From Gordius sp. MW1 (Eukaryota; Nematomorpha; Gordioida; Gordea; Gordiidae): a stretch of DNA of 64,000 nt. Shown here piece after piece: positions 1 to 64,000 of this stretch (position 1 is the first letter of the stretch; each line of letters starts with the position of its first letter). Under the pieces are notes generated by a model. The model worked only from the letters and a program-made list of their open reading frames with translations, was not told the DNA's origin and did not search any database. A program made the position numbers and the translations under genes. Location: NCBI GenBank assembly GCA_964036665.1, contig OZ038533.1, positions 19,712,575 to 19,776,574 on the forward strand. The letters are read 5' to 3'.

Positions 1-285
1 CCTACACAGGGTGATGATCAACCAACCCCTGCACTAGCTGAAAATTCACAAAGTAGATTTGTTTAGTTTTAATTAGTATAACCCCCAAATAATTTAGATA
101 TAAAATTTTTGCTATCCCAAAAAGGAAAAACAAACTTTGATATATATGTCGCTGACAGAATTACTCAGATCACAACCTACTATAGATGCAAAAATTCAAA
201 ATGCTCTTGCAGATTAATATATTGTAAAAATATAGCTAAATTAAGAAATAATCACAACCTGAAACAGATGAGTATCAATATTTAG
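1..285 (+). CDS. FLYWCH-type zinc finger gene, 3' part, two exons
   Basis: Frame 1 is open from the window edge to 52, where a GT donor follows. An AG acceptor at 96-97 starts the second exon at 98. The junction is phase 1 on both sides, and the joined frame runs to a TAG at 283-285. Exon 2 encodes a FLYWCH-like zinc finger: KFLLSQKG, then YYRCKNSKCSCR (Cys-x4-Cys) and NNHN. FLYWCH domains bind DNA and often sit N-terminal to MULE transposases. The normal final His of the H-x-H pair is Leu here, so the finger may be defective. The exon opens like the second FLYWCH exon of the minus-strand gene near 27.4 kb (KFLLSQKG against RFLASQKKG) and uses the same intron phase, so the two are probably related copies. 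The upstream part lies outside the window. Confidence 0.6.
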
Positions 286-474
286 TGACAAAGTATAAAT
301 TAAAGGATTCCATAAATAATAATCCTATGGAATCCATATGTATGGTAATCCTAATGTATTTAAAATTAGAGAATCATTAATCCTATTAGGTATACAATGA
401 TGTACTTTACCAAAGACGCGAAGAAGTGGAAGATATATGGCAATAATCACATGCTCTACCATCTTTTAAGGGGG

Positions 475-721
475 CCGGGTCAAAATAGCAGAAAAAAACA
501 GCAGAATTGGTCAGAACTGGTCAGATCAAGATTGGTCAGGAGGGTTAAGGTTCGGGTTAGTGTTTTAGGTCAGCGTTTTAGGTTAGGGTCAGGGTTAGGA
601 TTAGATGCACATCAAATTCCCTCCCCATTTGAGATTTAATTCTAATATATTGATTATCTAAAATCATGTTCTGACCAGTTCTGACCAATTCTGCTGTTTT
701 TTTTCTGTTATTTTGACCCGG
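475..721. mobile_element. MITE with TIR starting CCGGGTCAAAATA
   Basis: The ends 475-533 and 665-721 are near-perfect inverted repeats (CCGGGTCAAAATA, then an AGAATTGGTCAGAACTGG motif). The core, about 558-640, contains TTAGGG-like short repeats and a stretch shared with the MITE at 5776-6015. No clear target duplication is visible. Two short open frames here (397-639 +, 578-814 -) come from the repeat and are not genes. Confidence 0.7.
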
Positions 722-1703
722 ATTCTCTTTTAAGTCAATGAAATGAACAATGAAGAAAACATTGCATTCACACATTTTAAATGTACAGCATTCATCTATA
801 TATATAAAAATCACGTGAAACGGTGTTAGGCATTAAACTCCTCCGAAACGGCTGGACCGATTTATATGGAAATTTCCGCGAATGATTGGTAGGTCTGAGA
901 ATAGGTTTTTAACTATATTCCAAATTTCTAAGTCATAAGACGGTCAAGTTATTTAGCTTTATACGTTTTGACGTTTACTAAAATGTCACTCAAACGCCAC
1001 CTCATGACGTATACTGCGTATCTATCGTGTTGTGAATGTATTCTTCCGCACGCAGTATTTGCAAAATATTTGTTATACATAGCAAAAAAGATATTTGTTA
1101 TTTGATTAAGATGGATTGTACTTCGCTGACCTCATCTTTATAAGAACTTTTAATATATTCAATTTAGAAGGCTTATCGAAGTAAATTCCAAAATAATTTT
1201 TTTAGGTTCACAAAAATTTGCAAATGTCTTTATTGGTTTATGGTTTTTTATTTCCAAAAATGTTTCATACGGACCAATGTACAACCTAACAAGTCAAATA
1301 CATTTATCAAGAGAGGGAATATAAATTATATCCTGAAGACGATTTCTATCAGCATGCTCTTAATGCATGAAGAATATAAGAAATATTTGGATTTCCATAC
1401 ATTTGCTACTTAAATGGAGGAGGGTACTCCTTAATCATCTTAAATTAAACTAACTAATTTTGAAATTTATATCTATAAAAGTTATATGAAATGCTGTTAC
1501 AATTTATTTTTGTATAGATCATAAGTTTATTATTTCTTTAACTACGTATTTTTCTAAAAGCTTAAGTGAATTTACAATATATAGAATGTCAAACAACATG
1601 TGTTTTTTTTAATTATTTTCTTTAACTGCTTTATTGTGTCATTTATATTTATTGTTTGTTAATTCATTAGATAGTTAATATAAATTCTTTACTCAATATT
1701 GTT

Positions 1704-2430
1704 AAAGATGAAATTACTCCCACTTAATCTTGCTACTGGCATTTAAGATAACTATCATATAAGGTTATTATTAAGTTTTAAAAGTAAGGTATATTATTAT
1801 AATCGGTTTGCATTAAGAAATATTAGAAGAAATTTTATTGGTAAGGGAATGGTTTTTAGAATATATTTCTCTAAATCCCACATCATATCTTATATTGTTA
1901 AAGATGAAATTACTCCCACTTAATCTTGCTACTGGCATTTAAGATGACTATCATATAAGTTTATTATTAAGTTTTAAAAGTAAGGTATATTATTATAATC
2001 GGTTTGCATTAAGAAATATTAGAAGAAATTTTATTGGTAAGGGAATGGTTTTTAGAATATATTTCTCTAAATCCCACATCTTATCTTATATCATGGGCGT
2101 AGCCAGGTTTTGGATTAGGGGGGGGGGGCAAAACGGGTAAAAGTTCATTTAGGGGGGGACAAAACATAAATTTTTTTAATTTTTCAATGTTTTTGCATTG
2201 AAAAATTTTTTTTTTCATAAATTAGGGGGGGGGGCAAAGATGAAATTACTCCCACTTAATCTTGCTAATGGCATTTAAGATGACTATCATATAAGTTTAT
2301 TATTAAGTTTTAAAAGTAAGGTATATTATTATAATCGGTTTGCATTAAGTAATATTAGAAGAAATTTTATTGGTAAGGGAATGGTTTTTAGAATATATTT
2401 CTCTAAATCCCAAATCTTATCTTATATTAA
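1704..2430. repeat. Three direct copies of a ~190-bp unit
   Basis: Copies lie at about 1704-1895, 1897-2091 and 2236-2430, all starting AAAGATGAAATTACTCCC and nearly identical. Copies 2 and 3 are separated by the MITE at 2092-2235. No coding frame was recognised. Confidence 0.85.
2092..2235. mobile_element. GGGCGTAGCCAG-family MITE copy inside the triplication
   Basis: The segment starts CATGGGCGTAGCCAG and carries G-runs followed by CAAA. Related copies lie at 14662-14812, 46387-46496, 47864-47936 and 59913-60061. It falls exactly between repeat units 2 and 3, so it inserted after the triplication. The far end is degraded. Confidence 0.55.
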
Positions 2431-3736
2431 TGGCCCAACTACTGCTATTTCATTTAAGCAAATGCACAACCTGTCATCCTTTCTCCCACATATTAAGGAT
2501 AGAGCCCTATAATTCTCATTAAAGAGTTTTTGCTACAATTTAATTTATATATAGTTTTTTTATGATCTAGCCCCCCCCCCGGGAGAAAATTCTGGCTACG
2601 CGTCTGATTGACCTTGAGCCTTATTAATTGTCAATGCGAATGCCAATCTAATTGGAAATTGAATAGTAAAAATATCATTTTACCCTTCCCTAAAATCAAT
2701 ATATATAATTACATGAATATTTATGAAATTAAAATATAATTTATATATACCCAGTAAATAATATATTTAAAAAGGAAAATGTCTCAAAAGATATCTTAAA
2801 AGAAAGATGTACCTTTTGCCTAATAATAATGTAAGATAAAAAGACTGAATGTCATCCAAAAAATGCAATTTTATATTTGTTGCTGAGGGGCTGAAAATCA
2901 ACAAATACAAAGCCTTTTTAACTCTAAAATTTTTTATCCCTTTGGTCGCTTCGTGTTTGGGCACCTTTGGTAAACAGGTTTCAACCTATTTTATGTATTT
3001 TTTTTATATTTCCGCAACTATTTTTATACATATTCGAACTCCTCCCTCCCCTGAGACCAATCGCACATATAATCCCTTACAATTCTAAGGATCCTTCTCA
3101 AGTGGACTACGCCGATTTATAATCAACATACGTATCCACGGTTCTTTGGTGTTAGGTAGTGCCCCCGGGCCCCGTGTTGTTTTTTGTTGAGCATTTAACC
3201 TAAACTCTTCTACACTTCGTTGAAAAACATTTCATTTGCTGTGAAATTTAAGCAGGGGAGAAAACGGACCTTTATGTTTTAGGGCTTGGCTACGCATGCT
3301 TATACCGGTTGATTCAAGTTTTAATTAATTATCTGAGTACACTGATAGCTTATTGACTAAAGTAAGGTTTGTGGGCAATTTTAAGCAAACAAAAAAGATC
3401 TGCTTAGGAAGTTAGGGGATATTCGCATGTTTCGGAAATAACCGAGATTAATGATGTTGCTCCAGGCTCGATTCGGGCGCAAAAATAAAAATGGCTTTTT
3501 GCCTCGGGCCGGACTACTCATACAAATTAACGTAAAACAGTGGTCATTTTATGGAGCATTTTAAACCTCGACTGTGGATTAATAAAATAATTAAATAAAG
3601 ATAGAATACATGTGAACAACAAAGTGAGTTAAAAAAAACCTTATTTTTTGTCGAACTTGACATTATGAAAATAAATTAAATAGGAATTAAAAATTGATTT
3701 AAGAATGGGCATTAAACACCAGGGAAGGAAAGCTTA
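2431..3736. other. No gene recognised (Helitron interior)
   Basis: AT-rich sequence. A C-run followed by TTCTGGCTACGCGTC near 2570-2605 looks like the end of another GGGCGTAGCCAG-type MITE. Short open frames on both strands at 2767-3088 overlap each other and resemble no family. Confidence 0.4.
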
Positions 3737-4075
3737 TAAAAGCCACAGAGATGAGAATTCTACGGTGGAGCTTGGCGTAAACTAAGCTCGACCGACTTTC
3801 TCATGTCAAAAATGAATATTCAACTTATGGCGGACTTGATTAACGAAAATCGATTAAGGTGTTATGAAGATATACTAAGGGGGACACGAATGACCTAAAT
3901 CGAAAAGTGCTGGACATGGAGGTGCCGGAAAAGTGAGGAAGAGGACGACCCGTGTCACATTGAAGGGGCAAGGCGATTGTTATGAAAACTAAAGAGTAGT
4001 CAAGACATGGCACTCAACCGGTCAAGATGAAAAAAACTTATCAAAACAAACCCCACGACTGTGGGACCAAATAAC
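3737..4075 (+). pseudogene. 5'-truncated RTE LINE, C-terminal fragment
   Basis: The sequence is clearly related to the 3' coding end of the RTE element at 17920-20940 (segments for ATGAGAATT..CGGTGGAGC, GTGCTGGACATGGAGG, GAAGAGGACGACC), but frameshifts break the frame. It ends with GATAAAGAAGA, the same 3' terminus as the larger copy. 5' truncation with an exact 3' end is typical of LINE insertion by target-primed reverse transcription. Confidence 0.75.
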
Positions 4076-4949
4076 TGATAAAGAAGAGGAAGATTCAAAC
4101 AAAGGCTTCACACCTGTACCCCGGTGGGGCTGCCCCTCTAAACCTTAAACCCCTGTCTACTTGCTGTCTTTGTGTCGCCTTATTAGGGTCTTCTAAATTC
4201 GTATGGGAGCATTCATTTGCTATGCAATTTAAGCAAGAGAAAAAATTAACGGAGAGGGAATTGAGGGTATAGGGTCGGGCTACGTCTATAATGGTACCTG
4301 TTGGCCTAAACTACACAATATTACAGCAAAACATGATAACAATGAGACCTTACTGCAATAAAGCTCGGTTGGCGGCCAATGATATACCTAAAGTTTCTAA
4401 GCTGATGTAAGCAGAATTGTAGTTTGCCCAAATAAGTGAAAAGCTGGACGCGCTTAAATATGTTCAGGCGCAATAATAAAACAGATTTTCAGGACGGGTT
4501 GGGGTTTTGATTGAAGTTCGAAAACGGTCATTTTCCAGAATCGTGATTTTGCGGTAGGACCAAAAAAGGTTTTTAGCACCTTTAAAAAAACAAACCTGTG
4601 GCAATTTACAAATTAAATAATTCTTTAGATATGTATGAATTTATTTGACAGTATATTTATATAGGCAAAATGTGTAAAGCAAAGCAATAAAAAATTTGAT
4701 GTTAAGTACTTTGCTTTATGTGTTTATATTTTGTATTTAGCGTGTAAATTCTTTCTACATTAAGTTCGTGAATTATTCGTAGGACAATTACATTTTAATC
4801 GCTCATTATATGATCGAGGCAAAACGATGAGTATGCACATCACTTATAGTATTTTCAAGAAATAATGTATATTGCAAAACAACGTTTGCCGGGTCAGCTA
4901 GTGTTTTATATAAGAACCAAATGATACCAACAATTTATAGTATTCTTCC

Positions 4950-5760
4950 CAATAAATTTTCAAAGACATGGGTAGAATTTCTTACAAGCCTTTGACAAGT
5001 GTGCAGTTCTATAGGGCTTACATTTAATCCTATGTTTTGGCAAGTTGATTTTGAGATGGCATTTGAATATAAAATTGTAAATAAATAAACTGTATTAAGA
5101 CTGCATTAATATGTTGTAGATATTGAAAGTGCAATTAAGACTATATTTTCATTTGCTTGTAATTAAACATATTTGCAGCCCTTTTAATTTGAGATGGAAA
5201 ACACCTTGAATATATTATTAAATAAACTGTCTTATAAAATATTAAGATAAATAATCATATTAATATTTGCAATTAAGACTATATTCATGTTTGCTTGTAA
5301 TATTTTTAAACATTAGTTTACTAAATGGTTTATTAAATGAAATACATTGTTTTGAATTTTTAGATTTGTAATTATATAAAATTGTAAATCAATAAACTCT
5401 ATTAAGACTGCATTGTTTGTAGATATTATAAGTGCAATCAAGATAATATTTTCATTTGCTTGTAATTACATAAATTTATTATTTGCAATTCAGACTATAT
5501 TTATATTTGCTTGTAATAATTTTAAACATCAGTGTACTAAATGGTTGATTGTATAAATTTAACAAATTAAATGTGATTCATATAAATTGTAAAGGTTGCA
5601 CCCAAATCTAGCTCTTGAATTGATTGAAAGGAATAATTATAAACATTAGTGTACTAGATGGTTTATTGTATAAATTTAACAAATTAAATGTATTCGTACT
5701 AAGTAAATTGTAAAGGTTGCACCCAAATCTAGCTCTTGAATTGATTGAAAGTACATGATA
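4950..5760. repeat. Degenerate AT-rich tandem repeats
   Basis: Several imperfect copies of a unit with AATTGTAAATAAATAAACT, ATTAAGACTGCATT and TTTTCATTTGCTTGTAATTA recur at 5075, 5215 and 5385. Two direct copies of a segment ending TAGCTCTTGAATTGATTGAA lie at about 5530-5635 and 5645-5750. Non-coding. Confidence 0.65.
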
Positions 5761-5775
5761 AAACTTTAAGGTATC

Positions 5776-6015
5776 GTTTCAAAATGTCACAGTCCAAAAT
5801 GCAACAAAGCCACATCGTGAGATTCGCGTATCTCACGATCGTGAGATTCGCAATTACTCATTGCGCAAGCGCATAATTTCCATTGGGTAGTGTTTTAGGT
5901 CAGCGTTTTAGGTTAGGGGTTGGGTTAGGATTAGATGTACATCAAATTCCCTCCCCATTTGAGATTTAATTTTCCGTGATATTCGTGTGACATTTTGGAC
6001 TGTGACATTTTGAAC
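5776..6015. mobile_element. MITE with TIR GTTTCAAAATGTCACAGTCC
   Basis: A ~26-bp terminal inverted repeat (one gap) lies at 5776-5801 and 5991-6015. Inside the left arm is a second palindrome around GTGAGATTCGCG/ATCTCACGATCG. The core 5888-5971 is almost identical to the core of the MITE at 475-721, although the terminal repeats are unrelated. Confidence 0.7.
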
Positions 6016-7420
6016 CCAAAACAACTTTAAAATTAAAAAACATATGGAAATTTAAAAATCGTAGCAGTAGCATTATCGTAGCTTCGGGATTGTGCGTTTT
6101 CGGGATTTAGCCTGTATAAAAAAATATATAGAATTATATATAAGCAATTTATACACATGTATTATAATATATTAAACACTAAATTATATAATTAACGAAT
6201 ACAAGTTAGTTTGGTAAAGAGTAGTCTATAAACAAGAAATATATAATAAATTCAAGTATTATATACAGGATATCATCCGAGTGCTATCTCATGCCTCAAG
6301 ATTCTTATTTACAAGTTGATAGTGGAATATTTAGAACGTTAATGGACATAGTTAGAGAGTATAATCACAGCAAGTAAACATATTGCTAATGTTCTTTGTA
6401 CTTTAATAGAGAACATATTTAATTTTAAAAGGCCATTCTCTTTAGCCATTAGATTAAATAGAAATTCATACAATTTATGATGCTATATAACTTAATTTAG
6501 ATCACTAGAGATTGTAAAGGGGATGATTAGTATCAATTTTTTGCTATTATTTTAAAGCATATTTATATAAACTTAAATCTTTAACTATATCTACTTCTAT
6601 TTCTATTAATGTTTACTTATTGATGTACCATTTTATTGATATATATGATGATTGATGGATTCAAAATAAGAAACGCTTACCCCAATTTTTTCATTTAATG
6701 CTTACCAACTAGCAAGAGATTGCTTTAAAATCTTGTTTAAAAAAGATCTAATTAGAAAATGATATGGCAGGTCGTGAAAATCCGATAGCTATCAATAACC
6801 TTTTCAAGAATGTGAAAAATTTTATTTTTTACCAAACTTAATTTCAAGTGATATGAATAATAAGTTTAGATTTTATAGCATTTCAAAATTTAAACTCAAT
6901 AATCTCATTTCAGAGTTTTGTGCAGTTTTTTGCCAGAGATCTTAAATGAGAAGTTTATTTAAAAAATAGTACTTTTACAAACCCCAATTAATTTTAAAAC
7001 TTTGACTTTGTCTATGCCAACTATATTACAACTTAACATCATATATTGTAAACTTTTATTTGGTATCACTATCATCGTGTGTCTCGTTCATGTAAAATAA
7101 TAGAAACACTAGACAAATTATTAATAAGGTAATTAATAATATGCCCTTCATACTCTGAAAGAGGTGGTATGTTTGTTATAAATTTTGGTGGGCCTATTTT
7201 GGCTTGTCATATATAAGTATGAAGAGTAACACAAGATTACTCCTCCTTTCTGGGATTAAGATATTCTGGGGATGCCACTAGATTAACAAATATAAATAAG
7301 TTAATTATTAGTTAAAAATACATATTTTGGGAGGATCAATGCAACACATAAAAAAAATTAAATAGCAGAGATATTAAAAAATACCTTTATGGCTTGTGTC
7401 CATTTGATTAGTAAAATCCA
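6016..7420. other. Intergenic, no feature recognised
   Basis: AT-rich sequence without a supportable gene, RNA or repeat structure by eye. Confidence 0.4.
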
Positions 7421-7427
7421 GTGTTTG

Positions 7428-7860
7428 TGGAGTATTAGTAGGGACACGTATTAAAGGATGTCTATGGTTGTTAGTATGGACCACATTTGCTGAAAGAGAT
7501 ATAAAAATCCAGGCCTATAATACTTTCTGGCTGTCCCTGCCTAATTAAAACTCCAGGCAGTAAGTGGAGTATTAGTAGGGACACATATTAAGGGTGTCTA
7601 TGGTTGTTAGTAGGGCCCACACTTTACATCTAAAAAAGATTACGAAAATTCAGGACTACAATACTTTGTGGCTGTCCATGCCTAACGAAAACTGTAGGCA
7701 GTATTCTTGGACGGTTGGTAGGAACACCTATCGATTGGCTTCTTTGTGTGTTAGGAGTGGCCACACTCTGCTAATCTAAAAAAGATTCAAAACAGGACTA
7801 CAATACTTTGTGGCTGGCCCTGCACAATTAAGGCTCGAAGCAGCAGTTGATTAAATGCAG
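7428..7860. repeat. Three tandem ~136-bp units
   Basis: Each unit contains GTGGAGTATTAGTAGGGACAC or a decayed form, GTCTATGGTTGTTAGTA, TACAATACTTTGTGGCTG and a CCTGCCTAATTA motif. Divergence rises towards the third copy. The short open frame 7594-7779 lies in the repeat. Confidence 0.7.
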
Positions 7861-8153
7861 AGATATATGGGTGTCCATTCTGGCCTAGATAATATAAATC
7901 TGAAAATAAATGAAAATATTGCACTTGTAGGTATGAATATTATATGGTAAATGTTGAATCTATTCGATTCGACTTTATTAGAAATCAATTCACTTTACAA
8001 GGAACACGCGCTAGCAGAAACATGCGATTAAAATAAAGTACGCGATAAGGAAAAAGGAATAACAATCACGCGATAGGAAAAAGGAATAACACGTGTTGCA
8101 TGTCTTTTACTCCACCAGTATAATAGAACTTAAGCGTACAGTTCACATCGTCA

Positions 8154-8480
8154 GTTATCCTCTACACATCCCCCCTTTTCACGAAGATAATGCTTTAGGT
8201 AGCTTGGGGCCTGTCGTATCCGGCGCGGGTACCTAATCTCGGGTGGGGCCTTGTTAAGCTCCAGAGCCATGGGAATGGCAGTGTGTTCAATCGCTTCTGT
8301 AGCGGCATTGCCATTGGGAATCATTGGCAGGGAACCTTGACTGGACGCCGTTGGCAAGGAGCTTGCATCTATTGGCTCATTTGCAATGGGGCTTAATCGC
8401 GCGAGCGTATCCCGGTTCGGCCTCCCCCTTCATGTCTAACCATTCTCCAGTCCATATTTTCCTTGGTCTCAACTGATCTC
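8154..8480 (-). pseudogene. LTR retrotransposon Pol C-terminus fragment
   Basis: The minus-strand frame at 8154-8357 ends IRYPRRIRQAPSYLKHYL followed by a short acidic tail. The R-Y-P-x-R-x-R-x-x-P-x-Y-L pattern is typical of the last residues of Gypsy-type Pol, after the integrase. Upstream (to ~8480) the same region continues in other frames. GC content is much higher than in the surroundings, as expected for an inserted coding fragment. No reverse transcriptase or LTR pair was found nearby. Confidence 0.5.
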
Positions 8481-8501
8481 AATGTCGATGATGACTTTTC
8501 C

Positions 8502-9165
8502 CTAGGGCCCTAATATTGAAACGGGCCGGGCCGGGCCTGTTCGGGCAGCGGGCCGGGCAGGGCAATCTGGTATCTGTTCTCTATTGTCAAGGGTATTGGC
8601 AGCTATACGGCGTCCCAATTCTTTCAGATGGGCTTGGGTTTTAGGACCTATTGTTGTAAGGGTAGTGATCACTATAGGGGAGAAAAGCAGTGTGGAATTA
8701 AGTTCTGCGTATTTAGCGGACTTTAATCTTTCAGAATCAACAAGGGGGTCTTTGTTTTGGTTTGAGGGAGCAAAGGCGTCCGGACAAGTGTAGTCCCAAG
8801 CTAGGCATAGCTTTTTTGCCCATGGGATGAGGGTCTGTCCATCAGGTCTCTTCTTGTCGCTAAGGCAAAGACCATTAGGCTCCAATTGGGAGGGAAAGCC
8901 CGCCTTTTTGAATGTCTTCTGTAGAAGAGCATTAACAGATAGATGTGTGCCGTAGAAATCTGGCCTTATTAAATTTGCAATGCAGGCCGTGGTGACCTTT
9001 TGTACTAACGGATGAGCCACATAAGTTGCATTGATGAGAGGCAACTATATCACATCCTAGGCGGAGTCCTGTTGCAATCCTGAACTCGTTGTAGGAGAGT
9101 TGAAGGTCATGAGTCCGATTTGGGATGGCCTCTGTCCACTCGTGGCCGGACCTTGCTTCTTAAAG
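8502..9165 (-). pseudogene. Retroelement CCHC / RPDG endonuclease-like domain, copy A
   Basis: The minus strand encodes, with one frame change, CNLCGSSVSTKGHHGLHC (Cys-x2-Cys, His, Cys), then ..RHTS.., QLEPNGLC, KKRPDGQTLIPW and LAWDYTCPD. The order CCHC knuckle, R-H, then R-P-D with a downstream D resembles the zinc knuckle plus restriction-like endonuclease at the C-terminus of R2/CRE-type non-LTR retrotransposons. I recognise this architecture in many metazoan repeat proteins but do not know a family name. The open part spans 8502-9044; upstream residues (GHEWTEAIPN, LSYNEFRIATGLRLG) are in a second frame. Three more copies are in the window (39780-40345, 41796-42850, 51330-51640). Confidence 0.55.
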
Positions 9166-9800
9166 CTGGTAACTCTTCCAACGATTTAAATATTTCATAT
9201 GATCCGAATTTCTGATTCATGCATACAAAAATTTTACTGGATGTACCCAAATCAAAGGTTTTACATTAAGATCACATGGTGATGGCCTACAAGTGGGAAG
9301 ACAATTAAGGGTTCCTAGGCACAATCCCGAGTTTTAAAGTTTTATCACATCCCCAACAATATTATGGAAAATAAATTTGACGCAATTGGTCAATTTAAAC
9401 CTAAAAGCCATAGATGATCTTAAAAAGATGCTTGGATGAAAAGCTGTTTTTATCGGTAAAGTTGCCAGTCACCGTTATTGCTTGTGAGTTATCATGATTC
9501 ATCTTGCACCTAGACATAAGCTTTTTGCCTCTAAGAATGGGAAAGATATTTAATATGCTTACAGCACTGGAAGCAAGTAAGCAAAATTCAGGAAAACCCA
9601 TTCAATACCTGCCTTTATTTGGGCATGAATCCATAAAACTGACGTTTATCCTCGATATTGAGGAATGGACTAATTGAAACTGGAGAGATTCCTCAATGGG
9701 GACACTAATGGAGGAAAAACTCAGCAACAGGAACAAACTTCTGAAACAATATGGTTTTATGGTCAAGGATATCTAAGACAATCAATAAAACGAATTATCT
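9166..9800. other. No feature recognised
   Basis: No supportable gene. The short open frame at 9401-9601 (-) resembles nothing. Confidence 0.35.
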
Positions 9801-9816
9801 TGACTATCCGTGAGTC

Positions 9817-10125
9817 GGAGTTTGACGCCCAAACTAGTTGACCATGGAGAGCCTTCTAGGCCTTTCACCACAATTTGAATGGAGAATCGGTAGCCCCTCA
9901 ACCCAACTGCATCGTAAATAAGCCCCAGTCCGACGCCCAAACTGCTGACCATGAAGAGACTTCTAGCCCGTGTACCACAATGGAGAATCGGTAGCCCCTT
10001 AAACCAACCACATCGTAAAAAGACTTTCTTTCCACACCATCGATCCGTGAGCCCGAGTCCGATGCTCTAGCAAACAATGGAAAACCTTCAAGTCCTCTCA
10101 CCACAATCTCAAGGAAGTGTCGTAT
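9817..10125. repeat. Three degenerate ~110-120-bp tandem units
   Basis: Units start near 9817, 9926 and 10046 with GAGTCCGACGCCCAAACT-like sequence, followed by TGACCATGGAGAGCCTTCTAG, CACCACAA and GGAGAATCGGTAGCCCC. Non-coding by eye. Confidence 0.65.
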
Positions 10126-10349
10126 CCTTAATATTTATATGCGTATATTAGTCTCGTGCATGCTCTGCTTTTTGCTTTTACTTTATTCCTACTAATAACA
10201 ATACTGATCTTCGCTTTAGCATACTAACAAACTAACCACTAACCTAGTAACAACTGAACACTAACCTATAATTAGCGTGGCCCGAGATGCACCAATGGTG
10301 TCAGATGGGACTCAATCTTAGCTTGCCGATTTAGCTGTCATCGGGGCTT

Positions 10350-10402
10350 ATACATACATACAAACATACATACAAACATACATACATACAATGCATACAT
10401 AC
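10350..10402. repeat. (CATA)n microsatellite
   Basis: Runs of CATACATA with occasional CAAA interruptions. They produce a low-complexity open frame on the minus strand. Confidence 0.95.
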
Positions 10403-10513
10403 ATACATACAGTCAGCAGACCGTATGGCGCACACGTCACAACAATAGTTACAGCTGTCACTGGTCTAAAAACTATATAAAACCATCTAGAAGAATCCGG
10501 TACAAAAATGATT

Positions 10514-11465
10514 ACACTAGTCAACAAATAATGGTCTTGTGTAAATAACCGGGAAACGGTCAAGATATTTCGATAGAGTTTTTTGTGGTGAACACAAATA
10601 TGTTTTTCGTTTTTTTCCTATCCGTCAAGTTTTTTTTAGATATTTCGATTCAAAGTTGCGAAAATGACCGTTTTCGACCCTTTTCGATGCTCAATAGAGC
10701 GATATTGAATGGCTAAATTTTTTTTAAACCTTTAAGTGGTAGAACCAACTTAGGGTAAAACATTGAAAAATGATTTTTCCCTATTGTTTTTGCTTTTTAA
10801 TATATATCAAAAATGCAATTAGTTTCTATGCAAAATCGCGGCTTCCTTTCAGCCTCCCTCCCTCTCTATCTAATTGGCTTATATGCTTATATAACATAGT
10901 GCATGTAAGTGTTGATGAGTGTGGTGGGTGCAAGAGTAGTGGGTTAATACGAACTATTCCTACTACTACGCCTGTCATCCTTCCTCTCTACTAGAGGAAT
11001 AGCTCGTATTACGCCACTACTCTTACACACCCACACCCCCACATCATCCATTAATCACTCACATGCACCAAGAATATAGTGTTTTAAACCCAATTAGATA
11101 GAGAGGGAGGGAGGGAGGGAGGGAGGGAGGGAGGGAGGCTCAAAGGATGCCGCTTCGCATAGGGACTAATTGAAATTCGATATATTGGAAAAAGTAAAAA
11201 CAATAGGGGAAAAAATCATTTTTCAATGTTTTACCCTAAGTTGGTTCTACCACTTAGAGGTTTATATTTTTTTTTTAGCCATTCAATATCGCTCTATTGA
11301 GCATCGAAAAGGGTCAAAAACGGTCATTTTCGCAACTTTGATTCGAAACATCTAAAAAACCTGATGTATAGGGAAAAAACTAAAAACATATTTGTGTTCA
11401 TCACAAAAAACTATATCGGAATATGTTGTCCGTTTCCCGGTTATTTTTTTTTGTTGACCAGTGTT
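10514..11465. mobile_element. Near-complete 0.95-kb palindrome (foldback element)
   Basis: The left half from 10514 is mirrored by the right half to 11465. Matching blocks include GTCAACAA..AACCGGGAAACGG at the ends, CGAAAATGACCGTTTT..CGACCC at ~10660 and ~11310, TAGGGTAAAACATTGAAAAA at ~10752 and ~11215, and TCCCTCCCTCTCTATCTAATTGG at ~10853 against 11090. The centre lies at ~10990. The right arm has an expanded GAGG run (11100-11140). No coding frame. Inverted-repeat ends CACTGGTCAAC suggest a DNA transposon derivative. I see no clear target duplication. Confidence 0.75.
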
Positions 11466-11680
11466 ATTAATCGCTAAGAATTTATTTATATATAATTGTA
11501 TCATTGTATTCAAATATAAAACCTATAATGTCTGTTGTGTATTTAAATTATAATGAGGGGTGTAAATAGAGTGATCTAAATCATAAAGGTACCAATGTTC
11601 TAATTAGATAATACTATATTATAACAAAATAAGTAGTTTTATTGTGTTATATTTTTATTAAATGGCTGACAGGGTATTGT

Positions 11681-12138
11681 CATAGACTACATAGACTGCT
11701 CATCACGGTATAAAATGTGTGTGTTTTTTTCCGCCATTTTGATGAACACTACCGTCCTATATCACATAATGGCGTTTTGCGCTCTGCCGTTTTTTTCGAA
11801 CAGGAGAGGTAAAGAAAAAAGGTTTTGATTCCATAAATAAGTAAGATATTACTAAATATATGATATTTTTAAAATTTTTAATATCATTACAGTTTTTACA
11901 TTTTTAATTTATTGAAATGTGTCAATAATAAATTTTTTAAAAATATCATATATTTAGTAATATCTTACTTATTTATGGAATCAAAACCTTTTTTCTTTAC
12001 CTCCCCTGTTCGAAAAAAACGGCACAGCGCAAAACGCCATTATGTGATATAGGACGGTAGTGTTCATCAAAATGGAGGCAAATTTCACACACAATTTGCC
12101 ATATGGAATATATGACATGAGCAGCTAAGTAGTCTATG
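11681..12138. mobile_element. hAT-type MITE with intact 8-bp TSD
   Basis: The terminal inverted repeats CATAGACTAC..GCTCAT continue into arms of about 200 bp each (11681-11890 and 11930-12138), so the element is almost a palindrome. It is flanked by a perfect 8-bp direct repeat GGTATTGT at 11673-11680 and 12139-12146. An 8-bp duplication is characteristic of hAT elements. No transposase is encoded. Confidence 0.85.
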
Positions 12139-12397
12139 GGTATTGTAGCCTTAAGAAAAAGCACCCACGCTGTTAGTCTCCTTTTCTTGTGAAGACATTC
12201 AGCCAAGGTGTGTTACAAACCGACCACTAGTGTATTATTTTTTCATAGAGACCCGATGGACCATTAGATATATGCTTAGGGGGTGTTAGCTAGTTGCTAT
12301 TGACATCATCATTTACACAATGTGTGCTGTTGTGCGTACAGTCAACTATAATACTAAGTTATCTGTTTCTGTAAAGTGTAAACTGATATTAAATTTT

Positions 12398-13500
12398 AAT
12401 TGCTATGCAATTTATGGGCTCGCTTTTTGTTTTCCGTCCGTCCACCAAGTTATTTTCACCGGCTTTCAACTTTCTGACTTGCAGGTTCGAGTTCAAGCCC
12501 AGGAGAGGACAAAATTTTTTTTTAAATTTAAATTTTGTTAATACCATTGATAATATGACTTTTTGACCGTCCGCTGGCTCCTGACCAATGAAAAAATGAC
12601 CATTGGCCAAAATAGAATTTTTTTTCCGTTTTGAATTGGTATATTAGGTTAACATTAATAAATACCCTATGTCCTTCCGTAGATGGGCCTATGCCTCTAC
12701 TGATGTGGGTCCCTGTGCTTCTACAAAAGCCTATGCCTCTACTGATGTGGGTTCGAATCTTCGCGAGGGCAAATTCTTAATTGCTGGTTCGAATCCCGGA
12801 GAGGGCAAAATTTTTATTTTTTTTAAATTAAATTAATATATTGTTCTAATACCATTGATAATATGACTTTTTGACCTTCCGCTGGCTACTGACCAATGAA
12901 AAAAATGACCATTGGCCAAAGTATAAATTTTTTTTTTCTCGTTTTTGAATAGTTATATTAGGTTAACATTGATTAATTACCCTATGTCCTCCTTTACAAG
13001 GGCCTATGCCTCTACTGATATGGGTCCCTGTGCCCAAAAGCCTGTGGCTCTACTGATGTGGGTTCGAATCCCCGAGAGGGCAAAATTTTTATTTTTTTTA
13101 AAATCAAATTAATATATTGTTCTTGTTAATACCTTGATAATATGGCTTTTTGGCCGTCCGCTGGCTACTGACCAATGAAAAAAATCACCATTGGCCCAAT
13201 TGTAATTCGAAATTTTTTTTAAAATTAATATATTGTTTTTGTTAGTACTATTGATAATATGGATTTTTGACCGTCCGCTGGCTGCTGACCAATGGAAAAA
13301 AATCACCATTGGCCAAAGTGTGAATCGAAATTTTTTTCTCTTTTTTTGACTCGTATGTATTTATAGACCGTCTTTTGGTACTGACCAATGGAAAAAATGA
13401 CCATTGGCCAAATTGTGATTTAAAATTTTTTTTCGTCTCTTATGTATTTATATCTTTTTTGACCGTGTTTTGGCTACTGACCAATGAAAAAATTCTTTAT
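12398..13500. repeat. Tandem-array element, truncated copy
   Basis: The element starts with the palindrome-ended motif TTGCTATGCAATTTATGGGC at 12400. It continues into about six units built around CCGTCCGCTGGCT.CTGACC, AATGGAAAAAATGACCATTGG and a run of T. Spacing is irregular (about 95-300 bp). Several units carry a GGTTCGAATCC-like box B motif (12748, 12785, 13062). The right end seen in the copies at 14881 and 49082 is missing. The same array unit recurs at 49490-50430. Frames across it are repeat-derived. Confidence 0.7.
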
Positions 13501-14660
13501 ATCTTTTTTAATTTAATATTTATTTAAACATATTACAATAATTTTTAAGTTATTGGCCATTAGTTATCATATCGTATTTCAACTCTGCGTGTATAAGCTC
13601 TAATATATATTTACTCAAAATTTATTCACATAAAAATGTGAAGGTAATAATAAAACTTTTTTTTAATTTTTGATTTTTCACGGCTAAAAGTGTAGTGTTG
13701 TAGCCACGACATATAATATTTTTTTAGATTATTTAAATAAATGATATTGTTAATGCCAAGCTGTCAAATAAAGGCATTTGAAAATTTTTATATTAAAACA
13801 TCTAAAACTAAACAATACATGGCTTTATATTATATTATTGTTCAAGTAAATAGTCTATGATATGTTATACTCGAATTGATTTGGCTTATAATTTTAATCT
13901 GAAATTATTTAATTAATAATTATATATTTAAAGTTTTAATTAGCCTACATGGTTATACCTATAGATTCTATATGAAGGCATCCTAATTTTAATATTTTGC
14001 TATATTCTCATCGCCGTGGATCCGCGAGTTCTTATCGACAACCCAATAATAGGTTTTGTTGTGGTGACCTTGATAATTTATAAAAAAAACAACCAATCTT
14101 AAAGCCTAACCTTCCACTCCCACTCTCCCCTTTATAATATAGGCACGGTAGAGTAAACCTTAAATTTAATCGATACTGCATATACCGAGGGTATGGCTCC
14201 ATTTTAATTTTTAGTTGGTGTAAAGGGGGGGGGGGGGTGGGGTTGTGCAAATATATCTATAATATCATCAGGGGCAATAACTTCTAAATACTCATTTTCA
14301 AACGAATTTTAATTTCAAAATTAATTAATTGCTAGGCAATTCGTCCGTGTTGATGTAACTTTATATTTTATGATGCTGTGCCGAGATATTCTTATTTATA
14401 TGACTAGGACCATAGTAAAGTTTAAAATAGAAAAGTTAATCCTTTTATATTCTTATTTTTAAATGTCACTTAATATGTTACTATATAATCAATTTTAGAT
14501 AAGGGTGCATAGAAATAATCTTGATTATATTGTATAATTAAAATCAGCATTCAAAAAATCATAAATTTTATTATTATATTTAAGGCCTAAACTTTGTACT
14601 ATTTTAAAGTTAAAATTTGAAATGTTGATTGATTGAGCCTATATTGTAAGTAAAATTTAC
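13501..14660. other. Intergenic, no gene recognised
   Basis: AT-rich sequence with a G-run at 14226-14240. No supportable features. Confidence 0.4.
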
Positions 14661-14661
14661 A

Positions 14662-14812
14662 TGGGCGCAGGCAGGGGGAGGGCCCTCTAAATCCAAAAAT
14701 TTGTTGAAATTTATTAAAATTATGGCTGAAATTTGAAAATATAATTATTTTGTCCCTTCCTAAATCATTATTGTCCCCTTCTAATTCAAATGCTGGCTAC
14801 TACGCCCATAAA
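14662..14812. mobile_element. GGGCGTAGCCAG-family MITE
   Basis: The left end is CATGGGCGCAGGCAG and the right end GCTGGCTACTACGCCCAT, imperfectly inverted. The interior (AAATTTGTTGAAATTTATT..TATGGCTGAAATTTGAAAA) is the reverse complement of the interior of the copy at 59913-60061. Confidence 0.7.
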
Positions 14813-14880
14813 ACCTTCTAAAGACCTATATAAATTACAATAAATTTCTGCAAATCTTATGTTTAATTCTGCTATTATTA

Positions 14881-15200
14881 ATTGCTATGCAATATATGGG
14901 CTCACTTTCTATTTTCCGATGTCTTGTCACGCTTTCCCTCGTGTTTACCACTAAGCCCGCTTGGAAGTGGGTTCGATACCCGGAGGCCAATTTTTTTTTA
15001 ATAAATGGAAAATTTGTATTAATAATTAACTAATCATTTTGCATTTAATACCCCCCTATAGGCAATCTCGCCCCTTCCCACCGTTTTCGCCCATAAATTG
15101 CATAGCAAATATGCTACGTTTATACGGCGTAGATGAGTTTTGTTCCCCCTTCCCTCCTGCACCTCCCTCCCCCCTTCCCACGAGGGCCCGAGGCCCGAGT
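14881..15200. mobile_element. Short element with TTGCTATGCAATT..GGGC ends
   Basis: The left end ATTGCTATGCAATATATGGG (14881) and the right end GCCCATAAATTGCATAGCAA (15091-15110) form inverted termini around only ~230 bp. A box-B-like motif GGGTTCGATACCCGG lies at 14970. The right part, from AATACCCCCCTATAGGC to the CGAGGGCC..GGCCCGAGTT motif near 15200, is almost identical to 50680-50842. Small frames on both strands (15039-15316) come from this repeat. Confidence 0.65.
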
Positions 15201-15849
15201 TTGTTAATACGATTGAACAACCTTTTACTCCTTTTATAACAATTAAGCCAGGGGCGTACGCAGAACTTTATTTTTTTTTGGGGGGGGGGGGTTAAAATTT
15301 TTTCTTTAAATATCAAATAAATTTTATAGTAAAATTTTGCAATTCGATTAAAGATTTATATACATAATGTAGCATCCATGTGATAGGAGTTTGTCGAGTA
15401 AACTTTAGATTTTACATTCTCTTGGGGCCGATGTAAAGAAGATGAGAATATAAAAAGCTAATTTGGTATTAAAATTTTTTAACACAACACATTATTATGT
15501 TGACGTAAAGTCTCACTTTACAATTGTTTTACATTTGTTCTAAAACTAATTAAAAAACCAAATTATTTTGATAATTAATACCCGCTTATAGAACTAACAA
15601 GAATCTATTAAACTATTTTTCATTTAGTTTTCAAGTGTTTCTATTTTATGTTAAAAGAAATTAATTAGTACAAAGTACCTCCCCCTCATGCCTGAGTTGT
15701 TTCATCAATGTGATATGATGGTTAATGTAACTAGAAAATATGGCATATGTGGCGGCTCTATAAAAACAAGAGGGCTCGCCCCATAGTACTTTTATCTACA
15801 ATTTAGGACCATGGGGGTGGGAGGTAGCAAAATAAAAGGCCTCAACGGA

Positions 15850-16160
15850 TTATGGACTGTATTTAAATAAAGTCCATTTCAAAAAATCTGAAAAATATCA
15901 AAGTATAGGGTGAGAGAGGAGGCATTTCGGCTCATAGCAAAAATTTTTCATATAATTTGTTTGACATGATGACAATAATTTAAACATTTGGGTTAAAAGG
16001 GTATGTATAAATACAAACCTGGTTTTGCAATTATCTTAAAGCATATACAGAATTGAAATGAAATTTTATCTTTTTTTCTATAGCTATCTGTCACACTTGG
16101 TGGTCACTTCCTCTGTCAATTTTCACGTATTCCTGCACTTATACCGGTTTTGCGTTGGCT
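15850..16160. repeat. Dispersed repeat shared with 41.5 and 43.2 kb
   Basis: 15865-15990 matches 41545-41690 in the same orientation (AGGGTGAG.GAGGAGGCATTTCGGCTCATAG). 16010-16160 matches 43165-43325 inverted (ACCGGTTTTGCG, CACGTATTCCTGCACTTA, CTATAGCTATCTGTCACAC). At the second site the two halves flank a retroelement fragment, so this looks like the shorter arrangement of the same element. Confidence 0.6.
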
Positions 16161-17165
16161 CCTACCTTTTCAAGTCCATGCCAGTTTAGTCTCCCTATCT
16201 TTCGCTTACCTCGACTTGTACCTTCTTGATATCCTCCAGTCTCTACAAATCGCCATAATCAATCTTCTTACAGATTACCCTTCACAGTCCTATAAGCTTA
16301 AAACTAAATTACCCAAGAATCTCACATGCGAATGTTCAACGTCAACTAAAAAAATATGTTATAAGTTATACTTGTTGCGCCAATTCTCCTAGTATCTCTA
16401 GCAATGTAATTGGCAAATATTATAGATCTCATTGGTGTTTTGCCAGCACCACTTTTGCCCATTAACAGAAACTATTATTTATAGCACATTGTATACTTAA
16501 AAATTACTTTTTGTTTCAATCTTTTTAAGGGATTTAACCAGATAACTGTCATGAATGCGTCGAATAAAGTCCAAAAGACCAAGTCGAATCTGGTTTGTTA
16601 ATTTTTTATTCAAACTGCAGAGTCTTTTTGTGCAATTCCAAGTTTTATATTGAATTTGCCAATTTTTTTTATTAAATGATAAGATTTTGATTTAAGGCTG
16701 AGAGAGAGTAATTAATTGTTCAGAGATTTATCACACTTGCCAAGTTTTGCATGCAAAATGTTTTTAAGCTTTAAATAAAAATCGATGTCTAGGGGATTTA
16801 AACCTAAAAGGTATGGGAGTGAGGCCTACAATAAAACGACTGAGCCTTAAAGCTTCAAACTGTATATTGATAAATATCACTTATATATAGTTACACTTGC
16901 TGGAATATAATTAATTATTGCGTTGTCATAATTTTCTATAATTAAAAAAATTTGATCTAAAATTTAAGCATTAGTTTGATTTCAATATACTAGATTAAAA
17001 TTAGGTACTTAATATAAACATAATTTTTAACAATATACAAATTTAGAGTGAACTTGCAACAATTTTAAAAGCTCTCTTGGGTTTACACAGCTCAATAATG
17101 TTCTTTAAGCCTATAAGGCCTTTAATTAAAATTTTAACGCTATTCCAACTGAACTGCTAAAAACT
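16161..17165. other. No gene recognised
   Basis: AT-rich sequence. The open frame at 16150-16392 (+) starts inside the preceding repeat and has no recognisable family. Confidence 0.35.
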
Positions 17166-17169
17166 TTTT

Positions 17170-17340
17170 TAATACCAACTCAGCATATTTAAAAAAAGCT
17201 TAACATTTTTTGAAAAAAACTGAATATTTCTGAAATTTTCTGAACACTTTATTATAAAAAACTGAGCACTTTTTAATTAAAATCTGAGCGTAGAAAAAAC
17301 TAAACATTTTTAATTACAAATGAGCGCATTATGGAATTTT
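17170..17340. repeat. CTGAGCA/CTGAACA short tandem array
   Basis: AACTGAGCAC..TTTTT, TCTGAGCGT and CTGAATATTTCTGAA motifs repeat every 20-35 bp between A/T runs. The same cassette occurs at 44640-44840, 62500-62745 and, decayed, 63225-63360. Confidence 0.6.
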
Positions 17341-17514
17341 TCACAGTGCACATAAATAACACCCTATTTATATTAGTATGGCATCCCTCCTACGCGCCAG
17401 GTGGTGTGCTATTTTATATCTTACTTTTATACTATTTTAGACGCTGTACTATTTTATCCTAATTACGCGCTGTACTACTATTCTAAGAAAGTTCTTTTTA
17501 TGTCTATTTTGCTC

Positions 17515-17625
17515 GCTACTATTATATATGGGATATACAACCATTTCCGTAGATATTTTATATATGGGGTATCAATCAATTCCGTAGATATTGTATATAT
17601 GGAATATATAACAGATTCCCATAGG
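17515..17625. repeat. Three ~38-bp tandem units
   Basis: Units share ATATATGG.ATAT and TTCCGTAGATATT. They give rise to the open frame 17401-17688, which I do not regard as a gene. Confidence 0.6.
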
Positions 17626-17928
17626 AAAAAATTAATGAATAACATAATGTGTTCACCTCTGATAATATGTTGTGTCGTGTCTCTTTAGCCAGTTGTTACC
17701 CTCACTCATATCTTCTACGTTAATATTCTTTCTTAGATATCTTTTGTCCAACGCTTGTCATCGTCTAGCCATCTAGTAATTACAATTCACATCTGGTGGC
17801 TAGTTCTCAACTTCCCCCTCCCCACCACTCATATATACGACAGCTACCATCTCTTTCTTTATATAATTACCGACGGTTATTGCTTTGCTTTGGTGCATCG
17901 TGTGATAGACGATAACGAGTCTTCTTTA

Positions 17929-19613
17929 TCAGTTATTTGGTCCCACATTCGTGAGGTTTGTTTTGATAAGTTTCTTCCATCTTGACCGAGTGAGTGCCAT
18001 GTCTTGACTTATCTTCTTAGTTTTCATAACTTTATCGACTTGCCCTTTCCACGTGACACGGGGTCGTCCTCTTCCTCTCTTCCCCGGTGCCTCCATGTCC
18101 AGTACTTTTCGCTTTACGTCATCCGTGTCCATTCTTAGTATATGCCCATACCACCTTAGCCAATTTTTGTTAATCATGTCCGCCATAGGTTGAATACCCC
18201 TTTTTGTCATGAGAAAGTCATTCGTCATATGGGCGAGCTTAGTATACCTTAAGCTCCACCGTATCATTCTCATCTCTGTGACTTAATAGCTTTCCTTCCG
18301 TGGTGTTTAATGCCCATGTTTCACATCCATATAGTAACACCGGTCTTACGATGGATTTGTAAGCTTTGCTCTTCAACCATATTGGCATCTTCTTGTCGCA
18401 CATTACACCAGATAAACTTCGCCATTTAAGCCATCCTTTTTGGATCCGGGCATTGACTTCCGTTGCGCAACCTCTCTCTTGATGTAGCATCGAGCCAAGA
18501 TATGTAAATCTGCCTGCTTTTGGGTACTTTAGATGGTCATCCAGTGAGAAGGTGCCTGTAACGTTCATTTCCATGTATACCGTTTTTCGATCGTTGACCT
18601 TCAAACCATATCCAGCTAAGCGCTTTGACCACTTTTCGGCTTCATCGAATACTTCTCCCTTGTTTCGCATATTACTATATCATCGGCATACACACAATGG
18701 CGATGGCTTTTGAATGTCCCTCGTTATCGTGTCTATAATTATATTAAATAAAAAGAGACTTAAAGCAGAGCCTTGATGTAATCCAATATTTACCCGAAAA
18801 GGTTTAGAGTCTCCAACTGTCCTAACGCAAAGATCTGAGGCTTCATAAATATTTTTCATAAGCCGTATTATATATGCGTCAGGGATATTTTGTTTTCTCA
18901 GGCACCACCATATTAAATCGCGGACCGTGTTGTAGTCGATAAAAACCATATGTAGGTCTTTCCTCTTTTCACCACACTTATCCATCATTTGTCTTAGGGC
19001 TAAGATTGGGTCGATTGTGGAGGCCACAAATCCGAATTGATTAGCCGATATTTCCACCTCGTTTTTTAGCCTTGTTACTAAGATCCTTTCCATAAGCTTC
19101 AAGGAGTGGCAAGTTAGCTTGATACCTCTGTAATTGTTACAGTCCTGAGGGTCTCCTTAGCCTTTAAATAAGGGTATTATCGTGCTTGCTCTACAGTGAT
19201 TAGAAATTCGCTCTTCTACCAATATCTCGTTAAGGAGGTTCGTCATGGTGGTGACTCCTTCTTCACGACATCCGAGCAAAGCTTCCATATATTCCATCTG
19301 GGCCATTTGCATTTCTTTTTTGCATCTTGTTCATTTGTGTCCTAACTTCATCCTCCTGAAAGAGTTCGACCATGCTTATATTTGGCTCAATTTTGGGAAG
19401 AGAATCCTTGTCATTTGCAATATTCATAAGTTTTTTAAAATATCTATTCCACTTTTCCATCACTTGATTCTGCTTGAATAAAGTTTGACCCTTCTCGTTT
19501 TTGACTATATTAAGAACTCCGACATCGCGACTTTTCTTCTCCCTAATCTTGGCCAATTTGTACATAAACCTATCGCCCCCTTTATGATCCAGTTTGGCCA
19601 TCTCGGCGTACAC
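17929..19613 (-). pseudogene. RTE reverse transcriptase and C-terminal domain, broken
   Basis: The minus strand encodes ANGPDGI (19263-19613), ANQFGFV, MVFIDYNTVRDLIWW, GLHQGSALSLFLF (18680-19102), then after a frameshift VYADDIVICE at ~18680, LAGYGLKVNDRKT, TYLGS (18239-18670) and the C-terminal LRWYGHILRM and GKRGRGRPRVTWKG (17929-18273). The YADD catalytic core is intact. Motif A appears to lack a few codons between FIDY and TVRDL. At least four frame changes exist, so no functional protein is expected. Confidence 0.85.
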
Positions 19614-19948
19614 GGCATTCTTCGCTTTTGCATCGGCCTTATTTGCGGCCTCTTTGCGTCCCTATACTCTTGCTAATCCTCCGACTTTTTTGATTTATGC
19701 CACCGTCTATATAGATTTTTCTTTCTTTCGATGTGATCTTAACCCGATTGATCCCACCACCATAGTTCCCTATTCATAGCTTTGCATTCTTTGGTCTGTC
19801 CTATAACACGAATCGCTGTTTCCTTAATGTCCTTAGATAGCGTCTCCCAATCGTCGTCTACGTCCTTTGGCAACTTCCTTGCACCCAAGAGGGAGGAGGC
19901 TTTTTATTGGTATTCTTCGTTCGTCGATGTATCCTTTAGCCTTTCGTA

Positions 19949-20715
19949 TCAAATTCGAGGTTCATAGACCTTTCTTCTTTCGGGAAACCCTCTTCTGTCA
20001 AGATCCATAACAAGGGGACGATGTTGCCTGGCGGTTTCTTCTCCCGGTATTACTTTGCAATCCTTGATACTCCATAAGTCTTTTCGCCGTACAAGCAAAT
20101 AGTCAATTTGACTGAAATGCTTTCCACTTCTATAGGTCACAATATGATCTTCGCGCTTTTGAAAATACGTATTAACGATCGCCATGTCATATGCTTGGGA
20201 TACTTGGAAAAGTTTTTCCCTTTCTTTGTTCTTCAGACCATGCCCATAGCCTCCATGATTGCGTTCATACCCGAGGCGACCTTTTCCTACGTGAGCGTTG
20301 AAATCGGCCCCAATAATTAGCCTTTCTTCCTCTTCTATCCCTTGTATTTTCTTTTCCATTGAATCAAAGAATATGTCTTCTCCAATTCATTACACCCAAT
20401 TTGGGGAGCATACGCGCACATAACGGTTAAGAGGCCCCCTTGATCTGCAATCTTCACCCACATAAGCCTGTCGGAACAACGCTTGACTTCCACCACCCTG
20501 TCCTTGAACGATTCGCTTAGAACGATACCGACCCCGTTTCTAAGATTTGGTGACCCACTGTAGAAAAGCTTGTATCCTTCTCCTAATTCCCGAGCTTTCG
20601 TTCCGTTCCACCTCGTCTCTTGTAAGCAGGCGATGTGTACCTTTCTTCTTTTTAGGCAACCTCGATGCTCTTCCCCGTCAACGTGCCCACATTAAAGCAC
20701 GTTGTTCGCATTCTT
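19949..20715 (-). pseudogene. RTE AP-endonuclease domain, frameshifted
   Basis: The minus strand from ~20715 reads (in pieces) FNVGTLTGKSIEVA, RWNGTKARELG, YKLFYSGSPNLRNGVGIV, VMCAYAPQIG. It then continues in the frame at 19949-20359 with IIGADFNAHVG, SQIDYLLVRR and RQHRPLVMDL. These correspond to the endonuclease motifs that nick target DNA during target-primed reverse transcription: the ADFN block, the S-x-I-D-Y block and the final H. The long frame starts only at 20359, because frameshifts near 20380 and ~20640 separate the N-terminal part. Confidence 0.8.
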
Positions 20716-21029
20716 TTAACAACTAATCTCCTTAACCGCCTTCGTTGTGAGTTGGGCAGTAACCCTAGTGTATTTTCACATTGCACGGGCGAGGTATGCA
20801 GTGCGCGTCGTTTGTGGGACGCCCTAGCCTTTTCTTGTATTTAAAACTATCATAATTTTGGAGTTGATTTTTATAGCCGGTTTCCGACCTGACGCCAACC
20901 CTCCACTTTTTGCACATGGACTTGAGACCGTCGTAGGTAGTGTTATAGACGATAGCGAGTGATGGAATTAAACATGGAGGAAATAAACATCATGACGGTT
21001 ACCGAACAACATCTGCACAATCCGATTTT

Positions 21030-21260
21030 ACTCAACTATTATTATTATACTCGAGATATTATTACATTTTTCCCCTCCCAATCAATTGGAAATTTACGAT
21101 TACTCGAAACACTATTATATTCGAGTTATTATTAAATTTTTCTCCCCAATCAATTGAAATGAAAACTCACGATTACTCGAGATACCATTATATTCGAGAT
21201 ATTATTCCGTTCTCCTCCCCAATCATTTGGATACTTACGATTATTCGATATATTATTATA
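21030..21260. repeat. Three to four ~75-bp tandem units
   Basis: TTACGATTACTCGA, ATATTATTA and TCCCCAATCAATTGGAA recur about every 75 bp. AT-rich, non-coding. Confidence 0.7.
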
Positions 21261-21269
21261 TTTGTAAGT

Positions 21270-22725
21270 AATTGTAAAGATTCTTTATAAAAATAAATTA
21301 TTATTCTTTTCAATTAGTATCTAAAATCATATAATATTTTAAAATAGCATAGCATTTATATTGTTTCACAATATATTATGTTACTTTCGTTAGAAGAATA
21401 AATTATAACAATAAACATTAGGCTATAATGGATTCATAATTGAATGTTATTTTAAGTATTTATTATTAGATATTTGTTATTTTACACTGATTTTTTTAAA
21501 TGACTATAAAAGAAAATATGTTATTTAAAATAATATAAGTTAAATACCAAAACAAGTAACATTATATAAGGGGAGACCGGGGCCTAAATAGCCACAAAAA
21601 ATTAAACCACTTTCAAAAAAAACTAATGATTACCTTTTCAATTTTTTTGTTGGAACGTATTTTAAGGTCTATTTTTACTATAGGAAAAAAATTCGGATTG
21701 AAAAAATTAATAGTTTTCTCACATATTAAATTAAAAAAAAACAAAAATTTAAAAAATGCCCGGGGCAAGTTATAGCCCCTTTCGTGGGATAGATTATCCC
21801 TTACGATTTCACTTTCTATTGGTGTATGCTAACTCAAATCAATAAAAGGATTGTTTTATTACAAAAAAAACATAGAGAATGCAAATAAAAATGGTTATAT
21901 TTTAAATAATACAAATAAAAAGGGGTCAGGAAGACAATCTGAAGGTTCCCATAAAAGACAAATTCTGCAATGGAAAAATCTTTAAATAGTCTATAAATAG
22001 TCCAAATTACACTAACATTAATTATTATTAAACAAAACTATTGTTTTTTAAATCTTGACATTTGTCTACGCAATGAAAAATGGCTACTACTAGCCCCTCA
22101 CCGACTAGCCCGCCCCCTAATTTTTTATACAAATAATATTTATCATATTATATTGCTAATAAAAAATTTAAAATTAGGCAATATTTATAGAGTAAATATC
22201 TCTTTATAAGATAAAACTTAAATTAGTCCAAAATATGCAGGCTAAAAAATTGTATGCGCAAAATACAAAATTTTGTCAAGGCTACTAACAGCATCAAAAA
22301 TCGTTTTTCCTCCATACAAATTTCAAATTTTATTTTGTCTAAACAAAAGATTTTATACCTTATGGAAAAATACACATATGGTTTAAATTTTAATTGTATA
22401 TTATTATTATTTTATAAAATAATTACAAAGATAATAGTAGCCCCGGGCTACGACTAGCCCCGGTCTCCCCTACATAAGAATACACTCATTTTTTAATGTT
22501 ATCTTAAGCAAAAATGTTAAATATTTGTTATGCTATACTTTTTGTTTAATCAATATATGAAAAATATGTTATTTATAGTCTAATATAGGCTAAAATTAAA
22601 ACAAATAACATATACTACATAAAATAAAATTAATATTTTATATTATCTCAAGTAAGTAAATGTCTTAACGTTTATGAAGCAAATGAGGTTTTTTTATTCA
22701 ATTTAATGTAATTTAGTGATGTACA
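21270..22725. other. Intergenic; fragments only
   Basis: No gene recognised. Two segments at ~21570-21800 and ~22080-22470 read GGGGAGACCGGGGC and GCCCCGGTCTCCCC at opposite ends (21570, 22456). They may be the inverted termini of a decayed ~0.9-kb element. Confidence 0.35.
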
Positions 22726-22728
22726 AAT

Positions 22729-25667
22729 CAAAGACCAGATTGCCCGGCCAGGCCCGCTGCCCGAACCTGCCGGGCAGGGTCGGGCAGGGCAAATGTCCTA
22801 AATTTATATTTTTGGGCGGGCCCGGGCGGGCACGATGATAGGATTCGGGCTAGAATTTTTTTAGATAATGTATTATTTTGTTTCTTTTTTATTTGATTGT
22901 ATATTAAAATGCTAAAAGAGTTAACTAACTTGATTTCGCCATCCGTCCCCATGTTATTTTTATAATTTTTGCCCGAACCACTCTATTTCCATAAAGTCCC
23001 TATCCCTATCTACGTTCATGGAAAGGATTGAAATATTTATATTTATGTAGCCCTTTCAATGTTCGTAATTCACATGTGCCTAGTGTTTTCGGTCTCGAAA
23101 ACAAAATCTCGTCTCGTCTCGTGAGCGATTCAGAAAATCTCGATCTCGTCTCGTCTCGGTCTGGAAAAATCTCGATCTCGTCTCGTCTCGACTTTTAAAA
23201 AAATATACGGTTTTAAAATTTCTACTGTTTTATTAAAATATTAAATAAGTTTTAAAAAATCCAAATGGCCAACTTTTATATCTTTTGAAAAACTTTAATA
23301 CACACTTTTTAAAAATTAGCGGGACACGACATTTCATTGACAATATAAAGATATATATTAATTCAGAAAGATAACATTTTCTTAGAAAAGTGCAGACTAA
23401 AAAAACTATAAATAAATTTGAAGTATAGTAAATTAAATTATTTTTTTTAGCAAATTATAACATTTGTATCAAATTCACTGTGCCAGTTAACTAGAAATAG
23501 ACTTAGAAAATTATAAGCTCGCTTATAGTTGAAGTTGCATAATTGAGCAAATTGAGACCCTTTAGAAACCCTGGCAAGAGCTTCAAAGAGGCCTTAATAT
23601 ATTAAGGCAAACGTTTAAGTCCATTGATATAACCATCATAAATTATAGTCCATAATGTTTATTGCATGTTTACTATAGCATTATAAACCACAAAGTGCGA
23701 TTGACTTTTAATGATAATATTATTATTTACAGAATTGATAACTAGTTGCACACATTAAAACGTTGTAAAAAATAAATAAAAGCAGCATTATTATAAGATT
23801 AAGAACATAAAGTTCTACACTTTACATTAAAGTGCATGTATTTAAATTAAGGTCAAAAATTATTATAATCAAATTTTTATTCCAAATAATTACCTTCCAA
23901 TACTAACTAACTTTGCCATTAAATAGTTATATTTATCGAATACAGTATAGTTTCGTTTATTTTTTTTATATTGCACAATTATAGAAATTAGTAAATTTGA
24001 ATGAACCTGCCAACCCAGCTTATAATGTAAAAAGTAATGCATAAGCCAAAACTATGAATTAAAATGTCTTATTAAGTTTAAAAAAGGAACGTATACTACT
24101 AGTTGAATCATAAAAACTTCTACAAAACTTATGATTTAAGATTTAATCAATTACGGTGTCATTAAATACTCTTTTGTACTTTTGAAGTCGTTAGCCAGGT
24201 GCTCAAAAACATCGAGCCACCTTATCTTAACTTGTATAACTATTCAAACTGATTGATCACCAATTTATAACTACAGCATCATGCAGGATGAATAACTGCA
24301 AAATTAAAATATGGTTTAGTAATATTTACAAAACTCATTCTAAGTTTAAAATTTTGTAATATTTAATAATGCTATGGATACAAATATGTGATAAATATAT
24401 TATAAAATTATTCACATACCCTAAAGGTCAACCATATTTAGGTTAATGATTGCCAAATTGACTTTTAGCAAAAATATATAATTAATACACTTAAATTTTT
24501 TTAATATCAAATATATTCCATATATATTGATTTACACTTAATACCTTAAATTTAAATCATGCAAATTTAAATACACAATAATTTGCTAAAATCTAAAGAT
24601 CAATAAAAAGTCAAGATCTCGCCGAAAAAATCTCGTATCGTCTCGTCTCGACTCAAAATTCTCGTCTCGATCTCGACTCCATCTTTCAAATTCTCGTCTC
24701 GTCTCGGTTTTTCGAGACTAGACGAGACCGAGATTTTTCTCGGTTTTTCCGCATCACTACATGTGCCGTCTCTACATATCACAAAAGCGTCATGCTGAAA
24801 TTGACACAATGCATGCAAGTGTTAAATTTTTTTAACAAATCTTATTTGGTTTAACAAAGCTTCCCCAATACTCGTTGCTATCGCTAAGCATAATTAATTT
24901 CTATACCTTATTTTTTTTGCTTTAAATTAAAAAATTTTCCATAAATTACATTTAAATTCTATTGATAAATTATTGTTTTTGTGATAAAAAAGTAAGTTCT
25001 AAGAGCACATTGACTAATTTTATTCATTAAAAAGTTTATTTATAGGGCAGGGCATAGACGGGTTAATCCAAAAGGGGAGTATAATTTGTTTATTGTAAGA
25101 TTATTTTTAAAATATGTATACTTTAAACTTAATTAAAACATTGCTACACAAATATTTTCATGGACATCGGCTGCATTCAATTAATATTTTGCTTATATAT
25201 GATTTTTAAACGTTCTAACATGTTTGTCCCTTCTATTAAAATATTGTGACTAGAGCGGTTTTGCCAATGCTACTAATATTTCAAAGATCTAAACAAATTT
25301 TTTAGAAAGACCTAATACTAACTTTTTTGACTTATCAGGAATAAAATTAAAGATCAAAAGTTTCATTTTGAAAAATTATTCGACTTTTAAATAATATAGG
25401 AAATTAGATTTTGTCCGGGATAATAAAATATATATTTGGTTTATTCAATATGCCATTAATTAAATGCTTATTTTTTAAGTGTTTGAAAGAATTTGAGATA
25501 GAAAGATTTCGGGCCTAACAGGCAAATTTAATATTTCGAGCCGGGCATTTCGGGCAGCTCTAATGTTTCGGGCGGGCCCGGGCGGACACCTAGAAAGTTC
25601 GAGCGGGCAATGAGGGTAAGAAATTGAACCGGACCGGGTTCGGGCATCCAAACAAATCTGACCTTTG
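22729..25667. mobile_element. Outer hAT-like element with CGGGC-rich subterminal repeats
   Basis: The left end CAAAGACCAGATT..GCCCGG (22729) and the right end (reverse complement CAAAGGTCAGATTT..GCCCG, 25654-25667) are inverted. Both are followed inward by clusters of CGGGCAGG/GGGCGGGCCCGGGCGG motifs (22740-22860 and 25510-25660), far above local GC. Clustered short subterminal motifs are transposase-binding arrays in hAT elements. Flanking GTACAAAT and GACAAAT may be a decayed target duplication. Small frames at 22728-22952 and 25475-25672 are motif artefacts. The middle is interrupted by the element at 23081-24759. Confidence 0.5.
23081..24759. mobile_element. Inner hAT-type non-autonomous element, 8-bp TSD
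   Basis: The ends are TAGTGTTTTCGG and (inverted) TAGTGATGCGG, with dense TCTCGTCTCG repeats at both termini (23095-23205; 24612-24745). A perfect 8-bp direct repeat CATGTGCC flanks it at 23073-23080 and 24760-24767. The ~1.4-kb AT-rich interior has no transposase frame. A solo terminal fragment with the same motif lies at 55970-56045. Confidence 0.8.
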
Positions 25668-25889
25668 GACAAATGCTTAGTAAGTTGGCTAGTGCTTGGC
25701 GCCTTTCAATGTAAAACGTAATGCCATGAAAATTAATTTAGGTCAAAATTCAAATCAATGCTTCCCCTAACATTTTATTTAGAGGGGCTAACGCACCACA
25801 CCTTTTAATATCTGAAAGTAAGGGAGGGTGGAAACCACTAGATTAACTTAGGGAAGGGGACCAAAGCTTAAGTATTATCCTATTAGAAT

Positions 25890-26975
25890 CTGAATGAATT
25901 ATTAAACAATTTTCGCAATTTAAATTGCAGGTATTTCTGTTTTCGAGTATACCACTAATTAATGTCTTAGGGATAAATACACGTTTTTTTTCTTTATTAT
26001 AAAGGCGACCGTACAAAAATGAATAAAAATTCATTAAATTAATTTTTACAAGATTCTTTATGAGCTTCAAGATGTATATAATTCGCGATATTGTCAGAAT
26101 ACGAAAAAATATCAACATTATTAATATCAATTTTATGTTCATTAATCAAACGATTGATATGAAAATTGAGCCTTTCATATTTTCTATTCTTGTAAAAATT
26201 ATGTTTTCCTTGATTAATGGGTAATACATTAATATCGTTAATTTATTGAAGGGCTAACAAACTTTGGATAAATTCTAAATGGTGAGATGGGCTATTGCAA
26301 TTAAACACTATATCGCGTGATAATAACCCTCTAAATTTGTCAATGGACGTTCAGCCTCCAACCTTTGCAACATTTTATAGGGGAACAAGGGCCCTACCCA
26401 TGTATCTTCAATACAATCAAACCAATCTAAAGCTTCCGACGCCACAAAAATTTGAATACAATCATTGTACAATAAAATAATGTGTTGGGATATTAAAAAG
26501 GGGACTGCCAAAATTCTTCTCACACATTTTCGGCGGAAAATTGTGTTTTTATTGCACTACTCGTCCTCATTTTTCTCAAAATAGCTAGGGAAAAATGGAA
26601 TAAACATCCTTTATATATATGCAAGTAAAAATTAATATACCTTTAACTGCAGCATTAGGAAAAGAATCACACAAAGCCCTTAATGGTTTGCTCAAAATTA
26701 ACTCGCACATATCGTGGGAACAATGATAAGGAATACTCACTGCATAAATCTTTAATAGTTTTAAACAATAGAGTACAAGATGTTCTGGACTTGTCTGGTA
26801 AATATAACTGGCAGCACATGGTCCCAAAAATTGCAATGAATTGTGTAGATCTAGGGCAATGAAAATAATAATTAATCTATATAATATGTATACTTGTTCA
26901 AAGAATTGAGGACATACCTAGTATGTCCCATCGGCATATAAATTGCCACTAATAGCCAATTGTAGTGATTATGTA
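25890..26975 (-). pseudogene. MULE (Mutator-like) transposase remnant
   Basis: Downstream of the FLYWCH gene on the same strand, frames read NLYADGTY-stop-VCPQFFEQVY (~26940-26890), QTSPEHLVLYCLKLL and FPNAAVKG (26585-26836), DWFDCIEDTWVG and PLTNLEGYYHAI (26308-26523), then FIQSLLALQ and ERLNFHINRL (~26290-26150). This is the usual order of a MULE DDE transposase: the ADGT block carrying the first catalytic Asp, the mid block, the E-D-T-W-x-G block and the C-terminal helix. A stop after DGTY, several frameshifts and compression show it is dead. FLYWCH domains commonly precede MULE transposases, so this and the gene at 27026-28903 probably come from one element. Confidence 0.7.
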
Positions 26976-27025
26976 GCTAAAATCATCCAGAGTTAAGAGA
27001 ATTTATGTTTGGGGTGAAGTATAAT

Positions 27026-28903
27026 TTAGCTCTTTATTTTTGGAATTGGATGATTGTTAAGGCATATTCTTCTTAGTGTGTTTTTAACTGATGTTAATGT
27101 TGGTATTGCTTTCGGATAGTTTTTTAACTCTGGCACATCTCTCAGTCTTTGGGCAATGACCCGGTGATATATAGAAGACATTTTTTCTGCAGAGTTGTTT
27201 AAAACCTCAGTTTTTAACATATTAATTGTAATTATATACTCATAATCACCACGAGGAGGCTCGTGGTTATGATTATTTGTGACATGGCAAACCTCAGTCA
27301 CCTGAGCTTTGCCATGGCACGTTTTAGACCTGCATTTAAAGTAAGTTTTCTCTTTAAAAGTATTTTGTTTGGTGTATAAATAGCCATTAAAATGGAGGAT
27401 AGCCCCCTTTTTCTGAGATGCTAAAAATCTCATTGCTAAACAAACATTAAAAATAGATTAAAATATAAAAATAAGGATAAATTACTTGGTATGTTATTTG
27501 TGGAGGAGCATGAAGCCATAGTTAAACTTGTACCATTTACCACTATAAAAAAATAAAGAATAGCACCTTAAATTACTTGGAATGTAAGAATCTGTGGAGC
27601 ATGAATCCTTAGTTGAACTTGATCCATTTACTACTATAAAAAATTAAAAATTAGTATGTTAAATTACTTGGAACGTTAGAACTTGTTGAGCATGAATCCT
27701 TAGTTAAACTTGTACCATTTACAACTATAAAAAATTAAAAATTAGCACCTTAAATTACTTGGAATGTTAGAACTTATGGAGCATGATTCAATAGTTGGAC
27801 TTGTACCATTTACTATATAAAAAAATAAAAAATTAGCATGTTAAATCACTTGGAATGTTAGAACTTATTGAACATGATTGAATAGTTGAACTTGTACCAT
27901 TTACTAATATAAAAAATTAAAAATTAGCACCTAAAATTACTTGTAATGTTAGAATTTATAGGGCATGATTCAATAGTTGGACTTGTATTATTTACTACTA
28001 TAACTAATTAAAAATTAGCACCTTAAATTACTTGAAATGTAAGAATCTGTGGAGCATGAATCCTTAGCTGAACTTGTAGCATTTACTACAGTAAGAAAAT
28101 TAAAAATCAGCACCTTAAATTACTTGGAATGCTAGAACTTGTGGAGCATGAATCCATAGTTGAACTTGTACCATTTACTACAACAAAAAATTAAAATTAG
28201 TACGTTAAATTACTTGGAACGTTAGAACTTGTTTCACATGATTCAATAGTTGAACTTGTACCATTTACTACTATAAAAAAGTTATTAAATTAGCACCTTA
28301 TATTACTTGGAATTTTAGAGAGACTTGAGGTCAAACATTGGATACTAGTGTTTAGCATGGAATGTAAAATTTCCGTGCTGAAAACTATAAATATTTTAAG
28401 ACTGTTAAATTTAACACATAAAATTACCTCTTTTACTTGTGATATTTGAAGTAGAAGGCAAATCTTGGGTCCCATCCATTAAGCTTGTACAATATACTAC
28501 TTTATCAATTAATTATAACAAAGGATGAAATACTTGGTATATTAGAATTTGTTAAGGAGCTTGAAGGCATGGTTAAATTTGTACCAATTACTACTATATG
28601 AAATTACAAATTAGGATTAAATTACTTGCTATGTTAGAAATGTCATTAAGTGATTGGGACATGGAGATGATTTGTCTTAAGCCTGCTAAAAAAAATATTA
28701 TACTTATGCCAAAAATTTATACTTGTATGTGGGATATTTAAATGTTCTTTAGTAATAAAAAATGTATTTCCATCTTTTATAGCTCTGCCCAAACATTTAC
28801 TGTTGCGGCATCTAAGGTATATTTGGGAATTTTTTCCTGTTTTGTATTTCGTATAGTAAAAATTTTCATGGAAATACAGTGGTTGTTTTCTCTGCGTTAA
28901 CAT
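27026..28903 (-). CDS. FLYWCH double-finger gene with 13 tandem micro-exons
   Basis: Predicted 450-residue protein, 15 exons, all junctions GT..AG and all phase 1. Exon 1 (28903-28723) encodes FLYWCH finger 1 (YLRCRNSKC, then H-x5-H). Micro-exons follow at 28685-28626, 28593-28534, 28499-28437, 28384-28307, 28270-28214, 28177-28124, 28085-28032, 27997-27941, 27903-27850, 27812-27759, 27724-27668, 27633-27577 and 27542-27486. The last exon (27435-27026) encodes FLYWCH finger 2 (YFKCRSKTC..NNHNHEP) and a helical tail (LKNYPKAIPTLTSVKNTLRR), as in FLYWCH-MULE proteins. The micro-exons encode a Ser/Thr-rich linker with consensus VNGTSST..SCSTSSNIP. No stop interrupts the joined frame. FLYWCH fingers bind DNA; the linker's role is unknown. 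Start chosen: ATG at 28903; an additional 5' exon is possible. A decayed MULE transposase follows. Confidence 0.7.
27486..28685 (-). repeat. Tandem exon+intron duplication array
   Basis: Nine units of ~91 bp (27486-28270) repeat with strong identity: a 54- or 57-nt exon plus an intron (34-38 nt) of the form GTAATTTAAGGTGCTAATTTT..TATAG. The 54/57 difference comes from a second AG three bases on, or from the loss of one codon. Four more divergent units (28307-28685) keep the phase, the start and the SNIP-like exon end. Each intron has a CTAAT motif (branch-point-like) just upstream of a T-rich tract. Confidence 0.85.
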
Positions 28904-28977
28904 TTTTTATAAAGCAAATTAGAGTGATATAGGTGGTGATGAAAATGGTGACAAAATTGGGTGGTAACTCGTTATTT
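28904..28977 (-). promoter_or_regulatory. Short 5' flank of the FLYWCH gene
   Basis: On the minus strand a TTTATAAAAA sequence lies directly before the ATG at 28903. It is too close to be a usual TATA box for that ATG, so it may be chance or point to a different start. Confidence 0.2.
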
Positions 28978-29540
28978 AAAACTTAGCCTAGGCTATGCAT
29001 TCTCGATTTAAAGTGATAAATAACAAATCTTAAAAACGCATTTCTTAAACGTTCCATTCCCGAGCGCAGTCATCGCGTTCGTTAATTTGCATGTTATTGC
29101 TTACAAATAATAACGCGCCTCATTTTTTTAAATCTGAAATTTTTGAAGTTTTACAATCCACATAATATCAAATATTATTTTTGAATCATGGTTGAGGCAA
29201 TGCTTAGCTCAAAGAAATGGATGTGGGATTTTTGTTTCATTTAAGATAACATCAAGCAATAGTTCTCATTCACTTGATCTATACAAGTTTGATATATGAG
29301 GTTAGCCTTAAACTTTTTAAATTTCACCAACAATCAAGAATTTCACAATAGAATTCTCAAAACTATAATCAAAAAGTATTAATCATTGAATGAATTTTTT
29401 CTCAATTATATTCTTTGTATTAATTCATTGGACATCTAGAGAGATCACTAAAGAGTGACGGAAGTATACTCTAAGGGCACACAAGTGTTTTTACCTGAGA
29501 GTGCATAATCTTGCTTTTGTGATTTATCGGCTAATTATTC
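28978..29540. repeat. ~0.55-kb repeat, inverted copy at 40.5-41.05 kb
   Basis: The sequence beginning ACTTAGCC..GCATTCTCGATTTAAAG and ending near CTTGCTTTTGTGATTTA matches 40540-41050 on the opposite strand. It lies directly upstream of the FLYWCH/MULE gene, so it could be the 5' terminal region of that element. Short frames within it (e.g. 40870-41055) are not convincing genes. Confidence 0.7.
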
Positions 29541-29989
29541 CTTCAACCTTGTCCTGGAGCAAATCAAATGAGATTAATTCTATAACAAAAATTTAGATCA
29601 CTTTTTGATAGATGTTCAGCTCTTTAACATACAAAAACTACATGCTCATATGGATTCCAACTAGCAATTTTATTACTGTGTCTACACATTATTAAGATGA
29701 GGGTTTGGAGATATTTTCCACCTTTAGTCATTAATTACGTGTAGCAATGATTTACTATAATTAATATTATGGATTAATTACAATATGGGGGCTATGAGAA
29801 TATATTGTGATAATGATTGCGATATGTAATGTTGAAATAATGATGTTGAGATAAAACACGTTATTCAAATAAGCAAGCGGAAAGAAAGTAATGAATGATA
29901 CGGTCAAACAGCTGGTGATACAACGCGTGGCACAAGGATAAAGAATTTACATCATATCTTGTCAACTCGTATTTAATATCCTACAAATA

Positions 29990-31003
29990 GTCCCCTAAGT
30001 AGACGTGGAGCGTTACATAAAATTGCAAAACTTCTTGGGCCAATGGACATGACGGCTGGACTTGGTGGTAAGGTTGTCTTTAAGCGATCAATTGAAACGG
30101 TGTCCTTTTTCCATTGTGGTCTATGACAAAATAAGAATGCCTTTCGATTACCTTGTAAGGGCCTTCGTACGGAGGAACTAAAGCTTTCCGAAGCCGGTCA
30201 ATTCTTACAAATACGGGCTGTAACCAAATTGTTGGTAATCTGTTGTTTGATATTTGATGGTCGGTGGGTGTGAAAAGAACGTGATCAAGCTGCTCCTGAG
30301 GTGTTGGATGTAATCAGCGGCATTTATGTCGCGCTTTGAAGGTTGCAAAAAATCTCCTGGCAGTCTCAAAGAGGTGCCGCATACCAGCTCAGCGCTCGAA
30401 CAGGATAAGTCTTCCTTGACGGTGCTTCGGATACCTAGGAGTAAGAGGGAAATTCGATGAGACCACTTGGTAGCTTTTTGCGGTAGAACTTTTTAGCTGT
30501 GGATGAAATCGCTCTACTATACCATTGGCTTGTGGATGGTAAGCTGTAGTGGTTATATGATGGTAACCTAATAAAACAGATAAGTGTTTAAATAGGGCAG
30601 ATTGGAATTGGGGCCATCGGTCTGTGGCTAATGTAGTGGGTACTCTGTAGTTAGCTATCCAATGCGTCACAAATGTTCGGGCTACAGTTTCAGCTGATGC
30701 ATCCTTGATTGGGATTGCCACGGGCCACCGGGTAAAACGATCGACTGCGGTAAAAATATAGATGTGTCCATTAGAAGGCGGTAATGGGCCCACGAGGTCC
30801 ACGTGAACATGACTGAATCTTGCGTCCGATTCCGCGAAAATGGCTGGGACTGTGATTGTGTCTATTAACCTTGCATTTTTGGCATGGATCGCACTGTTTT
30901 GTCCAATCTCGCCCTCTTTATTCATTCCCAGCCAGACGAAACGTTTGAAATCTGTTTTAATGTTGGCGGGAGGCTGGATGCGACAGACTATGTAGGTGCT
31001 CAA
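29990..31003 (-). pseudogene. Integrase of the CsRn1-type element
   Basis: 30389-31003 has RFVWLGMNKE (degraded zinc-finger end), HVHVDLVGPLPPSNGH, FTAVDRFTRWPVAIPI, LATDRWPQF (Gly to Trp after the second catalytic Asp), AYHPQANGIVERFHPQLK (catalytic Glu). After a frameshift, ELVCGTSLRLPGDFLQ and a C-terminal PPYEGPYKVIER follow to ~30000. Confidence 0.85.
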
Positions 31004-31079
31004 AAACTTCGCGTCGGAGGCTCTTGGGTACTAAGAGTCAATCGTGGTGGATGTATCGCAGGTAAGGGTTAAACTCGTA

Positions 31080-32411
31080 CCTGGAATTGAACATTGATTC
31101 AATTTAAGGGATCCAAGCTCTTCAGTTGTATATTGTTCCCGCTTTTGTGACATAGCTATCTTTTCCGTTATTGTGGTATTTGTAAGTTGTATGGAGTCTA
31201 TCTATGTTCGCGAAAAAGCGTCCGCCACAATATTTGTCTTCCCTTCGATGAACTGAATGTCGGATGTAAATTGTGATATGTAATCTAGCTTTCGTATTTC
31301 CCGTGGTGAGTATTTGTCAGACTTATTAGTTAAAGCATAGGTCAGAGGCTTGTTATCTGTGTAAACTGTGAAGTCTTGCCCTTCTAAAACATGTCGATAA
31401 TGTCTTATAGAGAGGTAAATAGCAAGTAATTCCCTACCAAATGTGCTGTAGCGCGTCTGGGCCTTGTTTAATTTAAGCGAAAAAAATGATAGACCACTAC
31501 TTTCTCCATTTATTGTTGGTATAGGGCGGCGCCGATGGCGGTGTTTGACGCGTCGGTTAATAATGAGAGAGTGGCGCTTTCTACTAGGTGATTCAGGGTC
31601 GTAACCTCGTCAAGCGATTCCTTAGTCTTGTTGAATGCATCATGTGCGTCTTGCGTTAAAACGAGGGGTCCTTTTGAGTCATTGAGCAGATCAGTTAATG
31701 ACCGGAGGAGGAGTGCGCAGCTAGGTATAAAACGTCGGTAAAAATTTACTATACCTACGAAGCGACGAAGTTGTGTCATGGTTGTTGGGGTGGCAAAATT
31801 TTTGATAGCTGAGGTTTTGTCTGGTACCGGAGTTAGACCTTGTGGCGATACATGGTGGCCAAGGAAGTTAATTGCAGGTTGTCCCCATTCACATTTGCTT
31901 CCGTTAGTCTTGAGATCGAACTCAGGTAGGCGTTGGAAAACTTGACGGAGATGCTCTAAGTGTTGGGTGGTTGATGAGCTTGCAATTAAGATATCATCTA
32001 GATAGGCAAATGTAAAGTTCAGGCCTCGAAAGGATTGGTCGATGAAACGTTGGAAGGTTTGAGCGGAGTTACGTATCCCAAAAGGCATACGTGAATATTC
32101 GAATAGACCGAAGGGTGTGGTAATTGCTGTCTTTTTGATGTCGGCGACGGGAATTTGGTGGTAGGCTCGAACGAGATCTATCTTGCAGTAGTTGTTGTGC
32201 CGGCTAGGATGAGTGAAAAGTCGTGGAGGTGTGGGAGAGGATATCGATCTGGTACGGTTTGAGTGTTAAGGGCTCTGTAATCACCGCATGGTCGCCAATC
32301 CCCGTGTACTTTCTTTGGGACCATATGCAGAGGGGAAGCCCAGGGACTGTCCGAAGGTTGGATTATACCCAATTCAAGCATATGCGTAAATTCTTGTTTA
32401 GCTATTTTCAA
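31080..32411 (-). pseudogene. Reverse transcriptase / RNase H of the CsRn1-type element
   Basis: 32178-32411 gives [29 protein letters not shown] and DRYPLPHL. A frame change follows (motif A region, DLVRAYHQIPV, ~32180-32150), then 31510-32088 with MPFGIRNSAQTF, FAYLDDILIAS (YLDD), FLGHHVSPQG and the start of RNase H (LLTDASNTAIGAALYQQ). RNase H continues in another frame (DFTVYTDNKPLTYA, ~31380). Catalytic motifs are present but the reading frame is interrupted. Confidence 0.85.
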
Positions 32412-32699
32412 TTTAACGGGGTCTAGACGCCTAGGCTTGGCGTAAGCAGGTGGGCCTTGGGTGTTTATGTGATGGGCGACGTGATGCTTTACGTTAACCT
32501 TGTAATTAAGGGGGGGGGGGTATAAATTTCAGGGAATTCCTTTAATAAACTTGCGAATTCATTCACTAACGGTTGGGAGCAAGACTTAATTCTTGAAGAT
32601 GTTATTGAGGTGGGTACACTATTTGATATTGTTGCTGTCTGTGGGTCTATCAACCTTTTCCTTCTTAAATCTACTGTGAGATTGATAAAATCAAGAAAT

Positions 32700-32945
32700 C
32701 CGCCCTTAAAATGGGTGTTTTATTGTCTGCGATCGTAAATACCCCCTGAACGTTTTTCGCAAACCGAGATCAAGCGGTAAAGTAATTTGACCCTTTGGTT
32801 TCGATACAGTTGTTGTTGCTTGTAATTGAAAAGGGGCAGGTAGGGAACGTTGATTTGATTTAGGTGGCAGGACGCTGATGTCCGCGCCGACATCGACGAG
32901 CAAACGGTGCCCGGAAAGTTTGTCGATGATATAAAATAGGATACT
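32700..32945 (-). pseudogene. Retroelement aspartic protease fragment
   Basis: The frame 32706-32903 reads LVDVGADISVLPP, the flap-side region of a retropepsin. The active-site triplet is D-V-G where D-T/S-G is required, so the enzyme would be inactive. Confidence 0.7.
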
Positions 32946-32997
32946 ACGATGAATATGACAGAGCTCGGGCGTAGCCTTTCCCGGCTGGTCTAGGGAT

Positions 32998-33786
32998 TTA
33001 TATCGAAAAACGGAACGTGAAGAAGCAGGGAGGGGTAAATTTTTTGGCGTTGCTTTTAAAATTTTTGTGGTACCAGCACACGTCGCTGGCGTTATTATCG
33101 TTAAAGGAAAGAGAGCGACGTGAGTTATAGAGGGGGAACAGCCGGTGAGTAGAGGACCTGGCAGAATTTTCCGTTAGTTTCAGAACTTCCAGTGATAATT
33201 TTTTCACCATCTCTTTTAGACTTGAAATTTCATTGTTAGTAGATAAGCTATGTATGGTGTTGCCCTGATTTGCCTCTGCGATCCGATCAGCCGTTTCAGC
33301 TAATTTTTACGTACATTGCTCAGCAGCGAAAACTGCGAGAATGTTGGTAAAATGACTAGGCAATTTATTAAGCCACATTCGCTTTAAAATCTCATCGTCC
33401 ATGGTATAATTTCCAATCAGCTGTTTTATCTGTCGCAGCAACTGCGATGGTGATCAATCCCCTAATTCCAAATTATTTAAAAGATTTAATTGCTGCTGGT
33501 CGGAGTTTAGAGTACGACGAATTATTGTTAGCTTGTTACGTTCGAAGGCGTCGTCTTTGGTAATGTCCTCGAAAAGATCTTGTAATTCTGTACAAACGTT
33601 TTGAGGTAATGCCTCAAGTAGCAGGGCCAACTTACTTGAAGGATTGCTTACTTTGCGCAGACGAAATAATGTTTCTATTTTTGCGACCCAAGCTCTGGAA
33701 TTATCAGCGGCAAAATCGGGAAGTTTGAAAAATTGCTCCATCGCGTCGAGTTCACCACTTTGGAGATATTTTCCACCTTTAGTCAT
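32998..33786 (-). pseudogene. gag of the CsRn1-type element
   Basis: The frame at 33454-33786 carries the conserved gag block PDFAADNSRAWVAKIE, LFRLRKVS, LLLEALP. A second frame (32998-33210) carries CWYHKNFKSNAKKFTPPC. The clade's nucleocapsid zinc motif is C-x2-H-x9-C-x3-C, and the third ligand is Phe here. The gag frame starts inside the LTR: the ATG at 33786 is 26 nt before the LTR end. An intervening stop (~33455) and frameshifts separate the two pieces. Confidence 0.75.
33741..33757 (-). other. Primer-binding site (tRNA-Trp type)
   Basis: Three nt inside the 5' LTR (minus strand) lies TGGTGAACTCGACGCGA. It matches the complement of a typical metazoan tRNA-Trp 3' end at about 14 of 17 positions. 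tRNA-Trp priming is characteristic of CsRn1-like elements. Confidence 0.65.
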
Positions 33787-34456
33787 TAATTACGTGTAGC
33801 AATGAATTATTATAATTAATATAATGGAATTATGGATTATTCACGATATGGGGGCTATGAGAATATATTGTGATAATGATTGCGATCTGTAATGTTGAAA
33901 TATGATGTTGATATAAAACACGTTATTCAAATAAGCGAGCGGAAAGAAAGTAATGAATGATACGGTAAAACAGCTGGTGATACAACGCGTGGCACAAGGA
34001 ATATAGAAGTTACATCATACCTTGTCAACTCGTATTTTATATCCTACAAGGGATTACTCAAATATCCCATTATTTGATATCCAACTTTGTAATAAGAGAT
34101 GGAAGAAAACAAATCCTATTATTTTATTATGACTATCTAAATGTTTTAATGCAAAAGCCATAAATTGTAGATGATTTTGTATCAAGTTACTTATAAAGCT
34201 TCCTTGTATAGAATATAATGATTATTTTAGGTAACGATTCTTTTAGGCAATCTCCTCTTGCTTCAGTATTATTATCAAAAGATTTATTTGATGAAGTTGT
34301 TATCCACATTTATATACAAAATTGTAAAATTTAGTTGTAAAAGAGGTTGCAAAAAATACATTAACCATTCAAATGTTCACATTAGTGTTGTAAAAAACCA
34401 AGGGTTTCTATTGGTCGCCTGCAAGCGTTGACGTTTATTTTCACCCAGCCTTATCA

Positions 34457-35367
34457 GTGTGTAGAAATAATACAATACCATTACCGGGGAAAAGGTTTTC
34501 CCCGGCCCTCTTAATTTCCTATCCCCCTTTCCCAATATTTCCCAATAACTTTCCTCAGATCTTCCAATTTATTTATGTTGATGATTCCCCTTCTCTTAGA
34601 CCTTTTTAGTATTTAAATCGTATATTCTAGGAATACGATATTGGCGCCGGAAAGGTGGAATCGAACCACTTCGCCGTTAAGCGACTACAGGTTTGAAGCC
34701 CATTCCCCTTCTCTTAGACCTTTTTAGTATTTAAATCGTATATTCTAGGAATACGATATTGGCGCCGGAAAGGTGGAATCGAACCACTTCGCCGTTAAGC
34801 GACTACAGGTTTGAAGCCCGCACATTTTTCTGTTTTTAAATAACATGATGAAATCTTTATATCATTGTTCAGGATGGGATTTAAGCTATGAGGAATAGGA
34901 ATGAGGGGAGATATTGAACGAGCTGCATAATAAAGGGACACCCTCCTCCCATTTAGGAAGAGGGGTAAAATTATTAAACTCCTTTTTACTACATAGAATT
35001 TTACCTAATATATTTTGTATCCGAGAATTAAATAATTTATTAAATCACACAAGAATTAAAATTATCAATCCGATCACACGCGTATATTGAAAATCACTCG
35101 CGCGTAAGAAAATAACAAATACGTATAAGCATAAGCGCGTCGGGGGGGGGGAATATACGCGTACTAGAAATTAAATGTACAGGAATAGAGTTCTATGTAC
35201 TACACATTAACTAGCATGTCCATGAAAGGCAGATGGTGTCGTAGACTACTACATTCTGAAGAACAAAAGAGAATAAGAGTACCTCGCGTATTATCATATA
35301 CGTGTTAGAAAGTTAGCGGCGTTGTATGGGGGGGGGGGTAAGTATCCTCGTATCGAGAGATACGATA
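34457..35367. other. ~0.9-kb insertion splitting the foldback left arm
   Basis: The foldback arm sequence stops at ..TTATCAGTG and resumes at CAGTGTTAGG (35368), so CAGTG(T) may be the target duplication. The insert includes the tRNA-Sec pair, a GGGGAAAAGG..CCCC hairpin near 34485 and G-runs (35144, 35329). No gene frame. Confidence 0.5.
34584..34819 (-). pseudogene. Tandem pair of selenocysteine-tRNA 3' halves
   Basis: On the minus strand, 34819-34761 and 34701-34643 both read GGGCTTCAAACCTGTAG (anticodon arm, anticodon TCA), then a TCGC..GCGA extra arm, then AGTGGTTCGATTCCACC (T arm) and CTTTCCGGCGCC (acceptor end). This matches the 3' part of metazoan tRNA-Sec, from just before the anticodon stem to the 3' end. 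The 5' third (acceptor 5' strand and D arm) is missing in both copies. The two lie in a 118-bp direct duplication (units from 34584 and 34702). Not functional as tRNA. Confidence 0.75.
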
Positions 35368-35762
35368 CAGTGTTAGGTGAATTTCCTTGGGGGAGCTTTG
35401 GCGTTTGGCGTTTTTGTAAAAAAGACCTAAAGCGTTCTGGGTGAATGTTTCGGGGTGACCTTTGGCGTTTAGGTTTGGGTGTATTAAACACCTAAAGGGT
35501 GTGGGTGGATAATATTATTAACCTTTTGGTTTGGTTTTGGTCGTTTGGGGTGGGGCATGCAAAGATATCAATTTTAGGTAATAAACTTTTAATTTAAGAA
35601 AATAAAAATAGTTATATCATGACGTCACTGAGTTTAAACTTTTCCCATTGTGACGTCATAATGAAAAGTATTGTAATTTATAATCTAATCTCTAGTAAAT
35701 TACAGTTAATTATTATGCTTTGCTTATGCTGCATTATAGAAGTAATGTTTTATTTATGAAAA

Positions 35763-36290
35763 AAGATGGCTAAAATTCGTTTAATGATTTCAAAAATTAT
35801 TTTTTAGACATGCCAAAAATTTTATAAAAATTTATAAAAGTGGGAAATTTCGCTTTGTAGAATCTTCTATAAAGATGGCTAAAATCTGTTTAATGATTTC
35901 AAAATTTATTTTTTAGACATGCCAAAAATTTTATAAAAATCTATAAAAGGTGGGAAATTTCGCTTTATAGAATATTCTATAAAGATGGCTAAAATCTGTT
36001 TAATGATTTTAAAATTTATTTTTTAGACATGCCAAAAATTTTATAAAAATTTATAAAAGGTGAGAAATTTCGCTTTATAGAATATTCTATAAAGATGGCT
36101 AAAATCTGTTTAATGATTTGAAAATTTATTTTTTAGATATGCCAAAAATTTTATAAAAATTTATAAAAGGTGGGAAATTTCGCTTTGTAGAATCTTCTAT
36201 ATAGATAGATGGCTAAAATCTGTTTAATGATTTAAAAATTTATTTTTTAGACATGCCAAAAATTTTATGAAAATTTATTTAAATATATAT
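35763..36290. repeat. ~117-bp tandem units in the left foldback arm
   Basis: About 4.5 copies of GATGGCTAAAATCTGTTTAA..TTTTAGACATGCCAAAAATT..GGTGGGAAATTTCGCTTT. Mirrored by about five copies at 37010-37515 in the right arm. Confidence 0.9.
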
Positions 36291-37009
36291 TTTTGAATTT
36301 TCTGCCTCAGCCAGGTGGTAACAATTTTTTTGAACATTTTAATATGGTTTAACTATATAATTTACACATTTGCTAAGCAGATTAATTGCGATTAATCACA
36401 AAATTTAATTTCAAATATATTTTGAATTCCTCGGCTCTTGTAAAAGATAAAGACTTATTAGTTATATAATGTCCCTTTTATTTAATATTTGTAGTAGTGT
36501 TGTAAAAACAGCTGGCTGGTTTTTCCCAGCGTATTGCTAAGCTTAGTTGTAAAGTTGTAAACAAGCTAATTAATATTCCTTAATCTCAGCATTTTACCCC
36601 TCTTTATGACAGAGCTTATGCGTCCGAGCACATATGGTAGCTATATATTTTTTATGATCCTTATAAGCATTGTAAACGCGAGGTCTAAGTCAACAGAATA
36701 GCATGATATGCTTTTTGGAAATGCCTTATTTATTTTCTTAACACTTGAGAGGTTGGGTCACCCTGCCCCCCTCTCCCCCGCATTAGAAAGAGGGTAAAAA
36801 AATAGGGGGGGGGGGAGGCAAAACACCCCACCTGCCCGCCGTTCCTCCCCGAATTTAAAATATATTTGAAATTAAATTTTGTGATTAATCGCAATTAATC
36901 TGCTTAGCAAATGTGTAAATTATAAAGTTAAACCATATTAAAATGTTCAAAAAAATTGTTACCACCTGGCTGAGGCAGAAAATTCAAAAATATATATTTA
37001 AATAAATTT

Positions 37010-37515
37010 TCATAAAATTTTTGGCATGTCTAAAAAATAAATTTTGAAATCATTAAACAGATTTTAGCCATCTATATAGAAGATTCTACAAAGCGAAATT
37101 TCCCACCTTTTATAAATTTTTATAAAATTTTCGGCATGTCTAAAAAATAAATTTTGAAATCATTAAACAGATTTTAGCCATCTTTATTGAATATTCTATA
37201 AAGCGAAATTTCCCACCTTTTATAAATTTTTATAAAATTTTTGGCATGTCTAAAAAATAAATTTTGAAATCATTAAACAGATTTTCATCTTTATAGAATA
37301 TTCTATAAAGCGAAATTTCCCACCTTTTATAGATTTTTATAAAATTTTTGGCATGTCTAAAAAATAAATTTTGAAATCATTAAACAGATTTTAGCCATCT
37401 TTATAGAAGATTCTACAAAGCGAAATTTCCCACCTTTTAAATTTTTATAAAATTTTTGGCATGTCTAAAAAATAATTTTGTGAAATCATTAAACGGATTT
37501 TAGCCATCTTTTTTC
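37010..37515. repeat. ~117-bp tandem units in the right foldback arm
   Basis: Reverse complement of the left-arm array (AAAGCGAAATTTCCCACC..TTTTGGCATGTCTAAAA). Unit numbers and small indels differ between the arms. Confidence 0.9.
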
Positions 37516-37937
37516 GTAAATAAAACATTACTTCTATAATGCAGCATAAGCAAAGCATAATAATTAACTGTAATTTACTAGAGATTAGATAAATTATAAT
37601 ACTTTTCATTATGACGTCACAATGGGAAAAGTTTTAACTCAGTGACGTCATGATATAACTATTTTTATTTTCTTAAATTAAAAGTTTATTACCTAAAATT
37701 GATATATTTGCATGCCCCACCCCAAACGACCAAAACCAAACCAAAAGGTTAATAATATTATCCACCCGCACCCTTTAGGTGTTTAATACACCCAAACCTA
37801 AACGCCAAAGGTCACCCCGAAACATTCACCCAGAACGCTTTAGGTCTTTTTTACAAAAACGCCAAACGCCAAAGCTCTCCCAAGAAAATTCACCTAACAC
37901 TGATAAGGCTGGGTAAAAATAAACGTCAACAACTAAG

Positions 37938-39054
37938 TGTAATGTTATATAACTTATGTTTATATTCGTTATTTATAATATTTTTTAGTTATATATACCT
38001 TGGGGATATGATTATTATTGTATCATATGTTTTGGAATTAGAATAAAGATTTCTTATTACTAAAGTGGCCCGGTTGAAGGAAATTATTGGCTAGTGTTAA
38101 TTGATGCTTTATCTAAATGGGTGGAGGTAGCAGTTATATCTTCTATAACTGGCTCGCAAATTGTGAGACAACTACGTAGTTGGTTTTGCAGATTTGGGAT
38201 ACCATCGAAAATAGTATCCGATAATGGACCCCAATTTGTTGGCGGTGAATTTAGAAATTTTTGTTTGGCAAACAACATAAAACACATAACATCAACTCCC
38301 TATCACCCGAAAACGAATGGATTAGTAGAGAGGGTAATAAGAACGTTAAAGTCAAGGTATTGGGCTGGAAGAAAGGGTGGGAGTGATAAGGAACTTTGTC
38401 TTTTGCAAATCCTTATGGCTTATAGGAACACTCCACAGGCGACGACAGGTAAAGCACCTTCGGAACTTTTATTTGGAAAAAGGTTAAGGACAGCATTTGA
38501 TTTAATTCGTGCGGACCCAAAAGACAAAATGAATCGAAACTTGTCAAAACAAAAATTTTACCATGATAGGAAGTCGGTAGTTAGGCGATTCGGGGAAGGA
38601 GATTTAGTGTGGATTAAAAACGAAAACTCCAGGTTGGTATAAAGGAGTGATTATGGAACGAAATGGCGAACACTCCTATAGCGTTCGTACTAACAAAGGA
38701 ATTCGAAGAAAACACGGAGATCAGTTAAGAATGCGATACATGTCAACAATTATACCAACGTCCGATTTTACGATCGAACAAAATATGGAACCGGAAAGGC
38801 AAATGATGGAAGAGGTTCCGTTAAGAAGGCAAACAATGGAAGAGGTTCAGTTAAGGCGTTCGACCAGAAAGCGGAATCCTCCGTTACGTTATCATGAAGA
38901 GTTTTAGCTTTTTAAAGTGGGAAGAAATGTAATGTTATATAACTTATGTTTATATTCGTTATTTATAATATTTTTTAGTTATATATACCTTGGGGATATG
39001 ATTATTATTGTATCATATGTTTTGGAATTAGAATAAAGATTTCTTATTACTAAA
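37938..39054 (+). mobile_element. Internally deleted mini-LTR element, very young
   Basis: 127-bp LTRs at 37938-38064 and 38928-39054 are identical by eye (TGTAATGTTATATAACTTAT..TATTACTAAA). A 5-bp target duplication CTAAG flanks them (37933-37937, 39055-39059). A purine tract AAAGTGGGAAGAAA precedes the 3' LTR. The interior is only 863 bp and begins mid-integrase; gag, protease, RT and RNase H are gone. Identical LTRs imply a recent insertion. Confidence 0.9.
38065..38907 (+). pseudogene. Gypsy-type integrase fragment in the mini-LTR element
   Basis: The frame opens directly at the 5' LTR with GPVEGNYWLVLIDALSKW, so the first catalytic Asp (normally a few residues before GP) falls in the deletion. 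The second Asp (IVSDNGPQFVGG) and the Glu (TNGLVERVIRTLK) remain. LLFGKRLRTAFDLI, FYHDRKS and GEGDLVWIKN follow. The frame stops at 38640-38642 and continues in another frame (38647-38907) through RRKHGDQLRMRY to the C-terminal RRSTRKRNPPLRYHEEF. One frameshift near 38640. No intact enzyme is possible. Confidence 0.85.
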
Positions 39055-39105
39055 CTAAGCTTAGCAATACGCTGGGAAAAACCAGCCAGCCGTTTTTACA
39101 ACACT

Positions 39106-39775
39106 AGTTCACATATTTATCTCATCTAAGAATGTTTCAATCAATAGTTGTTATTCACCCAATTTGTATCTTATTGTTTAAAAATAATAAAGTGCAGCTG
39201 ACATTTGTTTATTGTGCCTTAGGATTTACATCATTTTTCTTCCAAAGAAGTTGCTGAGACATATAATTTAATTTTTTTTTATAGATTTAATAAATTTAAC
39301 CATAAAATTTAACTGTGGAGATATGAAAATAAAAAATCTTTACTTAGCAAATTAACATTTCAATTTGTTACACTAGATTATCACAAGCTAAGCTTTTAAT
39401 TTCTAAGAACATGTTTGTGAAATAGCTAATAAATTATTTATGGTACCTAATGATTTCAAACATAAATCAACTTTTATATTAAAAAACAAAATATTTCCTT
39501 ATTGAAAGTTACAATAAAAATTTTATTTATTAATTTAATTATTATATATATATATATATATGTGACATAAATATAATAATCATTTTTTTATTAAATCATA
39601 ATTAAGAACAAGTGGTAAAGTTTTCCTCACCATCTCCTTTTCGAGCAAATTTGTTTGTATATTTAATATAAAATAACTTAATCTTAATAAGTGTATATAC
39701 TTTCTTTTATTTTGATCGATAGAAGTTTATTTCCAAATAATTATGTATGTTATATGCTAAAATATATTAAATTAA
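39106..39775. other. No gene; (TA)n microsatellite at ~39543-39562
   Basis: AT-rich sequence, no frame or repeat beyond the dinucleotide run. Confidence 0.5.
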
Positions 39776-39779
39776 TAAG

Positions 39780-40345
39780 CTGGCATCGAGCCATGGATTG
39801 AGATTGTATTAGATTTTACAATTTCCTTAGTGATTTTCTGCTTGATGTAGAATAATTCTTTGGAATCGTGTGTGATAAAGGTTATAAATTTTGATGTTTG
39901 CTTAAGGAATTGGCTGCCCTCGGGACCTAAATTACCGAGGTCGTGGCTACTACTGGTACAAAAATAATATTGCTGAGGTATTTGTATTTTTCCACTTTCT
40001 TTCTCTCAGTAGAAGAGATGAGGTCGAGAGAGGCGTTATATTTGGCAAATATATCCACTGTAGTGAAGTCCCAGCAGGCGTTTAGGCACGAGCCCACGGG
40101 ATAATTGTTACACCGTCGGGTCTTTTACCGTCAGTGGGACTTAGGCCAATGTCCACCATTTAATTGGGAAAGCCGGTTTTCTTCAAAAATTGTCCGATTA
40201 TTTTATTAATTGTGGCATGGCGGGGATGCCGCCCCTTGCTGTATTGGCAGTGGAGAGGATGATGGCCGTTTGCTAGAATGGGTTGGGAATGGGGACACAA
40301 TGTCGCAGCCGAGGCGTAGGCCAGCTATTGCGCATAATTGAAAAG
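39780..40345 (-). pseudogene. CCHC / RPDG retroelement fragment, copy C
   Basis: The minus strand carries pieces of the same protein as copies A and B: LRLGCDIVSP, KRPDGVTIIPWA, WDFTTVDIFAKYN and KYKYLSNIIFVPVVATT. They lie in several frames with stops. The 3' portion (39780-39990) closely matches 51330-51530. Older than copies A and B. Confidence 0.6.
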
Positions 40346-40539
40346 AATTTTATGAGGAGGATTGCTTGATATTAAATATTGATGAGCTACCTAAATAAAT
40401 AGCAAAATAAAATTATTTTGTAATACTTTTTATTCTCTTACGACCATAACCCCCTTTGAATTGTGGTGGTATCTTGATATTTTGCAGTTTATTATTCATA
40501 TATAAATTATTTATAAGCACATACCTTTAGAAATGGAGT

Positions 40540-41050
40540 CAATAAATCACAAAAGCAAGATTCTGTACTCCCATGTAAAAACACTTGCCATCACTCTTTA
40601 GTGATCTCTCTCAATATCCAATGAATTTATACAAAGAATATAATTGAGAGATTCATTCAATGATAAATACTTCTTGATTACAGTTTTGAGAATTCTATTG
40701 TGAAATTCTTGATTGTTGGTAAAATTTAAAAAGTTTATGGTTGACCTCCTACATCAAACTTGTATAGAACAAGTAAATGAGAACTATTGTTTGATGTTAT
40801 AGTAAATGAAACAATTCTTTGAGCTGAGCATTGCCTCAACCATGATTCAAAGATAACGTTTGATATTATGTGGATTGTAAAAATTCAAAAATAGCAGATT
40901 TAAAAAATGAAGTGCAAGGCGTGTTATTATTTGTAAACAATAACATACAAATTAACGAACGTGATGAATGCGGGGAATGTTTAAGAAATGCGTTTTTACG
41001 ATTTGTTATTTATCACTTTAAATCGAGAATACATAGCCTTGGCCTTGAAA
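40540..41050. repeat. Inverted partner of 28978-29540
   Basis: Reverse-complement match including CTTTGAGCTGAGCATTGCC and AAATGCGTTTTTACGATTTG. No FLYWCH exon follows it here, so it is a solo fragment. Confidence 0.7.
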
Positions 41051-41529
41051 CTTAGACTTTTGAAAAGAAACCGAATGCGTCAACTCGCCTTTATGGTTAA
41101 ACAAAATGTCCAATAAACGCTTTCATTAAAGACCCAATTTTTCTTCAGACATATTTTTTAAATGGTTACATCTATTGCAATCTCAAATAATATCCGGGGA
41201 GATCTTCGATAATATACAGGTTATCTACAGGTAGTCAATAGTTACCTCACGTTAGTATGACTATTGGTTGTCACTATGTGATTGTTATTTATTAGTTTGT
41301 TTTCCAAAACAATGACTAACACGCCATCTACATAATCATTAAAAAGATTCAAAACAAACTTCCAATTTTTCATGTATATAGTCATTTAACAACTTGAGGA
41401 ACAATTGCAACATCTATCAGGGCTAGCAGTTGATTGGACATTTTTGCTTTTAATACACATATTGTTTCAAGTATTCTACTATACTCCCAAATTAAATTAT
41501 ATGTCGTACTTGATTATAATTTTAAGAAA

Positions 41530-41695
41530 TGGATTATGGAATGTATATAAATAAAGTCCATTTTAAAAAATCTAAAAAAGATCAAAATATAGGGTGAGGG
41601 AGGAGGCATTTCGGCTCATAGTAAAGTTTTTTTTTAGAAATTGGGATGACTATAATTTGAACATTTGGGTTAAGAGGTTGTGGTGTTTTTTTTAA
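41530..41695. repeat. Same-orientation copy of 15865-15990
   Basis: AAGTCCATTTTAAAAAATCT, AGGGTGAGGGAGGAGGCATT and TCGGCTCATAGTAAA. The matching inverted half is at 43165-43325, so the retroelement fragment between them appears bracketed by one repeat family. Confidence 0.6.
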
Positions 41696-41795
41696 AGATG
41701 AAGTTAGTTTATTGATATATATCTAAATATAATTTTAAATTATACATTTATATAATAATTATATTTAAAAAAAACATCATATGAGTAATATGTCT

Positions 41796-42850
41796 TCATC
41801 TTAGAAGAGGCCAGGAATCCAAAAAAGATTTGAAATTAAATTTTGCAATTAGGATAGCTATTGATTGCTTTAATAAAAATGCGGGGGAATGTTTGGAGGG
41901 AGGTGATCGCCTGCCTATTTCTTTGAATAAAGCCAACGCCATTTTTCCATAGGATCCTGAACAGGAGGAAACTATTGGGATAAAAATACTAGAGTCCAAA
42001 AGGGCCTTGTATTTTTGGAGCTTGCGTTCTTCAGCGAGGGGCATGGGGTCATAATTCAGATTAGAGGGGGCGAATAGGTCTATGCATGTAAAATCCCACT
42101 TTAAAAAGAGACCATTTTCCCATGGGACTAACGAGGAACCGTCAGGACGCACTCGACCTTCAAGGGCAGGATCTGAAGGTTCAAGTATGGAGGGAATATG
42201 TGCCTTTCTAAGAGCTGACTGGATAATAGAATTGATTTTAGAGTGTCGCAAGTTTCTAAATTTATTTAGTCTGCAGTGTACAGTGTAACGGGTGGCGTGC
42301 TTCTTCATCCACTGGCTGGTTGCAATTTTTACAGGCATATGCCTTGGTGTATTTTATTCCAAGGCGTAGTGCTATATTGTAGGATAGCTCGCAATCCTCT
42401 AACATCATATTGGAGAACTTACTAGGATACGCCTCTAGCCATTCATGTCCAGATTTATCAAACACCAAAGATCTAAGGTTGTAATGATGTTTGGTATCGC
42501 AGCTCGAAGGAGATAAGCAACGGAGCGCGAAACCAAACAGCATCCCAATCCTTTTGATTTGGTGTTTGTGGTGGTGAGCTTTCTGGTAGAACATTTAAAT
42601 TCCAAAGGGATAGGGCCTGTATAAATGTTTCATCGAGGGAGTATGAGATTAGTTTGGCGACGATGGATTTTGAGGATAAGTGGGAGGATATAAATTAGGC
42701 CAAGGATAAGGAGCTTGGTGAACGAATTCCCAGACCCCCAGATTTTGTTGGTAATGTGGCTTGTAGCCAGGTGTTAGTATCGAATGATAAGTTCAGGGTG
42801 GATTCGATGAGAGATTTTAGGTGGGTTTCGATGTAAATGTGTATGCAAAA
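41796..42850 (-). pseudogene. CCHC / RPDG retroelement, copy B (best preserved)
   Basis: 42262-42594 encodes GHEWLEAYPSKFSN, LSYNIALRLGIKYT and CKNCNQPVDEEARHPLHC (Cys-x2-Cys..His-x3-Cys). 41796-42338 continues in the next frame with R-H-S-K-I-N-S-I-I, EGRVRPDGSSLVPW, FLKWDFTCIDLFAPSN and ALFKEIGRR. These are the zinc knuckle, R-H, R-P-D and W-D blocks of an R2/CRE-like C-terminal endonuclease (inference). A single overlap/frameshift near 42300 separates the frames. Upstream (42600-42850, minus) the same protein seems to continue in broken frames. Reverse transcriptase was not found. Confidence 0.6.
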
Positions 42851-43039
42851 ATGCGCTTTTGGATCGGAAGAATATTTTGGCTATATTAAAGTAGTTTTTC
42901 AATATGTAAAATGCGTGATGGGCGGGCATAAGCTTAAAAATTTCATTTTTTTTTTACATTTGAAATTTTTAAAATTATCGTTGAGATAACTTCTTAAGCA
43001 TTCAGGACCGCCTATTGGAGAACCTAGTAAAGACAACAT

Positions 43040-43160
43040 TTTATTCTATTTGCTATAGATTTTCGTTTACATAATCCAAGATTATAGCTTCATATATTTA
43101 TTCTATTTGCTATAGCTTTTCGTTTACATAATCCAAGATTATAGCTTCATATATTCTTTG
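43040..43160. repeat. 58-bp tandem duplication
   Basis: ATTCTATTTGCTATAG.TTTTCGTTTACATAATCC..AGCTTCATATATT occurs twice with two or three differences. Confidence 0.9.
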
Positions 43161-43164
43161 GCTT

Positions 43165-43325
43165 GAGCTAACGCAAAACCGGTGTAAGTGCAGGAATACG
43201 TGAAAATCGACTTAGAGGAAGTGACCATCAAGTGTGACAGATAGCTATAGAAAAAAAGATAAAATCTCATTTCAATGTATATGCTTTAAGACAATTGCAA
43301 AACCAGGTCTGTATTTATACATAAG
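43165..43325. repeat. Inverted copy of 16010-16160
   Basis: GCAAAACCGGTGTAAGTGCAGG, GACAGATAGCTATAGAAAAA and ATGCTTTAAGACAATTGC match the reverse complement of 16010-16160. Confidence 0.75.
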
Positions 43326-43498
43326 TCATGACCTTGTAATGATGTAATGCTATTTATTTTTATTACGTTTTTCAAACACACAATATACAATACGTCTCCC
43401 CTGGTATTCTCCTTGCCCCCCCCCCCTCTAGGGCAATTCCTTCTTATATGGCCCATCTTGTTGCATAAATAAAATTTTGGTCCGTTTTTTATATTCAA
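43286..43498 (-). pseudogene. Zinc-knuckle (gag-like) fragment
   Basis: The minus strand encodes KFYLCNKMGHIRRNCPR, a retroelement nucleocapsid knuckle (C-x2-C-x4-H-x4-C) in which the first Cys is Phe. It is followed by a poly-Gly run from a C-tract. The frame overlaps the repeat at 43165-43325. Probably a remnant of the retroelement around copy B. Confidence 0.45.
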
Positions 43499-43536
43499 TG
43501 GCTCCTATCATTTAATTATTCTTTTTAATTAATCAA

Positions 43537-44167
43537 GTGGAATTTCCATTTCCACCATTTAGAAAATATTTCAAGCTTATTGATACAGATGATAAAGTCA
43601 GATTAAAGGCGAAATGCCTATTGTGCATTAATAACAAAATGATTTCTTTCTCTAAAATCAGCAGCTTTAATTTAAAAAAACACCTGAAAGTAAATCAATA
43701 TTTCCTTATTTTATAATAATTTTTTAAAATGGTTTTAATTATATTTGGGCAATTCATTACATACATTAGTTAAGCTTATAAATTTATATTTAGAAAGTAC
43801 ATGATAATCAATATTCAAAAATTGAAAATCATATCAATAGTTTTAGTTATAATAAGTCTTCCTCTTCTGAGAAAAAACAGTCAATATTAAATTTTGGTCA
43901 AAAAACATATGAACCTACAAAAACTGAAGGAGATAATGCGATCATTGATTATGTCATTGAGACACTGGTTCCTTTATCAACTGTAGATAATCCTAGCTTT
44001 GTCAAAATGATAAAAACGTTTTCCCCTTCAGCAAAGGTAATGTGCCGCCAAACACTAATAGCAAAGATAGGTTTGCGTTATAATAAAATGATGGATGATA
44101 TTATAGAAATGCTTTCTGGAGTATCTTATGTGTGTACCACAGCTGATTGCTGGAGTGGATTTAGAAG
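43537..44167 (+). CDS. BED-finger hAT transposase-like gene, 5' part (two exons)
   Basis: Exon 1 (to 43689) encodes VEFPFPPFRKYFKLIDTDD, CLLCINNK and SSFNLKKHLK. A GT donor follows at 43690 and an AG acceptor at 43792-43793, phase 0. Exon 2 (43794-44167) opens KVHDNQYSK, so splicing completes the BED finger C-x2-C..H-x4-H across the junction. It then reads SILNFGQK, FSPSAKVMCRQTLIAKIG and VCTTADCWSGF, the first catalytic-Asp block of hAT/ZBED transposases. A GT donor in phase 2 lies at 44168. Both exons are free of stops. No later exon was found; a GAGCGG-rich block follows. The start is not visible (acceptor AAG at 43535-43537 or an upstream exon). Could be a truncated hAT copy or part of a host ZBED-like gene. 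Confidence 0.55.
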
Positions 44168-44334
44168 GTAGTGCCTAGGTCTTAGGGGAGAGGCGTGGGT
44201 GTTTGTTAGAATCTCATTTAGAAAAATTATTACTTTTAAAAGCTAATATATTTTGATATATCATATAATATAAATAAAACGTTTTGATAAAAAAATATGA
44301 TTTTGTTTCGTGTACCTACTAAAAAATGAAAATC

Positions 44335-44480
44335 AAAAGAGCGGTTATGGAGAGTCGCTCCATTAGTTGGAGCGGGACCGCTCCTTTTAATATGTAGTAG
44401 CGGGAGCGGGAGTTCGCTCCTTTTGAAAAGGTAGGAGCGGGAGCGGGAATCGCTATTTTTAAAAAGGAGCGTACAAGACT
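44335..44480. mobile_element. GGAGCGGGAGCGG-repeat terminus of a hAT-like element
   Basis: GAGCGG, CGCTCC and GGAGCGGGAGCGG motifs are clustered in both orientations. Such clusters form subterminal repeats of hAT elements. It could be the end of the element carrying the BED exons just upstream. Confidence 0.4.
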
Positions 44481-44554
44481 GATTTTTCCTAATTTTTGTA
44501 TGATATTTGTTTTATCCCATTTCCTATAAGGACAATAACTTACTAAAGCCATTG

Positions 44555-44610
44555 TTTTAAGAGATTTATTAGCAGGAGCATTAGAGCTCCTGCTAATAAA
44601 TCTCTTAAAA
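44555..44610. repeat. Perfect 56-bp palindrome
   Basis: TTTTAAGAGATTTATTAGCA..GGAGC, a 6-base centre, then the exact reverse complement. The left arm recurs twice in direct orientation at 48327-48410. Confidence 0.9.
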
Positions 44611-44639
44611 TTATTCTTATCGAGGGAAAAAATTTAAAG

Positions 44640-44840
44640 CAATATTACGATTATTTACTGAGCATTTTGGATTTATAACTGAGCAATATTAAGATTATTT
44701 ACTGAGCATTTTGGATTTATAACTGAGCAACATTAATTTATTTACTGAGCATTTTTGAATTTTTTACTGAGCATATTAATAAAATATTGAGCATATTTTA
44801 CTGAGCATTTTTTATTTTTTTAACTGAGCATTTAAATAAC
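44640..44840. repeat. ACTGAGCAtt short tandem array
   Basis: ACTGAGCATTTTGGATTTATA and TTTACTGAGCA repeat at 20-45-bp intervals. Opposite orientation to the TGCTCAG array at 62500-62745. Confidence 0.8.
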
Positions 44841-45640
44841 ATCCATTTTTTTAGGGCTTGCTTTTTTGTTTGCCGGTTTTTTGTTGAGGCCTTGAGTTCT
44901 TCTTCGTTTATCACCAATGTATAAGTTGTTGTCAGGAATGTATATAAAATGTTGAAGGGGAGGGGAAAAGGGATATGGGGACTGTTTATTTAGTAGGGGA
45001 GGATCGGGATATCTAATAGGGTTAATGGATAAGAGTCTTACAGGAATTAAGTAGTTTAGGAGGAGAGTTAAGAACTAAGTACTAAAAAACAACTGATCTT
45101 TTATTCTATATGTATGCATGAATGAGTACAACTGTATATATCTATTCGAAAATGCTTAAGAGTACATTTTATATAATCAAAAGTAATTATAATAATAAGT
45201 AGCGCATGGGGTGGTTACGGATCCTTAAAGTATTTTAAATCTAATTGTTTTAATTTGGACGCAAATAAAAATTTAAATCCTGAACGGTAAAATAAATCAA
45301 CAAAATAATATTTTTAAATTCTATTTAAATAGTGTGAAATGGTAGTTCATAATTAATTAAAACATAAATAAATAATCACCAACCAATATAAAAGTAATTT
45401 TAAATTACAAAACTATATATTTCAAATAAATTTGCGACCCTATATTGTAGATGCTACATATTTAAACATAACTATAATAAATCATTCAAATAAATTTAGT
45501 AATCAAAATCTGTGGTATCAATTAGTTTCATTAATTGCACCTTAATTTGTCGATTAAATTTTACACACTGCAATTTTTCTTACTCCCGCGTCGGATGCCA
45601 AAATTTAAAAATCTTTAAGGAGGGATTAGGTTAAAAAGTT
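44841..45640. other. No gene recognised
   Basis: AT-rich sequence without a supportable feature. Confidence 0.4.
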
Positions 45641-45719
45641 AAAACGCTTTAGGGTCGGGCCGGGTCGGCTTTGGGTTGGAAATTTTTAAAGGCTTTCGGG
45701 TTACCGAATTCATCATTGT

Positions 45720-46345
45720 TATTAATAGCAATGGACTTAATGCCGATCCTTCAAGTACACCGACATTCTAAATCCCTTTAATGTACCACTGGATGCTCGT
45801 ACTTTGTGTTTTCTTTACATACCCTTGCCTAACTTTATATAAGAGTCGGGTACACCATTGGAACTACTTAGCAACTGTCTTGAAACTTTTTCAAAATCAA
45901 TGAAACACATATGATAATCCTTCTGTCTTTTCTTAAAGAATTCCATGAATCACCCGAGAGGCACTCTTGTACATCTCCCTTCATAAACTCATATAACATA
46001 TATTTCCTTCCACTCATCAGGTATCATACCACTTACAATATCTTGTTAGCCCCTGGTCAACCTCTTTTTCTATCAGTTCTTCTTATGGTCCATATTTATA
46101 GTTCTTGCTTTTGCAATAATCTGAATTTTCACTGTTTAATAGTTCTTTATAGTATTTTTCCCTATGATTTGATGGTTCAGAGTTAGCGTGCTGCCTTCCT
46201 TGCTCTTTATGGTTTATATGTTTGCCACATCTGAGTTCCTAGCCCTGGTCTTTGCTATTTTGTAGATCATTCTTGGTCCTTCTTTCTTATGTAACGTGGG
46301 GTTTGAATATTCATAGACATGATGTTTTGGCTTAATCATGCAACG
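45720..46345 (-). pseudogene. Second RTE/CR1-like reverse transcriptase remnant
   Basis: Minus-strand pieces in several frames: MIYKIAKTRARNSDVAN (~46290), GMIPDEWKEIY (~46030), CFIDFEKVSRQLLSSSNGVP (motif A region, ~45910), VRQGYVKK and NVGVLEGSALSPLLL (~45760). The order is that of RT motifs up to the QGSALSPLLF block. Many stops. It is not derived from the copy at 17920-20940, because the residues differ throughout. Confidence 0.65.
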
Positions 46346-46386
46346 TTTTGCTTCCTTTTTAGCCTTCACATATATGCCATTATCAT

Positions 46387-46496
46387 GAGCGTAACCAGGG
46401 GGGGCAGGAAGGGGCGGGGGGAGGGAGGGCGGTCGCCCCTTCCTGCCCTCCCCTCCCCTAAATAAAAAAATTTTAATACATATAACTACGCCTCTG
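46387..46496. mobile_element. GGGCGTAGCCAG-family MITE fragment
   Basis: From CATGAGCGTAACCAGG through a G-rich/C-rich mirror (GGCGGGGGGAGGGAGGGCGG..CCCTCCCC) to TACGCCTCTG at 46496. Confidence 0.55.
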
Positions 46497-47863
46497 GATT
46501 TCGAATCGAATCGAATATTTTTGGTATTCGATTCGGATTCGAGTTTTTTATCAAAAAAAATATTCGATTCGAGATTCTTTGAATATTAAAATTAAGATTC
46601 GAATTCGATTCGAAAGAAATTTGAGGATTCGAAATCGATTCGAATATATATTAAGATTTTTTATTATTAAAAAACACATTTAAAGGGCTAATTTGAAAAA
46701 TTTATTTGAAAGATATTTAAAAAAATACACACATTAAAAATAAAAATTTAAAGGGGAACAAAAAACTATAGCGATATGTGTAAGACAATCAAGTACCGTT
46801 TTTAGCCAACTTTTAAGGCAAATTATCTTCCTAGCACTTTTTTCCTTAAACGAATGCCTGTGTTTGGTCAATAAATTGTTCCGATTGAAAATATTCTTTC
46901 GCAAGAGGTAAATGGTCTAGGCATAAAAAGAAGATCCTTTGCCAATTTTTGGATGGCTAGAAAACGACGTTGATTCGATCACCATTGTCAACATTGGAGG
47001 CCACACGTGGTTTGTGCAAAAATATCTCCAATGGAGACTTCGCCTTGTCGCACTTAATAGACGATCAAGTGTTGATACCTCGCCAGTTGATATAAAATCG
47101 GGCTGACTTCCTGTAGCAGTTTCCAATTCATCTTTAATTTCTCAATAGGATATGCCATGTACTGGTGATAAACACACAAATTGAACCTTAAATTGACGAC
47201 ACTCACTAATAAGACTATCTTCTTATTGAATGCCATTATCTTCAATTATCTGTATGGCCATTTTGACAGCATGATCTTCTGTGATGGTTGATAATTTACC
47301 GGTAAACCCAAGTTCTAGGATTTGTCCCCCGGAATTAAATGGTCACTGTAAAAGGGAAAAAGCATCAATTTAACCTTTCCAATTTGTTCCCATTCGAATT
47401 TAAAGGCTAAATCCAATGCCTGCCTTACTAAAATAGCCTTTTCTATCATTATATAGGTGCTATTCCATCTAACTACCTAAGTTTTGCCTTTATGTAATTA
47501 ATTTTTGGGTCAAATTATTTACATATAGCTTTTAATCGTGAAATATTTTTGGGCTGTCTTGCAATTTTTATCAAAGTCCATATTTTGATTAAGTTGTGAT
47601 CCTCGTTCTCTATAACTTATGTAAGTTTGAAAATTTTCATAAATTTTTTCAAATTGTAGCAGGAAAAATAACTAATGCGGTAAGATAAAATCTAATATCT
47701 GCGTAGCGCCTATTTAAATTAAACCCTAAAAAATAAAATTCAATTTTTTCAAAGATTCGATTCTTAGCAGCGTAAATATTCGATTGGACACTTACACATA
47801 TGGATTCGAATTCGTTCGAATCGATTCCGAATTCAAATCTCGAATCGAATCTCGAATATTTCC
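46497..47863 (-). pseudogene. hAT element with TTCGAATCG subterminal repeats and decayed transposase
   Basis: Both ends are packed with TTCGAATCGA-type motifs (46498-46650; 47755-47860). On the minus strand, fragments read DIFAQTTCG, FLAIQKLAKDLLFM, TSCERIFSIGT and IRLRKKV (about 47090-46800). This is the hAT C-terminal dimerisation block (W..N..F..L..LA..L, S-E-R-x-F-S). Frameshifts and stops are abundant. MITE fragments ending TACGCCTCTG and starting CAGAGGCGTA abut it on both sides. Confidence 0.6.
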
Positions 47864-47936
47864 CAGAGGCGTACAAAAACCCTTAAAAATTTATAAAAAT
47901 TATTTGCCCCTCGCTAATCCAAAACCTGCGCCCATG
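47864..47936. mobile_element. GGGCGTAGCCAG-family MITE fragment, right neighbour
   Basis: Starts CAGAGGCGTACAAAA and ends CTGCGCCCATG, in mirror orientation to 46387-46496. Confidence 0.5.
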
Positions 47937-47939
47937 GCC

Positions 47940-49080
47940 AATGTTGCTTCTTCACTTCTGTTGCATGGCCATAATTTTTAAAGAGTTCTTTTAAATTAAC
48001 TTGGCGCGTTCCACCACCATGTCTCTTTATCTTTTTGTATATCTAGTTTGCCTTCCCATAGCACACATTTACTGATCGCACCCAGTTATCTAATAATTCC
48101 ACTTATAGTTAGCATTCTAATGGATATAAAAAACTTTATACAATTTAAAAATAATTGACACATAGGTTGAACAAAAATAAAAAAAAATCCATTTTTTAAA
48201 AATAGTAAATACTTTCAATATTTGAAGAGTATAACAGTTTATTTTTTAAATCTGTGTTTTCTAATAATTCCACAACTGTTTAATGCTGTGGAGTCAAGTG
48301 ATTCTAATCTCATCCTCTTCCTTTATTTTTAAGAGATTTATTAGCAGGAGCATTAGCCCCTTCCTTTATTTTTAAGAGATTTATTAGCAGGAGCATTAGA
48401 ATCTCTTAAAAGTATTGTTTAAGAGGGACAAAATTTAAACTCTTCCTTTATCTTGGCAGGTTTTATTAGAGGTACAAAGTTTTCTAGTTTGCCCCTTTTC
48501 TCTTAATTACGTGAATCGAAACACAAACTTTTAGTGCACAATCTAAATTGGCATACTACCACCAAATATGATAATATTCTTGTAACGTTTCTTTAATAAT
48601 ATTTTTTGGTGAACATTTTCTAAGAATTCTAAGTTGCGATAAATGCAGATTATAAAATTGCATTTCTTGAATAAAGTTTTAGATAAATTATATAATCTCA
48701 GAAAGTATATAGAATAGAAAATCGGAATTACCGCATAGGGCAATATAAGAATGTAAAATAAATGCAAAGGTTCTTTTCTCATGTCTTTATTATGGCTTGA
48801 TATGAGTCACTGTGCGAAGGACTTTACCCCTCTTATAATATGAAAACAGATTTTATATAGTTTAATAATTGCTTTTTTGGGCATTTAAATACAAATAATA
48901 AGTGATGATTGGAATATTTCTTTGGTACATTGGTTTTAGACGCTCCGCCCGTCCAATAATTATTAAATTTGAAAGGCACATAATAAACCGTTTCACCCTT
49001 TAAAGCTTATCCAATTGCCTTCTGAACGATGGATTTTTTAAATTGAATTTGTAGATGATTAGCCCTATTAAAATTTTAGA
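47940..49080. other. No gene; duplicated 44.5-kb palindrome arm at 48327-48410
   Basis: Two direct copies of TTTTTAAGAGATTTATTAGC..AGGAGCATTAG (48327 and 48370), each preceded by CTTCCTTTATTT. Otherwise AT-rich. The open frame 48543-48782 (-) has no family. Confidence 0.55.
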
Positions 49081-49081
49081 T

Positions 49082-50842
49082 ATCTATTAATTGCTATGCA
49101 ATTTATGGGCTCGTTTTTTGGTTGTCCGTCCGTTGTCCGTTGTCCGTTACCCTCCCTATCTATTTGCATTGGGTATATTAGGTTATCGATTTTTTAAATT
49201 AATGCATGAGAAAGAGGTGCCCCACCCCTCATCTCTATCTCCCTCGCTGTGTTATTTTTTAAATTAATGCATAAGAGGTGCCCCACCCCTCATCTCTATC
49301 TCCCTCGGTGTGTTATATATAAGATTTGTTAAATTATCTATTATATAATAAACATAGATAAAAGTTGTTTACTTTTAATGCTATGCAATTTAACTAGTTA
49401 TATAATAAACATAAATAAAAGTTGTTTACTTTTTAATTGCTATGCAATTTAACTAGTTTTGGGGTTAGAATCCCGGAGTTTTTTTGACTCTTATGATTGT
49501 TCTTGTTACTATCATTGATAATAAGAATTTTTGGCCGTTCGCTGGCTGCTGACCAATGAAAAAAATGACCATTGGCCAAAATGTGAATCGAAATTATTTT
49601 TTCCGTTTTTTTTGACTATTATGATTGTTCCTGTTTCTACCATTGCTATTATGACTTTTTGGCCGTCCGCTGGCTGCTGACCAATGTTATAAATAAAAGT
49701 TGTTTACTTTTAATTGCTATGCAATTTAACTAGTTTTTGGGTTAGAATCCCGGGTTTTTTTGACTCTTATGATTGTTCTTGTTACTATCATTGATAATAA
49801 GACTTTTTGGCCGTCCGTTGGCTGCTGACCAATGAAAAAAAATGACCATTGGCCAAAATGTGAATCCGAGTTTATTTTTTCGTTTTTTTTGACTATTATG
49901 ATTGTTCCTGTTACTACCATTGCTATTATGACTTTTTGGCCGTCCGCTGGCTCCTGACCGATGGAAAAAATGACCATTGGCCAAAATGTGAATCGAAAAT
50001 ATTTTTTTCGTTTTTTTTTACTATTATGATTGTTCCTGTTCCTACCATCGCTATTATCACTTTTTGGCCGTCCGCTGGCTGCTGACCAATGGAATAAAAG
50101 GACCATTGGCCAAAATGTGATTCGAAAACTTTTTTTTCGTTTTTTTTGACTATAATGAATTTATATCCACTTTTACCGTGTCCTGGCTGCTGACCAATGG
50201 AAAAAAATGACCATTGGCCAAAATGTGATTTAAAAATTTTTTTTTCGTTTTTTTTACTCTTATGAATTTATATCCATTTTTACCGTGTCCTGGCTGCTGA
50301 CCAATGGAAAAAAATGACCATTGGCCAAAGTGAGCATTAAAATTTTTTTTTCCATTTTTTTGGCTATCATTGACTTATAGAGTATCTGTTGGTACTGACC
50401 AATAGAGAAAAAGTGACCATTGGCCAAATTTTTGATTTTTTTAATTAAAAATTGTTCAAATTCAACAAAACATTTCTCCCAACAATTCTGCAAATTCTTA
50501 ACATTGTGTTGTTTTATAATATAATGTTTGTTAGACCCATAATCAATAAAAACTAATGTAATACGCGACTAGATGCAAACACTAAATCTAACCCTAACCC
50601 TTGCCTATATTACATTTTGCCTATATCATTTTGCCTATAATGGAAAATTTGTATAAATAATTAGATAATCATTAGGCATTTAATACCCCCCTATAGGCAT
50701 TCTCGCCCCTTCCCACCTTTCTCGCCCATAAATTGCATAGCAAATATGATACATTTATACGAAGTACAGATGAGTCGTCCCCCCTTCCCTTCCCCTCTTC
50801 CCTTCCCTTCTCCCCCTTCCCACGAGGGCCGAAGGCCCGAGT
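49082..50842. mobile_element. Tandem-array element with TTGCTATGCAATT..GGGC ends, full copy
   Basis: The left end ATTGCTATGCAATTTATGGG is at 49085; the right end GCCCATAAATTGCATAGCAA is at about 50724-50743. A cassette matching 15045-15200 runs on to 50842 (CGAAGGCCCGAGTT). The interior holds about eight units (49490-50430), each with GGCCGTCCGCTGGCTGCTGA, CCAATGGAAAAAA and TGACCATTGGCCAAAATGTG followed by T-runs. Units are ~128 bp on the left and ~100-115 bp on the right, more decayed. The internal sequence CTAAATCTAACCCTAACCC (50583) recurs at 62752. Frames in the array are repeat artefacts. Confidence 0.75.
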
Positions 50843-51329
50843 TTTAATCAATAATTTAATCTATGTTTAAACATCTGGATACATGTTCCGACCTTACAAT
50901 TTTTAATCTATATATGTCTATAATAACATAAGTAATCCATAATCCTTTGTTTAAATTAACCTGAATCAAATGTAAGAATTAACTAATATATTGAAATTAT
51001 ATATCGGGTACCTAAGATGAATATATTACAAAATAGAGAAAAGCATATTTAATAGGCATTCGGATATACACTTCCTGTTTTAGTAATTGACTGAATTAAG
51101 CAACATTAGAAAATTAAACCTTTAACAATATGGATAAAAGGCCATTATCATTAGATATTATAAGGTTATGAATCTTTAACTTAAATTATACTTAACATGT
51201 CATTATTTTTTTCTTACAAGTGTGAAACTGGATAAATTTAACTCAATCTCAAGATCACTTTTAGCCAATCTTTTTTAATAGAGGTTTTTTTCCGAATAAT
51301 TGTGTATGATACATGCCAAAATATATTAA

Positions 51330-51640
51330 ATTAATGAGCTGGCATCGAGTTATGGATTGAGATTGTATTGGATTTTACGATTTCAATGGTGATTTTTTAC
51401 TTGGTATAAAAGAATTCTTAGGATCGTGTGTAATGGAGGTAATATATTTTAATATTTGTTTGAGGAATTGGCTGCCCTCGGAACCTAAATTACCAAGGGT
51501 CGTGGCCACTACAGGGACAAAATGATATTATTGAGGTGTTTGTACTTTTCCACTTTCTTTCTCTCAGTAGAAGAGATAAGGCCAGGAGAGGTGTTAGATA
51601 TGGCAGAGATATCCACCATAATGAAACCCAACAAGCGTTA
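51330..51640 (-). pseudogene. CCHC / RPDG retroelement fragment, copy D
   Basis: Close match to the 3' part of copy C (GAGCTGGCATCGAG, GAATTGGCTGCCCTCG, TTTCTTTCTCTCAGTAGAAG). Only the C-terminal coding portion and 3' flank remain, consistent with 5' truncation. Confidence 0.6.
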
Positions 51641-51791
51641 TAATTAATTATTTAAAGAGATAGTCACGATTTAATTTCACAACAACCAGAAATAAACCGT
51701 TAATAATTAAATGGAAGGCATGGATCTGTTTTAGTCATCTAAAATTACATATATTAAATTTATCTTGTGTATAATTTGGCAACATCCTTTA

Positions 51792-52238
51792 CCCCGCGTT
51801 CGTGATGACGCGCGAAGCGAAAAAAAGCGAAGTGAATTTTTGTGTTAATTTATCAAAATTTTCATTATTTTTTTTAATATCTTATATTCAATCGTTTATC
51901 ATATATCACGAAAATAACAGTTGTAAATATGAGGTGTTTATAGTGAAACCGCAGACGATTATTTTCGCCCGTGGGAAAATACGAACGAAAATAATTTTTT
52001 AACCATTGCGCGAAAAGTACAAAATGATTTGTATCTTAATTTTTGTTCGCTTTTTGCCGCAGGCGAAAATAATCGCGGTTTCACTATGAACACCTCATAG
52101 TTACAATTGTTATTTTCGTGATATATGATCAAATTCACGATGAATATAAAATATTAAGAAAAATAATGAAAAGTTTGATGAATTAGCAAAAAAATTCACT
52201 TCGCTTTTTTCGCTTCGCGCGTCATCACGAACGCGGGG
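51792..52238. mobile_element. Harbinger-like MITE with TTA target duplication
   Basis: The outer TIR CCCCGCGTTCGTGATGACGC is perfect for about 28 bp (51792- and -52238), and near-identity continues for ~180 bp each side. TTA flanks both ends (51789-51791, 52239-52241), the TWA duplication of PIF/Harbinger elements; a TA duplication with a longer TIR is the alternative. The interior is rich in GCGAAAA/TTTTCGC. The frame 51802-52002 lies in one arm and is not a gene. Confidence 0.75.
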
Positions 52239-52686
52239 TTACACTGACGTAAATTGGATATGCCGTTTATTAGTATTATAAGTTTATAGAAATTATAATC
52301 AGATTAAACCATATTTTTATGGAAATTAATAATAATACTAAAATAAACGTTTCATTATCCTAATTTATTCATAAGACTTTTGTAGTTATAGTGGTGATAT
52401 TAATAAATAAGCAGTCTCGCTCATCCTATTTAAAATAATCTAAATATCATTCAAATTAATGAGAAAAGTGCCTTAATTAATTGAAAGGCTTCATTAAAAA
52501 TTTAAATGTAAGGCTTATTTGAACGAAATTTTTAATCCTATAATCAATAACTTAAGTTGCAGCCAATTAAATGACATCGGGACAGCAAAATTACGATATC
52601 GTACAAGTCAATTATTAGATATGTAAACTAAGAATAAAACATTCGAAAGAATGAGAGATTATATGAAGATTTATAACAAAATTTCT

Positions 52687-52692
52687 TTTATT
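52687..52692 (-). terminator. Polyadenylation signal AATAAA
   Basis: On the minus strand AATAAA lies 45 nt after the stop codon of the GPCR frame, a normal position for a short 3' UTR. Confidence 0.55.
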
Positions 52693-52736
52693 ATAAGTAA
52701 ACAGACTATAAGAGTCTAGATTGTAAAAATGAATAA

Positions 52737-54104
52737 TTATATAGTACGATTGTGGCGATGAAACAAAGGACGAACTTTGGCAAAAATTATTAGTCTGAAG
52801 TTAGGGTTAAAGGCAAAATTTATATAAAAAGTTAAACCGACGTAGAAAAACTCCATGACGTTAAAAACGGCATAAACTAAAGCTAAGGTATTTGGGTGAA
52901 TATCTAAATTGATCAAGTAATCCATTGTCATTTGCATTGTGGAAACGGGTAGCATGCACACAACAAACTCCACGCTTAGGATAAAAATCATAGTTATTTG
53001 GCATTGTAACTCTCTATCCACTTCTTGCCTAGTAATTCCCGATCTAAAACTTTCATCATTATTTGGGTTGTCTACCGGGAAATCGACATGCGGCACGATA
53101 TTAGTAAAACTATAATACTTGTAAACCAACCACAATTTGCAAATCACAATGGTAAAGAAGGGGATCCATTTAGTAAAAAGTTCCCTACTCACTTGGTAAG
53201 TCAACCACACCTTCCAAACCAGAGTTCCTTGGGTGGGCGAATTGATGACGTAGGTGTAGAAATAAGTACTAGTTGGGTTAGCATCACAGAGTCGTAAGAT
53301 TTCTACACGTTTCCACGCGAAGGTGGGGAGGTACCATAGGTAAGAATATATAAATGAAAGTAATATCAAAAGACGCACCCTGTTAACTGTTATTAAGGAG
53401 CGGTATTTTAAAGGCTCGATCATTCCAATGAGTTGGCTAATAAATAAGATGACATATATCATGAAGCTGACTACTATCAGCGGTTTGGTCAACGGTTTAT
53501 GCCAATGGGCCCAGTAATAATTCCACCCATAACCAGACCACCAATGAGTACTTTCTTTAGTGGCAGCAAAGTCCAAGGCTCCATATAATTCGCAGAGTGG
53601 CGAAATTATTAAAGTTAAAACGTTGAGGATATTAATGGCGTAAAACCATTTTAAAAGGTATCGACAAACGCTAGTACATGAATCATTTGATATCTTTGTG
53701 CAATGGTTATTTTTTGTCCTATGTGAATTATGGGATACGCTTCTGACAAGGTTGACTAAATGTGGTGCTTTGTTTTTAGCCTTGCCATTGTTTGAAGAAG
53801 ATGATAAAGTACCAATTGTTGTTTTGTCGTTTGCTCTCAATGGGTCCTTAAAGATATAGACTCCCAAAGAGTTACCCACAACTCCAAATATCAGGATAAA
53901 TAGGGCACAAGTTTCGTACAATAAAAAATACACTTTTCGATTCGCAATGATGTCCTCGATAAACAAGCATTCAGCGGTAGTGTTAGTGAAATTAGCATTA
54001 CTTTTATTCACCATTTTTAATAAGCCGTCGCTAAACTTTAGATCATATAAATCGTTGAATATGAAATTGATTCCCATTTCTAATGTCGAGCAATCTTTTT
54101 GCAA
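52737..54104 (-). CDS. Rhodopsin-like orphan GPCR, single exon
   Basis: 455-residue frame with seven hydrophobic segments at about 59-86, 150-172, 205-229, 243-262, 308-330, 366-392 and 405-433. The N-terminus (58 residues) has N-glycosylation sequons N-K-S, N-F-T and N-T-T. TM1 has the G-N-S signature (GVVGNSLG). After TM3 comes MIEPLKYRS, which aligns with the E/D-R-Y..H-P-L-K-Y-R region, but no D/E-R-Y is present. TM7 ends INFAFNPNFR, so N-P-x-x-Y is N-P-N-F-R. There is no Cys at the usual start of TM3. The loop between TM1 and TM2 is ~62 residues, Ser/Lys/His-rich, much longer than the family norm. The overall pattern is closest to peptide-type (FMRFamide/myosuppressin-like) receptors of invertebrates (inference). 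It would act at the plasma membrane through G proteins; ligand unknown. The start is the first ATG; one further in-frame Met is at residue 10. Confidence 0.85.
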   Translation of the reverse strand: MQKDCSTLEMGINFIFNDLYDLKFSDGLLKMVNKSNANFTNTTAECLFIEDIIANRKVYFLLYETCALFILIFGVVGNSLGVYIFKDPLRANDKTTIGTLSSSSNNGKAKNKAPHLVNLVRSVSHNSHRTKNNHCTKISNDSCTSVCRYLLKWFYAINILNVLTLIISPLCELYGALDFAATKESTHWWSGYGWNYYWAHWHKPLTKPLIVVSFMIYVILFISQLIGMIEPLKYRSLITVNRVRLLILLSFIYSYLWYLPTFAWKRVEILRLCDANPTSTYFYTYVINSPTQGTLVWKVWLTYQVSRELFTKWIPFFTIVICKLWLVYKYYSFTNIVPHVDFPVDNPNNDESFRSGITRQEVDRELQCQITMIFILSVEFVVCMLPVSTMQMTMDYLINLDIHPNTLALVYAVFNVMEFFYVGLTFYINFAFNPNFRLIIFAKVRPLFHRHNRTI

Positions 54105-55960
54105 GGCATTAAATATTAATTATACACATACGACCTTGAATGAAAAGGTTAAATGGATATTACAAAGCTTGTGTAAAATAAGGTAGGTGTTGTATATTAA
54201 TTTGAGAGAAGGAAACAAGATATTGGGTAGCTATTGATATGGAAATAATACATTTGTGCGTAAGTTTCAACCTGGCTTCTAATTATAAAAATAAATGATG
54301 AAAAGATTTATATCTTGTTAAATATTAATTAAGTTGTTATGCGTCATAGAGGTTAGAATCATATATTGTATATATTTATCGACTTTATAGAGTAGACTAT
54401 TATTTTTAAATTAACCGTCCTCGAACGGACGAATAGTTATTTTAAATTGTTATAAAAGATTAATTGTAATAAGCAGGATTGTAATAAGAATACAATGATA
54501 GAGCTAGAAAGTAAATAGTCTTGGAAAAAGATATTTTTTAAAAGAAACAGAACCATAAATTTAAATCGAATAAACAGCAGGTATTATAAATTACAAAAAA
54601 GGCATATTTAAAACCATAATCGAAAAAATTCTAAATAATAAATAGGACTTTACTAAGTTTTGCGCTATTGCAAATAAGTAATTTAAAATTTAAGCTATTT
54701 ATTTATCGTACGAATATTTTGCTGCCCAAATATGTGTTTTAAAATGAAAAGTAATTTATTTCACAATTATTTTCCTACAAACTTTTTTTTGTTGGTAAAA
54801 GATAGTTTATTAATATATATATCTGATTAAAATACAACATTTTTTATTAAATCCAATTTATCAAAGTCGAAATTCAAAAATTAATTTAGAATTAAAGTAA
54901 AATTATAATTTCTTAAATGTGACATTTTAAGGTTTAAACTAAATACCTGCTTAGCTCTAGCGTGCGGGTGACCTAAAAGTTGGTCGCGGCCTGATCATGG
55001 ACGGGCTTGTGGATTAGAAATTATAGGCCCAGCTTGGGGCACTAATAAGCTCGACCTTGGCTTAATTAAGTAAGGCCCGTTTTTATGGTTAAATGAAAAA
55101 TTATTTCATATAATGTTTTCATTTTTTGTATTTTAAAGTGTAAAAGTTGGTGGGTTATCATTATGTTTTTAAAATTTTATATTTACTGATTTCTACAACA
55201 ACGATTTAATCAATATTACTTTTCCCTCATCATTCATAAAATTTGTAAAAATTGGCAAATCCCGAAAGTTTTGATCCTTTAATAAGGTTAAAAATTTAAA
55301 AAATCAATTATTTTTTGTCAAAATTTCCTAAAATTAAATTTGGCATAAAAGGTTTTATGCACGATTGCAAGTGCTACTAGTGAAATTAGTTGGCAGATAG
55401 CTTGCTAGAAGAATTTATACTCGTTTCCTGATAATTATTGATAATTTGCAGGCGCCTATGGCTGCCTCTACTTCTAGCATGTTTATTATCGGACATCTTT
55501 AACATATATATGATTGACTACACATTGACAAAAAATAGTTTAAAAAACATCAAAATTATAAAGATCTTATTCTGAATGAGCTCTGGAGAAAAGAGAACCT
55601 ATCAAATGTTTATTTATTTCACTTAATTTATTTATAATTTTATTTTCGCCCTTACAATTAATATGAATCTCAAAAATCTTAACTTCCAAAACGAAAGATA
55701 TATTATGTAAAAACGTAGGGAATGAAAAATCGCGCGAAGCACAAATAATCACTACTATTTAATTATATTTTGGGAACCAATGACAAAATACATATATGTA
55801 CTCGATTGCTGGTCCATTCTCCAATCAGGTTTTTGTACAAACTCACAATGCGATGGTAATTAACTAATATGCAAAACGTGTGGTGAGGGGCCACAGTAAG
55901 AAGAATATCAGTAGTTTATTTATAGGCGAGAAACTGCAAATGTTCGCTTGCTAGCACTAT
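54105..55960. other. Upstream flank of the GPCR, no gene recognised
   Basis: AT-rich sequence. A GC-richer patch at 54955-55085 (GCGTGCGGGTGACC, GGCCCAGCTTGGGGC) looks like a repeat fragment. The frame 55567-55752 (-) is unsupported. Confidence 0.4.
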
Positions 55961-55969
55961 CTGTGCTAA

Positions 55970-56045
55970 TTCTCGTCTCGTCTCGTCTATGGTTTTTGAG
56001 ACGAGACTAGAGGGAACCGAGAATTTTTCGGATTTTCCCCATTAC
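55970..56045. mobile_element. Solo end of the TCTCGTCTCG hAT family
   Basis: TCTCGTCTCGTCTCG, GAGACGAGACTAGA and CCGAGAATTTTTCGG followed by CATTACTA match the terminal structure of the element ending at 24759. Confidence 0.65.
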
Positions 56046-56049
56046 TAAA

Positions 56050-59000
56050 TGTTTTTCCATGTTTAGGTTTAAGTTTGTTAAATTTCAAATTTGTAGATTG
56101 ACTTAAACCTCATTATTAAAGTTTTTGACTTCAGATGGAAAGACAGAGTCATTTGACATCAAATCAGGGTTCAAACTTATGGGTCAATATAGGGTGTCAA
56201 AAAATCGCGACTATTACTTATCGTTACCTAAAATGAGGAGTGATCTACTGCAATTTTTAAAAATCTTAATTTAATTGTGATTTTTTAGAATTTAATATAT
56301 CTCATCATAAACCTCTAAAACTATGTAAAAAAGATTTTTTGGCCTATAAATGTTTTATTTCCCTTACCCCGTAATTATCTCTTATTTTTAAAATAGCTTT
56401 GCACAATCTGCATTAACCATTACCAAACTCTTATTGGTAAAGGAAAACAAATTGTCTGCTTTAAAATTCCAATCCCCTATATTTTTCTTACAATTTATTT
56501 AAATTGTGGCCCTATCTTAATAAGGGATATTTTGGATGAAATCAATCGAACCTTTAAAGTTTACAGTTTTAAGTCAGGAGCTCATGCACGATTGTGACAA
56601 TTAGGCAATTCTTTTTTTGTTATAATTTTGCACGGTATATCATTTATATAATCAATATATTTTAATTTCTCCAACATACAAGAATTCATAATTTTTAAAA
56701 TGATTTCAAATGTGTGTTTTTTGATCTAAGTCTGTGTGTAGTCTCTAGGTTCAATCGCAAAATTAGGTAATTATAATGTATTTTTCGCTTTAGCACCCTA
56801 AAGCACAAGTTTCTCATCCAATCAATGTTTATTTATGAAATATATTTTTATTTGAATAAAACATAAAGTTTTAGTCTCTGAATTCTTATAGTATGTTATA
56901 ATTTTTTCCATATAAACTCCTTAAATTGATCAAATGGAAATTGTTAAGTTCGAAACTTAGTTTTATATATATTAACGCAGAAATCCACCACAACTTTCCG
57001 TATTTTTTCAAACTGAATAAATTTAAGAAACAAGGGTAATACGCATATTTATATTAATGCCTTAGCCATAACTCATCTAAATATTCTAGACATCATAAAA
57101 CATCAATACTTGCAATTAAAAATGCAGATAAATATTTCAATTTCTTAATATAAAATGTAAATACTTCATCTACACAAAAATGCAGTTTTGCAATAATAAA
57201 AAAATTAGAAGTACTCTGTTTAATTAGTACAGATATAACCCTAGAATTCTTATAAAGGAGTCTATGGTAGCAATATGGAAACAACAAGTCGAAAAGCATC
57301 TGATTTATGTACCAGTAAAGAGGGTAACGTGGCCAACATTAATTTTCAACTATGAGCGACGCGGTTGTTGATCATTCAAAAAAAGTTATAGATGATTTAG
57401 GTAATTATTTAAACATATTTTAACACTTAAATTCTACTTATTAAATTCTATTATAATTTTAGTTTTTTTTAAATATAATGAATAATGTATCCTTTTTTAC
57501 GCTTAGATATTATAATTATATTTTTTAATTATTATTTAATAATTTTAGGCACTAATTTTTGTGTTATTAACCGACAAATTTAAAAAGAGAAATTATTCAT
57601 TTATTAACTAGTTTAACTTATTGTTGTTTTTACAAATTACTTTTGGCAAATTTTATAAAATATGTACTTAGAAATTTTTATTTATAATTATTGATATAAA
57701 TTGCTTGACTTATCATTAGTTTAACAATGCCTCATAATAAACAATTATCTTATAAAAACTCACAGCCATTCATTCTTATATTAATCCCTAGAGGAATTTA
57801 TCTAATCCCTCATTAATCTTCACTCTCTCTCCTTCATTGTTTAAATAACCTAATCTCACCATCTTTTAATCTCCTCCTATAAAAAAACTCTAACAAACAC
57901 ATTTTTTTGGTCAAAAAAAGCTAATTAAATTTGTTTAACTCATAAATTTTTATATTCATTACTAGTACACAATATTATTTTAAGCACAAATTAATAATCA
58001 TAACGTTATTAAAATTAATTTTGAAGGGCAATATATATATATCTTTGCACTAAAAAGGAATTTCTAAAATGTTAAATAAACCAGTGGAAAAAAGCAAATT
58101 TTTTTTTATCCAATGTGAATATGAATCATTAGATAGGTATGCACAATTTTTTCCCCTGCCAATGAATTAACCATATCCTTCTTATTCCATACATTGCTGC
58201 CACGTGTTATTAACTAGTGGGAAGTGTTAATTTTATATTTTTCAAGGCACTCAACTCAATATGCAAAATGGGAAAGTTGTCTAATTTATACACCTATTTT
58301 TTTAGACTTTTAATTAAAATTGCATTTAATTTTCGTGAAGAAAAACTATGTTAATTACAATAGAAGCTGAATCAAAAATTGGAAAAATATGATAAAATTT
58401 GTTTTTAAATTGGAGTTTTAAGATTTTTTAAGTAATTGATTAGATAGTGAGTGCACTGCTTTTAAATACTTAAAATTTTTAAAAATCATACTAATGGAAC
58501 TATGTCATAATACCACTAGCCAATAATTACCACATTTAATATCAATTTAAATCTCTCATGTGTGTGTGTGTGTGTGTGGGGGGGGGGGTTATTCCCCCAT
58601 TAATGTAGAATTTGCGCATCCCCCCCTCCCTTTAAGGATTATAAAGGAAGGCGAGTGAAAGAATGTTATCTTGTATAATCACATATCAATTACTCCCACC
58701 AATCCTCAATTTTATTATCGGATTTTTTATATGATACCCCCCCCCCCCCCCCCATTCCCTTATTCCCTTTCGATTGAATTCCTCTATTAGCCATTACCAT
58801 ATGCATGTTGTTAGTTATACATGGGATTGTGTAATATGAATGAATAGTTCACGTGGTCCATCATTTTATTATTGATTATTTTTTCTTCAATTTTAAATAA
58901 AATTTTATATACAAAACTTAAATCTGAATTTTAGTGTGTATGTGTACCAAACTACTTTTAAAATTTAGGAAAAGCATTAAATCGTCGTAAAAATGATATT

Positions 59001-59260
59001 TTTTCAATAATTTATGTTAGGAAAGAACCAAGGAAGGTCAAATTGAAGTTTTTTGTTTATGATTGTATTTAAACGGTTGATAATACTCGTGCCATCTACT
59101 TTTATCTGTTGCCCAAAAATTATTATTAATAGCCAAAAAAATTAGTTACAAATTAAACCTGAACTTAACTTCACCCGACCCAAAATTAGTTAAGTTTGAC
59201 GAGCCCAGAATAATTCTAAACATTTGCACTGTAAATCATTACTAATTGTTTGCCGAAATT
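56050..59260. other. Long AT-rich stretch, no gene recognised
   Basis: Contains a (GT)n-(G)n run at 58558-58588 and a C-tract at 58737-58754. The frame 57093-57299 (-) has no family. Nothing else supportable. Confidence 0.4.
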
Positions 59261-59461
59261 AGTGTTGTAGTAACGGCTGGGTTTTGTTTAGTCGACCTTT
59301 GATTTTAATCGATTAAACACAAACATACCAATGGTTTTTTGGTCTGTTTTTCTTAGTCGACCACTAGGCTTAGTCGAAATCTGAAAGACAGATCAGAGCT
59401 ACCGTTATTCTTAGTTAAACTAAACGTCGGCCAAACAAAACCCAGCCGTTTTTACAACACT
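59261..59461. mobile_element. MITE, TIR AGTGTTGTA..ACGGCTGGGTTTTG
   Basis: Inverted termini of ~45 bp extend inwards through TTAGTCGACC. The interior holds further inverted TTAGTCGA motifs. Same terminal family as the foldback at 34384-39105 and the intronic copies at 61079 and 63610. Confidence 0.8.
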
Positions 59462-59912
59462 GTACGTGAGTACAAGGCTTGAAAACACAAAAGTTACGAA
59501 CATTTCCTAATTTCCTAATAATTCACATCTATATAACATAATCACCAAATCATGGAGTCTTTTTAAGCCTAACATTGTCTGTCCGACTTATAGGTCTTGT
59601 CATCTACGAAATATTTAAGGGCGAACTCGACCAAAGCTTATTTAATAAATAAAAAGTTTGAATTCAAACTTCAAAGTCCATAACAATTTAAAGCTGCAAA
59701 GTAAAATATTGGATAATTATAAAAATTTTGTAAATTAATTTTAAAAGTCGCATCATTTTTATTATCACGCCCGCGACCACATTTAAGTTTTAAATTAATT
59801 TCATTCTAATCACTTTTTTAGCTATCTAAAATATTAAAAAATTTAAAAATTGTGTGGCGCTTACAAAAATGTATGTTTGCTTAAATTAGGAGCCGAAGTT
59901 AGTACTTTAGCG

Positions 59913-60061
59913 CATGGGCGTAGCCAGCATAGGATTTAGAGAGGGGCAAAATGATCATTTTTTCAAATTTTAGCCATAATTACGATAAATTTCAACAAGT
60001 TTTTGGATTTAGAGTGGGGCAAACCGCACCATCCTGCATTCCCCTCCTGGCTACGCCCATG
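59913..60061. mobile_element. GGGCGTAGCCAG MITE with 8-bp TSD
   Basis: The perfect 15-bp TIR CATGGGCGTAGCCAG is flanked by CTTTAGCG and CTTTAGCC (7 of 8 identical), a hAT-like duplication. This is the cleanest of the five or six copies here and defines the family boundaries. Confidence 0.8.
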
Positions 60062-60404
60062 CTTTAGCCCTCTAAAGAGTAGTTTTCTTGGTAAATTTAA
60101 AAGGTTATAAAAAGGTGGAATTTGGTTGTTCTTGTATATTCCAGCTAATGATCTCTTCCATCTGTGCCCATACCTCATCGCAAATGGTAAAATTTGTATT
60201 GTATTTTGTATTGTATGTAGAAGTAGGGTTAAAGAAGATTAGAGAAATAAAATGCTTTTACAAATACTAAATCCCTATAGCTGCTTTCAATGATGATTAT
60301 GATGATTTCACCATGTGTTAACCTACCAGCTATAGTTTTTTGTGTAACCCTCCCTCTAGCGTTAAAATCTCATTTTATTTTTTTCCCTTCCTCCTCGAAT
60401 TTAT

Positions 60405-60621
60405 TTGATTATCATCCCATTTAAGATTCCTTATTGTCGCAATTGCATTGTCAATCCTCGTCTGGAAAACGGAATTTATTTGGCGCAACCCAAGGTGGTG
60501 GTCTCACTCCAAGCCCGAGACCACAATCATCGAGCTCTTGTTCCTCGGAGCGGACCAATAATCAACAATCGTGTTATAACAAGGTTAAATTTTAACATTT
60601 TGTTTTGTGTAATCATTACGT
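60405..60621 (+). CDS. Possible upstream exon of the paxillin gene
   Basis: Open sequence containing YCRNCIVNPRLENGIYLAQP and RALVPRSGPIINNRVITR ends at a strong donor GTGAGT (60622) in phase 0, matching the phase-0 acceptor of the next exon at 60915. Against it: the last ~20 residues look like translated intron, there is no LD motif, and the start is undefined. Confidence 0.25.
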
Positions 60622-60914
60622 ACGTGAGTTGTTAGTATTATTTTTATTAAAATGCTATTTTATCTATTTTTTTATACGGTAAAAAAGGTGAATAAAAACT
60701 ATTAGTTTGATTTTGTAATGAAAGAAATCAATATTATAAAAATTGGATGCCTAAACCGGAATTCAACTAACATCGACTTTACAATGTTTAAATAATATTT
60801 TGCCCTCGATATTTTTATTTTAATTCAATTAAATGCGAAATAAAACTGCTGTGTTTACGGTAGAAAATTTATTTGTAATTAAATTACGTTTTAAATTAAT
60901 AACGCCCATTGCAG

Positions 60915-63900
60915 AACCAAGATGATAAACGGGCTAGTGCGGCCCGAGAATTGGATGCCTTGCTGCAAGAACTAAGCCAGGCCAAAAAATTTAATTGCGC
61001 CAAGGCAGGGAAAAACACCCCAGACCCCGAAGAAAGAAAAAGTGGAGAAATTCTGAATAGAACTGGTATATGCTCATCTGTTATGGCTGGGCTTTGTTTG
61101 GTCGACTACACTTGGTCGAACCTTTAGTCTGTTTAGGTTTACTCGACTAAAACCAAAGATCGACCTAATAAAACCCAGCCGTTTTTATGATACTAGTTAT
61201 GGAAGTTGAATTGAATATTAGGTTAAAATTCGAAATTATTTTTTGGTTTCCCTAATGTGTTTTATTAAGTCTCCCTATATTTCTGTAAAATATCTTTATC
61301 CCTTTCTTAAATAAAAATTGGGATTTTTCCAAATTTTTAGTTTATTTAAGTTAATCAAATCGTAATTCTTCTCAAAAATTCTTTGAATATCCTTCTAATT
61401 TAATATAAAATAATTTAATTAAAATATTATTTTTTATTAAATTGTTCGATTTTTGGGTATTGATTGTAGCTTACCTATCATTGTCACCATCCCAATTATC
61501 CAAAGAATCGAAAGTGAACGTGGAAAATTTGCTGGCCGAACTTCATACGGTTATTAAAGCATCTCCTTCCAAAATTAAAAATCATCAGTGCGTCATTTAA
61601 CAAAAAAATATTTTTTATTTATTTATCTTTAATTTTTTTTTACAAATATAATGTTTTAATGCCATAATTATTTGCCACAAATGGGGATATCATGTTTGTG
61701 TGGATATTGAGTTGAGAAATAACCCCTCGTTATGACCTAGTATGTTTACAGTAATGGAGTTTGGGCTCGGGCGAGGTCGAAAAAAGTAAAGCCAACCAGC
61801 TGTCATTAGCTAGTCTATGTGCAAAAGCAGCCTTTTACATAAGCATAAGTCGATAAGTTTCTACGGCAATTATTGAAAAATTACAAGTTGGACAGGACGG
61901 ACGGACGGACAACCAAAAACGAGCCCATAAATTGCCTAGCATAGTTAAGAAATACATATTTTAAGGTGTTTTTAAAAATGTTTTTTGGAGGTTTGATATC
62001 TCATTTAAAGGTAATTTTTATTTTTGCACGTGTTTCAGGGTCAACCCCAATTTTGCATCATACACAAACTCCAACGTCTCAGCCATGCCGGGCAAAATAA
62101 ATGGGGAAAGCATTAAACACTTCGCTCCTTCTAACAGCGATTTCAACAATCATTCTTATGATAAACCATATGCACTCTCTAAATACTTGGATCCCAATCA
62201 AAATAGGGTAAGAACTTTATGGAAATTTAATTATCGCTTTTGATTAAATTGCTAAGTTATACAAGCTGTGCGTAGCCAAGCTTTGCTTTGGCTTAGTCCT
62301 TAATTAGCTAAATATTTAGTAGGAATTAATAGTATGTATGTGAAAAATTTGGGGTCATCTGTAGGAGAGTTTATGATGAAAACAAATATAATGCTATATT
62401 ATTGAAACAAATATTATTTAATTTAATCATAGGAAAAGGTTTATGTTGAAATTATCTTGGGGTGTTATTTAAATGCATAGTGAAAAATTCCATAATGCTC
62501 AGTTGTTTGTGCTCAGTTTTTAATTCAACTTGCTCAGATTTTTAATTAAAAATGTTCAGTTTTTTTTATGCTCAGATTTTAATTAAAAAGTGCTCAGTTT
62601 TTTTGTAAACAAATGTTCAGTAATTTTTCAAAAAATATTCAGTTTTTTTTCAAAAAATGTTAAGTTTTTTTTCAAAAAAATGTTCAGTTTTTTTTCAAAA
62701 AAATATTTCGTTTTTTTTTTCAAAATATGCTCAGTTTTTATTAAAATCACTAAATCTAACCCTAACCCTTGCCTATATTACATTTTGCACAGAAGTGTTA
62801 TTGAGCTGTGGAAACGCTAGAGAGCTTTAATAATAGTTATAAATTATTCATTTAAATCGCGTATTTATAAAAATTATTTTTATCTGTGGAAACCTTAGAG
62901 AGCTTTTATAATCGTTGTAAGTTATTACTCTATTTGTATAATAAAAATTGTCTATATTAAGTACATAAATCAAAGTATATTAAAAACAAACAAAATGATG
63001 CATTCAATAATCATTTATTAAAATAATATATATAAAAACCTAATAAAATGTTATAGCTGCTATATATAAGTGATATAACCAAAAATAATTTGAGGTGTAA
63101 TAGCTCAGTGGATTGAACGTCTGACTAGCAGCTTCAATAGCTCGTACCTCGCAGGTTCGATACCCGCACCTATCTCGTTTTAATTAAAAATTAAAACCAC
63201 TTTGCATAAAAAAACTTGGCAAGTATAATTAATCTCTGAGCAAATAAATAAAAATCTGAACATTTAATAAAAAACTTAACATTTAATTCAAAACTTGGCA
63301 AATTGAATAAAAAACTTGGAAAATGGCAATAAAAACTTTGCACTTTGAATAAAAAACTATGCAAAATAATTTGTTCTCATTATCTAGATATAAATGCTTG
63401 TTTCAGATCCTTAGCGCCACCATGGAAAATTTTTGGAAAAAAAAACCTTAAAATAAGCGGATTTAAATCGTAATTAGGTGTAGATTCTGTATGTAAAGAT
63501 GTGGTTATTCTAGGCAGTAATATTAACTCTTTCTTTTAGTTAGGAATATATGTTTGCATGTGCATTAGTAGTATTGTATAGATTTATACATTTCTTATCT
63601 TTTGGTTTAACTTAGACTTACGGTCGACTGGTCTGTTTTTAACATTTTGACTAAGCAAATAGGTCGATTTAGAAAAACAGAGTAAAATGTTTAGCCGATT
63701 AAAATTAAAGGTCGACCAAACAAAATCAAGCCATTTTACAACACTTTACAACATTATGTATTAGGGTTTCGATGGGGCTTTGCCAATACAAGAAGACACG
63801 GAGATAGACGAATTGTATTCTAGCATATCTGAGGTTGTCGGTCCTAGAATGCCATACGATGTGGCTCAAAGAGCGAGACCTATGAATTCCAACCTAGATT

Positions 63901-64000
63901 GTATGCTGGGAAATTTGGAAGCAGATTTGAACGTTAAACGCTGTACTGAAGGTGGGGGTGGTGGACTTCTCTTCACTAATAATCCAGAACATTCTGCTGA
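60915..64000 (+). CDS. Paxillin-family gene, LD-motif exons (3' end beyond window)
   Basis: Four exons with matching phases and GT..AG junctions: 60915-61065, 61470-61587, 62039-62207 and 63765 to the edge. They encode three LD motifs: ARELDALLQELSQ (exon 1), NVENLLAELHTVI (exon 2) and NSNLDCMLGNLEADLN (exon 4). The last has the LD-x-ML-x-x-L-x-x-DLN form of the paxillin LD5 motif that directly precedes the LIM domains; a Gly-rich stretch follows. Paxillin is a focal-adhesion scaffold whose LD motifs bind FAK, vinculin and parvin and whose LIM domains target adhesions. No LIM zinc finger is in the window; it is expected just downstream. The true N-terminus lies upstream (possibly 60405-60621 or beyond). 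Introns carry MITEs, a short tandem array and a tRNA-like sequence. Confidence 0.8.
61079..61197. mobile_element. MITE copy in paxillin intron 1
   Basis: TTATGGCTGGGCTTTGTTTG..GTCGAC on the left and GTCGACC..AAAACCCAGCCGTTTTTA on the right. It begins only ~14 nt after the exon donor. Extremes are decayed. Confidence 0.7.
61892..61950. repeat. End of the TTGCTATGCAATT..GGGC element family
   Basis: GGACGGACGGACGGACAACC followed by GAGCCCATAAATTGCCTAGC is the reverse complement of the left end at 49085-49145. Solo fragment in a paxillin intron. Confidence 0.7.
62500..62745. repeat. TGCTCAGttttt tandem array in paxillin intron
   Basis: About nine TGCTCAG/TGTTCAG motifs separated by T-runs, AATTAAAAA or TTTTCAAAAAA. 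The low-complexity frame 62590-62820 (Phe/Lys/Ser) is not a gene. It ends in CACTAAATCTAACCCTAACC (62751), shared with 50582. Confidence 0.85.
63093..63172 (+). tRNA. tRNA-like sequence (pseudogene or SINE head)
   Basis: Box A (TAGCTCAGTGG at 63101) and box B (GGTTCGATACC at 63154) lie at tRNA-like spacing, with AGGTGT (63093) able to pair with GCACCT (63166). The full cloverleaf does not close: the T stem and acceptor stem compete for the same bases, and the anticodon is unclear. Probably a tRNA pseudogene or the head of a SINE inside a paxillin intron. Confidence 0.4.
63610..63746. mobile_element. Decayed AGTGTTGT/GTCGAC MITE in paxillin intron 3
   Basis: The right end GGTCGACCAAACAAAATCAAGCC..TTTTACAACACT is clear; the left end (GGTCGACTGGTCTGTTTTT, 63623) is partly lost. 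It lies ~20 nt before the acceptor of the LD5 exon, so it may supply part of that acceptor's upstream tract. Confidence 0.6.

Follow-up and report, generated by a model that had tools for sequence, protein, structure and literature searches.

Predicted gene structure between the two FLYWCH fingers

In the window analysed here, a 64-kb stretch (64,000 nucleotides) of a Gordius sp. MW1 contig, the minus strand carries at 28903-27026 an open reading frame that is interrupted by 14 GT-AG segments, and the question raised by this locus is whether the row of short segments lying between two FLYWCH fingers is coding and, if so, to what kind of gene it belongs. The gene model had 449 codons plus the stop and comprised 13 micro-exons of 54-78 nt, every one of its 14 introns being in phase 1, in agreement with the original prediction, in which the coordinates, strand, segment lengths, phase and open frame of 450 codons (stop included) were all correct. 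The model begins directly with finger 1: exon 0 (181 nt, 28723..28903), the end of which was taken from the splice-model parse, contains the start codon and FLYWCH finger 1 (PF04500, E 7.7e-5). Taken alone, this finger fell just below the Pfam PF04500 cut-off (23.2 vs 23.6 bits); finger 2, with 37 bits, was above it, and the spliced protein scored 47.2 bits against PF04500 in two stretches.

Downstream of exon 0, the splice-model parse placed micro-exons 1, 2 and 3, each 60 nt long and in phase 1, at 28626..28685, 28534..28593 and 28437..28496, respectively; by eye, the end of micro-exon 1, SLNDISNIA, is similar to PLDDISNIS of the sister locus L034, and micro-exon 2 encodes VIGTNLTMPSSSLTNSNIP. 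Micro-exon 4 (78 nt, phase 1, 28307..28384) was lined up by hand with an LNIENFRS-type micro-exon found in seven sister elements. A tandem array then occupies 27478..28319, for which Tandem Repeats Finder reported a 91-bp unit in 9.2 copies; it comprises nine VNGTSSTMDSCSTSSNIP-like micro-exons (micro-exons 5-13, 28270-27486) separated by short GT-AG introns of mostly 34-38 nt. In each unit, an intron of the form GTAATTTAAGGTGCTAATTTTTAATTTTTTATAG accompanies an exon of 54-57 nt; acceptors 3 nt apart, both of which keep the frame, make the exon 54 or 57 nt long. What lies between the fingers is thus four single micro-exons and nine copies of one unit. The recognition of nine segments as tandem copies of one exon stands, whereas the description of all thirteen units as independent does not, since nine are copies and micro-exon 2, with a 79% DNA match, is related to the array unit but has diverged from it.

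The last exon (27026..27435) encodes finger 2 and the start of a transposase, and terminates at a stop where its relatives continue reading. The 449-codon reading uses the last acceptor at 27435, which we prefer to the one at 27420 picked by the gene-model search itself, as in the models of L034, L035 and L036; both acceptors are in frame. Because all 14 junctions are in phase 1, every combination of exons remains in frame, and it is conceivable, though somewhat doubtful, that the micro-exons are real but each skippable, with many linker lengths per element produced by alternative splicing. Such a use of the exons, which would be compatible with the explanation preferred below, is favoured by the acceptor pairs 3 nt apart in several units, but short introns with similar signals may equally be spliced constitutively.

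Splice-model parses and controls

The splice matrices, blind to the array, were built from 11 short introns taken from two housekeeping loci unrelated to it. These training loci were chaperonin-type genes reached with PF00118, in which splice sites were read by eye; of 14 anchor pairs queried, two with much longer gaps and one with a misplaced anchor were omitted, so that the matrices describe short introns only. Since the 11 training introns span 34-41 nt, introns of about 34 nt appear to be usual in this genome.

With the matrices trained elsewhere, the window parse (13 micro-exons, 14 phase-1 introns) reached a score of 63.8. Openness alone is no evidence here, because the parse search bars in-frame stops by design; it is the score relative to controls that counts. 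When the inter-finger DNA was shuffled with dinucleotides preserved, 69 of 200 shuffles could be parsed, with a maximum score of -0.9 vs 63.8 for the real sequence, and none of the parses having at least five introns was in a single phase. Because the nine units are copies of one, a control was added in which the alignment columns were permuted identically across the nine units, which leaves the repetition itself intact; of 2000 such array-preserving permutations, 665 were parsed, the maximum being 54.2, and none reached the real score. The shuffle control was also applied to sister loci (300 shuffles each), and L036, L034, L030, L033 and L051 each beat every shuffle that was parsed (62, 73, 61, 104 and 22, respectively).

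Relation to MULE transposons

In the sister locus L036, the frame continues past finger 2 into a MULE transposase domain, and PF10551 was detected in the protein pieced from this locus (E 1.5e-9, 38.6 bits, cut-off 27.6). A tblastn search of the window with the sister transposase gave matches in three frames (47, 44 and 51% identity) at 26022..27025 on the minus strand, a stretch corresponding to the decayed rest of a MULE transposase with in-frame stops, an alignment gap and frame changes. Four in-frame stops were counted there, in two of the three matching frames, some of which may lie in introns. Because the transposase is broken over three frames with stops, the window locus is, judging by its sequence, a decayed, dead copy of a Mutator-like (MULE) DNA transposon whose 5′ half is what the gene model covers, and not the stand-alone FLYWCH gene that had been proposed.

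Each of the 14 sister loci that were examined in addition to the window was matched, to a varying extent, by the transposase pieces of L036, and the DNA match of the window to L029, L035 and L044 stops near 26022..27025. Searches of the genome with finger 1 and finger 2 returned at least 150 matches each, the window included, with many finger 1-finger 2 pairs; among the matches listed, the best other match of finger 1 was that of L032, with 83% amino acid identity. Near-identical copies are dispersed on different contigs, L039 and L042 being 98.9% identical over 3.8 kb and L035 and L036 93.7% identical over 4.3 kb. With copy ends taken from pairwise alignments, direct repeats were found at the ends of three of the 10 copies examined (L034, 12 bp; L035, 10 bp; L039, 9 bp), the target-site duplication expected of a MULE being about 8-11 bp; no ends could be located for the window copy. 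Among the seven copies tried for terminal inverted repeats, the best end match was 19 nt at 89% (L035), the other six giving weak matches that were short and AT-rich; certain MULE groups are described as having no terminal inverted repeats (PMC6446971). A search of 5.8 billion proteins yielded four distant MULE proteins with 25-34% identity, none of them named.

Arrays in the sister loci

A search for homologous arrays beside other FLYWCH exons, as the original prediction had suggested, found them in sister loci of the same genome, with a repeated exon unit that differs among copies: it is 91 bp in the window, 155 bp in L029 and L031, 86 bp in L030, 89 bp in L033, 93-95 bp in L034, L035, L040 and L046, 93 bp in L043 and 151 bp in L037, L039 and L042, and two unit sizes are present in L051 (98 and 84 bp) and in L032 (84 and 155 bp). 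It was noticed by eye that L032 has a different array, with two alternating exon types and broken by an inserted repeat. In addition, L048 contains a 131-bp array (L048:5666-6076), the unit translation of which ends in TREHTDIPHS, like the end of finger 1; it may represent a tandemly copied exon including part of finger 1.

An open phase-1 unit parse was obtained for 17 of the 19 inter-finger array rows, both misses coming from one array of L047, and among these 17 rows phase 1 was best in 7, tied in 9 and worse in one (the 98-bp array of L051). Other array/strand rows numbered 65, of which 16 had any open parse and 6 scored at least 7 in some phase; only two did so in phase 1, both from FLYWCH-family loci (L044 and L048). 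Units were counted from local alignments that had been extended as far as the ends of the unit. The 63 aligned units from 13 loci, which, like the rows, include near-identical copies and are not independent of one another, all keep their length modulo 3 and all have an AG at one of the four allowed in-phase positions, and a GT is present in 57. Four of the six units without a GT appear by eye to be last units running into the next exon, and in L029 and L031 one unit lacks a donor. Stops or phase-breaking indels in sister units had been named beforehand as observations that would speak against coding; stops do occur, at a low rate (3 of 63 units, 60 being open), and phase-breaking indels were seen in none of the 63.

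Parsing of whole inter-finger regions gave models entirely in phase 1 for L034, L035, L036 and L030, one phase-2 exon each for L029 and L031, five for L051, and one, the last, for L033 when parsed to finger 2; no parse was returned by the splice-model search for L037, L039 and L042. In a longer parse, L033 is open from finger 1 to the MULE domain with all inter-finger phases 1 and with two predicted introns of 102 and 110 nt; its frame, read by eye after the end of the query, remains open up to a stop, and its transposase matches are stop-free. The parse of L036 extends to the first transposase intron, the extended parse of L029 requires introns of 98 and 108 nt, and L035, when extended into the transposase, gave no parse.

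An LNIENFRS-like micro-exon sits just 5′ of the array, the window version being a weak match. When eight elements were lined up by hand, this micro-exon was preceded by AG in 8/8 and kept the frame in 8/8, with pairwise identities of 0.63/0.63/0.44 at the three codon positions and 0.49 (ungapped) in the preceding intron. No processed intron-free copy was detected among the 6 and 80 candidates scored with two spliced-protein queries; L040 and L030/L041, considered as such copies, were dropped as deletion-fused or ambiguous.

Selection on the array and alternative origins

Comparison of the units within the window array revealed 45 nonsynonymous and 9 synonymous changes (pN/pS 1.53), spread 18/18/18 over the codon positions, and four comparisons between sister copies, each with few changes, gave pN/pS values of 0.64, 0.76, 0.85 and 0 (two changes). 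Judged by these values, clear purifying selection is not seen in the window array or in recent copies, as expected of transposon copies after insertion. Selection on the thirteen units, which had been offered as the reason for their openness, is therefore not borne out, nonsynonymous change in the array not being suppressed, and the family provides stronger evidence for a coding array than does selection within the window. Micro-exons had diverged more than introns in three of the four sister comparisons (e.g., 26/555 vs 11/400) and less in the fourth (2/624 vs 5/350).

It is unlikely, in our view, that the window copy was taken over as a host gene, the death of the catalytic half leaving a preserved 449-residue protein composed of the two fingers and the linker that joins them. 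Such a takeover would fit the contrast between 449 stop-free codons with 14 usable intron boundaries and the four in-frame stops and frame changes downstream, as well as that between the finger-2 stretch of L046, with 4 stops and several indels, and that of the window, without any; moreover, the domestication of FLYWCH transcription factors has been reported from animals (PMC10027918). However, finger 2 had accumulated 10 nonsynonymous and 4 synonymous changes on the window branch relative to the sister L046 (24 sites undetermined), which is not clearly below neutral, the array ratio given above points the same way, and the limit of the intact part was defined after the fact by the first stop. 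Slightly less likely still is that the array is a plain minisatellite, located within a single long intron or a spacer, with the fingers joined directly or on different transcripts. In its favour, minisatellites are listed for other MULE groups (PMC6446971), the exon parts show no higher conservation than the intron parts in three of four recent-copy comparisons, and a second open phase exists in several units. Against it, good unit parses are found in inter-finger arrays, on their coding strand, and are rare elsewhere, unit length modulo 3 is kept in all 63 units, and the LNIENFRS-type micro-exon retains frame and acceptor in all eight elements lined up, with the third codon position least conserved.

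Change in unit number and a proposed mechanism

L037, L039 and L042, which are 97.3-99.0% identical in aligned pieces, some of them overlapping the array, hold 10.9, 5.9 and 4.9 units, respectively. The reading of the micro-exons as a coding Ser/Thr-rich linker of variable length and copy number between two FLYWCH fingers, already put forward in the original prediction, appears from the sequences to be the best one. We propose, with a probability of about 0.8, that the gene order in this MULE family is finger 1, phase-1 micro-exons, finger 2 and MULE domain, and that duplication or loss of a module changes the linker in frame. An exon together with a minimal intron would form a minisatellite-sized module of only 84-155 bp, and its exon is symmetric (phase 1-1), so that each module duplicated in tandem or lost would mean one whole in-frame exon more or less. 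The module would be of minisatellite size because its intron is minimal, and frame-safe because its exon is symmetric; for these two reasons the linker, which is rich in Ser, Thr and Asn, could be lengthened by module duplication without a break of the frame. Gain and loss of modules may be driven by slippage or unequal exchange, and the length and sequence of the linker would shift fast while the frame survives. The introns would then be spliced, and the linker, translated and probably disordered, would space two fingers touching the DNA. Contact with DNA by both fingers is an assumption, because FLYWCH domains are not always direct DNA binders, the Mod(mdg4) isoforms being described as cases of protein interaction (PMC3169594).

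Comparison with known systems

The combination of FLYWCH and MULE domains, the presence of introns in such genes, and minisatellites in some MULE groups are each already known. Phantom and Muta transposons are described as MULEs with a FLYWCH and a MULE domain (PMC6446971, PMC5225508), and the window family resembles them in having an N-terminal FLYWCH finger and a MULE domain; the target duplications given are 8-10 bp for the Phantom group and 8-9 bp for Muta1 (PMC6446971, PMC5225508). Unlike these elements, the window family has a second FLYWCH finger, separated from the first by a micro-exon array, the account of Muta1 giving one FLYWCH finger at residues 24-92 (PMC5225508). Tm1-A, a Phantom-type element of root-knot nematodes, is described as having a FLYWCH-MULE gene of 7 exons, predicted partly from amplified cDNA, for 496 residues, and shares with the window family an intron-containing transposase gene of this kind and the presence of variable tandem repeats (PMC3169594). 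It differs in that one FLYWCH domain is given (residues 5-66) and in that its repeats are reported as units of about 14 bp in the terminal inverted repeats, not as exon-intron modules of the gene (PMC3169594). Tandem repeats tied to a MULE are also described for Rehavkus, where the minisatellite is C-terminal, and for aphid Phantom elements, where it follows the transposase frame (PMC6446971), whereas the units of the window family consist of exon plus intron and lie between two fingers. In the literature, as covered by open-licence PMC papers, we found no description of tandem micro-exons lying between a pair of FLYWCH fingers.

Schistosome micro-exon genes (MEGs) likewise have many short exons (3-81 bp), and these are symmetric. 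The 14 predicted introns of the window gene measure 32-65 nt and include none of the long introns by which MEGs are recognised. MEG proteins are described as secreted and MEG introns as reaching 5 kbp (PMC10526429), whereas the gene in the window is that of a transposase.

It is a tentative and rather improbable extension of the proposed gene order that active transposons use a coding minisatellite of spliced modules to diversify the two-finger linker repeatedly in successive lineages, at a higher rate than point mutation would allow. If true, this would rest on a genome in which introns of about 36 nt are common and on symmetric exon-plus-intron units, and the diversification of the linker would perhaps retune target spacing or evade host repression. 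The mechanism proposed in the preceding section already ties intron size to exon evolution, minimal introns letting exon-intron modules expand and contract like a minisatellite with the frame undamaged. With its many copies and differing units, a transposon family amounts to a large set of natural replicates, in which the rate of exon-number change, the splicing, and the effect on the transposase could be measured. Judging from the present gene model, genes of this kind would probably be taken for plain repeats by gene finders whose minimum intron length is set higher.

Surrounding sequences in the window

Rfam and tRNA scans of the 64-kb window gave no matches. Elsewhere in the genome, a 14.8-kb contig contains a cytochrome-b-like stretch that, by eye, is best read with the invertebrate mitochondrial code. 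LTR-retrotransposon-like pieces, with matches to reverse transcriptase, RNase H and integrase core in separate frames, lie immediately upstream of the MULE copy (29973-33789, minus strand), and a second LTR-type remnant is represented by an integrase core domain frame (rve, 54 bits) on the plus strand at 38064-38642. Several open stretches on the minus strand at 17929-20691 resemble a broken retroelement, with an RVT_1 match at 18680-19156. A 460-codon frame at 52737-54119 on the minus strand looks by eye like a seven-helix receptor; it matched no Pfam family and no solved structure. It was also noticed that two 110-bp tandem arrays, at 35762-36278 and 37002-37511, lie about 720 bp apart, and that their units are, by eye, reverse complements of each other.
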